53,511 nucleotides of DNA, taken from Planctomycetes bacterium TMED75. GTDB lineage: Bacteria; Planctomycetota; Phycisphaerae; Phycisphaerales; SM1A02. Location: NCBI GenBank assembly GCA_002171655.1, contig NHEC01000062.1:1-53511 (forward strand), written 5' to 3'. Made by a program: the position numbers and the translations under genes. The stretch's first letter is position 1, and the number at the start of each line of letters is the position of its first letter. Under the pieces are notes generated by a model, which did not search any database, was not told the origin of the DNA, and saw only the letters and a program-made list of their open reading frames with translations. Of this stretch, positions 1 through 53,511 are shown piece by piece.

Positions 1-98
1 GAGGCGGGCGGCTCGTGAACCTGGTCAGGGCCTGACGGCAGCAGCCATAAGCGTCGTTGTCCGAGCTCGTGTACTCCTGGCCGTCCTCCGGTCTCACC
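1..98 (+). ncRNA. ffs: SRP RNA (4.5S-like), 3' part, truncated by window start
   Basis: This is the RNA of the signal recognition particle, which binds Ffh and targets membrane and secreted proteins. Bases 17-47 match the conserved apical domain: GGTCAGG, then GCC-TGAC-GGC, then AGCAGCC, which lines up base for base with the bacterial core around GGTCAGGTCCGGAAGGAAGCAGCC. The tetraloop at 33-36 is UGAC, of the URRC type, rather than the commoner GGAA. GCTCG at 11-15 can pair with CGAGC at 62-66 to continue helix 5. The 5' part lies outside the window and the 3' end near base 98 is an estimate. Its position just upstream of dnaX is a common bacterial arrangement. Confidence 0.85.
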
Positions 99-144
99 TT
101 CTTCCCGGCTTCATTCCCTCTCAACGCCCTTTCTCGGCGAACCG

Positions 145-1338
145 ATGACCGACGCGTCCGCACCCAAATCCGGTTCCTACCAGGTCTTGGCCCGGCGTTA
201 TCGCTCTCGATCCTTCGACGAACTGGTCGGTCAGCAGGCGATCATCCGGACGCTCAGAAACGCCATCGAACACCAACGAACCGCGCATGCCTATCTTTTC
301 TGCGGAACCCGGGGGGTTGGGAAGACTTCAGCCGCCCGAATCTTCGCCAAGGAATTGATGTGGCACGGACTCACTGCACGCGGAGAGTCGCTGCCTGCCG
401 ATTCGGTTTCGGATGCGATCTTTCGGGGTGAGGACATCGACGTGGTTGAGATCGACGGTGCCAGTCACAACGGTGTGAACGAAGTTCGTGAGCTGATCAC
501 CAATTCCGGACTGATGCCGGCGCGGATGCCCTACAAGATGTACATCATCGATGAGGTGCACATGCTCAGCACGCAGGCGTTCAACGCGCTGCTCAAGACC
601 ATGGAGGAACCACCGGATCATGTGAAGTTCGTTCTCTGCACCACCGAACCTCAGAAAGTTCCGCAGACCATCCAGAGTCGCTGTCAGCGTTTTGATTTCA
701 GGACGATTCCCGACCGTCAGATCGCAGCTCATCTCGGAGAGATCCTGGACAGCGAAGGCATCGGCTTTGATGATTCGATTCCCCTGGAAGTGGCTCGGCT
801 TGCCGACGGTTCAATGCGTGATGCGCTGACCTTGATGGACCGGGTGGTCGCTGCGGCGGACGGTGAACTGGGAACCGGGCTGCTCGCGGACGTGCTGGGT
901 CTGCCCGACGAGTCCCTGCTTGCCGCCTTGGTGCAGTCGATTGCCGAACGTGTTCCGGGCTCCGCGCTGGAGGCCGCAGGCGAACTGCTTGCCAATGGGA
1001 TGTCTCCCGGACATCTCCTCGATTCACTGGCGGAACGTCTCCGCCGGCTGATGGTGGTGTCGACCTGTGGAACCGATTCTGAACTGTTGGGAATGACCGC
1101 CGATGCCGCCGATCGCTGTGCTCAGCTGGCCACCAGTTTCGACGCCCCCTCGCTGGTGCACATGATCGTCGCGTGCGACGCCGGATCCCGGCAGGTACGC
1201 ACTTCCGGAACCCCACGGGCACTCATGGAGGCGATCCTGGTGCGACTTTGCTTCGTCGAGTCGTTTGCCCAGGCAGCAGGACTGCTCAGTGAAGGGGCCG
1301 CGGCTCCGCCAAAAAAAGGAGCAGCCCGGGCGCGTTGA
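145..1338 (+). CDS. dnaX: DNA polymerase III gamma/tau subunit, zero-frame (gamma-like) product
   Basis: DnaX is the ATPase core of the clamp loader that places the sliding clamp on DNA. The 397-residue product has Walker A GTRGVGKT (54-61), Walker B IIDEVH (134-139), a sensor-1-like CTTEP (about 165-169) and the SRC arginine-finger motif (178-180), followed by the lid and collar region. It ends soon after domain III, where a gamma form would end. The zinc module normally found between Walker A and Walker B is missing its cysteines: there is none between residues 54 and 164. The last codons run over seven A residues (1311-1317), and the tau-like C-terminal part continues in the -1 frame. Together with ybaB and recR this is the usual dnaX-ybaB-recR operon. 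No strong ribosome binding site precedes ATG 145. Confidence 0.95.
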   Translation: MTDASAPKSGSYQVLARRYRSRSFDELVGQQAIIRTLRNAIEHQRTAHAYLFCGTRGVGKTSAARIFAKELMWHGLTARGESLPADSVSDAIFRGEDIDVVEIDGASHNGVNEVRELITNSGLMPARMPYKMYIIDEVHMLSTQAFNALLKTMEEPPDHVKFVLCTTEPQKVPQTIQSRCQRFDFRTIPDRQIAAHLGEILDSEGIGFDDSIPLEVARLADGSMRDALTLMDRVVAAADGELGTGLLADVLGLPDESLLAALVQSIAERVPGSALEAAGELLANGMSPGHLLDSLAERLRRLMVVSTCGTDSELLGMTADAADRCAQLATSFDAPSLVHMIVACDAGSRQVRTSGTPRALMEAILVRLCFVESFAQAAGLLSEGAAAPPKKGAARAR

Positions 1339-1352
1339 GTGACGCGACCGGG
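1292..1352 (+). promoter_or_regulatory. Candidate programmed -1 ribosomal frameshift site in dnaX
   Basis: Three elements occur in the order known from E. coli dnaX. An SD-like AAGGGG lies at 1292-1297. A slippery heptamer A AAA AAA lies at 1311-1317, in zero frame CCA-AAA-AAA. After a 7-nt spacer comes a hairpin: CCCGG (1325-1329), G, CGCG (1331-1334), an 8-nt loop (1335-1342), CGCG (1343-1346), A, CCGGG (1348-1352). The zero-frame TGA (1336-1338) sits in the hairpin loop. Slipping back one base leads without a stop into the 1335-1931 frame. In E. coli the shift shortens the protein, whereas here it would lengthen it. A homopolymer miscount (true length A8) is the main alternative. Confidence 0.72.
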
Positions 1353-1931
1353 CCTCGAATTCCGCCCCGTGGATCCTCGGTGCCTCCCGGACGTGGCAAA
1401 CGAGCGCCCAATCTGATCGCGCTGCGATCGGCCCCGCCGGATCCGGTTCCGAGTGACGACCGAACCAACACGGCTCCCGCGACCTCCGCGCCACCTGCGG
1501 AGTCTGAACCCGAGTCACCTCTCGACGCCGAGGCGATCTGGACTCAGACCCTGGAGCATGCCTCGCAGCGGACCGCTGACGACGCGATCGTGAAGGAACT
1601 TGAGTTTGATGGTGGCCAGGCGGACCGACTCCGACTGCGGCTGGTTGATTCCAGAACGCCCACCGCCGGGTTCATCCAATCCAACCCCGAACGCATAGAA
1701 AAAATCGTGCAGAAGGCGATCGGCCGTCGGATCAGGGTCGAGGTCATCACGCCCGTCGCACCGGAGCAGGCTTCCGTGCCGACTGCCGACGATGAGGCAA
1801 TTGTCGAGAATCCCCTCGTTCGCAAGGCCGTCGGCCTGTTCGACGCTACGATTCACTCTGTGCGAAAGCTTCCCGGTCGTTCTGAAGATGCTTCCGAACC
1901 TCCACAGTCCCCTGACTCCAACATGGAATGA
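1335..1931 (+). CDS. dnaX: DnaX tau-like C-terminal extension, -1 frame of dnaX
   Basis: This reading frame is open from the A7 run at 1311-1317 through the end of dnaX to 1931. The first possible start is a TTG at 1335 that overlaps the dnaX stop codon. The product is a Pro/Ala-rich linker (about residues 1-60) followed by a small alpha/beta domain (about 65-140) that begins AIWTQTLEHA, and a tail NPLVRKAVGLFDATI. This layout resembles the C-terminal region of many DnaX tau proteins, which ends in a similar segment. I infer that it is made mainly as a fusion: residues 1-391 of DnaX, six codons (RSSPGA), then this frame, giving about 595 residues. Independent translation from TTG 1335, using GGAG at 1318-1321 (13 nt away), is possible but weaker. 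Confidence 0.75.
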   Translation: MSDATGPRIPPRGSSVPPGRGKRAPNLIALRSAPPDPVPSDDRTNTAPATSAPPAESEPESPLDAEAIWTQTLEHASQRTADDAIVKELEFDGGQADRLRLRLVDSRTPTAGFIQSNPERIEKIVQKAIGRRIRVEVITPVAPEQASVPTADDEAIVENPLVRKAVGLFDATIHSVRKLPGRSEDASEPPQSPDSNME

Positions 1932-1937
1932 GTACCG

Positions 1938-2312
1938 ATGTTTGATTCACTTCGAGGTATGGCTGGCATGGCCGGCATCATGAAGGACCTTCCCCGGATC
2001 AAGGAACGACTCGGTCAGGTCAAGGACGAAGTTGCTCGTCGCGAGGTGGAGGCCACCACCGGAGGTGGGGCAGTCACGGCCGTCGCCAACGGGCGATTGC
2101 GAATCGTGCGGATCGAGTTCGATCATTCCCTGCTCTCTGCTCTGGTCGAGGGTGACTCCGAAGAGGACCGGGCGCTGGCTTCCGATCTGGTCACTGGGGC
2201 CTGCAACGCCGCACTTGAAAAGGCTCAGGAGATGATCACCTCTGCGCTCAGCGAAGCTGCGGCTGATCTGGGTTTGCCGATTCCAGCGGGCGCACTTGAA
2301 GGTCTGCTCTGA
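1938..2312 (+). CDS. ybaB: YbaB/EbfC family nucleoid-associated protein
   Basis: This 124-residue protein is a small dimeric DNA-binding protein of the YbaB/EbfC family, thought to act in nucleoid organisation. It shows the family layout: an N-terminal amphipathic helix (MKDLPRIKERLGQVKDEVAR), a central beta region with GGGAVTAVANGRLRIVRIEFD in which the G-V-A-NG pattern is typical, and a C-terminal helix rich in Ala, Glu and Met. Length is slightly above the usual 100-115. It starts 6 nt after the tau-frame stop and ends 8 nt before recR, so the three genes are probably one transcript. Confidence 0.93.
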   Translation: MFDSLRGMAGMAGIMKDLPRIKERLGQVKDEVARREVEATTGGGAVTAVANGRLRIVRIEFDHSLLSALVEGDSEEDRALASDLVTGACNAALEKAQEMITSALSEAAADLGLPIPAGALEGLL

Positions 2313-2320
2313 GGCACAGT

Positions 2321-3004
2321 ATGTCTGTTTCCAACTCCGCCTATCCCGATTCCGTTGACCGACTCATCGAGGAATTCGCCTCGCTTCCGGGAATCGGTCG
2401 CCGCAGTGCGGAACGTCTGGCCTTTCATGTACTCAAGGCTTCCAAGGAGGAAGCGATGGGCTTGGCGCGAGCGATCGATGAGGTCAAGAGCAACGTCGGC
2501 CACTGTCGCATCTGCTGGAACCTCACCGACACCGACCCCTGTCAGTTGTGTTCCGACACCCGCCGCGAGCATTCTCGAGTCCTGGTGGTGGAGCAGCCTC
2601 GGGACCTCATTGCGCTTGAACAGACGGGCATGTACCGGGGCGGGTACCACGTCCTGCTGGGTCGACTTGATCCGCTGGCGGGGGTGGGGGAGGAGACGAT
2701 CACTCTCGACGGGCTGCTTCACCGGGTTCGCGAGTCTTCCACCAATGCCAACGAGGAGCCCGTGGAGGAAGTCATCCTGGGGCTGAATCCGGACATGGAA
2801 GGTGATTCCACGGCTCTGTTGGTTGCCGAACGGCTTGAAGAAGCCGGAGTCCGGGTGACTCGACTCGCGCGGGGACTGCCCTCGGGCTCCCAGATCGAGT
2901 TTGCCAATCCTGCGGTGCTTGCCGACGCGATTCATGGCCGTTCCTCGGTTTCCGAGGGCGATGTGGCTTCGAAGGCCTCCCTGGACCCACAAAACGGGGG
3001 TTGA
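2321..3004 (+). CDS. recR: Recombination mediator RecR
   Basis: RecR works with RecO (and RecF) to load RecA onto SSB-coated gaps. The 227-residue protein has an N-terminal helix-hairpin-helix (LPGIGRRSAERLAFHVL, about 22-38), a four-cysteine zinc finger with C62, C65, C74 and C77 (CRIC...CQLC), and a Toprim domain with VVEQPRDLIALE followed by ILGLNPDMEGD. The C-terminal SVSEGDVASKASLDPQNGG tail is somewhat longer than in most RecR proteins. It is the last gene of the dnaX-ybaB-recR set. Confidence 0.96.
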   Translation: MSVSNSAYPDSVDRLIEEFASLPGIGRRSAERLAFHVLKASKEEAMGLARAIDEVKSNVGHCRICWNLTDTDPCQLCSDTRREHSRVLVVEQPRDLIALEQTGMYRGGYHVLLGRLDPLAGVGEETITLDGLLHRVRESSTNANEEPVEEVILGLNPDMEGDSTALLVAERLEEAGVRVTRLARGLPSGSQIEFANPAVLADAIHGRSSVSEGDVASKASLDPQNGG

Positions 3005-3140
3005 GTCGAAAGAACAGCGGTTTCTCGCCGATTGTCGATAGACATCGGGAAAGCGCCCCGATCGCGATACTATTTCGGATGGATCCGAAGCCTGGAAACG
3101 TCACTCCGACCCACCAGGATCCAAGGCAGGAAGCCAGTTC

Positions 3141-4703
3141 ATGGGATCGATGAGATTCGATACAAGCCAGTCCATGCGCCTCGGTCAGCAGATGAAGCTG
3201 AGCCCGCGGATGATCCAGTCGATGGAGATTCTCCACATGGCGCTGCCCGCTTTGCAGGAGCGAATCGAACAGGAGCTCGAATCCAACATCGCTCTGGAAA
3301 CCCTCGAACCCGAACTTGACCTCGAAGACCCCGAAGCCGAACAGGTTCGCGTGGAACTGGAACGAGAACGTCGCGAGGACGAGCGAAGTGATCGGGAGGG
3401 GGAACGTGAGCTGGTTGTCGGGATGGGCGATGAATCCGCCGACTTCGAGCGACTGGACGGAATGGAACGGGATTACGGTGATGGATTCATTGAAAACGAT
3501 TCGATGAGCCTGCACTCCGCACCGGCCACGAATTCAGATGGTGATTCCAAGATGGCCGCGATGAACAATGCCCCCTCTCGCGGTGAGAGCCTCGTCGATC
3601 AACTGCTCGCCCAGTGGAAGTTCGTGGAGGTCAGCGACGAGCTGCTTCAGACCGGTACTCGACTCATCGAGTACATCGGTGATGATGGACTTCTCGACGC
3701 GGATCTGCAGACGATTCAGGAACAGGTGTGTGCTGAACACGGAGTCGAGATCCCCATGGAACTTCTCGAGCGGGCGCTGGATCTGGTTCAGACCGAGCTC
3801 GAACCGGCCGGCATCGCTGCCCGCAGCGTGTCCGAATCACTCCTGCTCCAGCTTGATGCCATGGATCCACCCGAGAACGATGAAGAAGAGCAGCGACGCC
3901 TGGATGCCCGTCGTCTGATCGCCGAACACTTCGAGGATCTGCTTGAGAACCGGCTCCCGCAGATTCAGCGCAACTCGGGAATCAGTCTCGAGCGGATTCA
4001 GGCGGCAAAGCACTGGATGCACTGCCTCGAACTCTCGCCCGGTCGTCTGCTGGTGGATGAGGCGGTCCGACCGATCATTCCCGACGTGCGGGTCGAATTC
4101 GATTCCGAGCGCGACCAGTACATCGCCGCGCTCGCCGATGACCCGATTCTCCGGCTCCGGGTCTCACCCGAATACAACGCCATGGCCGAGGACAAGAAGA
4201 CCGACGCCACCACTCGCGAGTTCGTCGAGAAGAACGTACGGGACGCCTCCTGGCTGATCGAGGCCATCTCCCAGCGCAAGAACACCCTGCTTCGAGTGGT
4301 CAACGTGGTGCTCACCCGGCAGCGTGAGTTCTTCGATCACGGCCCGCAGCATCTCAAGCCCCTTCCGATGGTGGACGTCGCCGAACAGCTCGGCATCCAC
4401 GTCGCCACCGTAAGTCGAGCCGTCGCTGAGAAGTGGATGGAGACTCCCCGAGGCTATTTCCCCCTCCGGCGTTTTTTCTCTGGTGGTCTGGAGACCACCG
4501 AAGGAAAGGACATGAGCTGGGAGGCGGTCAAGGAGATGGTTCGCGAGATCGTCACTGAAGAAGACGCCAAGCGCCCGCACAGCGATCAGTCGATCGCCGA
4601 CATGCTCAACGAGCGTGGCGTCAAGATTGCGCGTCGAACAGTGGTGAAATACCGCGAGCAGCTGGGCATTCCTTCCGCCCGGCGACGCAAAGTACACTCC
4701 TGA
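3141..4703 (+). CDS. rpoN: RNA polymerase sigma-54 factor
   Basis: RpoN directs RNA polymerase to -24/-12 promoters that need an AAA+ activator. The 520-residue protein has the glutamine- and leucine-rich region I at its N terminus (SMRLGQQMKLSPRMIQSMEIL), an acidic region II (about 55-140) that is unusually rich in Glu, Asp and Arg, the core-binding domain, the helix-turn-helix with VAEQLGIHVATVSRAV, and the RpoN box ARRTVVKYREQLGIPS near the C terminus. It stands alone, 136 nt after recR. I found no convincing TGGCAC-N5-TTGCA promoter in the window, so its targets lie elsewhere. Confidence 0.97.
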   Translation: MGSMRFDTSQSMRLGQQMKLSPRMIQSMEILHMALPALQERIEQELESNIALETLEPELDLEDPEAEQVRVELERERREDERSDREGERELVVGMGDESADFERLDGMERDYGDGFIENDSMSLHSAPATNSDGDSKMAAMNNAPSRGESLVDQLLAQWKFVEVSDELLQTGTRLIEYIGDDGLLDADLQTIQEQVCAEHGVEIPMELLERALDLVQTELEPAGIAARSVSESLLLQLDAMDPPENDEEEQRRLDARRLIAEHFEDLLENRLPQIQRNSGISLERIQAAKHWMHCLELSPGRLLVDEAVRPIIPDVRVEFDSERDQYIAALADDPILRLRVSPEYNAMAEDKKTDATTREFVEKNVRDASWLIEAISQRKNTLLRVVNVVLTRQREFFDHGPQHLKPLPMVDVAEQLGIHVATVSRAVAEKWMETPRGYFPLRRFFSGGLETTEGKDMSWEAVKEMVREIVTEEDAKRPHSDQSIADMLNERGVKIARRTVVKYREQLGIPSARRRKVHS

Positions 4704-4729
4704 GTCTCCTGCCCAAAGGCTTCGCGCTC

Positions 4730-4757
4730 TTGGACTTCCCGTCGCGCACGCTATGAT
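4730..4757 (+). promoter_or_regulatory. Sigma-70-type promoter giving a predicted leaderless mRNA
   Basis: TTGGAC (4730-4735) and TATGAT (4752-4757) are separated by 16 nt, the best -35/-10 pair in the window. The ATG at 4764 follows after only 6 nt, where transcription would be expected to start. The message would therefore have no leader or ribosome binding site. Confidence 0.7.
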
Positions 4758-4763
4758 CGTGCG

Positions 4764-6137
4764 ATGCGTGTTCTTGTCACCGGCGCCGGTGGAGTCATCG
4801 GAAAGAGTGTTGTCAGTCAGCTGGTGAACGATGCCATCGAAGTGGTGGTGGTCGACAACCCGGCTGATGGCGGTTTGGACCTTGAAGCTCCCAACCTGCG
4901 AGTGCTGCACGCCGATCCGGCCATCCCGGGCGTCTGGCAGAAGGCGGTCGACGGTTGTGACTTCATTCTGCACCTTCTGCCGGCGGTGGATGAGGCGGGA
5001 ACCAGCGAGGCCGTTGGCACCGACATGGAATCGCTGATCGATGCAACCTTCCAGATTGTCTGGGCGATCGAGCAAGCCGAGCATCCACCGCGCGGCCTGT
5101 TCGTTCAGCTGCGGGGGGGGGCTTCAAAGGGTTCCGACGAGGTCAGCAGCTCCGTCAATCGACGAATCAAGCGGGTCCTCAAGGATTTTCGACGCACTCA
5201 GGTGCCGGTGGTTGTGCATCCTGCAGCGGGCCCCGCCACCCCTCCGGACCACCTCCGGACCGCGATCAAGCGGCTCTTCGCCGAGGCGCCTGCTTCCCAA
5301 CCGGGAGTCTCTCGCGTTTCGGGGATGTCCATGGTGCTTTCGCTTGATGAATTTCTGCTGCAGTCTGGAAGGTCCGGAGCCGATGCCGTGCAGTTGCTCC
5401 GTCACCTTCGAGCTCGAGGGGTATGCACCGTGCTGACCACCTCCTCTTCACCCACGTTGGCCTTGGCTGCGTTGGAGCGCTTTGGCACCTGTGATCTGGT
5501 CATCGCGGCAGAGGGTTCGGCGCTGGTAGATCCAGTCTCGCGCGAGGTGATCAGAACCGAACTGCTCAGCGCCGAACAGGTGATGGGCATCGGGCTTGCA
5601 GTTCGAACCGCCGAATCCTCGATCGGTGTCCAGGTAGAGCGCGGCTTGCATGCCTACTCGAGTTTTCCTCGGCCGGTCCCACCTCGATTGGACTGGCTGC
5701 TGGGTGGAGGTCAGCCGGTACCCTTCAGTGAGTCCTTGCAGAGACCCGCAACCAGGATCCTCCTGTTTGGCACGGCCCGTCGACTGGCGCGTTCACTGGA
5801 GCTCATCAGAGAATCATGGGTTGCGAACAACCTGGTGCAGGTCATTCGCTATGCACCGGATTGTGTGGGCGTTCTCGCCGTCTCGGCGCAGCGAGGACTC
5901 GCGCTTGAGCAAGCCGAATCGATCCTGGGTGTTCCCCGGCACGCCTCGATGGTCATTGCGGGTCAGCAGGAGTCCGATCTGCTGCAGGATTGGCCTCATT
6001 CTTGCACGTGGGCGGGCATGCCGGAGGGGATCCTGCGTCGAGTTGCCTTCGTTCTGCCATCCGAACCACCCCCTGAGCTCGCTGAATTGCTGATCAGGGC
6101 CATGGACCGCGTTCAACCATCAACCGGCTCGCACTGA
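4764..6137 (+). CDS. Fusion of Rossmann (NAD-epimerase-like) domain and degenerate Cof-type HAD domain
   Basis: The 457-residue protein joins two domains that both look catalytically impaired. Residues 1-180 form a Rossmann fold that opens with VLVTGAGGVIGKSVV, the GxxGxxG nucleotide-binding turn of extended SDR/epimerases. The usual YxxxK pair is not seen; the matching stretch reads NRRIK. Residues 186-450 follow the Cof/HAD-IIB pattern. Motif I, normally DxDGTLL, reads SLDEFLL (193-199), so the nucleophile Asp is Ser. Motif II is LTTSSS, the motif III Lys is replaced by Arg (VSAQRGLAL), and motif IV GDxxND reads GQQESD. I infer a binding or regulatory role and cannot name a ligand. A run of nine G lies at 5113-5121. 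Confidence 0.65.
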   Translation: MRVLVTGAGGVIGKSVVSQLVNDAIEVVVVDNPADGGLDLEAPNLRVLHADPAIPGVWQKAVDGCDFILHLLPAVDEAGTSEAVGTDMESLIDATFQIVWAIEQAEHPPRGLFVQLRGGASKGSDEVSSSVNRRIKRVLKDFRRTQVPVVVHPAAGPATPPDHLRTAIKRLFAEAPASQPGVSRVSGMSMVLSLDEFLLQSGRSGADAVQLLRHLRARGVCTVLTTSSSPTLALAALERFGTCDLVIAAEGSALVDPVSREVIRTELLSAEQVMGIGLAVRTAESSIGVQVERGLHAYSSFPRPVPPRLDWLLGGGQPVPFSESLQRPATRILLFGTARRLARSLELIRESWVANNLVQVIRYAPDCVGVLAVSAQRGLALEQAESILGVPRHASMVIAGQQESDLLQDWPHSCTWAGMPEGILRRVAFVLPSEPPPELAELLIRAMDRVQPSTGSH

Positions 6138-6143
6138 TACAAT
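6138..6143 (+). promoter_or_regulatory. Candidate -10 element for ilvE
   Basis: TACAAT, preceded by TGA, lies overlapping the end of the upstream gene's neighbourhood, 37 nt before GTG 6181. Transcription from here would leave a leader of about 30 nt containing GAGGAG (6164-6169). No good -35 was found. Confidence 0.35.
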
Positions 6144-6180
6144 CGTGAACCCCACTGCAACACGAGGAGTGATCTGGCCA

Positions 6181-7050
6181 GTGAAGATCTGGATTGATGG
6201 AAAACTTGTCCCCGCCGAAGACGCCAGAGTCAGCGTCATGGATCATGGTCTGCTGTACGGCGACGGGTGCTTCGAAGGCATCAGGATCTACAACGGGCGG
6301 ATCTTCAAACTTCATTCCCATCTGAGGCGAATGTGGGATTCCGCCAATGAACTGCGCCTGGAACCGCCCTACAGCTTCGATGAGATCGAGCAGGCGATTC
6401 GCGAGACGGTGGCGGTCAACCAACTGACCGACGGATACATTCGCCTGGTGTTCACCCGTGGGGTCGGCACTCTTGGTTTGCATCCCTTCCTCTGCCCGGT
6501 GCCCACGGTATTCGTCATTGCCGACACCATCTCCCTGTATCCCCAGAAGCTCTACGACGAGGGCATGCAGATCATCGTCGCCAAGCGACCGCGGGTTCCC
6601 CGGGAATGCCTGGATCCCCAGATCAAGAGCTTGAACTACCTCAACAACATCCTCGCCAAGATCGAGGCGATCGATGCCGATGTGCTCGAAGCGTTGATGC
6701 TCAACGTCGACGGCTGGGTGTCCGAATGCACCGGCGACAACGTCTTCATCGTGAAGGATGGGGCCGTCAGCACTCCGCCCACCGACGCTGGCATCCTCAA
6801 CGGCATCACGCGTCAGTTCGTGATCGATGATCTTTGTCCCGCCCTGAAACTTTCGATCGAGGAACGACTGCTCCGACTCGAGGAGGTCTGCAGTGCCGAC
6901 GAGGTCTTCTTAACCGGTACTGCCGCCGAGGTCATCGGGGTCACCCGGATCGGTGATCAGGTGATCGGCACTGGAGCGGTGGGGCCGGTCACTCATCGGT
7001 TGGTCGAGGAATTCCGCCGGCGAGTCGCGTCCGACGCTCCGGAGGATTGA
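6181..7050 (+). CDS. ilvE: Branched-chain amino acid aminotransferase (class IV PLP enzyme)
   Basis: This PLP enzyme makes the final transamination in leucine, isoleucine and valine synthesis. The 289-residue protein has the family start KIWIDGKLVPAEDARVSV, the YGDGCFEGIR motif (26-35), the catalytic lysine K149 in QIKSLNYLNN, and a glycine-rich phosphate-binding region with FLTGTAAEV near the C terminus. I chose GTG 6181 because GAGGAG (6164-6169) lies 11 nt upstream and the protein then begins as its relatives do. The in-frame GTG at 6145 sits directly on a -10 element and is unlikely. D-amino acid or aminodeoxychorismate-lyase relatives share this fold, but the fit to IlvE is good. Confidence 0.9.
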   Translation: MKIWIDGKLVPAEDARVSVMDHGLLYGDGCFEGIRIYNGRIFKLHSHLRRMWDSANELRLEPPYSFDEIEQAIRETVAVNQLTDGYIRLVFTRGVGTLGLHPFLCPVPTVFVIADTISLYPQKLYDEGMQIIVAKRPRVPRECLDPQIKSLNYLNNILAKIEAIDADVLEALMLNVDGWVSECTGDNVFIVKDGAVSTPPTDAGILNGITRQFVIDDLCPALKLSIEERLLRLEEVCSADEVFLTGTAAEVIGVTRIGDQVIGTGAVGPVTHRLVEEFRRRVASDAPED

Positions 7051-7052
7051 AC

Positions 7053-7940
7053 ATGCGTTGCCGGGAATGCGATTACCCCTTGTGGAACATCGCTCCCGGA
7101 CCCTGTCCCGAATGTGGAACCCCCTTCGTTCCCAGTGATTTTGAATTCGTTCCAGCCTCCGTGGCATTTTGCTGTCCTGAATGCGATCAGGCGTACTTCG
7201 GAACCGCATTCAACGGGCACCTGATGCCCACCCGCTTTGACTGCACGTCCTGTTCGGCTCCCATCCACATGGATTCGATGTCCGTGCGGCCGGCCGCGGA
7301 TCGACCCGAAGCGCTTCAGGTACGTGGCGTGCCGCCCTGCATGAATTCGGAATTCGGCTTCATGAGGAAATGGCTGGGGACGCTGGTCTGGTCGAGCACC
7401 CGGCCCGGAGCGCTGGTCGCGGGCGTGCCGTTGGATCGCAGTCTCAGTCTGTCGATCCGGTTCTTTCTCCCGGTTCTGCTGTTGGCCTCGCTGGGCTCGG
7501 CTTTTCCCCTCCTCCTGCTGTTTGGAGGCCTCTGGAGGACTCGAAACGTCTTCACCTACAGCACATTCCGGGGAGTCTTCTGGAGTGGGATGAGCCTGGT
7601 GGTGCTCGTGTTGGGTATCTGGATCGCCTACATGCTCTGGTCCGCGGTGGTGCACGTGGCCCTCTTGGTCACCGGCAATTGCCGGCATGGATACTCCCGT
7701 ACGCTGTCGTCCCTGATGTTCGCCTCCGGTCCCTTGATCGTGCTGGCGGTTCCCTGTCTGGGGCTCTATTGCGTGGGGCCCTTCTTTCCGATCTGGTTCT
7801 TCATCCTGGGGATCTTCGCGCTGCGAAGCGGGCAGGAGCTGACCACGTCGAAGGCGGTCGTCGCCAATCTGATTCCTCTGCTGGCCCTCGGCATTCTGGC
7901 GCTTGGTGGGTTCATCACCCTTTGGATGATGCGCGGGTGA
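7053..7940 (+). CDS. Membrane protein with N-terminal zinc ribbons
   Basis: This 295-residue protein has no function I recognise. Its first 75 residues hold three CxxC-type knuckles (CRECDYPL, CPECGTPF, CCPECDQAY) and a further CTSC, which together look like two zinc ribbons. Residues from about 130 on contain four or five hydrophobic segments, resembling Yip1-like or DUF-type membrane domains. GGAGG at 7041-7045 lies 7 nt before ATG 7053, two bases after the ilvE stop, so the two genes are probably cotranscribed. Two other genes here (8071-8940 and 22094-23116) have the same overall composition, although the ribbon position differs. Confidence 0.8.
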   Translation: MRCRECDYPLWNIAPGPCPECGTPFVPSDFEFVPASVAFCCPECDQAYFGTAFNGHLMPTRFDCTSCSAPIHMDSMSVRPAADRPEALQVRGVPPCMNSEFGFMRKWLGTLVWSSTRPGALVAGVPLDRSLSLSIRFFLPVLLLASLGSAFPLLLLFGGLWRTRNVFTYSTFRGVFWSGMSLVVLVLGIWIAYMLWSAVVHVALLVTGNCRHGYSRTLSSLMFASGPLIVLAVPCLGLYCVGPFFPIWFFILGIFALRSGQELTTSKAVVANLIPLLALGILALGGFITLWMMRG

Positions 7941-8070
7941 ACCGATCGGCAACGGGGCAAGGGCTGGTTGTCTTCCGTTGGCTTTCCGGGGCCTTGAATT
8001 CGCGGTCCCCTTGAAAAGGTATGCTGACGGTCATCTCCTCCAGTCAACAACCTGGAGTCCGGAGCATCGC

Positions 8071-8940
8071 ATGGCACGTTCCATTCTTTTGAAGTCGATG
8101 CTCGGCAGTTACCTGGTGGCCGCCCTCTTCGGAGTGATTGCCTCGCTCACCGCGGGAGGCAGTTCGCTGAACTTTCTCGGTACCAGCCTGGTGATCGCGG
8201 GAGTGCTCACCCTGATTCTGATCGCTCAGGTTCTGACCACCGTGGGCAATCCCGTTCTTCGGTGGGTCATGTTCATCTGTAGTCTGAGTGCGGTGCTCTT
8301 CGGAGCCTGCGTACTGCTGGAGATCTGGCTTGCACCCCAGTCAGTATTGCGCTCGCATATCACCACCATCAGAACCGTCATGGTGTGCAGCCTCGTGCTC
8401 TCGCTGAGCTTTCTGCACATCGGCTACATCTTCTACTGGCGCGTGGGGACCCGGAACTGGCTCTCCATCTCTCGCTGGGGCCTGCTGGGCATCAACCTGT
8501 TCTTCCTCTTTCAGTTCGAACTGGCATCGATCGACCCTGAAGTGTTCGAATTGTTCACTGACCTTTTCGGACCGGACATCTATGCCCGGCTCATCGGGGT
8601 CCTGATCATCATCTTCTTCTGCGCAACGGCGGCGCTTCCGTTGGGCCTTCTGGTTCGGAAAAATCGACACCAGACGCACGATGCGGCGGCCGCATTCAAT
8701 ACCGCAGTGAGCCTTCCCATCAGCTGTCCTCGATGTGGGATGCACTGCGGGCTCAAGGTCGGGCATTCGACGTGCCCGCAATGCAAGCTTGCCATGGAAC
8801 TCAGGCTCGAGGAACCACGCTGTGCGTGCGGGTACCTGCTTTACCGGGTTGATGCCAAGCAGTGTCCGGAGTGCGGTCGGTCCATTCCCGACTACCTGCG
8901 TTGGGCTGGAGTCACTCCGAGTCCCGGACCGTCAGGGTGA
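8071..8940 (+). CDS. Membrane protein with C-terminal zinc ribbons
   Basis: The 289-residue protein has about six transmembrane segments (roughly 5-200) followed by a soluble tail with paired cysteines: CPRCGMHCG, CPQCKLA, CACGYLLY and CPECGRSIP. The last two form a ribbon of the type that begins 'CGYLLY' and ends 'CPECG', which is frequent in planctomycete membrane proteins. GGAG at 8061-8064 is 6 nt before ATG 8071. A TATGCT hexamer at 8020-8025 may be the -10 element. The 3' end overlaps the convergent mqnC by 29 bp. Function is unknown. Confidence 0.8.
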   Translation: MARSILLKSMLGSYLVAALFGVIASLTAGGSSLNFLGTSLVIAGVLTLILIAQVLTTVGNPVLRWVMFICSLSAVLFGACVLLEIWLAPQSVLRSHITTIRTVMVCSLVLSLSFLHIGYIFYWRVGTRNWLSISRWGLLGINLFFLFQFELASIDPEVFELFTDLFGPDIYARLIGVLIIIFFCATAALPLGLLVRKNRHQTHDAAAAFNTAVSLPISCPRCGMHCGLKVGHSTCPQCKLAMELRLEEPRCACGYLLYRVDAKQCPECGRSIPDYLRWAGVTPSPGPSG

Positions 8941-10348
8941 CCGACGGACCCTCTTCCGAGGCGGATGCACCACCACATCCCTCCGCTTCCGTCTCCGAAG
9001 ACTGTTCAGAGTGCAGTCGGTCCGGCCGGCAGGCCGACCAGTCCTCGATCTTCAGGTCCGGAGCGTCTGGTCCCTCGTGGATCTTCAGCAGGTCGTAGGC
9101 GTTGTCTCGCTGGGCGGGGATGAAGCCCGCATCCCTGATCAATCTGCAGATCATTGGCTCGTTGAGGCAATGGGTGCTGCCCGCGGAGGACACCACGTTC
9201 TCCTCCATCATCACCGAACCCATGTCGTTGGCGCCCCAGAGCAGGCCCATCTGGCCGATGTGCGGTCCCATGGTCACCCAGCTGGAACCGATTGAATAGA
9301 TGTTGTCCAGAAACAATCGGCTCAATGCCTGAGTCCTCAGGTAGGCACTGGGGCCAGCCATGCGACGTCTGCGACCGAATTTGGGATGGTCCTCACGACG
9401 TCCGGTGCCATCAAGTCGGGCCACCACATCCCCGGGAAACGCACCGGGTTCGGATTCCCGCGGATCGATGCCCCATTCCCGGGCCTGACCGAGCACGGTG
9501 TTGTCCGCCTGGAACGGCCAGGAGATGAATGCGACGTACCGACCTCCACCGTCATCGGCGAGCTCCTCGATCGCGGAATCCTGCCTCTGCCTCACCAGGT
9601 CCATGTGGTGCACGCGGTCTGCGATGCCTTCGATGTGGCCGAACATCATCGTTGCGGAGGTATTGAATCCGATCTCGTGTGCGGCGCGCATCACGGTGAG
9701 CCATGACTCCGCATCGCACTTGCCCATGCCGATCTTGTTTCGGACCGCAGGGGCGAAGATTTCGCCTCCACCTCCGGGAAGCGAGTCGAGTCCCGCTTCG
9801 CGAAGTCGTTTCATGACGTGCAGGATCTTCTGTTTCAGATTCTTGCCGGGTGGATCGAAGAAGTGCACAAACTCGATGAATTCCGGAGGACTGAAGGCAT
9901 GCACATGGACTTGGGGGTATTCGGACTTGATTCGCTGCAGAAGATCGATGTACCAGTCCAGCCCGAGCTCGGGGTTCATGCCGCCTTGCATCAGAATCTG
10001 TGTTCCCCCGATCGCCACCAGTTCGCGCACCTTCTCAAGCAGTGCATCGTGGTCCAGGGTGTAAGCGTCGTCCTCGTCTCCGGTCCGCTTGAACGCACAG
10101 AAGATGCACTTCGCGGTGCAGATGTTCGTGTAGTTGATGTTGCGATCGATCACGTAGGTTCGAATGGTGTCGCCGTGCAGTTCCCGGCACCTCTGATCGG
10201 CGAGTCGGCCAAGGGACTGGGGGTCGCACCGGTGGTAGAGGTCGAGGGCCTGCTCGGGGGTGAGCCGGGCGGCTCCACGGACCACCGCCTCGAGGAGGGC
10301 AGGATCCAGTGCATCGAGGTCGGGATGGAGTGGAGGGGGGGTGCTCAT
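8912..10348 (-). CDS. mqnC: Cyclic dehypoxanthinyl futalosine synthase, radical SAM
   Basis: MqnC cyclises dehypoxanthine futalosine in the futalosine route to menaquinone. The 478-residue protein carries the radical SAM cluster motif CxxxCxxC at C77, C81 and C84 (NYTNICTAKCIFCAF), then GGTQILMQGGMNPELGLDWY, HAFSPPE, GLDSLPGGGGEIF, MMFGH, and WVTMGPHIGQ with GANDMGSVMMEENVV, all typical of MqnC. A stretch of about 40 residues rich in Arg and Gly (WGIDPRESEPGAF to GRRRRMAG) and a low-complexity tail of about 45 residues are extra. AGGGGA lies 5 nt before the ATG, and TATCAT (10361-10366) 12 nt before it is a possible -10. mqnD lies in the same window but is not in the same operon. MqnE or CofH/CofG relatives were considered, but the motifs fit MqnC best. 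Confidence 0.9.
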   Translation of the reverse strand: MSTPPPLHPDLDALDPALLEAVVRGAARLTPEQALDLYHRCDPQSLGRLADQRCRELHGDTIRTYVIDRNINYTNICTAKCIFCAFKRTGDEDDAYTLDHDALLEKVRELVAIGGTQILMQGGMNPELGLDWYIDLLQRIKSEYPQVHVHAFSPPEFIEFVHFFDPPGKNLKQKILHVMKRLREAGLDSLPGGGGEIFAPAVRNKIGMGKCDAESWLTVMRAAHEIGFNTSATMMFGHIEGIADRVHHMDLVRQRQDSAIEELADDGGGRYVAFISWPFQADNTVLGQAREWGIDPRESEPGAFPGDVVARLDGTGRREDHPKFGRRRRMAGPSAYLRTQALSRLFLDNIYSIGSSWVTMGPHIGQMGLLWGANDMGSVMMEENVVSSAGSTHCLNEPMICRLIRDAGFIPAQRDNAYDLLKIHEGPDAPDLKIEDWSACRPDRLHSEQSSETEAEGCGGASASEEGPSVTLTVRDSE

Positions 10349-10447
10349 GGCTGTCCCCTGATGATATGCCCAACCAGCCCATCAAGACGTCTGAATGCCC
10401 GTTTCTGGGCCTTAAGACTTCCCTCGATCGAGCCGATCAAGGGTGAG

Positions 10448-11482
10448 ATGGCTCCGAGAACCTCTCCATCCCTGCCCGAGCGTGACCTCCCCCAGGCGAC
10501 GGTCGTCCTTGTCTTTCACAACCAGCAGCATCTGGTGGAGGAAGCGTTGGGTTCACTGCTGCGCCAAGAGGGCAATTCGGTCCGAATTCAGGTGATCGAT
10601 GACGGTTCGGTGGACGAGACCTGGGATCGGATCACGCGATTGCTGGAACGATCCGATGTGGGTGTTCACGAGGTGCAGACCGCTCGCTTCGTTGAACAGC
10701 TTGGAATAGCCCGACTCACTCGGGCCCTGGCCTCGGTGGAGACCGAATTTGCGGTGGTCGCTCGAGCTGAGGACTGTTCCCGACCGGAACGCATCCAGCG
10801 ACTGATCCATACGATCGAATCGACCAAGGCTTCGGTCGTGGTCTCTGACCGCACTCGAGTGGGGGGATCCGTGTTGGAACACCTCGCCGACTCTCGACGA
10901 CAGGGCAGCGGTCTTCTCCCTCCGCAGGATGTGGCCTTCCAGGTTGCTTCGCTCCCAACCAATTTGGGCACGATGGCCCTTCGTCCCAACGTACTTCTTG
11001 GATTCCCAGAATTTTCCAGTGCACGCCTTGCTGATGAACTGGGTCCGTTGCTTGCATTTCGGGGTTCGATCCTCAAGGGCTGTTTCTACTTGGATGAACA
11101 ACTCGTCGACTACAAGCCGGCCAGTGCGGTGGTGGCGACGGACCTGCGAAGCAAAGAGACCTGTCGGGAGGGGCTCTTTGCCGAACTCATCGCCACCCGT
11201 GTGGCGATGCTGCAGGATCTTCGTTCGCTCTCCGAGCCCGGGGTTGATGAGGCGGCCGGTCGAATTCGTCTGGAGGCATCTCTCAAGGGAGTACTGGTCG
11301 AACTTGCCGAACGCTGGTCCCAGGCTCGCGAGGACCTCTGGCAGAACGACTTGCGGCCGATGTGGATGCATCCCGATGACCAACCCACACGAGCGCCGGT
11401 TCCAGTCGAATCTCGAACAGAATCTATTTTGCGTCGCGTTCGCAGTCTGGCCTTTGGACTGGGGCGACGAGCCGCTGCTTGA
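10448..11482 (+). CDS. Glycosyltransferase family 2-like protein
   Basis: The 344-residue protein begins with a GT-A fold of the family 2 type: TVVLVFHNQQHLVEEALGSLL, then IQVIDDGSVDETW. The usual DxD/LDADD metal site reads ARAEDCSRPERI, so one acidic residue may be missing. The second half is not one I recognise and may contact the acceptor; it ends in a basic segment (ILRRVRSLAFGLGRRAAA). I chose ATG 10448 because the open frame upstream overlaps mqnC on the other strand and shows no GT sequence. The start lacks a clear ribosome binding site (GGGTGAG directly precedes it). The donor and acceptor cannot be told. Confidence 0.65.
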   Translation: MAPRTSPSLPERDLPQATVVLVFHNQQHLVEEALGSLLRQEGNSVRIQVIDDGSVDETWDRITRLLERSDVGVHEVQTARFVEQLGIARLTRALASVETEFAVVARAEDCSRPERIQRLIHTIESTKASVVVSDRTRVGGSVLEHLADSRRQGSGLLPPQDVAFQVASLPTNLGTMALRPNVLLGFPEFSSARLADELGPLLAFRGSILKGCFYLDEQLVDYKPASAVVATDLRSKETCREGLFAELIATRVAMLQDLRSLSEPGVDEAAGRIRLEASLKGVLVELAERWSQAREDLWQNDLRPMWMHPDDQPTRAPVPVESRTESILRRVRSLAFGLGRRAAA

Positions 11483-11490
11483 GTCTGGTG

Positions 11491-13089
11491 TCAGACCTTG
11501 AGCTTTGCCCAGCCCCCGTGCAGGAACCTGGCGGTGAAGAGCATTCCCCGCACCACGAGTTCCCCGCACAGCCCCAGCCAGATTCCGGGTAGGCCCAGAC
11601 CCATCACCACCCCAAACAGGTAGGCCATCGGAAGTCGCACGCCGTAACTCGAGACGGTGGTGATGAGCAGGGTCCAGCGAGTGTCTCCGACCCCACGAAG
11701 TCCCTGGCGAACCACCATGTTCAATGCGAAGAACACCTGTATCGAACCGCAGATCATCAGCAACGTAGGCACTTCCTCAAGCAAGACCGGTTGATCCGAG
11801 ACCAAGCTGGTCAGTTGACGGCCGAAGAGGATGAAGCAGGCACCGACTGCACCCATGAAGATCATCGCGATGATCGTGCAGGTGATGATCACCTTTCGGG
11901 CCATCTGTACGTTTCCTGCTCCAAGGTACTGGCCCGCGATCGTTCCCGCAGCCGTTCCCAGGGCGAAGCCGGGCATGAACGAAAAGGCCTCCCACTGAAT
12001 GGCGATCGCATGCGCACCCACCAGTCCTTCGGTGGGGCCGCTTCCGGTCTCTCGATTCTTCGCGATGATCATTCCGATGAAACCGAGTACGAAGATGTTC
12101 ACGCCCCACATCGAGATTCCCTCCATGAACGAAGGAATGCCGATCCTGGTGATTCGACCGAACATGACCCGGGTCGGTCTCAGTGCACGTCGCTGAAGTC
12201 CCAGGTCCCGAACGCCACGCATCAAAGCAAACACGATCAGAAAGGCGCCCACCATGTAGGCCAGTGCGGTTCCCCCGGCGATCCCCGCCACACCACTGGT
12301 CAGGGGGTCGATGTTCGTGGGATTGCTCAGCTCCATGCCCAGGACCGTCACGTCCACTCCGCACAGCAGCCAGCTCGAGACCACATTGACCACATTCACC
12401 ACCACCATGATCAGGGCGGGAAGCAACGTCTCCCCCGCGCCATAGAGGCACATCGAACCGACCATCAGAATGCCACACAGCGGCATCGATGCGGCAATGG
12501 TCAGTACATAGTCGCCCAGAAGGTCCGTCGCTTCGGGCGAAAGGTCCGAAATGTTCGCCAGGGGCTGGACCAGCAACCACAACAACAATCCGACCATCGT
12601 TCCCCAGACCAGGGCCAGAGAAAGTGACTGACCGAGGGCATCGTACGCATCTCGCCGATGACCCGATCCCATCGCGCGGGCGATGATCACTTGTCCTCCG
12701 ATGCCCAGCCCCGCCATTGCGATGCCCACGAACCACGAGATGTAGGATCCGATTCCGATCGCATCAAGCGCCGGGTCCACGATCTGCTCGGGAAGTCGTC
12801 CGGCCAGGATCTTGTCGATCAGGCCAACCGTCGCCGCCATCGACTGCTGAAAGAGCACCGGAATCGCAACCACCATGATCGCACTGAGCATGGTGCGTCC
12901 TGCGAGCTTGCCACTCTTGATTCGACCTTCGGCTTCGATGAGGGCTTCCTGTTCAAGCACTCCGCCCATGGCCGAACGAGGATCGTCCGGACTGGCGGCA
13001 CTGCTCGAGACCGGACCGACCTTGAGTACATCCTCCTGATCGGAGGTTTCGTTTTCGTTGTCGCCTTTCACGCTCTGCTCACGAACCAT
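11491..13089 (-). CDS. MATE family efflux transporter
   Basis: This 532-residue integral membrane protein belongs to the MATE family of cation-coupled drug or metabolite exporters. After a charged cytosolic N terminus of about 60 residues there are twelve hydrophobic segments arranged as two similar halves, each opening with the family pattern (IPVLFQQSMAATVGLIDKILAG in the first; GIPSFMEGISMWGVNIFVLG in the second). Sequences such as GIGSYISWFVGIAMAGLGIGGQ and ALGTAAGTIAGQYLGAGN are typical. It overlaps the upstream HEAT-repeat lipoprotein gene by 11 bp, so the pair is translated from one message. Substrate unknown. Confidence 0.92.
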   Translation of the reverse strand: MVREQSVKGDNENETSDQEDVLKVGPVSSSAASPDDPRSAMGGVLEQEALIEAEGRIKSGKLAGRTMLSAIMVVAIPVLFQQSMAATVGLIDKILAGRLPEQIVDPALDAIGIGSYISWFVGIAMAGLGIGGQVIIARAMGSGHRRDAYDALGQSLSLALVWGTMVGLLLWLLVQPLANISDLSPEATDLLGDYVLTIAASMPLCGILMVGSMCLYGAGETLLPALIMVVVNVVNVVSSWLLCGVDVTVLGMELSNPTNIDPLTSGVAGIAGGTALAYMVGAFLIVFALMRGVRDLGLQRRALRPTRVMFGRITRIGIPSFMEGISMWGVNIFVLGFIGMIIAKNRETGSGPTEGLVGAHAIAIQWEAFSFMPGFALGTAAGTIAGQYLGAGNVQMARKVIITCTIIAMIFMGAVGACFILFGRQLTSLVSDQPVLLEEVPTLLMICGSIQVFFALNMVVRQGLRGVGDTRWTLLITTVSSYGVRLPMAYLFGVVMGLGLPGIWLGLCGELVVRGMLFTARFLHGGWAKLKV

Positions 13090-13948
13090 CCTGGGTCTGA
13101 GCAGGGCCCTCCTGCTGGGTTGCTCGAACCGTCTTCACTTCGAGGCCGCGCGGCAGTCCCGGCTTTTCCCAGATCGTTGGATTGAAGATGTTGATCCAAT
13201 CGAGAAAGCCAAGTGGCCTGGTGTAGACCGGATAGAGGTAGATCTCTTCCTGCTTGAACGGATCGTCGGAGGCCTTGTACCACGCAAGCCACTCTCGGGA
13301 GTTGATCCCATAGTCCTCCCCGGTCATGCATCGGAGGGAATCCGCCGCGGCGAGGTTCACTGCCAGCTCACGATTTTCCAGTTCCAGAACGAGGGCCTGA
13401 AAGACCGCGTCGGAGGGGTACTGCCCGAGGGCGATCGCGAGTTCGATCTGCACGCCCTGATCTTCTTCGACGATCAACTGTTGCCAGATCGTTTCCTTGA
13501 CCTGGGGGTCGTGCAGTCGCTGGAGACTCTTGGCTGCTTCCTTGCGCACATAGGAAAATTCATTCTCAAGCTCCGATGCGATCAGAACGGCGTCCGCTGG
13601 ATCTCCGTGCACCCCCAGTGCCTTGATCGCACCCGCCTTGACCAGTGGATCCCACGGTCCCTGAATACAGGTGCGGTAGAGCTGGAGGTATTCATCGGTA
13701 CCGGCCCACGGCGCGGTTCCCAGAAGCACCAGGCCACGTTGCTGGGTTTCCGGATCGTTGAAGTTCGTCGCCCAAGCACCCACTTCCGCTCCGCTTGGTG
13801 GAAACATCGCGTTGCCCAAGGAACTGAAGTCACTGGAAATCGAATCACAGCCATTCATCAGCAGGGCCATGCCCAGGCAGATCGCTCCCCCCATCGATTT
13901 CGCGACGGTGAACGATTGCAGGCAGTTGGTGGGGGCGGTGCCATCCAT
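13079..13948 (-). CDS. HEAT-repeat lipoprotein
   Basis: The 289-residue protein has a hydrophobic leader with GMALLMNGC, a passable lipobox, suggesting export and lipid attachment. Residues about 60-210 consist of helical repeats with the HEAT/PBS pattern (for example VKAGAIKALGVHGDPADAVLIASEL and VRKEAAKSLQRL). The C-terminal part ending near FLDWINIFNPTIW has no repeat. HEAT repeats bind partner proteins, so a scaffold role at the membrane is inferred. TATGAT (13958-13963, minus strand) lies 9 nt before the ATG, giving a leader of two or three bases. It is the first gene of a two-gene unit with the MATE transporter. Confidence 0.75.
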   Translation of the reverse strand: MDGTAPTNCLQSFTVAKSMGGAICLGMALLMNGCDSISSDFSSLGNAMFPPSGAEVGAWATNFNDPETQQRGLVLLGTAPWAGTDEYLQLYRTCIQGPWDPLVKAGAIKALGVHGDPADAVLIASELENEFSYVRKEAAKSLQRLHDPQVKETIWQQLIVEEDQGVQIELAIALGQYPSDAVFQALVLELENRELAVNLAAADSLRCMTGEDYGINSREWLAWYKASDDPFKQEEIYLYPVYTRPLGFLDWINIFNPTIWEKPGLPRGLEVKTVRATQQEGPAQTQDGS

Positions 13949-14015
13949 GACCGGCTGATCATACGAGCCAGCGGTCCCTCGGGCGAGTTTTCCCCGGTCC
14001 CGCTACCCTGTTTCA
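13949..14015. promoter_or_regulatory. Divergent promoter region, HEAT lipoprotein and MBL hydrolase
   Basis: On the minus strand TATGAT lies at 13958-13963, 9 nt before ATG 13948. On the plus strand TACCCT lies at 14004-14009, exactly 6 nt before ATG 14016. Neither has a clear -35. Both mRNAs would be leaderless or nearly so. Confidence 0.5.
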
Positions 14016-14690
14016 ATGCCAGAAACACCACTCCAGCCTGTCATCGAGACCCGAACGCTCGGTCCCGTCGAGACCAACTGCTTTCTGCTCACCGTTCCGG
14101 AAGGTGAGGACCCCACTGGGTGCTACGTCATCGATTGTGGCATGCAACCTGACCCCCTCATCCAACTCATCCGGGAGCGGGAACTCGAACCTCGGGGTCT
14201 GCTCCTGACTCATTGTCATTACGACCATATTGGCGGGATCGAAGAGCTTTTTGAGGCATTCGGCCCTCTGCCAACGCGCGTCCATCCCATCGAGGCCGAC
14301 TGGAATCGAGATCCAATGTTGAATCTCTCGGGCATGTCTGGTTGGCCGTGCGTCGCCCCCCAGCCGGACCTCCGTTACGAAGACGGTGCGGCCCTAGACC
14401 TTCTCGGATGCGCTTTTGAGGTGCTGCACCTACCTGGGCACAGTCCGGGTTCTGTGGGGCTTCTGGACCGTTCAGGGGGCACCCTGATCGCCGGGGATAC
14501 CTTGTTCGCAGGCTCGATCGGGCGGGTTGATTTTCCCACCTCGAATCCCGAGCACATGAAGTTGACCTTGCGTCGATTGCTCGAACTTCCTGATGAGACG
14601 GTGGTCCATCCGGGGCATGGCCCGGCCACGACCATCGGCACCGAGCGAGTGGAAAACCCATTTTTGCTCGATCTGGACCGGGTTTATTGA
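14016..14690 (+). CDS. MBL-fold metallohydrolase (glyoxalase II-like)
   Basis: The 224-residue protein has all the metal-binding motifs of the metallo-beta-lactamase fold: HCHYDH with H66, H68, D70 and H71, LPGHSPGS, IAGDTLF with its bridging Asp, and HPGHGPAT. The closest functional group from these motifs is hydroxyacylglutathione hydrolase-like thioester hydrolases, but many have other substrates. Length is typical of the short YcbL-like group. TACCCT sits 6 nt before the ATG, so the message is probably leaderless. Confidence 0.88.
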   Translation: MPETPLQPVIETRTLGPVETNCFLLTVPEGEDPTGCYVIDCGMQPDPLIQLIRERELEPRGLLLTHCHYDHIGGIEELFEAFGPLPTRVHPIEADWNRDPMLNLSGMSGWPCVAPQPDLRYEDGAALDLLGCAFEVLHLPGHSPGSVGLLDRSGGTLIAGDTLFAGSIGRVDFPTSNPEHMKLTLRRLLELPDETVVHPGHGPATTIGTERVENPFLLDLDRVY

Positions 14691-14833
14691 ACGAAACCCC
14701 AGGACCCTCCGCGATACAACAACGAGTACTTGCATCCGAACCGTCCTCCGCTAGTGTGAAAGAAGGCAATCTGATGGTCGATCGTCGGTCGTCGGTTGCT
14801 TTCATCCGGCCATGGCCCCTGCGGAGTAGATGC

Positions 14834-15646
14834 ATGATCTCAGGACGATTCCTTCTGGTGGCTTTTCTTGCTTCGACCGCCTCCATCGCCGGAGCTGAGG
14901 ATGTGAATCTGGTTGCGACCCCGATTTCTATTCCGGTTGCCACCGAGATGACTCTGGATGTTCCGATCTTCGGGTCCTCGACGGCCTCGGATCAAGCGTC
15001 TGCCTTGGTCTCCAGCAGCAACTTCGTCATTGAACCCAATGGAAGTTCGGTCACCTTCAAGGACCATCTGATCATCGCGGAGAATGCTCAGATCAACCTC
15101 GATTTCTTCTGCGGCGGCATCTTCGGCTGTCTGGAAACGCTGGATGTCACGATCAGTTCGCTGACGATCGAGCTGGCAAGCGTCTACACCGTCCCGGTCT
15201 CTGCCAGCGGCACCTGGTCAATTCCCGATGCGCTCTACAACCTCGACATCACCTACCAATACGTGGGCAACCTCGTGGGCTCTGGTTCGAGTCAGACCTT
15301 TGCTTCCGATGTGGCCAGCCTCAGTGGAACCTTGACCGAGGACGGCAGCAGCACGCTGATCATCTCCAACCTGGATCTCGATGAGGTTGAAGTTGCAGTG
15401 ACTCCCGATTCTCTGCCCACTGGTGTGAATTCTATCGAGATCAGAGTCGATGCGAACCTCTCCTCGCTCGTGTACGAGGGTTCGCTCGGAGTCTTCGGCG
15501 ACCTCGATGGCGACGGACTGGTCTGTGGTTCGGACCTCACGATCCTGCTCGCGCAGTGGGGCAGCACCGGTTCCGCGGATCTCGACGGCGACGGATTTGT
15601 CAGTGGCCCCGATCTCACGTCGTTGCTTGCCAACTGGTCTTGCTGA
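14834..15646 (+). CDS. Secreted protein with two C-terminal dockerin-like repeats
   Basis: The 270-residue protein starts with a signal peptide (ISGRFLLVAFLASTASIAGA) and continues with a beta-rich, Ser/Thr-rich region with no family I recognise. The tail carries two copies of a calcium-binding loop: GDLDGDGLVCGSDLTILLAQWG and ADLDGDGFVSGPDLTSLLANWS, where D, D, D/G and the LLxxW ending are conserved. Such tails are abundant in Phycisphaerae and probably act in surface anchoring or sorting rather than in cellulosomes. GGAG (14823-14826) lies 7 nt before ATG 14834. An upstream in-frame ATG at 14774 is also open but would put 20 charged residues before the signal peptide. Confidence 0.75.
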   Translation: MISGRFLLVAFLASTASIAGAEDVNLVATPISIPVATEMTLDVPIFGSSTASDQASALVSSSNFVIEPNGSSVTFKDHLIIAENAQINLDFFCGGIFGCLETLDVTISSLTIELASVYTVPVSASGTWSIPDALYNLDITYQYVGNLVGSGSSQTFASDVASLSGTLTEDGSSTLIISNLDLDEVEVAVTPDSLPTGVNSIEIRVDANLSSLVYEGSLGVFGDLDGDGLVCGSDLTILLAQWGSTGSADLDGDGFVSGPDLTSLLANWSC

Positions 15647-15665
15647 TTCCTCTCGCCGACTTGGC

Positions 15666-15671
15666 TACCAT
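15666..15671 (+). promoter_or_regulatory. -10 element of mqnD, leaderless start
   Basis: TACCAT lies exactly 6 nt before ATG 15678. This matches the pattern seen at many starts in the window. No convincing -35 was found. Confidence 0.5.
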
Positions 15672-15677
15672 TGAGGC

Positions 15678-16586
15678 ATGAACACTCCGCATTCAGACGT
15701 CCCTGCCACGATCCGTCTCGGCCACAGCCCCGATCCCGATGACGCCTACATGTGGTGGCCGTTGTTCGAGCGGGACGGACAGCCCGCGGCGGTCTCCAGC
15801 CCACGCTTCCGATTCGAGCAGGTTGTAGAAGACATCGAGCAGCTCAACCTGCGAGCCTGTGAGGCATCGGATGAGGACGCACTGGAGATCACCGGGATCT
15901 CCTGCGCCTGCTACCCCCATGTCGCCGATCGTTATGCGATCACTGCGTGTGGTGCGAGTCTGGGTGACGGCTACGGTCCAAGACTGGTGACCCGACATCC
16001 GATCACCCTGAATCAACTTGCCGCCTCGAAGCCCTCGATCGCCGTCCCCGGCGAGCGCACCACCGCCTATCTGGTGAGTCGACTGATGTTCAAGGGGGCT
16101 GAAGTTGATTGGAAGCCGATGCGATTTGATGCCATTCCCGAAGCCGTGGCCTCCGGTGCGGTTGATGCCGGTGTGGTCATCCACGAAGGACAGCTGACCT
16201 ATGCCGAAGACGGACTCACCGAGATTCAGGACCTCGGTGTCTGGTGGCAGGCTCATCATGAACTGCCGCTTCCCCTGGGGGCCAATGTCATTCGCAAGGG
16301 CCTGGACCAGCCTCTGGGCGCTGGTGCCACCGATGAGATCGTGGGCCTTTTGGAGCAGTCACTCCGATATGCGATGGACCACCGGGAGGAATCAATTGCC
16401 CGAGCCCGTGAGTGGGGGCGCGGCATCGATGCGGAAGTGACCGGGACCTTCGTCGACATGTACGTCAATCGCTGGACCCTTGATTACGGTCCGAAAGGAC
16501 GAACGGCAGTCCATACCCTTTTGAATCTGGCGGCCGAAGAGGGTTTGCTGCCCGCCTGCCCGGATCCTGGTTTTCTCTCGGCCTGA
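15678..16586 (+). CDS. mqnD: 1,4-dihydroxy-6-naphthoate synthase
   Basis: MqnD splits the cyclic product of MqnC to give dihydroxynaphthoate in the futalosine route. The 302-residue protein follows the MqnA/MqnD periplasmic-binding fold: IRLGHSPDPDDAYMWWPL at the start (family pattern SPCPNDxF), LEITGISCACYPHVADRYAI, PGERTTAYLV, AGVVIHEGQLTY, and LPLPLGANVIRKGL. The 'hEGQlTY' histidine region is the catalytic His area in MqnD. MqnA is related and remains a lesser possibility. It forms a pathway pair with mqnC about 5 kb away on the other strand. Confidence 0.87.
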   Translation: MNTPHSDVPATIRLGHSPDPDDAYMWWPLFERDGQPAAVSSPRFRFEQVVEDIEQLNLRACEASDEDALEITGISCACYPHVADRYAITACGASLGDGYGPRLVTRHPITLNQLAASKPSIAVPGERTTAYLVSRLMFKGAEVDWKPMRFDAIPEAVASGAVDAGVVIHEGQLTYAEDGLTEIQDLGVWWQAHHELPLPLGANVIRKGLDQPLGAGATDEIVGLLEQSLRYAMDHREESIARAREWGRGIDAEVTGTFVDMYVNRWTLDYGPKGRTAVHTLLNLAAEEGLLPACPDPGFLSA

Positions 16587-16623
16587 ATGGTTCAGAGTGG
16601 CCGCGGTTGATCGCAAGGACCGC

Positions 16624-16629
16624 TATACT
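16624..16629 (+). promoter_or_regulatory. Candidate -10 for the ACT-domain gene
   Basis: TATACT, preceded by CGC, is the best -10 match in the gap 16587-16697. It would leave a leader of about 60 nt before GTG 16698. No matching -35 is present at 16-18 nt. Confidence 0.4.
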
Positions 16630-16697
16630 CTTGGTTAGCTTCGCCCTGGTCTCTCCAGATACCATCCATCCTTCTCAGACAGGACTTCGCAGGCAAC

Positions 16698-17162
16698 GTG
16701 TCACTGGGAACTGAACAAGGTTACGCGCCCCCGTCGGTGAGACAGTTCGGTGTCTTTCTAGACAACCGGGTTGGCAAGCTCCTGGAGCTGGTTCAGCTCT
16801 TCGACGAGTCGCCGGAAGTGACGCTGGTGGCGATCAGTGTGCTGGATTCCTCTGACCATGCAGTGGTCAGGATGATCTTCGACAACGCCGATGCGGCTCG
16901 CTACCTGCTCAAAAGCCATGGTTTCAGCTTTTCCGAGCTCGAGCTTCTGGTGCTTGAACTGGATGACGAACACACCCTCACCAGCGCCTGCCTCTTCTTG
17001 CTGGGGGCAGAGCTCAACATCCGGTTCGCTTATCCAATTCTGCCCACGCACCCCGCTGGTCCTCTCCAGCTGCTCGCGCTCGCGGTGGATGACCACACCT
17101 TCGCCGGGCAGATCCTTCGAAGGAAGGGTTTTCGCTTGATGGCTGGCGAGGAACTGACCTGA
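16698..17162 (+). CDS. Tandem ACT-domain protein
   Basis: The 154-residue protein is made of two ACT-like halves. The first begins RQFGVFLDNRVGKLLELVQLF and contains VVRMIFDNADAARYLLKSHGFS. The second begins ALLQLLALAVDDHTFAGQILRRKGF-like near residue 120, preceded by strands around LLGAELNIRFAYPIL. ACT domains bind amino acids and control enzymes of amino acid metabolism. No catalytic domain is attached, so this is probably a free-standing regulator, as seen near acetolactate synthase in other bacteria. The start is a GTG with only a weak upstream GCAGG. Confidence 0.75.
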   Translation: MSLGTEQGYAPPSVRQFGVFLDNRVGKLLELVQLFDESPEVTLVAISVLDSSDHAVVRMIFDNADAARYLLKSHGFSFSELELLVLELDDEHTLTSACLFLLGAELNIRFAYPILPTHPAGPLQLLALAVDDHTFAGQILRRKGFRLMAGEELT

Positions 17163-17209
17163 TCCCCTGGTGTCTCAAACGCCTGGAAAGAGTCTGAGCT
17201 TCTCCCGAC

Positions 17210-18043
17210 TCAGCGGCGGCAGGTGCAGGATGTCTTTTCGGTCTCCCAGACGGTCACCGAGTCGAAGGTGCCTCCAGCCTCACCGATCGGACCCGCAAGC
17301 AGGTCTCGACAAACGCGTGCGATGTTTTCCACTGAGGGATTGAGCGTTTCGAATTCACGACACTGGTCGTTGAGGTGCTTGTGGTCGAAGCGATTGAGCA
17401 CCTGTTCCTTGACGATGGTCTCCAATCGTTCGAATCCAAGCTCCGGCATCCCGTGTGAATCCATGGTCGTCTCGGCAACGACTTGGACCCGATAGTTGTG
17501 GCCGTGTCCCTGCGCGTTGTTGCACTTGCCGAATGTCTTTTGATTCCATTCATCGCTTTGGTCGGGGCAGTGCAGTCGATGGGAGGCGGCAAATTCGAAA
17601 TCCTCCCTGAGCAGGAGGGTGTCCTGAGATGATGTCATTGGAGTGCTCTTCTGAAGGGTTCTGGAGTTCGATCTCCACGCCACCTCATGGCGTGGACTGA
17701 GCCTGAGGCGCAGGGTTTGGGGGTGCTGGCTCAACTGCTCGGCGGTCCGGTCCTTGATCTGAGCGACCAAGGTGCCGATTCCGATTCGGGAATCGCCCAA
17801 CAGCGCCGCACGCAGCAGGGGAGTGGCTGCAGCCCGCACTGCCCGATCGATGACATCGATGCCGATGATGTATCCGGTCTCGGGATCGGGAGCGGCTTCG
17901 ACCTCCACATCAACCTCATACCAGGCGCTCAGCCCGATTGGCGTCGGCCAGCCCGCATGATTGTTTCCCGGACCCTCGTTTTGATCGGAATCTCGACCGG
18001 GTTCAATCAGGAGTCTGGTTGTGCGTGAGAGGGTAAATGTCAT
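17210..18043 (-). CDS. Tandem 6-pyruvoyltetrahydropterin synthase/QueD-like protein with degenerate first copy
   Basis: The 277-residue protein contains two PTPS-type domains. The C-terminal copy (about 140-277) is complete: zinc histidines H155 (FAASHRL), H180 and H182 (GHGHNY), catalytic C174 (FGKCNN), the DH pair D220-H221 (FDHKHLN) and E268 (WETEK). The FGKCNNAQGHGHNY stretch is of the PTPS type rather than the shorter QueD type. The N-terminal copy (about 1-125) keeps the strand pattern (SAWYEVDVEVEAAPDPETGYIIGIDVIDRAV) but lacks the histidine ligands. An internal ATG at 17638 could allow the second domain to be made alone. I chose ATG 18043 because upstream sequence has no family match. 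Reaction: dihydroneopterin triphosphate to a pyruvoyl- or carboxy-tetrahydropterin. Confidence 0.75.
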   Translation of the reverse strand: MTFTLSRTTRLLIEPGRDSDQNEGPGNNHAGWPTPIGLSAWYEVDVEVEAAPDPETGYIIGIDVIDRAVRAAATPLLRAALLGDSRIGIGTLVAQIKDRTAEQLSQHPQTLRLRLSPRHEVAWRSNSRTLQKSTPMTSSQDTLLLREDFEFAASHRLHCPDQSDEWNQKTFGKCNNAQGHGHNYRVQVVAETTMDSHGMPELGFERLETIVKEQVLNRFDHKHLNDQCREFETLNPSVENIARVCRDLLAGPIGEAGGTFDSVTVWETEKTSCTCRR

Positions 18044-18159
18044 CTTCAGAAGCAATGTAGGCAGCCTGCAGCAGCTTGTGAGCCATTTGCCCCATGAAAA
18101 CGTCCACTTTAACCCTCGAAGCGATCTGAAAAGCTTGAAAACAATCTCACGTGTGCAGC

Positions 18160-18187
18160 TTGCTTCACCGATTGAATGAGATACTAT
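18160..18187 (+). promoter_or_regulatory. Promoter of small-RNA candidate
   Basis: TTGCTT (18160-18165) and TACTAT (18182-18187) are 16 nt apart, with TGAGA just before the -10. Transcription would begin near 18194. No coding start follows it before the terminator at 18272. Confidence 0.6.
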
Positions 18188-18193
18188 TGAGCT

Positions 18194-18310
18194 GTTCCAG
18201 CATATGGAACCCCCCACGCGATCGACGACTGGAAAAGATGTGTCGTTGTCGTCTTAACTTACCCCCGGAAGGGCTCGGTCAGAGGTTCGCCTCGACCGGG
18301 CCTTTTTTTT
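18194..18310 (+). ncRNA. Candidate small RNA, about 117 nt, function unknown
   Basis: The stretch runs from a promoter to an intrinsic terminator and has no credible open frame. A 6-bp hairpin GTTCCA/TGGAAC (18194-18199 with 18205-18210) stands right at the predicted 5' end. A second stem pairs CGACGAC (18223-18229) with GTCGTTG (18242-18248). The terminator hairpin forms the 3' end. Two C-rich single-stranded runs lie between the stems (around 18210-18215 and 18262-18266). It could be a trans-acting sRNA or a terminated leader of the YdjY gene at 18351. The latter has its own -10 at 18339-18344, which favours a separate RNA. Confidence 0.5.
18272..18310 (+). terminator. Rho-independent terminator with UUCG loop
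   Basis: GGCTCGGTC (18272-18280) pairs with GACCGGGCC (18294-18302). One bulged A follows, then GAGG and CCTC pair around a TTCG loop (18286-18289). Eight T residues follow (18303-18310). This is the strongest terminator in the window. Confidence 0.9.
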
Positions 18311-18350
18311 CTCAACCTGGCCCGCCAACCTGGGGGAGTACCATCGCGTC

Positions 18351-19166
18351 ATGCGCCAGTTTCATATTCATTTCGCATGGGCACGTCCGTGGTTCCTGCT
18401 TGCAGCAGTCGGGTTGTCTGCATGCCACACCAATGCGCCAGCCCCTTCTTCAACCCCACTCTTGCCCGCTCCTTCCGCCGCGACCGCGTCGCTGGAACCC
18501 GGCGCAGTGCCGGTGCCCTCGAACGACTCTGAAGCGACTGCCTCAGACGCATCGGGCATCGTCTCTCTTCCAAACGGAGTGGTGTGTGACCGAACACGAA
18601 ACCAAGTCATTTTGACCGGGGAAGTCGCCATTGATGCCGGCTTTCTGGAACAGGTCGTCTGCATTCCCGGAACTCGGGAACATGAGGCCCTGGTGGTGGT
18701 GGACGCTCGTCCTGCCGACGTGCACGCAGCCCTGCTTCTGCTCGGCGCTCGCCCGGGACGCCCCGGGCGCTGGGAGTATGGAGAGACCGACGTACTTCGA
18801 CTTCCCCCCGAAGGAGATCGGGTGTCGGTCCGAGTGCGCTTCGTCGACAATTCTGGCGCTCCTCAGGAACACTTGATCAGTTCATGGATCGTGGGACAGC
18901 CGGGTGATCGTCCCTTTCCGGAGCAGCCATGGGTGTTCGGTGGTTCCCGGTTTGATGACCAGGGTCGGTATCTGGCGGATTCAAGCGGCTCATTGATCGG
19001 TTTGGTCACCTTTGGTGACGAAGTGCTCGGCCTCGAATCGGTACTCGCTGATTCCATCGAGGTCGACTCCGCGGTCTGGGAGGCCCGGACGCTCGTGGTT
19101 CCCAGGCCCGGTACGCCCGTGCAGCTGATCCTGAGTCCATGGTCACCACCGTTTCCCAAGGAGTGA
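18351..19166 (+). CDS. YdjY-domain lipoprotein
   Basis: The 271-residue protein has a signal peptide ending in the lipobox LSAC (about 22-25), a Pro/Ala/Ser-rich linker to about residue 65, then a YdjY-type domain. Recognisable parts are the opening VVCDRTRNQVILTGEVAI, the stretch IPGTREHEALVVVDARPADVHAALLLLGARPG, and later WVFGGSRFDDQGRYLADSSGSLI. The domain is common in planctomycete lipoproteins, and no biochemical role is known to me. TACCAT (18339-18344) lies exactly 6 nt before the ATG, so the mRNA is probably leaderless and starts after the sRNA terminator. Confidence 0.82.
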   Translation: MRQFHIHFAWARPWFLLAAVGLSACHTNAPAPSSTPLLPAPSAATASLEPGAVPVPSNDSEATASDASGIVSLPNGVVCDRTRNQVILTGEVAIDAGFLEQVVCIPGTREHEALVVVDARPADVHAALLLLGARPGRPGRWEYGETDVLRLPPEGDRVSVRVRFVDNSGAPQEHLISSWIVGQPGDRPFPEQPWVFGGSRFDDQGRYLADSSGSLIGLVTFGDEVLGLESVLADSIEVDSAVWEARTLVVPRPGTPVQLILSPWSPPFPKE

Positions 19167-19206
19167 AACGGTGCTTTGTGGCGTTTGGCCGCGCTTCTGC
19201 AGGTCT

Positions 19207-19698
19207 TTAGAGGATCGTCTGGTGCGCTCTTCGGGCCGCACAGAATGCGATCGCGATCGCGTCGGCCACATCCGGCGGGGAGGGCGGTTCCGCAAGGCCG
19301 CACTGAGCCATGACGGCTTCTTGAATCTGACGTTTCGTGGCTCGGCCATTTCCCGTCAGAGCTCGCTTGACCTCGGCCGGGGCGAGTTCGGCGGTAGGAA
19401 TGCCGCGGCGCTCGGCCGCCAGCAGGACAACCCCCCGCGCATGTCCCATCAGCAATCCCGCCTTCTGGAAGCTTCGGTGACTGAAAATCGATTCCACAAC
19501 CACCCGAGAGGGAGTGAATTCCGCAAGGATTGCGTCCAGATCCTCAAAGAGGTGTGCCAGTCGGGCGGGCATCGGCTCACCTTTCTGCAACCGGATCACT
19601 CCGGCTTCCAGAAGTCGTGGTTCCGGATCGGTCTCGACCAGCTCGACACAGGCGTAACCGGTGAGGTTGAGACCCGGGTCAATGCCCACCAAATTCAT
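19207..19698 (-). CDS. ruvC: Holliday junction endonuclease RuvC
   Basis: RuvC cuts Holliday junctions with RuvAB during recombination. The 163-residue protein has the RNase H-like fold with catalytic acids D7 (GIDPGL), E69 (VVVESIF), D143 and D146 (PPDVADAIAIA). SFQKAGLLMGHARGV and AEVKRALTGNGRATKRQIQ are also family-typical. Its start codon overlaps the stop of the ABC ATPase gene upstream by 4 bp, so the two are translationally linked. ruvA and ruvB are not nearby. Confidence 0.96.
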   Translation of the reverse strand: MNLVGIDPGLNLTGYACVELVETDPEPRLLEAGVIRLQKGEPMPARLAHLFEDLDAILAEFTPSRVVVESIFSHRSFQKAGLLMGHARGVVLLAAERRGIPTAELAPAEVKRALTGNGRATKRQIQEAVMAQCGLAEPPSPPDVADAIAIAFCAARRAHQTIL

Positions 19699-20459
19699 TT
19701 GGTCTTGTCCGATCGGTTGTCGATGTCGTGTTCGATGCGCCCGTCGCGAAGCCGGATCGTGCGCTCGCTGCGATCGGCCAGGGCCTGTTCGTGGGTGACG
19801 ATGATCAGGGTCATTCCATCCTGGTGCAGGTCATCAAAGAGGTTCAACAAGGTGGCTTCCGTCTTCGAATCAAGATTTCCCGTGGGCTCATCGGCAAGAA
19901 TGATCGCAGGTTTCGTCACCAGTGCTCTGGCAACGGCAACGCGCTGTTGCTGGCCACCGGAAAGTTCCCGTGGACGATGGCCGAGCCGATCGGAAAGACC
20001 AACTTCCTCGAGGGCCTGAAGTGCACGCTCGCGTCGTTCCTGTCTGGAGACTCCCTGGTAGAGCAGCGGCACACAGACGTTTTCGACAATGTCCAATTCG
20101 CTGATGAGGTTGAACGCCTGGAACACGAAACCGATCTTTCGTCCACGAACTCGGCTCAGAGAAACGTCATCAAGCCCTGCCACGTTGATTCCATCCAGTT
20201 CGTACCGTCCGCTGGTGGGGGAGTCCAGACAACCGAGGATGTTCATGAGCGTCGACTTGCCGGACCCCGAGGCTCCCATGATCGAGAGGTACTGCCCGCG
20301 CGGAATATCCATGTCGACATCCTGCAAGGCCGTGACCAGCACGCTTCCATCGGGCTTGTAGTAGGTCTTGGTGATCCCGCGAATGGAACCAATCTGCTCC
20401 ACGGACCCAGATTCGGTCCCGGTTTGGGTCGCTGGATCGTTGGTCAGGTGCTCGGGCAT
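19695..20459 (-). CDS. ABC transporter ATP-binding protein (MacB/LolD type)
   Basis: The 254-residue ATPase has Walker A GASGSGKST (62-70), Q-loop FVFQAFN, signature LSGGQQQR and Walker B IILADEPTG. The spacing and the text around MNILGCLDSPTSG match the MacB/LolD group, which drives lipoprotein release or export of peptides and macrolides. No partner permease lies nearby. I chose ATG 20459 because TACAGT lies exactly 6 nt upstream on the minus strand, and relatives begin near EQIGSIRGITKTYY. A start at 20516 would add 19 basic residues and overlap trpE's promoter. Cotranscribed with ruvC. Confidence 0.88.
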   Translation of the reverse strand: MPEHLTNDPATQTGTESGSVEQIGSIRGITKTYYKPDGSVLVTALQDVDMDIPRGQYLSIMGASGSGKSTLMNILGCLDSPTSGRYELDGINVAGLDDVSLSRVRGRKIGFVFQAFNLISELDIVENVCVPLLYQGVSRQERRERALQALEEVGLSDRLGHRPRELSGGQQQRVAVARALVTKPAIILADEPTGNLDSKTEATLLNLFDDLHQDGMTLIIVTHEQALADRSERTIRLRDGRIEHDIDNRSDKTK

Positions 20460-20514
20460 GCCACTACTGTAGTCCCCTCGGCGCGAACGGGCCGAGTTCC
20501 CTATCCTCTTCTCC
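20460..20514. promoter_or_regulatory. Divergent promoter region, ABC ATPase and trpE
   Basis: On the minus strand TACAGT (20466-20471) is 6 nt before ATG 20459. On the plus strand TATCCT (20502-20507) is 7 nt before ATG 20515. Each -35 region would fall near or inside the other promoter. No attenuator or leader peptide is possible upstream of trpE because there is no leader. Confidence 0.5.
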
Positions 20515-22074
20515 ATGGCAACCGACCAGAAGTCCTATTTCGAGGAGGCCGAGCACGGCGGCCCGGTCGTTCTCCAGCGAACACTGATGAGTGATCGGCT
20601 CACCCCGGTGTTGGCCTATCGTGCTCTGGTCCAGGCAGATGATCGAGACGCCCCGAGCTTTCTGTTTGAGTCCGTCGAACAAGGCGGAGGAGCGGCCCGA
20701 GTCGGTCGAACCTCGATACTCGGTGCGCGGCCACGCCTCGAAGTCGTCGCTCGTGGCTCCCACGTCACAGTCACTGACCACCATGCCGGGACCGTCGTGG
20801 AATCAACGGAAGACGATCCCCTGGCCGTCCCTCGCCGCCTCGCTCCCGACCGTCCCCTGGGGACCCCTGACTCCGCTCTTCCGGATTGTTTCACCGGAGG
20901 ATGGATCGGCTACATCGGCTACGACTCGGTGCGATGGATGGAGCCGGGAAAGATTCCCTTTGAATCCGCGCCGTCAGACGACAGAAACCTCCCCGACATG
21001 CACCTCGGCCTCTACGAGGAAGTCGTTGCATTCGATCATGTCTCGAAAATGATCCACGTACTGGTCATTTCCGATCCATCGCGTTCCTCATCGACCGCAT
21101 CAGCGTACGAGGAAGCCTCGAGCCGTCTCAATCAGCTGGTGCGTTCTCTGAGTGGCCCCTCGGTTTCTCTGACCCCCGGGTTCGTGGATCTGGATGTGGG
21201 ATCGCGGGGAGAACTCGCCCCCTCATCGAACTTTGAGCGTGCTGAATTCGAGCGTTCGGTCGAGCAAGTTCGTGAATACATTCGCGCGGGCGATGCCTTT
21301 CAGGTCGTGCTCAGTCAGCGCTTCCGGCGGACCACCACCGTGGATCCCTTCGATCTCTATCGAGCACTCCGAGTGGTCAATCCCAGCCCCTACCAGATCT
21401 ATCTGCAGGCCGAGGGATCCATCCTGGTCGCCGCCAGTCCGGAAATTCTCTGTCGGGTCCGCGATTCGGTGGTCACCAGTCGGCCACTGGCTGGAACCCG
21501 GCGACGTGGTGGTGATGCTCAGGAAGACCTTGAACTCGAGCACGAACTGCTCTCCGATGAGAAGGAACGATCCGAGCATGTCATGTTGGTGGACCTTGCG
21601 CGCAACGATCTGGGCCGAGCGTGTGACACCGCATCGATCTCGATCGACGCCTGCATGGAGATCGAACGCTACAGCCACGTGATGCACATCTCTTCCACCG
21701 TGACCGGTCGTTTGCGCGAGGGTCTTGACCAATGGGACGCGCTTCGGGCAACCCTCCCGGTCGGCACCGTCAGCGGTGCTCCCAAAGTGCGTGCGATGCA
21801 GATCATCGACGAGATGGAACCGACACGGCGTGGTCCCTATGCCGGTGGCATCGGAGCGGTGGGCCTGGGTGGGGGGGCCGACATTGCGCTCGCACTTCGG
21901 ACGCTGGTGGTGACCAAAGACGAAGCTGACGGCAGCTGGGTCGTCGATTTGCAGGCCGGTGCCGGGATTGTTCTCGATTCGGATCCTGCTGCTGAATATC
22001 AGGAAACGGTGAGCAAGTCCGCGGCACTTGGTCGGGCGATTGATCTGGCGGAACAGGCCTTTGGCCCTGAATGA
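20515..22074 (+). CDS. trpE: Anthranilate synthase component I
   Basis: TrpE converts chorismate to anthranilate, the first step of tryptophan synthesis, using ammonia from TrpG. The 519-residue protein has the N-terminal region with LFESVE (tryptophan-binding LLES-like motif), then the chorismate-binding domain: AFQVVLSQRF, SPYQIYLQ, SPEIL, RPLAGTRRRG, DLARNDLGRAC, VGTVSGAPKVRAMQIIDE, and GPYAGGIGAVGL with LQAGAGIV near the end. All catalytic-site motifs appear intact. There is no trpG beside it. The start is a predicted leaderless ATG behind TATCCT. Confidence 0.96.
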   Translation: MATDQKSYFEEAEHGGPVVLQRTLMSDRLTPVLAYRALVQADDRDAPSFLFESVEQGGGAARVGRTSILGARPRLEVVARGSHVTVTDHHAGTVVESTEDDPLAVPRRLAPDRPLGTPDSALPDCFTGGWIGYIGYDSVRWMEPGKIPFESAPSDDRNLPDMHLGLYEEVVAFDHVSKMIHVLVISDPSRSSSTASAYEEASSRLNQLVRSLSGPSVSLTPGFVDLDVGSRGELAPSSNFERAEFERSVEQVREYIRAGDAFQVVLSQRFRRTTTVDPFDLYRALRVVNPSPYQIYLQAEGSILVAASPEILCRVRDSVVTSRPLAGTRRRGGDAQEDLELEHELLSDEKERSEHVMLVDLARNDLGRACDTASISIDACMEIERYSHVMHISSTVTGRLREGLDQWDALRATLPVGTVSGAPKVRAMQIIDEMEPTRRGPYAGGIGAVGLGGGADIALALRTLVVTKDEADGSWVVDLQAGAGIVLDSDPAAEYQETVSKSAALGRAIDLAEQAFGPE

Positions 22075-22093
22075 ACCAGCGATGGGTAGGCAG

Positions 22094-23116
22094 TCAGTAG
22101 GTGCCGCCCGGGTTGCCGGGAGGGGCTGATTTCCGGTCCTTGTCGGGGTCCCGCTTGGGTGTGATGCCCCCGTGTTGGGGAATGATCCTGGATGTACCGG
22201 ATTCCGCAGGTTGGATGGGGATCAGTGCCTCGTCCGGCGCATCGAGTACTGGTGCATGTTCCAGCTGGACTGCCAGATCGTTCTCCTTCTGTTCCTGGGG
22301 CTGAATCTCCAGTTGGTGCATCAAATCCGAAAAGAGATTGCCCACGAGCATGGTGCCAATGGAACACAGAATGATCAGTGCGACCATGCTGAAGATCAAG
22401 GCTCCTTTCCAGTTGGGTGCGTCCGCGAGCAGTCCTCCAAAGAGCAGCAGAAGCAGTGCGGTGCAGGTGGGAAGCAGCCAGACCAGCAGCACCCCAATGG
22501 CCACCGGTCCGAGTGCGGGGTACTCGTGGTCTTGTGCCCAGCGCCTCACGCCATTCATCCAAAACGCACCCTCGATGGACAGCATCCCGAAGGTGATCAG
22601 CTTGATGTGTGCGCTTGACCAGGCGAAGCCGGCAGAAATGGGGTTCATCACCGTGGCAACCGTGAGGACCAGACTCGCCACCAGACCCAGGCACACCAGT
22701 CCGCAGACCACGGTCTGCCATCGAAAGCAGTTGGTTTCGTCGACGGTTCCGCCTCGTTTCCCTCGAGTCATCATCAGGTAGCCGTTCGCTCTCAAGCCTG
22801 CACCCATCAGACAGACGAACAAGGCGATGAAGCCATCACAGCATCCGAGAAGCAGCACGAACGATGTAAGCCACCCGCCATTGATGAATTTCAGTGCCTT
22901 TCGGCGGCGCACCGGCGCTCGATCCGCCTCGGGTATCCTCGCCAGCGAGTGTTCGATCAGCTTCCCGCATTCCGGGCAGTGGCCGTGAAAGGGAAGTCCC
23001 TTGAGCTCGTACCCGCACCCGATGCATCCGTGCGAGATCCCCAGAACCGGCCGCTCGAGCTCGGTGCCTTCCGACTCTGATGTCGGCTTTTTAGAGGATT
23101 GAGGTCCTTCAGTCAC
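22094..23116 (-). CDS. Membrane protein with N-terminal zinc ribbon
   Basis: The 340-residue protein opens with a low-complexity stretch and a single zinc ribbon (CIGCGYELKGLPFHGHCPECGKLIEHS, with four cysteines, about 31-56). About eight hydrophobic segments follow (roughly 85-285), then a polar tail rich in Glu, Asp and Pro that ends PPGNPGGTY. The start is GTG with AGGAA a few bases upstream. The ribbon is of the same C-x-x-C-G-Y-x-L...CPECG type as the tail of the 8071-8940 protein. Function unknown. Confidence 0.78.
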   Translation of the reverse strand: MTEGPQSSKKPTSESEGTELERPVLGISHGCIGCGYELKGLPFHGHCPECGKLIEHSLARIPEADRAPVRRRKALKFINGGWLTSFVLLLGCCDGFIALFVCLMGAGLRANGYLMMTRGKRGGTVDETNCFRWQTVVCGLVCLGLVASLVLTVATVMNPISAGFAWSSAHIKLITFGMLSIEGAFWMNGVRRWAQDHEYPALGPVAIGVLLVWLLPTCTALLLLLFGGLLADAPNWKGALIFSMVALIILCSIGTMLVGNLFSDLMHQLEIQPQEQKENDLAVQLEHAPVLDAPDEALIPIQPAESGTSRIIPQHGGITPKRDPDKDRKSAPPGNPGGTY

Positions 23117-23366
23117 CGAATTCCTTCCGAATCTGGTCGATAACGGGGGGCTTCACGTGGAACCAACGAACATCACGACGCTATAAGAGTATTGATTCCC
23201 GAGCCCTCACTCCTCCATTCAAGTGGAATGTCCGGCTCTCCGATGCATCAATGTCAGGTCCTTTACAGGATACCGACCATTCCCCTCGGTTCCCAGATAC
23301 CCAGTCCAGACCCACCCCACGCATACGTTTGCCTTACCGAACCAGTCCAAGGAGTCACCAGTCCAG
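23117..23366 (+). other. Intergenic leader region before the S41 protease gene
   Basis: These 250 bases hold no convincing gene. TATAAG at 23182-23187 is the best -10 candidate and would give a leader of about 170 nt. I see no riboswitch or terminator fold by eye. Confidence 0.35.
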
Positions 23367-25730
23367 ATGGAACGAATCAACTCCAGTGCTCTCTCTCCTC
23401 GTTTTCTCCTCGGTCAACCGAACCGCAGTGCCTTGATTCTTTCAGGTTTCGCGGCGGCCATCTGTTGCGTGCCCCAGGTTCTCGCGCAGGCACCCGATCA
23501 GACTGACGACCCCTCGGCTTCCGCGCTGACCACGCCCACCACCGAGGTGCCGATTGAGGTGGATGCCTGGAGTGACGGGATCTGGACGGCCGCCATGAGC
23601 GGGGATCAGGCGATGCTCGATGAGTATTTGGCCAATGTGCCCGCCACCGCCCAGCCGGGTCGGGCTCAAGCGCTCAGGGACGCGATCGATTCCTATCGAT
23701 CCCACCTCAATGCTGCCAGCGTCGATCGCACTGAGGACCGAGATGCCGCACTCGAGCGACTCAAGGAGCACCTTGCCGCCGACGAGATTGTCAAGGCTCT
23801 GACGGCCGCGGTGGAAGTCCAGACCCTTGCCGACGACTGGGATGAGATGCTTCAGATTGAGCAGATGCAGATGCTCTTGTCCAGGTCCCAGTCCGACTGG
23901 AAAGAGGCTCTTGAGGCCGGAGACCTTCTGCTTGCTCAGGATCTGCTCTACCGACTTCGAACCCTCAACGAGGACATCGGTGAGCCAGAGGCCTACAAGC
24001 GTTACGACAATGCTCTGGATGACGTGAACCGGCGCATTTCCCTCCTTGCTCAGTACGCCCAGCGAACGCTGCACGAGCTTCGGCGAGAGGAAATGGCACG
24101 ATACGCGCCCGAGGAGGAGTTCCCGGAATTCAACGACGCCTTCGCCGGCGAGTGGAAGGAACGTCTTCGAAATATCAATGATCGAATGCTCAAGCGCGCT
24201 CTGGTGATGGCTTCACGTGATCACATTGCCGCCGGCGGTTGGAAGCCGCTGCTCGAGGGAGGCCTCGAATCACTGCGTATTTTCGTGACCACTGCAGCGC
24301 TCAAGGAGAATTTCGAAGGGCTCGGAAAGCTCGAAATGGTTGACCGATTCGATGCCTTCCTTGAGATCCACGAGAAGCGGATTCAGGACATGCCCGATGA
24401 TGCGCTCAACGGCGAAACCTGCCGACGTCTGATCGACGAGGTGCTTCTGGCCAACAATCGGACCGTTCAGATCGAACCCGCGGTCATCATCCGCGAGTTT
24501 GGTGATGGCGCGATGTACCGACTCGAAAAGGACTTCCAGGACGAATATTCGCAAGTCATCTGGCCAGAGGAGCTCCGGCGATTCCAGCAGCAGGTCGACG
24601 GTGACTTCGTAGGAGTGGGAATCTTGATTCGTCACGACGATCGTCGTCGGATCATGATCGTGAATCCCTTGGAGGGTTCGCCGGCCGCCCGCAGCGGGAT
24701 CAAGGCTGGTGACATCATCCTCGGGGTCGAGGACAAGGACACCGTCGGCTGGAGTCTGAATCAGGCGGTTGATGAGATCACCGGACCCGCCGACCAGGAA
24801 GTCACGCTCAAGATCGAACGTGAGGGACTCGACGAGCCCTTCGACGTGGCCGTGATGCGCGATCAGATCAAGATGCGTTCCGTCAACGGGTGGTGGAAGA
24901 ACGAGCTCAGCGCTGAAGGCGAGCCGGACTGGGACTGGTTCATCGATGAAACCGACGGAATCGGTTACATCCGACTGACCTCCTTCAACGAGGACAGCTT
25001 CCAGGATTTCCTCACCGCGCTTCAGGAGATGCACGAGGAGCGTCCCCTCAACGGATTGATCCTCGACCTGCGATTCAATCCGGGTGGACTGCTGCGTTCC
25101 GCGGTGGAATTCACCAATCTCTTTGTCGAATCGGGCACCATTGTCTCCGGTGAAGATCGCAACCGAAACAAGGTCTGGGAACTCAGTGCCGAACCCGGTC
25201 GGGCTGCCTGCATGGGGCTTCCCACCGTGGTCCTGGTCAACCGTGGTTCGGCCAGTGCCAGCGAGATCGTCGCGGGGGCGCTCAAGGCCCACAGCGCCGC
25301 GGTGGTGCTCGGTGAGCGAAGCTTCGGAAAAGGCAGCGTGCAGACCGTGCATGATTTGTCTTCGCCCTTCTCTCAGGCCGCGGTCAAGCTCACGACCCAG
25401 TACTACGTACTGCCTCCGCTTCCCGGAGAATCCACCGGGCGTCTGGTGCACAAGAAGCCCGGCTCCGATGACTGGGGTGTGAACCCCCACATCAGCGTCG
25501 AGATGGCTCCTGAGCAGATCATGGATGCCACCGAACTGCGTCGAAAGGCTGATTTCATCGAGGAATGGGTCGCGGAAGATGACCGCGAGGCCCGCCCCGA
25601 AGTCGGTCCACTGGTGCTTGAAGGCAAGGATCCCCAGCTGGAAATGGGACTGCTGCTGCTCAAGGCTCGCGTTCTCAAGGATCGCCGCAACCCGGATCTG
25701 CTCGTCGAAAGCTCCGAAGTATCCAATTGA
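23367..25730 (+). CDS. S41-family C-terminal processing peptidase with large N-terminal domain
   Basis: The 787-residue exported protease belongs to the CtpA/Prc family, which cleaves proteins at the C terminus in the periplasm. It has a signal peptide (residues 1 to about 40, ending VLAQA), a helical Glu-rich N-terminal domain (about 70-370), a PDZ domain (GVGILIRHDDRRRIMIVNP and ARSGIKAGDIILGVED), and the S41 domain with the Ser in GSASASE (627-633) and the general-base Lys K655 in GERSFGKGS. The helical N-terminal part is larger than in most CtpA proteins. I chose ATG 23367 because AAGGAG lies at 23349-23354 and it gives a clean signal peptide. A weak TATAAG at 23182-23187 may be its -10. 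Confidence 0.92.
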   Translation: MERINSSALSPRFLLGQPNRSALILSGFAAAICCVPQVLAQAPDQTDDPSASALTTPTTEVPIEVDAWSDGIWTAAMSGDQAMLDEYLANVPATAQPGRAQALRDAIDSYRSHLNAASVDRTEDRDAALERLKEHLAADEIVKALTAAVEVQTLADDWDEMLQIEQMQMLLSRSQSDWKEALEAGDLLLAQDLLYRLRTLNEDIGEPEAYKRYDNALDDVNRRISLLAQYAQRTLHELRREEMARYAPEEEFPEFNDAFAGEWKERLRNINDRMLKRALVMASRDHIAAGGWKPLLEGGLESLRIFVTTAALKENFEGLGKLEMVDRFDAFLEIHEKRIQDMPDDALNGETCRRLIDEVLLANNRTVQIEPAVIIREFGDGAMYRLEKDFQDEYSQVIWPEELRRFQQQVDGDFVGVGILIRHDDRRRIMIVNPLEGSPAARSGIKAGDIILGVEDKDTVGWSLNQAVDEITGPADQEVTLKIEREGLDEPFDVAVMRDQIKMRSVNGWWKNELSAEGEPDWDWFIDETDGIGYIRLTSFNEDSFQDFLTALQEMHEERPLNGLILDLRFNPGGLLRSAVEFTNLFVESGTIVSGEDRNRNKVWELSAEPGRAACMGLPTVVLVNRGSASASEIVAGALKAHSAAVVLGERSFGKGSVQTVHDLSSPFSQAAVKLTTQYYVLPPLPGESTGRLVHKKPGSDDWGVNPHISVEMAPEQIMDATELRRKADFIEEWVAEDDREARPEVGPLVLEGKDPQLEMGLLLLKARVLKDRRNPDLLVESSEVSN

Positions 25731-25773
25731 GGCCGTTGAAGTTCCCTTTTGAGGCAACTTTGACCCCGTGAAC

Positions 25774-25812
25774 ACGGCTTGAAACCACTCGAATGGTGGG
25801 TTCAAGCCGTTT
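25774..25812 (+). terminator. Terminator hairpin after the S41 protease gene
   Basis: ACGGCTTGAA (25774-25783) pairs perfectly with TTCAAGCCGT (25801-25810). An inner ACCA/TGGT stem (25784-25787 with 25794-25797) extends it, with a GGG bulge. The T tract afterwards is short (TTTCATT), so termination may be partial. Confidence 0.65.
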
Positions 25813-25850
25813 CATTGCACTCTATCGTCCTTCCGATGGTCCGAACCCGA

Positions 25851-25856
25851 TATCCT
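25851..25856 (+). promoter_or_regulatory. Candidate -10 element of the pdh operon
   Basis: TATCCT, 70 nt before ATG 25927, is the best -10 match between the terminator and pdhA. TTCCGA at 25831-25836 is a poor -35 at 14 nt. Confidence 0.35.
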
Positions 25857-25926
25857 AGGGGTGGTGTAGAGGTGCCGTGCGTGGTGCCTCGTCTTCAATG
25901 TCCCCACCTCACTGGATTCCGCCTCC

Positions 25927-27063
25927 ATGTCTGTTGCGAATACCTCCATCGGAACCTCGCACCTCACCGGGATCGTCCCTGCCACGGGTGACTCGGTTGC
26001 GCGATCGTTGCCCGACAAGACCCTTCTCGAGTGGTTGAGAATGATGGTCCTCATCCGAGAGTTCGAGGTGCGCACGATGCAGGCGTACCAGGACCGCAAG
26101 ATCGGGGGCTTCTGCCATGTGTACATCGGCCAGGAGGCCGTCGCCGTCGGGTGCACGGCTTCAGTCGAACACCCGGATCCGATCGTCACGGCCTACCGGG
26201 ACCACGGTCATGCACTGGCTCGTGGAATGGACCCCAAGTATTGCATGGCCGAGATGTTCGGTCGCATCGGGGGGTGTGCCAAGGGCAAGGGTGGCTCGAT
26301 GCACATGTTCGATCGCGACAACAACCTCTTTGGGGGCCACGGAATCGTGGGCGCGCAGACTCCACTTGGTGCCGGACTGGCCTTTGGAACCAAGTACATC
26401 GACGAGGTGATCAACGAAGGCACCAGTCAGAGAGTGACGCTTTGTTTCCTCGGTGACGGCGCTCTGAACCAGGGCGCATTGCACGAAGCCATGAACCTCG
26501 CCGGACTCATGAAGCTTCCGGTGATCTTCATCGTCGAGAACAACGGTTACTCGATGGGGACCTCGATCAATCGTGGAACGACCATGGCTGATGAGATCAC
26601 CGCCAAGGCGAAAGCCTATGGGATGCTCTCGGCACAGATCGATGGCATGGACATTCTCAACGTCTACGACGGCATGAAGGCGGTCGTGGACCAGGTGCGC
26701 AGCACTCCCTGCCCGGCATTCGTCGACATGCGTACCTACCGGTTCAAGGGGCACTCGATGTCCGATCCCCGCAAGTATCGACCCCGGGAAGAGGAACAGT
26801 CCTACGAGACCGATGATCCGATCGCGAAGCTGCGTGACTACCTCTTCAGCCAGAAACTGTTCGACGAGGATAGATTCAAGGCGATGTCCAAGGAGATTCG
26901 CGGCGAGGTCCGGGCTTCGATCAAGTGGGCCGAGGCCTCCCCGCCCCCCGACGTCATGGAAGAACTCTACAAGGACGTCTACGTGGAGGAGTGGGGGCCC
27001 TACAACGGGACTTCGGAACCGGAAATGCTCACCGACGGTGACCAGCGCAAGGAAGAGGGCTGA
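25927..27063 (+). CDS. pdhA: Pyruvate dehydrogenase E1 component, alpha subunit
   Basis: PdhA binds thiamine diphosphate and decarboxylates pyruvate with PdhB. The 378-residue protein has the E1-alpha pattern: IREFEVRTMQAYQDRKIGGFCHVYIGQEA near the start, TAYRDHGHALARG, GKGGSMHMFD, GGHGIVGAQTPLGAG, the ThDP/Mg motif starting GDGALNQGALHEA and ending VENN, and TYRFKGHSMSDPRKYR with the phosphorylation-loop-like histidine and serines. It is the first of three pdh genes, 5 nt before pdhB. Confidence 0.95.
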   Translation: MSVANTSIGTSHLTGIVPATGDSVARSLPDKTLLEWLRMMVLIREFEVRTMQAYQDRKIGGFCHVYIGQEAVAVGCTASVEHPDPIVTAYRDHGHALARGMDPKYCMAEMFGRIGGCAKGKGGSMHMFDRDNNLFGGHGIVGAQTPLGAGLAFGTKYIDEVINEGTSQRVTLCFLGDGALNQGALHEAMNLAGLMKLPVIFIVENNGYSMGTSINRGTTMADEITAKAKAYGMLSAQIDGMDILNVYDGMKAVVDQVRSTPCPAFVDMRTYRFKGHSMSDPRKYRPREEEQSYETDDPIAKLRDYLFSQKLFDEDRFKAMSKEIRGEVRASIKWAEASPPPDVMEELYKDVYVEEWGPYNGTSEPEMLTDGDQRKEEG

Positions 27064-27068
27064 CTCCG

Positions 27069-28052
27069 ATGACACGTGTGATTGAATATCGTGACGCACT
27101 CAATGAGGCAATGTGCGAAGAAATGCGCCGTGACCAGCGGGTGATGCTTCTGGGCGAGGAAGTCGCCGAGTACGACGGGGCCTACAAGGTCAGCCGCGGA
27201 ATGCTGAAGGAATTCGGTGAGAAGCGGATCATCGACACTCCGATTTCCGAGAGTGGATTCTCCGGAATGGCCATCGGGGCCACCATGGTCGGACTGCGAC
27301 CAATCGTGGAGTTCATGTCCTGGTCGTTCAGCCTGGTGGCGGCAGACCCCATTCTCAACAATGCTCCCAAGATGCTCTACATGTCCGGTGGACAGTTCGG
27401 ATGCCCGATCGTCTTTCGTGGCAATGATGGTGCGGGTGGGCAGCTCGGTTCAACGCACTCCTGGTGTGTCGAGGGGCTCTACTCCAACGTTCCCGGCATG
27501 AAGATGGCGATTCCCGCGTTCCCTGAGGACGCCAAGGGATTGCTCAAGACAGCCATCCGCGACGACGACCCTGTCTTCTTCCTTGAATCAGAGCGGCTGC
27601 TTTCCTTCAAGGACGAGGTCCCCGAGGAAGAGTACACCATCCCCTTCGGGCAGGCCCTGGTTCGACGACCGGGAAGTGATTGCACCGTGGTCTCCTTCGG
27701 CCGCCCCGTCCACTTCTGTCTTGAAGCGGCGGAAACCCTGGCCAAGGAGGGAATCTCCTGCGAAGTCATTGACGGACGGACCATCCGGCCACTGGATATT
27801 GACACCATCGTCAGGAGCGTCAAGAAGACCAACTACCTCGTGGTGGTCGATCAGTCTTGGTCCTTCGGTTCCCCGGGTTCAGAGATTGCCTCACAGGTCC
27901 ATCAGCACTGTTTCGACGATCTCGACAACGCCGTGGTTCGTGTGCACAGTGCTGACGTACCCACCCCGTATGCGGTGGAACTTGAGCAGGCCTACCTTCC
28001 AAACGCGCACCGGATCTGTGAAGCCGTCCGGTCCGTCACCTACAATGCATGA
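27069..28052 (+). CDS. pdhB: Pyruvate dehydrogenase E1 component, beta subunit
   Basis: The 327-residue protein is the E1-beta partner that completes the ThDP site. Family motifs include EEMRRDQRVMLLGEEVAEYDGAYKVS, the catalytic Glu region ISESGFSGMAIGA, VEFMSWSF, GGQLGSTHS, the conserved ESERL, and the transketolase C-terminal domain with VVSFGRPVHFCLEAAETL and DGRTIRPLD. An AGGAAGAGG ribosome binding site lies at the end of pdhA. 36 nt separate it from pdhC. Confidence 0.95.
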   Translation: MTRVIEYRDALNEAMCEEMRRDQRVMLLGEEVAEYDGAYKVSRGMLKEFGEKRIIDTPISESGFSGMAIGATMVGLRPIVEFMSWSFSLVAADPILNNAPKMLYMSGGQFGCPIVFRGNDGAGGQLGSTHSWCVEGLYSNVPGMKMAIPAFPEDAKGLLKTAIRDDDPVFFLESERLLSFKDEVPEEEYTIPFGQALVRRPGSDCTVVSFGRPVHFCLEAAETLAKEGISCEVIDGRTIRPLDIDTIVRSVKKTNYLVVVDQSWSFGSPGSEIASQVHQHCFDDLDNAVVRVHSADVPTPYAVELEQAYLPNAHRICEAVRSVTYNA

Positions 28053-28088
28053 TTCGATTCAACCGAACCGCACAGGAGCCCTTTCCAG

Positions 28089-29390
28089 ATGTCGATTGAA
28101 GTCACCATGCCGCGCCTCTCCGACACCATGGAGGCAGGAACTATCATCAAGTGGAACGTCGGAGTTGGTGACGAGGTGACCGCGGGAGACGTTCTTGCGG
28201 ACATTGAAACCGACAAAGCGACGATGGAGATGCAGGCCTTCGATGACGGCGTGATTGCTGGACTCCTGGTCGACGAGGGGCTCCAGGTTCCGGTTGGTAC
28301 CACCATCGCAGTCCTGGCCGAAGAAGGCGAATCGGCCGACGAAGTTACCACCACCTCCGCCAGTGCCGCGGCGCCCCCCGCTGAGACAACCCCCGCTGAG
28401 ACAACCCCCGCCGAGACGGCACCGCCCGAGCCGGCTCCCGTCGTGGCCCCCGTGACTCGGCCCGCTGCTTCCAATGGAGTGGCTCCGATTGCTTCTGGTG
28501 GACCACGCATGAAAATCAGCCCTGTCGCTCGCCGCATGGCTGAAGAGAAGGGCATTGATCCCTCCACCATCACTGGAACCGGACCCGGCGGTCGAATCAT
28601 CAAGCGAGACGTCATCGGCCTCACTGCCGGTGCGACACCTGCCGCCCCCTCGATTCCCGCACCCGTTTCCATTCCCGGTTCTGGCAGTCTTCAGGCTGGC
28701 AGTGAGCAACTCAGTGGAATGCGGCAGACGATCGCGCGGCGCCTGGTCGAGAGCAAGGCCAGCATTCCGCACTATCAGGTCTCGATGAGTGTCGATATGC
28801 GTTCGATGGTCGATGTCCGGTCGCAGGTCAATGAACGGCTTGTCGGCGAGGGTGCCAAAGCCTCGGTCAACGACTTCATCGTCAAGGCCTCGGCGCTGGC
28901 GATTCGGGACCACAAGTACTTCAACTCCAGTTTCGCCGGTGACAAGCTGGTGATGCACGGCGCGATCAACGTGGGCGTGGCAATCGCACTTCCCGAAGAG
29001 CGAGGTGGCGGTCTGGTTGTGGCGACCATCCGCAATGCGGATGAGTTGTCGATCCGTGACATCGCGCTCCAATCCCGGCAGCTCTCCGAGAAGGCGCGTG
29101 GCCGCGGGTTGTCGGTTGAAGACATGGCGGATTCCACTTTCACCATCTCGAACCTCGGCATGTTCGGCGTCGATCATTTCACGGCGATCATCAATCCCCC
29201 CAACAGCGCCATCATGGCCTGTGGTGCCGCCTTGGAGGTTCCGGTCGTCGAGGGTGGTGAGGTCGTCACCGGTCTTCGCATGACACTCACGCTCAGTCTC
29301 GATCATCGAGTCATTGATGGTGCGATGGCTGCCCGATTCCTGCAGACCCTGAAGCAGCTTCTCGAGAAGCCTGCCATGCTGCTGGTATGA
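28089..29390 (+). CDS. pdhC: Dihydrolipoamide acetyltransferase (E2) of pyruvate dehydrogenase
   Basis: E2 passes the acetyl group from lipoate to CoA and forms the core of the complex. The 433-residue protein has one lipoyl domain (1-80) with the lipoylated K43 in ETDKATMEM, a Pro/Ala/Glu/Thr linker (about 85-135) that includes three 5-residue repeats, a peripheral subunit-binding domain (about 140-178, ISPVARRMAEEKGID), a second short linker, and the catalytic domain ending in SLDHRVIDG, with H406 and D410 as active-site residues. AGGAG lies 12 nt before the ATG. No gene for E3 (lipoamide dehydrogenase) follows, so it must be encoded elsewhere. Confidence 0.95.
   Translation: MSIEVTMPRLSDTMEAGTIIKWNVGVGDEVTAGDVLADIETDKATMEMQAFDDGVIAGLLVDEGLQVPVGTTIAVLAEEGESADEVTTTSASAAAPPAETTPAETTPAETAPPEPAPVVAPVTRPAASNGVAPIASGGPRMKISPVARRMAEEKGIDPSTITGTGPGGRIIKRDVIGLTAGATPAAPSIPAPVSIPGSGSLQAGSEQLSGMRQTIARRLVESKASIPHYQVSMSVDMRSMVDVRSQVNERLVGEGAKASVNDFIVKASALAIRDHKYFNSSFAGDKLVMHGAINVGVAIALPEERGGGLVVATIRNADELSIRDIALQSRQLSEKARGRGLSVEDMADSTFTISNLGMFGVDHFTAIINPPNSAIMACGAALEVPVVEGGEVVTGLRMTLTLSLDHRVIDGAMAARFLQTLKQLLEKPAMLLV
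28377..28421 (+). repeat. Three 15-bp tandem repeats in the E2 linker
   Basis: The unit CCCGCTGAGACAACC occurs twice without change (28377-28391 and 28392-28406) and once more in altered form (28407-28421). It encodes the flexible Pro-Ala-Glu-Thr-Thr linker of PdhC. Copy number probably varies among relatives. Confidence 0.85.
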
Positions 29391-29452
29391 GCTTCCAGAT
29401 TTGCTCCTTGCACCTGCCCAATGAAACCTCCCATCCGAAAGGAAGTGCCTCG

Positions 29453-30505
29453 ATGAGGTGCATGCTGCTGACCGCTTCTGCCGTCCTGTGTTTCGGTTCC
29501 TGCCTTGCGCAGGCGCAAGGGACCGACTCGCGCAAACCGGCGGACGATTCGTTCGGGCCCGGCCATCGCTACGGTCAGACCGAGGCACCCGATCGGACCC
29601 CAGGGACACTGAGAATCGCTTCCTACAACGTCCTCAATTATTTCGATGACGTCGATGATCCCGAACTTTCCGGTGAATGGGACGACAAGGACCTCGCATC
29701 CACTGCTGAGCAATTGCAGGCACTTGCCAGCTCGATTCGTGAGACCGACGCCGATGTGATCGCCCTGCAGGAAGTCGAGTCCCGAGCGGCCTTGATTCGA
29801 TTTCGCGACCAGTACCTTTCTGATTTGGGTTACCAGCACGTGGGCAGCCTTGATGCGGGCTACTACCGAGGAGTCGAACAGTCGGTACTCAGTCGGATAC
29901 CCATCACGTCAATCTCGAACTGGCCGGGGCTTTCCACCGCAGACGTTCGACGGGTCGGCCCCGGATTTCAGCCGGTACCCAAGAATCCCGTCGTTGCCTT
30001 CCAGCGAAGCCCCCTGATGGTCGACCTGCGGACCGAGGATGGATACGAATTCACGTTGTTGGTGGTACACCTCAAAGCGGGTGGCAAATCACATGCCTAT
30101 CGACGCGAGGCTGAAGGACTCAAGCTCCTGGAACTGGTCACCCAGATGGAGCGCGACGATCCTGAGAGAAACATCGTGGTCCTGGGGGACTTCAATGCCA
30201 AGTACTCGTACAAGTCGATGCGCCTGCTTTTTGAAGGTGGCCTGGTCGACACCATGCAGTGTCGGGCAACCGAGCCCTCCGATGAGGACACCCCGCTCTG
30301 GGTGACTCATGAATCGGGTCGAACCCTCGACTACATCCTGCTCAATTCCGCGATGTACAACGAGTTTGTTCCGGGAAGTTCGTTCGTGCTTGGAACCCTC
30401 TACCCGGGTGACTCGAGCCACTACAACTGGCGAACCGAAGATCCCCCTGCGGGGCATGCATCGGATCATTATCCAGTGGCGATCGAAATCATTCCTGTCG
30501 ACTGA
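29453..30505 (+). CDS. Secreted endonuclease/exonuclease/phosphatase-family protein
   Basis: The 350-residue protein has a signal peptide (CMLLTASAVLCFGSCLAQAQ) and an EEP-fold domain: RIASYNVLNYFDD, ALQEVES with the metal-binding Glu, LLVVHLKAGGKSH with the catalytic His region, VVLGDFNA, LDYILLN and the final SDHYPVAIEI. All key residues are present. Substrate could be nucleic acid, an inositol or sphingolipid phosphate; the sequence does not decide. I chose ATG 29453 because GGAAG (29441-29445) is 7 nt away and the signal peptide follows at once. An ATG at 29387 that overlaps the pdhC stop is also in frame. Likely cotranscribed with pdh. Confidence 0.85.
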   Translation: MRCMLLTASAVLCFGSCLAQAQGTDSRKPADDSFGPGHRYGQTEAPDRTPGTLRIASYNVLNYFDDVDDPELSGEWDDKDLASTAEQLQALASSIRETDADVIALQEVESRAALIRFRDQYLSDLGYQHVGSLDAGYYRGVEQSVLSRIPITSISNWPGLSTADVRRVGPGFQPVPKNPVVAFQRSPLMVDLRTEDGYEFTLLVVHLKAGGKSHAYRREAEGLKLLELVTQMERDDPERNIVVLGDFNAKYSYKSMRLLFEGGLVDTMQCRATEPSDEDTPLWVTHESGRTLDYILLNSAMYNEFVPGSSFVLGTLYPGDSSHYNWRTEDPPAGHASDHYPVAIEIIPVD

Positions 30506-30511
30506 TCAACT

Positions 30512-31705
30512 CTACGTCGTGGCCTTGAGCAGGCGAATCACCTCGTTGACGTCCTTGTCTCCTCGTCCGGAGACGTTGATCACCACGTGCTGATCGGAAT
30601 TCATCTCACGTGCGAGTTCGATGGCCCCCGCTATGGCATGAGCGGTCTCCAGCGCGGGAATGATCCCCTCCAGTTGCGAGAATGCTTTGAAGGCGTCGAG
30701 CGCGACCTGATCATCCACGGAACTGTAGGTGACTCGGCCAGAATCCTTCCAGGAAGCATGTTCCGGCCCGACTCCCGGATAGTCCAGGCCTGCGGAACAG
30801 GAATGGACCGGCATGGTCTGGCCCCAGGTGTCCTGCAGAACATACGACATCGAACCATGGAGGACCCCTGGTGCACCGTGTTCAAGCGGTGCCGCGTGAT
30901 CGCCGTCGGCGCTGCTTCGTCCTCCGGCCTCGATGCCATGAAGACGGACCACATCGTCTTCCACAAACGGGTGGAATATTCCCGCGGCATTGGAACCACC
31001 GCCGACACAGGCCACCACGAGTTCCGGCAGACTGCCCAGGATGTCCAAGCACTGCGTACGACATTCGGTGCCGATCACCGATTGAAAATCTCGGACGATG
31101 CTGGGAAAGGGGTGGGGGCCCACGACCGAGCCAAGGATGTAGTGGGTTTCTCCAACGGAGCCCATCCAGTCGCGCATCGCCTCGTTGGTGGCATCCTTGA
31201 GGGTGCGGGATCCGCTTTCAACCGGGTTCACGGTGGCGCCCAGCAGTTCCATTCGAAAGACGTTCAACGCCTGGCGTCGGATATCTTCCGCGCCCATGTA
31301 AATTTCACATTCCAGACCAAGTCGAGCGCACGCCGTGGCGGTGGCAACTCCGTGCTGGCCGGCTCCGGTTTCTGCAATGATTCGTTGCTTGCCCATTCGA
31401 CGGGCAAGCAACGCCTGCCCGATGGTGTTGTTGATCTTGTGCGCTCCGGTATGAGCAAGATCCTCTCGTTTGAGCCAGATGCGCGCACCTCCCGCATGTT
31501 CACTCAATCGAGGTGCGAGGTGAAATGGTGTCGGTCGACCCACGAAGTCCCGCAGGAGCTCGTTGAGTTCCGCCTCGAAGGCCCGATCGGATCGTGCTTC
31601 GACGTACGCCTCGGCCAGTTCATCCAGTGCCGCCACCAGAGTCTCGGGTACGTACCGCCCGCCGAATCTGCCGAATCTGCCGTTTCCAAGTTTCAATTGC
31701 TGCAT
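30512..31705 (-). CDS. trpB: Tryptophan synthase beta chain
   Basis: TrpB joins indole and serine to form tryptophan with PLP. The 397-residue protein has the family start [17 protein letters not shown], the PLP lysine K90 in [22 protein letters not shown], the phosphate-binding [10 protein letters not shown], and the C-terminal [14 protein letters not shown]. It is a TrpB1-type protein. It is the last gene of a minus-strand group with pssA, 33 nt downstream of it. trpA is not present here, and trpE lies 9 kb away. Confidence 0.97.
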
Positions 31706-31738
31706 CGCCGCTGTCTTCTTCGCTGTTTGGCACCCTGT

Positions 31739-32665
31739 TCAACGAGTGGGGGGGGCGTCCGCCCCGTTCCCACGGGAACGTCCGAAGACTGAAGTGATCG
31801 GACCACTCACAGCATAGGCGGTGAACCCGACTGCAAATGTGATCTGAGGCCAAAGGCTCAGGAAAACGAGCGGAATCATGATTCTGGCAAACCAAGTGAA
31901 ATCTTGTTTCGAACCCAGATATCGATTCACGAAATGAGCGTATTTGATCCTGGAGATCATCCCTATCGCGCACAGGAGCGTGACGAAGGGAATACCCATG
32001 GCGAAGAAGCTTGGAAGAGCCACGGCCTCATTCTTCAAGGATTCTCCACTGAAGAGCAGGTGCTGGTGCAGAACGATCAGACTGGCGACGGCCCCCGCAG
32101 CTCCCGGGGTTGGAAGACCCTTGAAGTATCGGTGGTCCTCGATGCTGGCACTTGGGGTCTCGACCTGGAATCGTGCAAGCCGAAGGGTCGCACAGCAGAG
32201 GTAGACCGCGGCAATTCCCCAGACGATTTTCGAGAAGACATCACCTGACTCGTTGCCCAGGACCGCGGTTTCGGCGACCTCCGGTCCATAGTAGTAGTAG
32301 GTGATCAATCGAAGCATCATGACTGCTGGTGCCACACCAAAGGTGACCACGTCGGCCAAAGAGTCCAGGGCCGCACCGACTTCGCTGGTGGACTTGGTCA
32401 GGCGTGCGATTGTTCCATCAATCGAATCGAAGAACATCCCGAGGAAGATCAGCAGGCCAGCGACGGTGAGTGAACTCCATCCGAAGATCGAGGTGATTCC
32501 CACTGGCTTGCTCGCGTAGTGGATGGCGGCGAAGCCACACAACAGATTCCCCAGAGTCATCAAGGTGGGCAGGGTCGAGACCGGCGGCACACCCTTGGGC
32601 ATCTGCCGTCTTCGTTTGGAACGATGCATCGGTCGTGCCTGTGAAATGGCGCTGGTCTGCTTCAT
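31739..32665 (-). CDS. pssA: CDP-diacylglycerol-serine O-phosphatidyltransferase
   Basis: PssA makes phosphatidylserine from CDP-diacylglycerol and serine in the inner membrane. The 308-residue protein has the complete CDP-alcohol phosphatidyltransferase motif: D80, D83-G84, A87-R88, G97, D101 and D105. About seven hydrophobic segments follow the type-II pattern (LPTLMTLGNLLCGFAAI at the start). The ATG overlaps the stop of the upstream lipoprotein gene (ATGA). A basic N-terminal extension of about 25 residues precedes the first membrane helix. Confidence 0.92.
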   Translation of the reverse strand: MKQTSAISQARPMHRSKRRRQMPKGVPPVSTLPTLMTLGNLLCGFAAIHYASKPVGITSIFGWSSLTVAGLLIFLGMFFDSIDGTIARLTKSTSEVGAALDSLADVVTFGVAPAVMMLRLITYYYYGPEVAETAVLGNESGDVFSKIVWGIAAVYLCCATLRLARFQVETPSASIEDHRYFKGLPTPGAAGAVASLIVLHQHLLFSGESLKNEAVALPSFFAMGIPFVTLLCAIGMISRIKYAHFVNRYLGSKQDFTWFARIMIPLVFLSLWPQITFAVGFTAYAVSGPITSVFGRSRGNGADAPPTR

Positions 32666-33633
32666 CTTGCTGCTTCCGGAACCCCGGACTCCTGACTGGT
32701 ACCCGGCAGCATACCCGGTGGGATACGAGGCACCACGATCACCACCAGTCGTTCACGGGGAGTGTCTGGAATTCCAGATCTTCTTATGAAGAAAGCGCCA
32801 CCCAGGCTGGTGCTGGCTTGGATCCGGGCTGAATTTCGGGGTTGTTCCTGATTCGTGCCCGTTGGTTCGGAGGTGTCGAGTAAATCGTCCATTTGACGAG
32901 GTGCCGAGTTTTCGGGATCAGTCGCATTTTCCTCGGTGGTCTGTGCCATCGGAGCTGGCATGGTGGCGTCCTCGGTAGAGAATCCGCTGGTGATGATCAG
33001 CAACTGACCCGCAGGAATCATGCTTTCAGCCGCGAGGTTCGTGAATGTGTGGTTGCGCTTGCGTGAGGCACGGAGTACGGACACCGGAGAGCGGATGTCT
33101 GATTCATACCTCGGAACAAGTTCTATTCTCGTGCTGGCTCCGTCCAGGGAATGTTCCACCCACATTCGGCCGGCCATCGACAGGGTTCCATTGTCAACGA
33201 GCAGTTTTTCGTCCTGTATCTCGATGACCTTCCGTCCGGTGCGCGCCTCGACGATTGCCCGCCAATCAAGAATCTGTCCGCACCAGGTGCTCCTCGACCC
33301 GCCGATCAGCTGGGTGCTTGCGAGTATTTGTTCCAGTTCCTGCTCCGTCCCGCGCAGAATCCGAATGTCGTTGTCCAGGTACCTCCGTTGATCAGCGGGC
33401 TCCAATCCGGCATTGGTGTACTGATTCAGCAGTTGATTGAATTCCGAAGTGTCGGCCACTCTCCAGGCCAGCAGTTCGATTCCCATGAGATTCGGATTGG
33501 AACGAGGGAGTCCGTCTCTCAGCCCGCTGGTGGCTGGAGGAGCCTCCGTGCTGGGGGAAGCTTTCGGGGTTCCGGAGCATCCACTCCAAACCAGCTGACT
33601 CACCACCACCAGCTGGATCAGGAGTCGACTCAC
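32662..33633 (-). CDS. Lipoprotein of unknown function
   Basis: The 323-residue protein has a leader that ends in the lipobox WSGC (about 16-19), then a beta-rich domain (about 50-215) around ILDWRAIVEARTGRKVIEIQDEKLLVDNG, and a polar, disordered tail (about 225-290) before GGAFFIRRSGIPDTPRERLVVIVVPRI. The middle recalls the secretin-associated or pilus-type domains of other planctomycete lipoproteins, but I cannot name a family. The GTG start overlaps the stop of the LOG-family gene (GTGA) and its stop overlaps the pssA start, so translation is coupled through three genes. Confidence 0.7.
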   Translation of the reverse strand: MSRLLIQLVVVSQLVWSGCSGTPKASPSTEAPPATSGLRDGLPRSNPNLMGIELLAWRVADTSEFNQLLNQYTNAGLEPADQRRYLDNDIRILRGTEQELEQILASTQLIGGSRSTWCGQILDWRAIVEARTGRKVIEIQDEKLLVDNGTLSMAGRMWVEHSLDGASTRIELVPRYESDIRSPVSVLRASRKRNHTFTNLAAESMIPAGQLLIITSGFSTEDATMPAPMAQTTEENATDPENSAPRQMDDLLDTSEPTGTNQEQPRNSARIQASTSLGGAFFIRRSGIPDTPRERLVVIVVPRIPPGMLPGTSQESGVPEAAR

Positions 33634-34670
33634 TCCGCGTTCTCCATGGGGAATTCATTCACACGATCGATCATTCTTCGCAGAGTGCCAAATGAATACC
33701 TCCGGTGGAGGAAGTGGAGCCTTTTCAGTTCGAGTTCAGTCTTTTCACCCTTGAGCGGACCGCTTTGTTCAAGGCTTCCGTGCTCGATGATCGAATCAAA
33801 CTCCTTTGCCAGCTCCGCGATCTGTGACTCACGCAAGGGTTGCTTGATTCGCATGACGAATCGATCCTGTACGTAACGCGCGGATTGAAAACGACGGTAG
33901 AAGCGCATGATGTGCTCAATTGCCGATTCCTCATCCGGCGCGATGTAGTACAACCCGGGGTCTTCCGGACTGATCCATCCTCGCTCGAGAAGATTGTCGG
34001 TGATTCCTCGTTCCCAGCGTTGCCAATAGTCAACATCCGCACCTTGAAGCAGGATCACCGGCATGATGTTGCTTTTTCCGGTCTGAATGAGCGTCAGGCT
34101 TTCAAACAACTCGTCCTGGGTCCCAAACCCCCCCGGGTAGACCGCGATGGCGTCGGAGTTGCTCACAAACATCAGCTTGCGGGTGAAGAAGTATCTGAAG
34201 TTGATCAGCTTGGGATCGCCTTCAATGACGTCGTTGGCAGACGTTTCAAACGGCAGCCTGATTCGAAGTCCGAAGGACGCCTCTCGCGTTGGTCCTTCGT
34301 GTCCCGCCTTCATGATTCCATCGCCCGCACCGGTGATCGACATCCAGCCATGTTCGGCCAGCTTCTTACCGAAGGTGTGTGCGGAACGATAGTCCGGATG
34401 GTCTTCTGGAGTACGTGCTGATCCGAAGATCGAGACCTTGCGGACATCCGGGTAGTCGTTGAATACCTTGTAGGAGTAGCGCATCTCCTTCATGGCCCGA
34501 TTGAGCAGTTTCAATTGCCCAAGGTCCAGCCCGTCTTCGATCAACTTGATCGCAGTGACCATGAGCTCTCCAACCTGTCGCGCTGCGGCGTTGGGTGCGC
34601 CCTCGAGGCGACGGATCGCTTCTTCAGCAACCCAAGTCGGATCAATTGTGCCGTCATCTCTTCGCTTCAT
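33630..34670 (-). CDS. LOG-family (lysine decarboxylase-like) Rossmann protein
   Basis: The 346-residue protein contains the TIGR00730-like fold: VSIFGSARTPEDHPDY near 79, SITGAGDGIMKAGHEG, and the signature PGGFGTQDE (179-187), followed by IMPVILLQGADVDYW. Some members release cytokinin-type bases from nucleotide monophosphates, while the longer ones of this type, with about 70 extra N-terminal residues and a 130-residue C-terminal extension, have no settled role. TGTGAT lies 6 nt before the ATG and could be a -10, while GAGGA at 12 nt could serve as ribosome binding site. Confidence 0.8.
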   Translation of the reverse strand: MKRRDDGTIDPTWVAEEAIRRLEGAPNAAARQVGELMVTAIKLIEDGLDLGQLKLLNRAMKEMRYSYKVFNDYPDVRKVSIFGSARTPEDHPDYRSAHTFGKKLAEHGWMSITGAGDGIMKAGHEGPTREASFGLRIRLPFETSANDVIEGDPKLINFRYFFTRKLMFVSNSDAIAVYPGGFGTQDELFESLTLIQTGKSNIMPVILLQGADVDYWQRWERGITDNLLERGWISPEDPGLYYIAPDEESAIEHIMRFYRRFQSARYVQDRFVMRIKQPLRESQIAELAKEFDSIIEHGSLEQSGPLKGEKTELELKRLHFLHRRYSFGTLRRMIDRVNEFPMENAE

Positions 34671-34721
34671 CTGCTGATCACATCCTCGATTTATGGTTGG
34701 TTGCCCGGAAGGTTCCGGGTT

Positions 34722-37700
34722 TTATTCGATCTGACTCTGGACAGGTTCCTGGAGGGAGGGGCGATCCTCGACTTCCGCTCCATCTCCCAGGATCGGCAGG
34801 ACCTCGATAGCGGCGTTTGGTTCGTCGAGTGTACCGGTCACGTTGATCGCGTACAGGATTCCAGTGACACTACCGATGATGTCGCTGAAAATCGGGATTG
34901 TCCCTCGTGGGAACAGTCTGAGTGCGATTCTCCAGTCCTCCAGCGACATCTCGCCCGATCCCTGCAGCTGCAGGCCCGGTGAGCTGAGCATGAACTCATC
35001 AAAGATCATCAAATCACCATCGATGTTGAATTCGATTTCGGCAAATTCGATGCTCGAACTCACTGGCAACATGAGCTGTGAAATCTGAAGAATGCTGAAG
35101 GTCAGGGGTGAATTCGTCATCTGGCCGTCCTGAATCAGAATCATCCCCCGCCCATTCTTCGACGAAGGGTCCTCGATCAGGCCGGTTACCTGAACTCGCC
35201 CGAGGACGGTGCCGACCGTGCCCTCTGCCACCGGATCCTCCTGATTGCGGCTGAGCTCCTCGAGGGAGGCGTCTTCCAGATGAACGTCGATGTCCCACTC
35301 GGTGGTTTCGAGATTCAAGTTCAATTCGGCGAACACGGCGCCCTCCGCGATCCGACCAAGCATGTCTTCGAGGTGGAAGACCTCGTCCTCGTCCAGCTGC
35401 ATGCCGGCGGTGAAGTCACTGACTCGTCGGCCCTGCACATTCAGTCGGTTCCCGTTGATGCTTCCGGAGAGGTGCTTCACCAGCTGGTCGAGTGAGCGGT
35501 CATACTCGGCCGTGCATTCGAACGTGATGCTGGCGTCGAATTCATCGAAGGAGGGCCCAGCTTCGAATCGTCCCTGTTCCACATCGATGGTCGTGTTGAA
35601 TTCGAATCGTTGGGGCCTGTCGATGGGCGCATCCTCGTCCCAGCTTGCTGAAAGACGAGTTCCCATCAGTTCGAAGGGGCCGTCGGCTGCGAAATCAATC
35701 GATCGCAACGCGGTTGAAACAGGGGGGGGGAGGTAGGCGTAATAGTCATCCGGCAGCTGAGACAGCTTGTAGTGCATGTCGAGTTCCGCATGAATCTGAT
35801 CGTTCACGGTGATGTTGCCGTTGAGGTTGATGGTTCCCGGTGCGGGGATCTGGGCGATGAGATGTTCCAGCTCGAATCGACCCGGCTCAATGTACAGTGC
35901 ACCGGTTTCGAAACTGGCATGTATCCGCTGTCCATCCAGATCGACGCTCATGCTCTCCGGGGCGACATCGATCGCATAGTCAGCCTCACCTCCATCGGAC
36001 TCGGGTATGCCTCGATACTCGAAGTGACTCTCGAATCGACCGCTTGGAGCGAGCTCCTGCCAGGTTTCGAGGATTCGTTGGACTCCGATCAGATCGAACA
36101 TGACTTCCAGCACCGGGGATTGGAACTTGCCGTTGTGCACACTCCCATCCAGGACCAGCAGTCTTCCATCCTGAGGGATTCCATAGGAACCATCCAGGAG
36201 AAGGCCCCCGTGGTTGTATCCACTCCCGGAAACATCGAGCACCAAGTCCTCGAAAAGGATTTCCTCGGGCTTTATGATGATGTTTCCCTGCTCCCGAACG
36301 ACCACGACATCTTCGCCGTTGAGGTCGAGAGTGATCGATTGCGGTTTCACGTCGACCCTCGAGTCCCGCCGGCCTTGAGGAGACTGTTCCCATTCAAGAC
36401 TGGCATTGAAGGTGCCTCGGGGATCGAAGCGTGCCCACAGATCCCCGATCCTCGACTGATTGTTGCTGGGAACGAAGTCGATCAGGTACTCCTCCATCTG
36501 GAGGTTCGTGAACTCCACGTCAAGCTGGCTTGCGTCCGTGATCCTGCTCAGCATGCCGGTGGCTTCCACCACCCCTCCCAGTCGTTCGCCCCTGAATTCA
36601 TTGAGCGTGGTCTCTTCGGGATCGACTTGTAAGAAAGCCGAGCACGATTTCAAGCGAAACCCTTCCGGCCAAATGACTCCGGCTCGAGCGAAGAAATCCG
36701 ACAGCTTCATGTCTGGAGTAATCGAACCCTCACTGAGTCTGGTCTGGAATCGAAGCACGGGATCCTCAGACGGATTTCTTCGATCACCCCTGAGCGTTCC
36801 TTCGACATCGATCTTTCCCTTGAGGCCGAGTGCGGCCAGCGCCTCGGCGGCCTCGCTCCTCCAGGAGCCAGGCCAGTTGTTGGGATCAATCGGTTGGTCA
36901 TCCCCACTCGGGGGAAGGGCAGCCAGCAGTGTCTCGGTGAGTTCCACCTGTATTGCCGCAAAGCTGACATCGATCACCGAAATCGGATCCGCCCCTTCGG
37001 GGGTGTCGGGATTGTGGATCGAGCCGCGGATCACTCCTGTTCCACCGCTTGGAGTCGTGAAGAACAGTCCGTCATCGATCAGGATGTCATCGGGCGTCAG
37101 CGTGATCCGAGACTCCTCGAGGTGAATCGGGTAGGGGAAGTCCGAGACCACCACGTTGCCTTCGCTGATATCGATGTCGCCGGTGAGAAACACCGGTTGG
37201 TCTTCACCCGCCGGGCTTGTCACCTTCAGGTCGAAGGAAAACGTGCCGCCCAGTTTGAACGGCCCCGCCTGGATGATCCGGTCCAACCTCTCGGCTTCGA
37301 GGGTAAGGGTCTGTCGTTGTTTCTCCGCGTCTTCATCCAGTCCAGTGAGCTGCCTGAGTATTCGGGTTCGCTCCTTGATCGCTTTTTCAACGTCTTGTCG
37401 GGTACTCAGCAACCCCGCTTCGCGGAGTCGGAGTTCGGCATGTGTGTCAAAGAAACGATCCCAGGTACGCCGCCGCCAGCCATCGAGTGCCGAACGGAAC
37501 ACTCGATCCGCAGGCACGTCTCGTCCACGAATCGTGACATCGATCGCTGCCGCCGAACCGGGATCGACGATGGTGCCTTCGACCATCACCGATCCGCCCA
37601 TGGGGCCGGTGCCGATCAGGCGACTGATCGTGACCAGATCGTCGTCGAACACGATGTTTGCTCGGACGTTCTCAAGGGGGTAGGGAAATCGGGAATATCG

Positions 37701-39125
37701 TCCGGTTCCATTGTCGACCACGACTTCGCCGCTGGTCTGAATCGGGCTGGCGATCGGGTTGCCATCCTCCCCCGGTATCGGATCCTTCCGGTTCAAGCGG
37801 GCCCGGATGTTGACCCGCCACTGCTCCACCCCGAATTCCGAGAATGCCAGTGCCGCCGCACGAGGGAGGATCACGCCTGCTCCGTCGGAACGAATTTCGA
37901 AATTGGGAACGTTGATGTCCAGTACGAACGGTGCGACATCGAAGACGTGCCGAGAGACCTCGTCACCATCCGACCAGTCCACGTCCTGGTTCGAGCGGTC
38001 CTTGAGGTCCATTTCGAACGCCATGACGATAGGAATCGAGTCGGTATTCCCGGCCTGGCCGGTCAGCTCTCCCTTGAATTCCTCGATGAAAAGGCGTTCC
38101 TGCTCCAGACGGAGCCGACCTGAATCAATCTTGACCAGGGGTTTCTGCCCGGCATTGGTGACGATGCCCGCATCCAGTCTGGACCAGGTGTCCTGGTCGT
38201 CAATACTGGGAATGATCATGCTGGCCGAGCCCAGATCCAGGCTCGCCGAGAGCTGCATCGCCTCGTCTCGCGAGACCTCGAGTCGATCGATCACGCCCTC
38301 CAAAGCCATCGATTCCGTGGCCTTGCGAAGCTCGATCGGCAGCATGCCCAACAGATCCTTGGTGACGACCAGATCATCCATCGACGCATCGAATGTCAGT
38401 GCACTGATGTCAATTCGACCCTTGAGCACCGTGGAAGTGGTGGTCGGTCCTGCATCACTCACGAAGTTGAAGAAGAACTCGCTTCGATTGGTTGATTCCG
38501 AGACGAGGTCTCCTGAGAGCAGGATCTCCCCGCTCTTTTTCCATCCTGTCTCGTCGGCCACTCCCATTTCCATCGTGAAATCACGAATGTCGATGCGTTT
38601 GGGCGGATCGCCATCTCCACCATCACCTTGCGCAGGCTGCAGGGAAAGCACGTTGAATCGGCCGGGTTCGGTCCCGCTTTCCGCAATCCGAAAATTCATC
38701 CCCTCGACTTCCATCCGCTTGATCTCGAATGATCCGGTCTTCAGTGCACTGGTGTTGAGTTCGATCCGAGCACGGTCGATGCGGATCACCTCACCAGCCA
38801 TGGCGTTCCACCCGGGTGCCTGAACCACCAGTTTGGTGATTTCAAGTTCGTTGAAATCCAGCCAGTGGATCGATCCGATCTCGATCTCCCCTCCAAAGGT
38901 CGCTTCGATGTGGGGACGTGCGATCGATTTCAAGACGAACGACCTGGTAGCGAGGAACACCCCGATCGCTGCCAGCAGCAGCAGCAGGCCACAGCCAAAG
39001 AGGACCCGCCGGTAGAACCTTCCGGTGAATTTGAATCGGTTGTTGTCCTTCACTGTCCCGATGGGTTCTGCCCTTTTCAGCCACGGCCTTTGAAAAAGAG
39101 GTCTTGCGCCGTTTTTTTCTTCCAA
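34722..39125 (-). CDS. Giant AsmA-like membrane-anchored protein
   Basis: The 1467-residue protein has one N-terminal membrane segment (about 41-60, VLFGCGLLLLLAAIGVFL) and a very long beta-rich exported part. Repeating strands with patterns such as 'LxLxDGxxxFEDLxLxxxG' and the final stretch LQLQGSGEMSLEDWRIALRLFPRG, then SVTGILYAINVTGTLDEPNA, are typical of AsmA/TamB/YhdP-like C-terminal regions. Known relatives form lipid-transfer bridges between the two membranes, and the neighbouring pssA fits a lipid context, but this is inference. A short helical insert rich in Arg, Glu and Gln (about 545-610) interrupts the strands. The start is TTG 39125, with TACAAT 5 nt upstream; the GTG at about residue 25 is the alternative. 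Eight or nine C residues in a row occur near 35722-35730. Confidence 0.8.
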   Translation of the reverse strand: MEEKNGARPLFQRPWLKRAEPIGTVKDNNRFKFTGRFYRRVLFGCGLLLLLAAIGVFLATRSFVLKSIARPHIEATFGGEIEIGSIHWLDFNELEITKLVVQAPGWNAMAGEVIRIDRARIELNTSALKTGSFEIKRMEVEGMNFRIAESGTEPGRFNVLSLQPAQGDGGDGDPPKRIDIRDFTMEMGVADETGWKKSGEILLSGDLVSESTNRSEFFFNFVSDAGPTTTSTVLKGRIDISALTFDASMDDLVVTKDLLGMLPIELRKATESMALEGVIDRLEVSRDEAMQLSASLDLGSASMIIPSIDDQDTWSRLDAGIVTNAGQKPLVKIDSGRLRLEQERLFIEEFKGELTGQAGNTDSIPIVMAFEMDLKDRSNQDVDWSDGDEVSRHVFDVAPFVLDINVPNFEIRSDGAGVILPRAAALAFSEFGVEQWRVNIRARLNRKDPIPGEDGNPIASPIQTSGEVVVDNGTGRYSRFPYPLENVRANIVFDDDLVTISRLIGTGPMGGSVMVEGTIVDPGSAAAIDVTIRGRDVPADRVFRSALDGWRRRTWDRFFDTHAELRLREAGLLSTRQDVEKAIKERTRILRQLTGLDEDAEKQRQTLTLEAERLDRIIQAGPFKLGGTFSFDLKVTSPAGEDQPVFLTGDIDISEGNVVVSDFPYPIHLEESRITLTPDDILIDDGLFFTTPSGGTGVIRGSIHNPDTPEGADPISVIDVSFAAIQVELTETLLAALPPSGDDQPIDPNNWPGSWRSEAAEALAALGLKGKIDVEGTLRGDRRNPSEDPVLRFQTRLSEGSITPDMKLSDFFARAGVIWPEGFRLKSCSAFLQVDPEETTLNEFRGERLGGVVEATGMLSRITDASQLDVEFTNLQMEEYLIDFVPSNNQSRIGDLWARFDPRGTFNASLEWEQSPQGRRDSRVDVKPQSITLDLNGEDVVVVREQGNIIIKPEEILFEDLVLDVSGSGYNHGGLLLDGSYGIPQDGRLLVLDGSVHNGKFQSPVLEVMFDLIGVQRILETWQELAPSGRFESHFEYRGIPESDGGEADYAIDVAPESMSVDLDGQRIHASFETGALYIEPGRFELEHLIAQIPAPGTINLNGNITVNDQIHAELDMHYKLSQLPDDYYAYLPPPVSTALRSIDFAADGPFELMGTRLSASWDEDAPIDRPQRFEFNTTIDVEQGRFEAGPSFDEFDASITFECTAEYDRSLDQLVKHLSGSINGNRLNVQGRRVSDFTAGMQLDEDEVFHLEDMLGRIAEGAVFAELNLNLETTEWDIDVHLEDASLEELSRNQEDPVAEGTVGTVLGRVQVTGLIEDPSSKNGRGMILIQDGQMTNSPLTFSILQISQLMLPVSSSIEFAEIEFNIDGDLMIFDEFMLSSPGLQLQGSGEMSLEDWRIALRLFPRGTIPIFSDIIGSVTGILYAINVTGTLDEPNAAIEVLPILGDGAEVEDRPSLQEPVQSQIE

Positions 39126-39164
39126 CCAATATTGTATTCAGACCGTCGGGGTACAATGGCTGTA
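39126..39164. promoter_or_regulatory. Divergent promoter region between AsmA-like gene and small membrane protein gene
   Basis: On the minus strand TACAAT (39131-39136) lies 5 nt before TTG 39125. On the plus strand TACAAT (39152-39157) lies 7 nt before ATG 39165. The two start sites are only 39 nt apart. Confidence 0.5.
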
Positions 39165-39440
39165 ATGGATGTCTTCTTTGAGAACATTGTCCTGATGCTG
39201 CTCCTGATGCTGCTCCTGGTGGCGGCCAGCGCATTTCTCTTCATTCTCATTATCCGTCGAGCATGTCAGCCACGTATTTCACCCCTGCGACCTCCGAAAC
39301 CTCCTGCCCCTCCATCAGGAGGTGATTCCAACCGGGTCGATCCCTGGGTGGAGTCCGGACGACGATTCACAATGGGCTCCGAGCCCTCCTCGGATTCGGG
39401 TTCCGACGAGGGCCCTGCTCTGGGAGAACGGTTTGAGTGA
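39165..39440 (+). CDS. Small single-pass membrane protein
   Basis: The 91-residue protein has one strong membrane segment (about 7-28, IVLMLLLMLLLVAASAFLFILII), then a basic junction (RRACQPR) and a disordered tail rich in Pro, Ser and Gly. No family recognised. The ATG at 39165 was chosen because TACAAT stands 7 nt before it, as at other starts; an ATG at 39156 would fall inside the -10 element. Its stop overlaps the next start by 8 nt. Confidence 0.6.
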   Translation: MDVFFENIVLMLLLMLLLVAASAFLFILIIRRACQPRISPLRPPKPPAPPSGGDSNRVDPWVESGRRFTMGSEPSSDSGSDEGPALGERFE

Positions 39441-40182
39441 GGGGAGAATCATGGTCACCGGAGCCGCCCGTCGAGTCGGCCGATCCATATCGATCGAGCT
39501 GGCGAAACGAGGGTTCGACCTTGTTCTGACCGGGCGTACCTCCCTTGAAGCGTGTCGTGAAACTGCAGAGCTCTGTCGTGAAGCGGCGGGGGCGCACTCA
39601 ATCGATGTCACGGTCCTGGAACTCGCACTGGAATCCGAGGCTTCCATCCGGCACACCTGTGACGAGGTGGCCCGGGGCGGGCTTGATGGCATCGTGCACA
39701 ACGCTTCCAGCTACCGACGAACTCCACTCGCGACACTTTCTTCGGCTGAGCTGCTCGAGCTCTACCACGTCAACGCGGTGGGGCCGCTTCTGATCACATC
39801 GCTGCTGGCCCCTGTTCTTCGTTCCTCCCAGTGCGAGGGGGGCGGGTCCGTGGTGTGCCTTGGAGACATCCATGCGGATGGACAGCCGCGAAGACACTAC
39901 GCGGGCTACCTCGCCTCCAAAGCCGCCTTGCATCAGATGGTGGAGTCCCTGGCTCTGGAACTCGCACCTGAGATCCGGGTCAATGGAATTGCCCCCGGGG
40001 TGGTGGCCTTCGCACCCGGAGAGATGACCACCCAGGAGGAGGAACGTTACATCGACCGGATTCCGCTGGGACGAAGTGGCACGCTCGAAGAGGCGGCTCG
40101 AACGGTGAGCTGGATGCTGCTGGATGCCCATTACATCACCGGCACCGTCCTCAGCTTGTGCGGCGGTCGTTCTCTGCGCTGA
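39433..40182 (+). CDS. Short-chain dehydrogenase/reductase, pteridine-reductase-like (FolM type)
   Basis: The 249-residue oxidoreductase has the SDR cofactor motif in the form TGAARRVG (TGxxxRxG, characteristic of pteridine reductases), HNAS, CLGDIHADG in place of the usual catalytic Ser strand, an active-site YLASK (YxxxK), LAPEIRVNGIAPG, and the C-terminal TGTVLSLCGGRSL. The Asp after the Ser position and the RR pair are seen in PTR1/FolM proteins that reduce dihydrobiopterin, dihydrofolate or dihydromonapterin. I favour TTG 39433 because GGGAG (39422-39426) precedes it by 6 nt and the first beta strand is then complete (GRIMVTGA). ATG 39451 with GAGGGGAG upstream is the alternative. Confidence 0.83.
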   Translation: MSEGRIMVTGAARRVGRSISIELAKRGFDLVLTGRTSLEACRETAELCREAAGAHSIDVTVLELALESEASIRHTCDEVARGGLDGIVHNASSYRRTPLATLSSAELLELYHVNAVGPLLITSLLAPVLRSSQCEGGGSVVCLGDIHADGQPRRHYAGYLASKAALHQMVESLALELAPEIRVNGIAPGVVAFAPGEMTTQEEERYIDRIPLGRSGTLEEAARTVSWMLLDAHYITGTVLSLCGGRSLR

Positions 40183-40219
40183 GCGAATCCGTCCGACCTC
40201 TCTTCCAGATGCCGGAGAC

Positions 40220-41272
40220 TCACCGTCCCTGTCGCAGGCTTTCCACCACCGAAGGGGGGGCGCCGGCGGTTTCCGCGAGGTTCAGCCACGCGGCGGCCTC
40301 TTCGAACTCCTCTGCTCGAATCCAGCATTCTGCTGCCGCGAGCATCGAGGTGACATCACCGGTATTCTGGCGATTGAATCGTTCCCAGACCTCTGCCGCA
40401 CGTCGATGTTCTCCGAGGTCCGTGCAGGCAGCGGCCAGCTCACTGGAGGATCCCCGGGTGTGCTCCGAGGAATCGATCGCATAGAGCAGGTCCGCCGCTC
40501 GACGCGCCTGGCCTGCTTCTCGAAGAATCCTGGCTTCGGCGACTCGGAAGGGAAAACCGGACTCCGTACCTCGGGCCACCGAACGACTGCGTGCGGTCCG
40601 AATCGCAGCAAGTGCCTCGTCGAACTTCTGCAGCTGTCTCTGGCACTCCGCCCGACCCGCCCATGCCCAGGGTTCGTCCGGTGCGATCTCGATCGCCCGA
40701 TCAAACCACGTGATCGCTTCTTCGGGATGCTCCAGTCGAGTGAGGGTGTTCGCGGCAAAGATGGGATGCGTTGGATCGGTCGGATCCGTGCTCGCCGCTC
40801 TGATGTGCAGCACGCAGGCTCGTTCCAGATCCCCGGTGGCGGCGGCCGCCAGCGCGGCCTGGTGCAGAAGCGGGGCCTCGGCCATGCTCCCTGCATGCGT
40901 CAATGCCGACTGGTAGGAGGTATCCGCTTGTTGCCGCAAGGTCGCTGCATTGACCAGATCTCCGCTCTGATCGGCGAGCGATCCCAGGATCAACAGACAG
41001 TTTCCGTGTGCCTGAAGCGCCACAATCGAATCCGGATCCAGTTCGACCAGGCGTGCGGCAATCACTTCCGCCTTGGAGGCGTCGCCATCGGACAGCCAGC
41101 GATCAACCGCGACCAGGCCTTCCTGAAAACGATCGGGGTTGAAGGTCTTCTCCGCAAAGGGGGTTGAGGCCGGTTCATCCTCCCCACAGCCTCCGAGCCA
41201 GGTCAGGGCCATGAGGCTCAGGACGAGGATTGCAGGACTCGTTGGGTGTTTTCGATGTGTCCGTTGGTTCAT
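40220..41272 (-). CDS. TPR-repeat lipoprotein
   Basis: The 350-residue protein has a signal peptide with lipobox LGGC (about 26-29) and then helical repeats of the TPR kind from about 50 to 340, such as NTLTRLEHPEEAITWFDRAIEIAPDEPWAWAGRAECQRQL, whose A-x-x-x-Y/F-x-x-A-L and P spacing is clear. It probably acts as a protein-binding scaffold at the membrane. CATGAT lies exactly 6 nt before the ATG on the minus strand and overlaps the -10 element of valS. Confidence 0.82.
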   Translation of the reverse strand: MNQRTHRKHPTSPAILVLSLMALTWLGGCGEDEPASTPFAEKTFNPDRFQEGLVAVDRWLSDGDASKAEVIAARLVELDPDSIVALQAHGNCLLILGSLADQSGDLVNAATLRQQADTSYQSALTHAGSMAEAPLLHQAALAAAATGDLERACVLHIRAASTDPTDPTHPIFAANTLTRLEHPEEAITWFDRAIEIAPDEPWAWAGRAECQRQLQKFDEALAAIRTARSRSVARGTESGFPFRVAEARILREAGQARRAADLLYAIDSSEHTRGSSSELAAACTDLGEHRRAAEVWERFNRQNTGDVTSMLAAAECWIRAEEFEEAAAWLNLAETAGAPPSVVESLRQGR

Positions 41273-41292
41273 GTTCGTATCATGTCCGTCTC
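41273..41292. promoter_or_regulatory. Overlapping divergent -10 elements between TPR lipoprotein and valS
   Basis: Only 20 nt separate the two start codons. TATCAT (41278-41283) serves valS, 9 nt before its ATG. CATGAT on the other strand (41279-41284) serves the TPR lipoprotein, 6 nt before its ATG. The two hexamers share five bases. Confidence 0.55.
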
Positions 41293-44200
41293 ATGAGCAA
41301 TGCATCCGAGCCAAATACCGACGTCCCGCAACTCGCCAAATCCTACAGTCCAGCGGACACCGAGGAGTCGGTCCGCCGTCTCTGGCGGGACAGCGACTGT
41401 TTTCATGCAGTTCCCCGAAGCGAAGGCGATCTTCGAGATCCCTTTACGATTCTGATCCCACCTCCCAATGTGACGGCAGCCCTGCACCTGGGCCATGCCT
41501 TCAACGGAACCCTGCAGGATGTGCTTGCTCGCTACCACCGTATGCGCGGTGCGAACACGCTCTGGATGCCGGGGACCGACCACGCGGGTATCGCCACCCA
41601 GTCGGTGGTCGAAAAGCGCCTGCTCCAGCAGGGCCGCACCCGTACCGATTTCACCCGGGATGAGTTCGTCGGGAAGGTTCAGGAGTGGAAGGACGAATAC
41701 GAAGCCACGATCGTCGATCAGTTGCGGACCATGGGGTGTTCCTGCGACTGGGATCGGCTGCGGTTCACCATGGATCCGGTGTGCGCTCGAGCCGTTCGCG
41801 AGGCGTTCTTCCGCCTCTTCAGTGATCGGTTGATCTATCGCGGCAAGAGGCTCGTCAATTGGGACCCCGCCACCCAGACTGCACTTGCTGATGACGAGGT
41901 CGAAATGCAGAGTGTGGCCGGACACATGTGGTACCTCCGATATCCTCTCGAGGATGGTTCCGGTCACGTCACCGTCGCAACCACTCGTCCCGAGACCATG
42001 TTGGGTGACACCGCAGTGGCGATGAACCCCCGGGATCCACGGGCCGAGGGACTTCGGGGCAAACGAGTGGTGCTTCCGATCGTGGGTCGGGTGATTCCGA
42101 TCGTCGAGGACGACTTCGTGGTGCTTCCCGCAGACCTCGCCCAAGCCGGTGAAGCCAGCGACCCCAAGGCCGCCTTTGCCACGGGGTTCCTCAAGGTCAC
42201 GCCCGCTCATGACCCCAACGACTGGGAGATCGGTCGGCGCCATGACCTGGATGTGATCAACATCATGGCACCGGATGGTTCCATCTCCCTCGAGCACGGA
42301 TTCGATGACCCCTCAGATGAAGCTCGGCGGTTTGCGGGTCGCTCCCGCGAGGAGGCTCGCATCGCGATCGTCGAGTGGTTCAAATCCAACGACCTGCTCG
42401 AGAACATCCGTGAGTACGAACATTCGGTGGGGCATTCCTATCGAAGCCATGTTCCGATTGAACCGTACCTCTCCGATCAGTGGTATGTCCGAGTGACCGA
42501 CGACCGACTCCGTGGTGCCGCACTGCGCGCCATGCGTCCGGAGGATTGTGATCAGATTCCCGAAGGCCTCGCGCCACGGTCCAATGCCCCCGGGGACGGA
42601 GGGCTGCGTTTCTTTCCCGATCGATACGCGCGGACCTTCCGAAGCTGGCATGAGAATCTTCGAGATTGGTGCATCAGCCGTCAGCTGTGGTGGGGGCATC
42701 GAATTCCGGTCTGGATCCGACTCGCCGAGCCCGATTCCGACACGGAATCAGCACTTCGATCAGCGCTCTCCGAAGCATCGGATCGTGGAGAGGACACCGT
42801 CGCCGTCGAGGGGCCCTGGTCACAAAGAGGGTGCGTGCACCACGCTCGATTACTTGCTGGTGGCTTGATCGAGGAGCAGGTCTGTCTGCCGGCGGTTGAC
42901 TCCGAGGAAGAACACTCACTGGTCGAACAGCTCCAATCAGATGGCTTCCAACAGGATCCGGACGTGCTCGACACCTGGTTCAGCTCAGCGCTCTGGCCGC
43001 TTTCGACCATGGGTTGGCCAGATCCCCAGCTTCATCCGGGAATGTCCGGCCTGCTGGAGACCTTCAATCCCACCAGTGTGCTGAGCACCGCCCGCGAGAT
43101 CATCACGCTTTGGGTCTCCCGAATGGTGATGTTCAATCGGTATTTCAACGAAGGTCGTCTGCCCTTCCATGAAGTGTTCGTTCACGCCGTGATTCAAGAT
43201 GGATATGGTCAGAAAATGTCGAAGTCCCTCGGCAACGGAGTCGATCCCCGGGACATCGTGCACACCCATGGGGCAGACGCCCTGCGATTCGTGCTGACCC
43301 AGATGTCCACGGACACCCAGGATGTTCGCTTGCCGGTGGACACCATCTGCCCACATTCCGGTCAGACCTTTGAGCCCAAGACGATCACCACGTCTGCGGG
43401 GCATCTGGTCGCGGCTCCCGTGCAGGTATCCCCCTCGGATTCCAACAAGTCCATGGTCACCCAGTACGGCGTGGCCTCCGGTACCGTCGAGGCAACCGAA
43501 GCACAACCCCTCGCCCGCAACAGCTCCAGCAAGTTCGACCTCGGGCGAAATTTCGCCAACAAGTTGTGGAACGCCACACGATTCGCATTGAGCACCCTGG
43601 AACGTGCGGAGATCTCACCCGCTGGTCCGGAAGTCTCTCTCGCTGAAGCCCCACTGATCGATCGGTGGATACTCCATCGCCTGCATCAGTCGTTGCAGAC
43701 GGTTGAGGGATCGATTGCTTCCTATCAGTTCAGCTCGGTCGCGGACGCGCTCTATGATTTCGCATGGCGTGACTACTGCGACTGGTACCTCGAAGCGATC
43801 AAGCCCACCGTCGGCGCGGATCCTCGTCAGTGTCAGGTGTTGCTGAGCATGACTGACGCATTGCTTCGCCTGCTGCATCCGGTGATGCCGTTTGTGACCG
43901 AGACACTCTGGCCGAACCTGCGTGCGTGTGGGAGTCGAGGGGTCGAGGGTCTGGTGCTCTCGGATTCGGAGATCCTCAGTCTGGCAGACTGGCCGGTCAT
44001 CGCCGACACGTATGCAGATCCAGAAGCGGACGCCCACTTCGCACGCGTACAGGCTCTGGTAGGTCAGGTCCGAACAATTCGCGGCGAACGCAACGTCAAT
44101 CCACGCAAGCGGATCACCATGCATGTTCCACCGCGCATCAGTGAATTCATCAGCACCTCCGGTGGAGTGGTCGAGACCCTCTGTGGCCTGGAGGCGGTGG

Positions 44201-44493
44201 TGCAGCTCGGAGCAGGGGCTCGCCCCGAGGATGCCGTGGCCCTTGCCTTTGAAGGTGAGGAGCTTCTGCTTGCTGGATTGCTCGATACTGCAGACCTCGA
44301 CCAGGAGCGGGTGCGCCTGAAAAAGCTCTGCGCCCAGAAAATCAAACAGATCGGTGGATTCGAGGGTCGGTTGTCCAACGAGTCCTACGTCCAGAAAGCC
44401 AAGCCTGAACTTGTGGCGGAGACCCGTCGACTGCTCGAGGAGGCTCGGGCTGATCTGGAAGCGGCCACTTCTGCACTCGAGAGGCTGGGTTGA
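41293..44493 (+). CDS. valS: Valyl-tRNA synthetase
   Basis: ValS charges tRNA(Val). The 1066-residue protein has the class I HIGH motif as HLGH (PPPNVTAALHLGHAF), the CP1 editing domain with TTRPETMLGDTAVAM and VTPAHDPNDWEIGRRH, the KMSKS motif exactly (641-645, GQKMSKSLGNG), the anticodon-binding domain (RNFANKLWNATRF) and the C-terminal coiled coil (LEEARADLEAATSALERLG). It carries about 62 extra residues (about 682-743) between the catalytic core and RNFANKLWNA, with an ICPHSGQTF pattern, where ordinary ValRS joins directly. A second insert stands near 500-535 (GPWSQRGCVHHA). The extra segments may be lineage-specific. Confidence 0.97.
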   Translation: MSNASEPNTDVPQLAKSYSPADTEESVRRLWRDSDCFHAVPRSEGDLRDPFTILIPPPNVTAALHLGHAFNGTLQDVLARYHRMRGANTLWMPGTDHAGIATQSVVEKRLLQQGRTRTDFTRDEFVGKVQEWKDEYEATIVDQLRTMGCSCDWDRLRFTMDPVCARAVREAFFRLFSDRLIYRGKRLVNWDPATQTALADDEVEMQSVAGHMWYLRYPLEDGSGHVTVATTRPETMLGDTAVAMNPRDPRAEGLRGKRVVLPIVGRVIPIVEDDFVVLPADLAQAGEASDPKAAFATGFLKVTPAHDPNDWEIGRRHDLDVINIMAPDGSISLEHGFDDPSDEARRFAGRSREEARIAIVEWFKSNDLLENIREYEHSVGHSYRSHVPIEPYLSDQWYVRVTDDRLRGAALRAMRPEDCDQIPEGLAPRSNAPGDGGLRFFPDRYARTFRSWHENLRDWCISRQLWWGHRIPVWIRLAEPDSDTESALRSALSEASDRGEDTVAVEGPWSQRGCVHHARLLAGGLIEEQVCLPAVDSEEEHSLVEQLQSDGFQQDPDVLDTWFSSALWPLSTMGWPDPQLHPGMSGLLETFNPTSVLSTAREIITLWVSRMVMFNRYFNEGRLPFHEVFVHAVIQDGYGQKMSKSLGNGVDPRDIVHTHGADALRFVLTQMSTDTQDVRLPVDTICPHSGQTFEPKTITTSAGHLVAAPVQVSPSDSNKSMVTQYGVASGTVEATEAQPLARNSSSKFDLGRNFANKLWNATRFALSTLERAEISPAGPEVSLAEAPLIDRWILHRLHQSLQTVEGSIASYQFSSVADALYDFAWRDYCDWYLEAIKPTVGADPRQCQVLLSMTDALLRLLHPVMPFVTETLWPNLRACGSRGVEGLVLSDSEILSLADWPVIADTYADPEADAHFARVQALVGQVRTIRGERNVNPRKRITMHVPPRISEFISTSGGVVETLCGLEAVVQLGAGARPEDAVALAFEGEELLLAGLLDTADLDQERVRLKKLCAQKIKQIGGFEGRLSNESYVQKAKPELVAETRRLLEEARADLEAATSALERLG

Positions 44494-44562
44494 GCCGGAC
44501 CCCCGCATTTTCCGTCCTTCGTGAATTTGATCATCACCCTCATCTTCCGAGTCTTCTGCAGC

Positions 44563-44568
44563 TACCAT
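44563..44568 (+). promoter_or_regulatory. -10 element of DUF1570 gene, leaderless GTG start
   Basis: TACCAT lies exactly 6 nt before GTG 44575. The ATG that overlaps it (44567) is in another frame. This case shows that the pattern also predicts a GTG start. Confidence 0.5.
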
Positions 44569-44574
44569 GAAAAA

Positions 44575-45702
44575 GTGCCTCTTCAGCGTTTCCATATCTG
44601 CAGTACGCTTCTCCTCCTCTTAGTTGGCTGCGGTAGTCTGCTCTCCGGCTGTCAGAAGGATGAGTTTCTCTCGCGGACATCCAGCGTCCCCGCCACGCCC
44701 AAGCTCACCAACCCCGGGGCGTCCTCTGCTGGTGCGGTCTCGGGCAATCCACTCTTCGTTCTCTCCACCCGTCCCTGGGATCCTCCGGTCGATGTCGGAC
44801 CAACCGGTTCATTGGTCACCACGCCGCATTACGCATTGCATTCGACGCTTGAGGACGGCTGGCTGTCTGAAAAGATGCCGGCTTATCTTGAAAGCGCCCT
44901 GGAGCACTATCGAACCGCGATCATCGAACTACCCCTGCCCGACACTTCCATGGAGACCTACATCCTCGGGGAGCGTGCCCAGTGGCAGGCATTCACGCGC
45001 AAGCTGCTTCCGGGCGAGGCCGGGCTCTACCTGTCTCTAGGCAAGGGGGGATTCACCACCCGTGGTCGGGCGGTGCTCTACGACATTGGCCGCTGGGACA
45101 CCCTCTGCATCACCGCCCATGAAGGATGGCATCAGTTCTGTCAGAACACCTTCAAGGAAAGTCTGCCGGCCTGGATGGACGAGGGAATCGCCACCTACAT
45201 GGAAGGTTGCCGGTTTGAACGCGCCTACGACATCCCTCGCTTCATGCCCTGGCGGAATTTCGAGCGATTCAACGAATTGCGAAGCTGCTATCGCAATCGG
45301 GAACTGATTCCACTGCCCGAACTGCTGACCCGGTCGCCCGAATATTTTCTCCAGCAGGGAACCGATGAGCTGCTGGGCTACTACGCGCAGGTGTGGGCGT
45401 TGACCCACTTCTTCATGGAGGCCGAGGGCGGACGATATCGACCGGCCATGGAAGCCGCACTTCGAGACGCCTACAAAGGTGAACTCGGCCGCACGCTCAT
45501 CGAATCTCCGCGGCTGGGCTCGATCACCAACCGCCGACGGGCGGCCAAGGGGGCACGAGGGCTTGCGGTCACGGTGGTCTATTTCAACCCCGATCTTGAA
45601 GAACTGCAGGCTCAATTCGACACGTTTCTGGCCCAGGTGGTGGCACGTGGAAGCGGCAACTACATCGCTCGCGGTCGCTCGCCTCTTCCAGAATCCCCCT
45701 AG
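44575..45702 (+). CDS. DUF1570-type lipoprotein with gluzincin-like HExxH motif
   Basis: The 375-residue protein has a leader ending in LLSGC (a lipobox), a linker of about 35 residues, and a domain resembling the planctomycete DUF1570 family. Residues 182-186 read HEGWH (HExxH), and DEGIATYME follows with E203 as a likely third zinc ligand, so it may be a zinc peptidase. The domain then shows YYAQVWALTHFF, found in relatives. I chose GTG 44575 because TACCAT lies 6 nt before it and it leads straight into the signal peptide (RFHICSTLLLLLVGCGSLLSGC). A second cysteine in LVGC makes the exact cleavage point uncertain. Its 3' end overlaps the convergent GGCT gene by 4 bp. Confidence 0.82.
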   Translation: MPLQRFHICSTLLLLLVGCGSLLSGCQKDEFLSRTSSVPATPKLTNPGASSAGAVSGNPLFVLSTRPWDPPVDVGPTGSLVTTPHYALHSTLEDGWLSEKMPAYLESALEHYRTAIIELPLPDTSMETYILGERAQWQAFTRKLLPGEAGLYLSLGKGGFTTRGRAVLYDIGRWDTLCITAHEGWHQFCQNTFKESLPAWMDEGIATYMEGCRFERAYDIPRFMPWRNFERFNELRSCYRNRELIPLPELLTRSPEYFLQQGTDELLGYYAQVWALTHFFMEAEGGRYRPAMEAALRDAYKGELGRTLIESPRLGSITNRRRAAKGARGLAVTVVYFNPDLEELQAQFDTFLAQVVARGSGNYIARGRSPLPESP

Positions 45703-46142
45703 TGGTCATTGCTCGACCAGGCCTCTGACAGCGCTTCGATCCGAGACGCGGCAGCCTCGCCGAGTTCCCGCCTCGCCGCGGCGGCCACTCGTTCGGCATA
45801 TTCGGCGTGCAAGAGGCCGGGACCAGAATTGGCTCCCACGTACACCAGTGCGTCGATGGGGTCGCCTTGCTGAGGATCCACACGCCGGGTCTCGTGCACG
45901 TAGAGTCCCTGGTCAACTTCTTCGTAAAGATCGAGTGCGACCAGGTGCTCCTCGCGAAGCTTCCAGAGCAGTCCCTCGGTTTGTTCACCCTCGGCGGGAG
46001 TGATTGAAAGCCAGCCCTCCCGCATGGATACCACCCGGTGATCGGCCAGGGAGGCCCGGTCGAGAACCTGGGCGTTCGGACATCGCCCAAGCATCGCCCT
46101 GCAATCGAGATTCGCCCCGTACGCGAAGTAGTTGACGCTCAC
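45699..46142 (-). CDS. Gamma-glutamylcyclotransferase-like (AIG2/GGCT fold) protein
   Basis: The 147-residue protein opens with VNYFAYGANLDCRAML, the substrate loop of this fold, and has LDLYEEVDQGLYVHETRRV, where an acidic residue of the EE pair is the likely general base. The family forms 5-oxoproline from gamma-glutamyl compounds. Length and motifs agree with the bacterial AIG2-like members. It is the second gene behind the alpha/beta hydrolase, whose stop overlaps its start by 4 bp (ATGA). Confidence 0.83.
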   Translation of the reverse strand: MSVNYFAYGANLDCRAMLGRCPNAQVLDRASLADHRVVSMREGWLSITPAEGEQTEGLLWKLREEHLVALDLYEEVDQGLYVHETRRVDPQQGDPIDALVYVGANSGPGLLHAEYAERVAAAARRELGEAAASRIEALSEAWSSNDH

Positions 46143-46915
46143 GAATCCACTCCCAGGTGCCTGGCAAGAAACGAGACCTGGCGATCCTTGGCATCCCCGC
46201 TGAACTGTCCGAAACCCGAGTGTTCGTGCGGTGCTCCGGTCGGTCGCTGGTAGACATGGAAATCGATCAAATTCGGATCAGGGTACCGTTCGCGAAGGGC
46301 ATCGATGAAGAAGCGTTGTCCATCCACGTCGACCCATTCATCCAAAAGATTGTGCAAAGCGAGCAGGGGGACCGGTCGCCAGTCCTGGAGGTGGTGGATC
46401 GGATCCAGTCTGGCCACCCGAGCGGGGTCCGCAAGGATGCTTGACGCTCGGTAGGCGAGGTTGCCGGTGGTCGCTTCGACACAGATCGCCGCGAATGGAT
46501 GGTCGGTGCAGCATCTGATCAGCGAAGCCATGCCGCCCGCGCTGATTCCGCCGATCGCAATACGTGCCGGGTCGATTCCCTCGATTTCAACCAGCTCGGC
46601 GAGTACTCCAGCGAGTTCCTGCACCATCTGTTCGACCACCGGCAGCACGGCGGCTGGCTCGTGGAGTGTTTCATCGAATCGTTCCCCATGCCCGGGCAGA
46701 TCCAGCGAGCAGGATGCGATTCCCCGACGCAGCAGTCGAAGGAATCGTCCGGAATCCAGCTCCTTGTGTGCGGTACGCCCGTGCATCCACAGCAGCAGGG
46801 GAGCCGGGACTTCTCTGGCTTCGGGAACCACCAGCAAGGCGGGCACATCTTCGCCCAGGCGCACCTGTCGTGCGTTCTTGCGAAGTTCAGAGTGCAGGCT
46901 TCCGAATTCTGGCAT
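46139..46915 (-). CDS. Alpha/beta hydrolase (prolyl-oligopeptidase-like esterase)
   Basis: The 258-residue protein shows the alpha/beta hydrolase motifs in order: oxyanion-hole LLLWMHGRTAHK, CSLDLPGHGER, the nucleophile elbow GGISAGGMAS, the acid in NLLDEWVDV and the histidine in HEHSGF. The HGRTAHKE pattern recalls dienelactone-hydrolase-type or acetyl-esterase members. Substrate unknown. TAGGAT (46922-46927, minus strand) lies exactly 6 nt before the ATG, so the message is predicted to be leaderless. It is followed by the GGCT-like gene in the same unit. Confidence 0.87.
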   Translation of the reverse strand: MPEFGSLHSELRKNARQVRLGEDVPALLVVPEAREVPAPLLLWMHGRTAHKELDSGRFLRLLRRGIASCSLDLPGHGERFDETLHEPAAVLPVVEQMVQELAGVLAELVEIEGIDPARIAIGGISAGGMASLIRCCTDHPFAAICVEATTGNLAYRASSILADPARVARLDPIHHLQDWRPVPLLALHNLLDEWVDVDGQRFFIDALRERYPDPNLIDFHVYQRPTGAPHEHSGFGQFSGDAKDRQVSFLARHLGVDS

Positions 46916-46972
46916 CCCACCATCCTATGCGTTCGGGCGACACCAGATGCGCTCAGCGCATAGGATCCAAAC
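46916..46972. promoter_or_regulatory. Divergent promoter region, hydrolase and rsmD
   Basis: TAGGAT stands exactly 6 nt before ATG 46915 on the minus strand (46922-46927) and exactly 6 nt before ATG 46973 on the plus strand (46961-46966). The two -10 elements are identical. Both occur within a wider CATAGGAT context. Confidence 0.6.
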
Positions 46973-47563
46973 ATGCTGAAGATACTTGGTGGTGAATTTC
47001 GCCGGCGCCAGCTGATGGCCCCTCCTGATCGTGAACGGTCCAGACCGATGCCCGCTCGCGTGAAGGAATCCTTGTTCAACCTTCTTCGCGGTTGGTTCGA
47101 GGAGGGTCGGATACTCGATCTCTTCGCCGGAATCGGAACCATGGGACTGGAGGCGGTCAGCCATGGCGCCACCGATGTGGTGATGGTCGAACAGGATCGA
47201 GAGGTTCATGCGATTCTGGAGTGGAACATCAAGGAACTTGGCTGCGAAGATCGCTGCCGGGCGGTTCGAATCGATGCCCTCGGCCCGACCGCACTTGCCC
47301 AGGCGCCAAGTCCGGTGGACATCGTCTTCATCGATCCGCCCTACCTCGCGATGGGTGATGTCGCCCATCGGACAGCAGTTCTCGAGCAGCTCGTGCGCCT
47401 CGAACCGGTGCTTGCCGACAAGGCGTGGATCGTGCTTCGTACCCCGGCTCCGCTCAGTGACGCAGAAGCCTCGATTGCCGCCTACCAGGGGCCCGAACTG
47501 CATGAATACGGTGAGGACATGTTCGTCTATCTCTACTTCCACGATCGCACGACGGTCAACTGA
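46973..47563 (+). CDS. rsmD: 16S rRNA (guanine(966)-N2)-methyltransferase RsmD
   Basis: RsmD methylates G966 of 16S rRNA using S-adenosylmethionine. The 196-residue protein has the family start ILGGEFRRRQLMAPP, RPMPARVKESLFNLL, motif I ILDLFAGIGTMGLEAVSHGA, the catalytic DPPY, and a typical length. TAGGAT, 6 nt before the ATG, gives a leaderless start. The next gene begins 17 nt after its stop. Confidence 0.95.
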   Translation: MLKILGGEFRRRQLMAPPDRERSRPMPARVKESLFNLLRGWFEEGRILDLFAGIGTMGLEAVSHGATDVVMVEQDREVHAILEWNIKELGCEDRCRAVRIDALGPTALAQAPSPVDIVFIDPPYLAMGDVAHRTAVLEQLVRLEPVLADKAWIVLRTPAPLSDAEASIAAYQGPELHEYGEDMFVYLYFHDRTTVN

Positions 47564-47580
47564 CCGAATGGAATCCTCGC

Positions 47581-48867
47581 ATGCTGGTGTTTCATTGGTC
47601 GCTCATACTCTGTCTGCAGGCCTCGCCCGTCGAACCCTTGAACGCTTCGGACTCCATGGAGTCGATGCCTCCGAAACTGGAAGTGATTCTCGAAGAGGGC
47701 TCCAAGCTCCTCATCGGCGTCCAGGAGGGGCTTGAGGATTCGGAATGGCCGTACGAGGGTGTCTATCGGGTCCGGGCTCAGGAGTCGGATCCCGTCGAGC
47801 TGGTGAAACGACGCAGCGCGATTCCCATCGGTTACCGAGTGGGGGGGACCTCGATCTGTGCCCAGGCGATCTTTCAAGCACCCGGCTTCAAGAATCAAGA
47901 ACTGGCGGTGGAAGCCATCCGCAAGGCGGTTGGTTTCGTCTGCTCAATGACCACCGATCCCCGCATGTCGCCGACCGCCTACTCTGGTGGGTACGACGTC
48001 CGGGGCTGGGGGTACATCTACGCGCTTCGAATGCTCCTGGCACTTCGTGCGGAGTCCTGCGTGCCTGAGGGAATGGAACAGGTCGTCGACGACGTCATCC
48101 GCTGGTCGATCGCAGCGTTGGATACGATCGAGATTCCACAAGTGGGGGGGTGGAACTACGCGAGGCGTGGTGCCGCCGACGAGGCGTCTCCGACCTCCCC
48201 CTTCATGACCGCACCCGCACTGATCGCGCTCTACGAGGCGCGTGCGCAGGGGTTCACCGTCGAGGAGTCTATGGTCGAGCGCGCGCTGGCTGGTCTCAAG
48301 CTCTGCGTCGCGCCGGATGGGTACGTCGCATACTCGGCGCGCAGGCCCACTCAAGACGATCCGGGTCAGATTCCTGGCGCAATCGGGCGTATGGTCTCGG
48401 CAGAAAGTGCGCTGCTGCTGGGTGGCGTGGGTGCCTCCGAGCGGGTGCGTCTGGCAGTGGACGCCTTCCTGCGTGATTGGCGAGCGCTTGAAGCACGCCG
48501 TCGTAAAACCGGTACCCACACCCCTCCCTACGGAGTCGCCCCGTACTACTTCTTCTATGGTTTCGCGGCCGCGGCGGATGCCATCGAACTGCTGCCATCC
48601 GAGGAGCGCGGTCCACTTCGCACGCGCCTGGCCGACATACTGATGGAGATCCGTGAGCCCGATGGTTCATGGAATGATCGGATCTTCGAGCGTTCCCGGG
48701 CATTTGGAACCGCCATGACCATGCATGCGTTGCAGGCTCCGTGGCTGCCTCCGGCTTCTCAATGGGTCCCTGCTCCGGAATCGGCCACGGAGCTCGCCAC
48801 GCCCGCCAGTCCGCTCAACGAGCCAACAGTCGAACCAGCGCCAGATCTTCCTGAGTCGTCACCTTGA
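47581..48867 (+). CDS. Secreted prenyltransferase/squalene-cyclase-fold protein
   Basis: The 428-residue protein begins with a short hydrophobic leader (LVFHWSLILCLQASP) and consists of alpha-alpha barrel repeats of the terpene cyclase/prenyltransferase type, with QVGGWNY, ALAGLKLCVAPDGYVAYSARR and EPDGSWND as the QW-like segments. The Asp-rich catalytic DxDD of squalene-hopene cyclase is not seen, so a binding role is likely. Such proteins are frequent in planctomycetes. The tail is rich in Pro and Glu. The last 53 bp overlap ispD on the other strand. Confidence 0.75.
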   Translation: MLVFHWSLILCLQASPVEPLNASDSMESMPPKLEVILEEGSKLLIGVQEGLEDSEWPYEGVYRVRAQESDPVELVKRRSAIPIGYRVGGTSICAQAIFQAPGFKNQELAVEAIRKAVGFVCSMTTDPRMSPTAYSGGYDVRGWGYIYALRMLLALRAESCVPEGMEQVVDDVIRWSIAALDTIEIPQVGGWNYARRGAADEASPTSPFMTAPALIALYEARAQGFTVEESMVERALAGLKLCVAPDGYVAYSARRPTQDDPGQIPGAIGRMVSAESALLLGGVGASERVRLAVDAFLRDWRALEARRRKTGTHTPPYGVAPYYFFYGFAAAADAIELLPSEERGPLRTRLADILMEIREPDGSWNDRIFERSRAFGTAMTMHALQAPWLPPASQWVPAPESATELATPASPLNEPTVEPAPDLPESSP

Positions 48868-49567
48868 TGTTGCGCGCTTCGCCTTCCACCACCACCACCG
48901 GCTGGCCCAGCTGTTCGATCAGCATCGCGTCATCGGTGGCCCCGTCGATCGAGTCCTGTGCGTAGGCCCGTTCGAGGAGGCTTCGTTCGAAGACCTGAGG
49001 GGTCTGGATCGCCACCACGCGCTCACGGGAAACGGTTTCCTCGACCAAGTGAGCGCTGGGCGCACCGTCGAGTTGATCGGCCCCACCCAGAATGGCGTCT
49101 GCAATCGCCTCGTCCTCGGCGGCACGCACCGGTTCCACTCCGACTCGCTTGAGGGTACTGGACACTCTGACGCCCGGAATCACCGCGGGATGGACTCGTG
49201 CGGCGTCGAGGACGCGGTCCAGCAGTTCCGGGCTTACGTTCGGTCGAGCGGCATCGTGCACTGCAACGTGGGTGATCTCCTGATCGATCTCATTGAGTGC
49301 ATTTCGCACACTTTCCCATCGTTCGGTTCGGCCACCCGGAACGATCCGAGCTCCGTGAAAGCTCAGCTGTGCTCCAAAGCGACTCTTGAATCCATCGAGG
49401 TCGTCGGGTGGAGCGGCCACGATGACCGATCGTGTCTCCGATCGCTTGACGAATGCTTCGACCGCTCGCAGGAGAATCGCCCGACCCCCAAGGTCCTGGG
49501 ACAGCTTGTCCCCGAAACCAAACCGAGTGGAGCCACCTGCAGCGGGAATGATCACGGCCAGATTCAT
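48815..49567 (-). CDS. ispD: 2-C-methyl-D-erythritol 4-phosphate cytidylyltransferase
   Basis: IspD links CTP to methylerythritol phosphate in the non-mevalonate isoprenoid pathway. The 250-residue protein has VIIPAAGGSTRFG (nucleotide-binding loop), K21 in GFGDKLSQ, VHDAARPNVSPELL, AIQTPQVF, ATDDAMLIEQLG and the closing RNIKVTTQEDLALV. All key residues are present. TACCCT on the minus strand (49575-49580) is 7 nt before the ATG. It runs into the preceding gene's coding sequence by 53 bp. ispF is not adjacent. Confidence 0.95.
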   Translation of the reverse strand: MNLAVIIPAAGGSTRFGFGDKLSQDLGGRAILLRAVEAFVKRSETRSVIVAAPPDDLDGFKSRFGAQLSFHGARIVPGGRTERWESVRNALNEIDQEITHVAVHDAARPNVSPELLDRVLDAARVHPAVIPGVRVSSTLKRVGVEPVRAAEDEAIADAILGGADQLDGAPSAHLVEETVSRERVVAIQTPQVFERSLLERAYAQDSIDGATDDAMLIEQLGQPVVVVEGEARNIKVTTQEDLALVRLLAR

Positions 49568-49683
49568 GTCGGTGAGGGTAGCGACTTCCTGCGTTCAGCG
49601 TTCTGAACCCTGACCTCCGGCGATCGAGGGCCCGGGGCCCGACGCTGCAACCCCGAGATCCTGCTTCCGATAGCATGGTCTGA
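49568..49683. promoter_or_regulatory. Divergent promoter region, ispD and hslV
   Basis: TACCCT (49575-49580, minus strand) is 7 nt before the ispD ATG. TAGCAT (49671-49676, plus strand) is 7 nt before the hslV ATG. Nothing else is apparent in the remaining bases, which are GC-rich with a palindromic CCCGGGGCCC near 49630. Confidence 0.45.
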
Positions 49684-50241
49684 ATGCAGGACACCACCTT
49701 CAAAGCCACCACCATTCTTTCCGCTCGCCGACCCGGCGAAGTCGCCATGTCCGGCGACGGCCAGGTCACCCTGGGCAGCACCATCGCCAAGCCCGATGCC
49801 GTCAAGGTCAGAAAACTCGAGAAGTTCGGGCACGAACGCAAGGGTGTGCTCGTGGGCTTCGCCGGTGCGGCGGCCGATGCATTCGCGTTGATGGAACACT
49901 TCGAGAAGCACCTTGAAGCCTCTCCGACGAATCTGCGGCGTGCGTCGATCGGCCTTGCACGTCTTTGGCGCACGGATCGTGCATTGCGTCGCCTGGAATC
50001 GATGATGATCGTCGCTGACCTCGAGGTGACGCTCATGGTGTCTGGTCAAGGCGATCTGATCGAGCCTACGGATGGTCTGTGCGCGATCGGATCGGGCGGT
50101 TCATTCGCCCTCTCCGCGGCCCGGGGTCTGATGCACCACGGCGAACTCGCAGCGCCGGCAATCTGCGAGCAAGCCCTTCGAATCGCGGCTGGAATCTGCA
50201 TCTACACCAACGACTCGATCACCACCCTGTCGGTTTCTTGA
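49684..50241 (+). CDS. hslV: ATP-dependent protease subunit HslV
   Basis: HslV is the proteolytic ring of the HslUV protease, using an N-terminal Thr as nucleophile. The 185-residue protein has the family core: TTILSARRPGEVAMSGDGQVTLG, GFAGAAADAF, LARLWRTDRALRRLE, GDLIEPTDGLCAIGSGG and AGICIYTNDS. The likely nucleophile is T9 (in ATTIL), preceded by the eight residues MQDTTFKA that must be removed; E. coli HslV needs only the Met cleaved. No hslU lies next to it in this window, although the region after it is occupied by genes on the other strand. The start follows TAGCAT by 7 nt. Confidence 0.94.
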   Translation: MQDTTFKATTILSARRPGEVAMSGDGQVTLGSTIAKPDAVKVRKLEKFGHERKGVLVGFAGAAADAFALMEHFEKHLEASPTNLRRASIGLARLWRTDRALRRLESMMIVADLEVTLMVSGQGDLIEPTDGLCAIGSGGSFALSAARGLMHHGELAAPAICEQALRIAAGICIYTNDSITTLSVS

Positions 50242-50253
50242 TCAGGTGCTGGA

Positions 50254-50550
50254 TCACGAACCGTCCGACTCTTCAGCCGGAGGCCAGTCTGGCGCTCGTT
50301 TTCCGCTGCGGTGGTATTCGCTGCGCTGAGCTGCGTATTCTTCCGGTGAAAAGTTCAGCTGCGGCGTCTCACCCTTCTCCCATTGTTCCCACATGAGCTC
50401 CAGATAGGGGACGCACCAGTGGCACCCGGTCCCGGCACCCAGGCACTCCGACAGTTTGCTCGCCACCTTCGGCTGCTCTCGTTTGATGAAATTGGTCAAC
50501 TTCTGCTGGCTGACGTGGAAACACAGGCAGACATCATCTTCAGGATTCAT
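50254..50550 (-). CDS. BFD-like [2Fe-2S]-binding protein
   Basis: The 98-residue protein has four cysteines in the bacterioferritin-associated ferredoxin layout: CLCFHVSQQKL near the start and GAGTGCHWCVPYL near residue 42 (C-x-C ... C-x2-C). BFD-like domains donate electrons, for instance to release iron from bacterioferritin, and occur in other redox proteins. The C-terminal half is polar and specific to this protein. It overlaps the upstream gene by 11 bp, so both are probably one transcription unit. Partner unknown. Confidence 0.82.
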   Translation of the reverse strand: MNPEDDVCLCFHVSQQKLTNFIKREQPKVASKLSECLGAGTGCHWCVPYLELMWEQWEKGETPQLNFSPEEYAAQRSEYHRSGKRAPDWPPAEESDGS

Positions 50551-51595
50551 CCTGGACCTCTTTTTCCTGGAGGGGTTGATTCGGTTTCGGTGGGGTCGGT
50601 TCGTCCACGAAGATTGGAATGATCGTGGTCAAGCGGACACTGAATTCAAAGGACACCCATTCACTGATCAACACGCTCTTTGATTCAACGAGAATCTCGC
50701 TGTTGAATGGAGAGGATGATGCTCGACGAGGAATGACCTTGAGCTTCGGCTCGAAGATTCCCTTCATCAGCACTTTGGAGAGATCGGTTCGCATCCGCCA
50801 CTTCTCGAGTCGCTGTGCGATCCGGTTGGTCATGCGCTGGGTGAAGGGTGCGCCCGAGGGTCCTCCACTCCGATCCAACACTTGAATCTGATACGCCCAC
50901 TCGCCATTGGCGAGTTCTTGTCCCGCCTCGACCTGGATCGGCCAGGTGATCCGCTTGCGATAGCGCGCCTCGGTCTGCCTGACCCAAGACTGAAGCACCC
51001 GATCGGCCTCATTCTGAGCCCGTTGATCGGGCGAATTGAGTCCAAGCACGAACGACGGGTCTTTGAGCATCTCTCGTTGGAAGGCAACTCGCAGGGCTTC
51101 CTTGATCGCCAAAGGAGACGCCAGAGGATCCGCTGGGGCAATCGCCGGGGTGTTGGTTGGATTTTCCGCGGGCTCGCTTGGAGTTTCCTGCCCTGAGGAT
51201 TCGCTCAATTGAACTCCAGGCGCCTCATCAGAACCCGATTCCGGGACCGCCACCTCAGAGAGGGGGGCCTCAGGGAGGGGGGGCTCAGGGGGCAGTATCC
51301 GATCAAGACGCTGAGTCAATTCCAGAAGACTGGCTTCGAGCTGGGCGATTCGCTCCTCGAGCTCCAGCACGCGCTGCTGCAGGTTTTCCAGTTGCGCACC
51401 CTCCGAAGCAGGGGCTTCGGTCATCGGTTGAACGAGTGCATCGGCCCCTTTGCTGGCGGTGGCCACCGTGCTCGCCAGTGCCTGTGGTACCTCCTGCTCG
51501 TTGGTTCGCCCGCTGCTGGAGTTCACCAGAAAAGTTGCGCAGGTGCCATAGCAGAGCGCGGCAGAAACGAAGCTGTGTGTGGCGAACCTGGCCAT
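50540..51595 (-). CDS. Exported or membrane-anchored coiled-coil protein of unknown function
   Basis: The 351-residue protein has a hydrophobic N terminus (FVSAALCYGTCATFLV), a coiled coil with heptads (LENLQQRVLELEERIAQLEASLLELTQRL, about 68-97), a Pro/Glu/Ser-rich spacer (about 100-165), and a globular C-terminal domain (about 170-340) I do not recognise. ATG 51595 was chosen because GGAGG stands 4 nt before it. The ATG at 51616 is embedded in TAGGATG, a probable -10 element. The tail overlaps the BFD-like gene. Confidence 0.7.
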   Translation of the reverse strand: MARFATHSFVSAALCYGTCATFLVNSSSGRTNEQEVPQALASTVATASKGADALVQPMTEAPASEGAQLENLQQRVLELEERIAQLEASLLELTQRLDRILPPEPPLPEAPLSEVAVPESGSDEAPGVQLSESSGQETPSEPAENPTNTPAIAPADPLASPLAIKEALRVAFQREMLKDPSFVLGLNSPDQRAQNEADRVLQSWVRQTEARYRKRITWPIQVEAGQELANGEWAYQIQVLDRSGGPSGAPFTQRMTNRIAQRLEKWRMRTDLSKVLMKGIFEPKLKVIPRRASSSPFNSEILVESKSVLISEWVSFEFSVRLTTIIPIFVDEPTPPKPNQPLQEKEVQDES

Positions 51596-51698
51596 GGGAC
51601 CTCCGGCACCCGCCATCCTACGCGATTCAAGGGCTGATCGGCCTGGCGATCCTCCCTCTTCAGGGCAGATAACACTGAGCGACGTTGTTTTTTGTGGC

Positions 51699-51704
51699 TA
51701 CAAT
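51699..51704 (+). promoter_or_regulatory. Candidate -10 element for the membrane protein at 51755
   Basis: TACAAT lies 50 nt before ATG 51755, so this transcript would have a leader of about 44 nt. It is used with a GGAGG ribosome binding site (51742-51746). It is a contrast to the leaderless starts in the window. Confidence 0.4.
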
Positions 51705-51754
51705 GATGGCGAGCCCCATGCCCGACGCCGATGGCATACGCGGAGGCCACGAAC

Positions 51755-53511
51755 ATGAGCAAGGCAACCCAGTCACCACGCAGCCCACGCCAACTGGAAC
51801 GACTTGTGCGTTTCGTTCGCAGACGTCTCTGGTTCGATCGCTTCGTCGCCACCCTGCACGATTCGCTGCTGGTTTCAATGGTGGTGATGCTGGTCCTGGT
51901 GGTGCTTTCGAAGCTCTCGCCCGCACTGCACCCCGCCTGGTGGTTGGTCTTTTCAATACTCGGAGGAATCACCCTGCTGGCGGCGATTCTCATGGCTCGA
52001 GTGGGTCGGCCGTCCGACGGTGCCGTCGCCGCACTCATCGATGAACGTCTTGAGCTCAAGGATCGCTTCACCACGGCCATCCACTGCGCCCATCGAGACG
52101 ATCCTTTCGCTCAGGCCGCCCTCGAGGAAGCGACGGAGTCACTGAACGATCCCACGCTTCGAACTCGAATCAGCACGGCCTTCGCACCTCGCCTTCCGGG
52201 TGGGGGCTGGATCGCCCCGGTCATCGGCCTCTTCGCCGGCATCGTGTGGTTCACCGTCCCCTCGGGTGACGTCTTCACCGCGGAGGCCACGAAGGATCAG
52301 CAGACGGTCCTGGCGGAACGATCCGCCGCTCAAGAGTCGATTCGCAATGTTCTGGAACAGATCGAGGAAAACCCTGCGCTGGCGGAGGAGCTTGGCGACA
52401 TTTCCGAAGCCTTCGCCCTCGAGGAATCCCGCCCCGACGATCCAAAGTCCGCGGAGCAGTCTCGACGGGAAGCCCTTCGCAAGATTTCCGATCTTGAACA
52501 ACGCCTGGACGAAGTGGTCAACGGCGAACGTGGTCAATCGATGGAGGCGCTCAAGCAGGCGCTCTCGGAACTTGATTCCAAAGGTGCCACCGAAACCAAG
52601 GAGTTGTCCGAGGCGCTTCGGACAGGCGACTTTGACCAGGCAAAGAAAGCCCTCGAGGAACTTGCCGAAGCAATGCAGGATCCCTCGCTGACGAGCGAAC
52701 AACGCGAGCGTATGGCGAAGGAGCTTGAATCCCTCGCAGAACAGCTCCAGTCCGCGGCCGACAAGAAGGAAGCGCTCAAGCAGGCCCTGCAACAGGCCGG
52801 TCTGGACCCGGCTCTGGCCGACAACCCCGAAGCGCTCGAACAGGCGCTCAAGCAGGCGACCGGTCTCAACCAACAGCAGCTTGAACAGCTCAAGAAGACG
52901 AGCAAGGCCCAGGAATCCGCTGCGCAGCAGTGCGAAAACATGTCGAAGTCGCTCGACAAGATGGCCAAGGAATGCAAGGAATGCAAGGGTGGCAAGGCCG
53001 GTGAGCAGGGCATGCAAAAGAGCCTCTCCAAGGCTGAGGAAATGAAGCAGATGCTTCAGATGGCCAAGTCCGCGCAGGGCCAGTGCCAGGGTGGAAGCAA
53101 ACCCGGCTCGGGCTCCAAACCCGCCTATGCGGACATGCTTCCCTCGAAGCCCACTCCAGGCCAGTCTTCCCCGTCTCCCGACCAGAAAATGTTCGGATCC
53201 ACCGGATTCGGTCCGAAAGGCAGCGGAGGCTCCGGGGACGCCCCACTGAGTGCCACGGACTTCTCCACGCAACTTCAAAGAGAAAACGTTGCGCTGCAGG
53301 AGGGTGGAGACATCATTTCCCGGCAGCTGGTCGACTCCGATGCACCCGTCGTAGGTGAATCCAATCTGGAACTTCAGCAAGTCGCGGACACCATCGTTCG
53401 CAGCTGGGAGGAAGGGGTGCAGGAGCAGCCGATTCCCGGGCACCTCCGTGACGTGCACAAGCATTATTTCGGGGAGTTGAAGAAGCGCATCGATGCTCGA
53501 AGTCGCACTGC
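51755..53511 (+). CDS. Coiled-coil membrane protein of the planctomycete MoxR/BatA-locus type, cut by window end
   Basis: The frame stays open to the window end, giving at least 585 residues. Three hydrophobic segments (about 37-54, 62-81 and 151-168) precede a very long stretch rich in Glu, Lys, Gln and Leu (about 185-400) that should form coiled coil, including 'LEQALKQA' and 'LAEQLQSAADKKEAL' type repeats. After KECKECKGG (two CxxC-like pairs) comes a Gly/Ser/Pro-rich linker and a segment VRSWEEGVQEQPIPGHLRDVHKHYFGEL. Proteins of this shape are found beside MoxR ATPases and BatA-like membrane proteins in planctomycetes, but no such gene is seen here. GGAGG (51742-51746) is 8 nt before ATG 51755. 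Confidence 0.78.
   Translation, partial: MSKATQSPRSPRQLERLVRFVRRRLWFDRFVATLHDSLLVSMVVMLVLVVLSKLSPALHPAWWLVFSILGGITLLAAILMARVGRPSDGAVAALIDERLELKDRFTTAIHCAHRDDPFAQAALEEATESLNDPTLRTRISTAFAPRLPGGGWIAPVIGLFAGIVWFTVPSGDVFTAEATKDQQTVLAERSAAQESIRNVLEQIEENPALAEELGDISEAFALEESRPDDPKSAEQSRREALRKISDLEQRLDEVVNGERGQSMEALKQALSELDSKGATETKELSEALRTGDFDQAKKALEELAEAMQDPSLTSEQRERMAKELESLAEQLQSAADKKEALKQALQQAGLDPALADNPEALEQALKQATGLNQQQLEQLKKTSKAQESAAQQCENMSKSLDKMAKECKECKGGKAGEQGMQKSLSKAEEMKQMLQMAKSAQGQCQGGSKPGSGSKPAYADMLPSKPTPGQSSPSPDQKMFGSTGFGPKGSGGSGDAPLSATDFSTQLQRENVALQEGGDIISRQLVDSDAPVVGESNLELQQVADTIVRSWEEGVQEQPIPGHLRDVHKHYFGELKKRIDARSRT

Follow-up and report, generated by a model that had tools for sequence, protein, structure and literature searches.

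An inverted dnaX gene in a planctomycete, with tau probably made by −1 frameshifting at an A_AAA_AAA site

The stretch of DNA considered here (the window, 53,511 nucleotides) is contig C120 of a draft MAG of 2.98 Mb, which comprises 125 contigs and is 79% complete. Close to the start of the window, and on the forward strand, dnaX is followed by ybaB/ebfC (1938..2312; PF02575) and recR (2321..3004; from the ORF list and a domain scan), the usual order of these genes. Frame 0 of dnaX (145..1338) extends from ATG 145 to a TGA at 1336–1338 and encodes a gamma-type product of 397 aa, with the AAA+ ATPase, lid and domain III (PF13177, PF22608, PF12169). The TGA lies 18 nt past a run of seven A residues (A7, 1311..1317), giving a product of gamma length. 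From the A run, the −1 frame is free of stops up to the TGA at 1929–1931, 6 nt before ybaB/ebfC, and holds a tau extension of 204 codons (1317..1931, forward strand) that starts RSSPGALSDATG. A −1 shift at the run would add these 204 residues to DnaX residues 1–391 to give a tau of 595 aa. Across the junction, frame 0 reads CCA AAA AAA GGA GCA GCC CGG GCG CGT TGA, and the −1 frame, from the A run, AAA AAA AGG AGC AGC CCG GGC GCG TTG. The predicted junction of tau is APPKK-RSSPGALSDATGPR; tau should contain the peptide SSPGALSDATGPR following KK-R, and gamma should end in GAARAR. We refer to this layout, with gamma in frame 0 and tau in the shifted frame, as inverted.

The run forms a candidate slippery heptamer, A_AAA_AAA (CCA AAA AAA G), in the in-frame X_XXY_YYZ arrangement of a −1 site (phase 2), and the phase is the same in all 33 A7 loci of the family to which the window's genome belongs. 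After a spacer of 6 nt, within the 5–8 nt looked for in a stimulatory stem-loop, comes a hairpin at 1324..1353 on the same strand, identified by folding and from relatives: GCCCGG-G-CGCGUU-GAGU-GACGCG-A-CCGGGC. Its 12 bp are arranged as two stretches of six (1324–1329/1348–1353 and 1331–1336/1341–1346) on either side of one G-A mismatch (G1330–A1347), with the loop GAGU and the frame-0 TGA at the apex. The 28-nt core of the hairpin has a folding energy of −18.2 kcal/mol (z −4.3), equalled by none of 200 shuffles, and the 48 nt past the A run are more stable than every control window from the same gene. A run of A7 is unremarkable by itself (four matches over the two strands vs 1.75 expected); the remarkable feature is that it is conserved in relatives together with the hairpin, the stop and the frame change.

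Much of this had been described in the original prediction. The A7 run with its −1 frame change stands on the sequence and the ORFs, the joining of residues 1–391 to the −1 frame with no intervening stop is confirmed on the sequence, and the inverted layout (397-aa gamma in frame 0, 595-aa tau by the shift) is borne out by ORFs, homology and relatives. The hairpin is real, but it had been given as a 9-bp stem at 1325–1352 with a 7-nt spacer, which understates its length and overstates its distance from the run; the TGA, placed within the loop, is indeed at the apex but begins in the top pair and runs into the GAGU loop. What did not hold is the SD-like stimulator, AAGGGG (1292..1297, forward strand), that was to make the cassette complete. 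When anti-SD duplex energies were ranked against windows of the same gene, this element reached a rank of only 0.24 (0.43–0.68 in three relatives), and it is neither conserved nor supported in the window's clade. A7 loci do on average show a strong SD-like duplex (−8.1 against −5.4 kcal/mol), the window's clade being the exception. Such a stimulator is found in E. coli dnaX; not all −1 frameshift genes require one.

The −1-frame extension is homologous to the C-termini of tau proteins encoded by single ORFs in the family (hhalign probability 99.8%, E 1.6e-27, 192 columns); profile comparison thus places the tau C-terminus in the shifted frame. The two share the motifs W..v...a......L.f and ENPlVR.A.elFDAtI.sV, and a Pfam scan of the extension gave no match. 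In comparisons of pairs that include the window, pN/pS is 0.56–0.75 in the −1 frame and at least 1.07 in the other two; over all ten pairs of five genomes, the values are 0.56–0.88 and at least 0.84, respectively. All five loci recovered from the genus (three genomes) and its sister genus (two) have an inverted dnaX. The shift site is A7 in four of them and G_GGA_AAA in the fifth (L006, sister genus), where GGGAAAA replaces the run and is read TCG GGA AAA GCG, with the hairpin kept (z −3.3). In the relatives, the frame-0 TGA again lies 18 nt past the run, in the loop of the equivalent hairpin. Across the five sequences, the hairpin has two compensated pairs and 83% of its cells are paired, against 29–45% for slid versions, although with only five sequences shuffles score equally well for covariation.

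Since five assemblies share the layout, the −1 frame is homologous to tau and pN/pS is lower there, these comparisons indicate that the frame change is a conserved coding arrangement and not an indel error. The original prediction had argued against a simple sequencing error and had proposed a comparison with other Phycisphaerae; the recurrence there of the run, hairpin and frame change upholds the former and rules out an error in the A run. A sequencing or assembly error, or a real indel that made a pseudogene, might be suspected in a fragmented and incomplete draft MAG such as this, yet we give the idea almost no weight: the assemblies that share the frame change are independent and span two genera, one of them lacks A7 altogether, the −1 frame is conserved as protein, and a hairpin folds in the 48 nt downstream in 5/5 loci. 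Termination followed by reinitiation, which would yield a stand-alone tau domain from TTG 1335, also appears distinctly unlikely. The TTG overlaps the stop (TTGA), and AAGGAG at 1316–1321 sits 13 nt upstream of it; however, the corresponding triplets in the five relatives (TTG, TTG, CTG, CTG and GTG) are what any N before TGA would give, the AGGAG is unconserved, and the heptamer and its phase would be left unexplained.

The dnaX cassette of E. coli consists of A_AAA_AAG, the SD-like AGGGAG and an 11-bp stem-loop, and dnaX of Thermus thermophilus depends on transcriptional slippage at a run of nine A residues (A9). The window's gene resembles that of E. coli in having, at the same position in the gene, a −1 site of tandem lysine codons and a hairpin a few nt downstream. 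It differs in that the roles of the frames are reversed, the site is A_AAA_AAA, no SD-like element is conserved and two tRNA-Lys genes are present. The earlier likening to an inverted E. coli scheme therefore stands for the inversion, the heptamer and the hairpin, but not for the SD, nor for the site itself, which is not A_AAA_AAG. As in Thermus, the A run is at the junction between domain III and the tau region; unlike in Thermus, it is an A7 that keeps to one phase and is followed by a hairpin, and frame 0 does not yield tau.

The inverted scheme has been known since 2013 and is uncommon; the window adds a case, and the family-wide pattern described below is new evidence. Antonov et al. (2013; PMC3711429) describe dnaX genes that need recoding for tau, in a GeneTack cluster of 17 genes from 12 genera, give A7 for the inverted dnaX of Chlorobium phaeobacteroides, and favour transcriptional slippage for most inverted dnaX genes. 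Atkins et al. (2016; PMC5009743) noted the reversal, for which one nucleotide change can suffice; they also mention, as unpublished, E. coli-like stimulators in C. phaeobacteroides. Compared with the 2013 cluster, the window is alike in having gamma in frame 0 and tau via a −1 shift at an A run, and unlike in that phase-locking, the hairpin and the G_GGA_AAA relative favour ribosomal shifting. In the literature found joining dnaX, planctomycetes and frameshifting, the 2013 paper was, judging by titles, abstracts and term counts, the only one on dnaX recoding, and its available part does not name planctomycetes for dnaX. Two things make the case of wider interest. A long and presumably essential product depends on the slip, which makes the frameshift visible in the sequence and allows homology and selection to be examined in the extension. 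Natural variants of one gene are also on offer in the family (A9/A10 in any phase, A7 plus hairpin in either polarity, and G_GGA_AAA) and in another family described below (C_CCY), with which it becomes testable why gamma is kept and how slippage by polymerase and by ribosome replace each other.

We consider it very probable, judging from the sequence features, that the window's dnaX uses programmed −1 ribosomal frameshifting to make tau and ordinary termination to make gamma. The hairpin would slow the ribosome while its P and A sites hold AAA AAA; paused ribosomes could then move back by one base on the A_AAA_AAA heptamer, read AAA AAA AGG AGC and continue to the 595-aa tau, and those that did not slip would stop at TGA 1336 and release the 397-aa gamma. 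The slip should be an efficient one, since tau would be expected to organise the replisome. The site, hairpin, frames, homology and conservation are read from sequence, and it is from these that we infer the occurrence of the slip, its ribosomal nature and its level. Evidence for a ribosomal shift includes G_GGA_AAA in L006, which suits −1 tandem slippage and has an A run too short for slippage by RNA polymerase. The frameshifting reading also gains from another family of the same order (f2, genus g46), in which dnaX is inverted with G_GGA_AAA in 4/4 loci (L196–L199), including that of a closed genome (G232; one contig, 3.6 Mb). Against it, A_AAA_AAA was less shift-prone than A_AAA_AAG in E. 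coli tests (PMC5009743), no SD is conserved in the clade, and in genus g25 the first 48 nt past the inverted A7 contain no hairpin.

The main rival is transcriptional slippage, in which RNA polymerase would add one A, a fraction of the mRNA would carry A8 and encode tau, and the hairpin would be incidental. The tau protein would be identical, with PKKR either way, and slippage is the explanation preferred for inverted dnaX with A7–A10 by Antonov et al. (2013; PMC3711429). A survey of 111 dnaX loci of the family, from 45 genera, bears on this choice; the loci are related and fall into about six clades, such that the counts are not independent. An A run occupies the same position in nearly all of them. 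In most of the family it is of the Thermus kind: the 68 A9/A10 loci use all three phases, the 48 nt that follow have no excess of hairpins (mean z −0.2), and in the complete loci tau is in frame 0 in all but two, with −1 and +1 stops within 50 nt. The 33 A7 loci, from eight genera, are without exception read xxA AAA AAA (X_XXY_YYZ phase), and a hairpin follows in most (mean z of the next 48 nt −2.0), genus g25 excepted. In A7 loci with tau in frame, a −1 stop soon follows (median 5 nt), and the +1 stop is distant (median 85 nt, vs 8.5 nt in A9/A10 loci; Mann–Whitney p 6e-8). Because phase-locking, hairpins and stop distances differ between the two kinds, we interpret A7 as the site of a −1 shift by the ribosome, and A9/A10 as one of polymerase slippage. 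A Thermus-type site would have at least eight to nine A residues, in whatever phase, with both other frames stopped; the window has a phase-locked A7, which is short for polymerase slippage. With the sister-genus GGGAAAA added to this, transcriptional slippage at the window's site seems improbable, if less so than the alternatives considered above. It should be noted that only four phylogenetically independent pairs were available for relating hairpin to site type; most go in the same direction, and the result is not significant.

Some loci of the survey have features of their own. In g25 (L022, L031, L044, L050, L066, L069, L072 and L101), G-rich sequence upstream and C-rich sequence downstream could, in some loci, pair across the A run of the inverted A7. 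No slippery site was found at the junction in two loci of genus g34 (L103 and L105), although A10 is present in a sister locus; the two may have lost the site.

The choice of A_AAA_AAA over A_AAA_AAG may have a simple reason. E. coli has a single tRNA-Lys, the weak pairing of which with AAG makes A_AAA_AAG slippery, and where a dedicated CUU tRNA exists it should hold AAG, as has been argued for Thermus (PMC5009743). Patterns for both tRNA-Lys(CUU) and tRNA-Lys(UUU) were present in 34 of the 36 family genomes searched, including that of the window, and ARAGORN confirmed the anticodons in four loci. Both genes together would account for the site, since an all-AAA heptamer avoids an AAG held by the CUU tRNA.

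Polarity varies within the family. Among the A7 loci, 18 are inverted (g1, g7, g17, g25 and g26) and 15 have the polarity of E. coli (g16, g28 and g45); with G_GGA_AAA, L006 and L111 are inverted and L024 is E. coli-like; and two A10 loci, L060 and L013, are inverted. On the best tree of the DnaX N-terminal region, parsimony requires at least seven switches. The number of independent reversals is nevertheless uncertain because an AU test (p 0.20) did not reject uniting the four main inverted groups in a single clade. Sequence comparison favours several separate reversals, given that genus g26 is split (L024 standard, L063 inverted) and that isolated inverted cases occur in g11, g19 and one locus of g42. 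Inverted dnaX was also found in Phycisphaerales MAGs (L114, L115 and L119), in L117 (Planctomycetota) and in L116 (a Planctomycetaceae MAG). In L196–L199 of family f2, the tau extension is only 69–78 aa and the hairpin variable (z 0.0 to −3.0). Beyond the planctomycetes, inverted A9/A10 runs occur in Opitutaceae MAGs (L165 and L181) and Clostridia MAGs (L146 and L151), and these resemble the 2013 dnaX cluster of Antonov et al.

Another planctomycete family (f14, centre G158) has an inverted dnaX with no A run at all. Frame 0 stops at residue 384–397, and the C-terminal motif of tau is in the −1 frame in 18/18 loci of the family survey; the layout was noted in L266, L236, L239, L251, L267, L271, L258 and L275–L293. 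One to two codons before the stop, 17 of the 18 have a proline codon preceded by C (C_CCC, C_CCT and once C_CCG), against a background of 0.5% (33/6799) for xxC CCY codon pairs in the same genes. A strong hairpin follows in most loci (z down to −6.4); its first stem begins 3–6 nt past the slip codon in 14/17, irrespective of whether the stop follows that codon directly or after one more. In L293, where the −1 frame becomes open just 22 nt ahead of the stop, the shift is confined to those 22 nt. In the 2016 review (PMC5009743), CCC_UGA is listed for +1 and C_CCA_AAG for −1 shifting; C_CCY as a −1 site in dnaX was not found in it, the sole source checked, and the f14 signal may be newer than the window's inverted scheme. 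On balance, we lean towards a picture in which planctomycete dnaX genes have repeatedly exchanged both the level of decoding (ribosome or RNA polymerase) and the frame of gamma and tau, with f14 making tau via a C_CCY −1 site plus hairpin. Finally, in L263 (G206), where frame 0 terminates near residue 385, a long +1-frame ORF of about 240 aa runs past the stop; this is possibly a case of +1 recoding or a separate gene.
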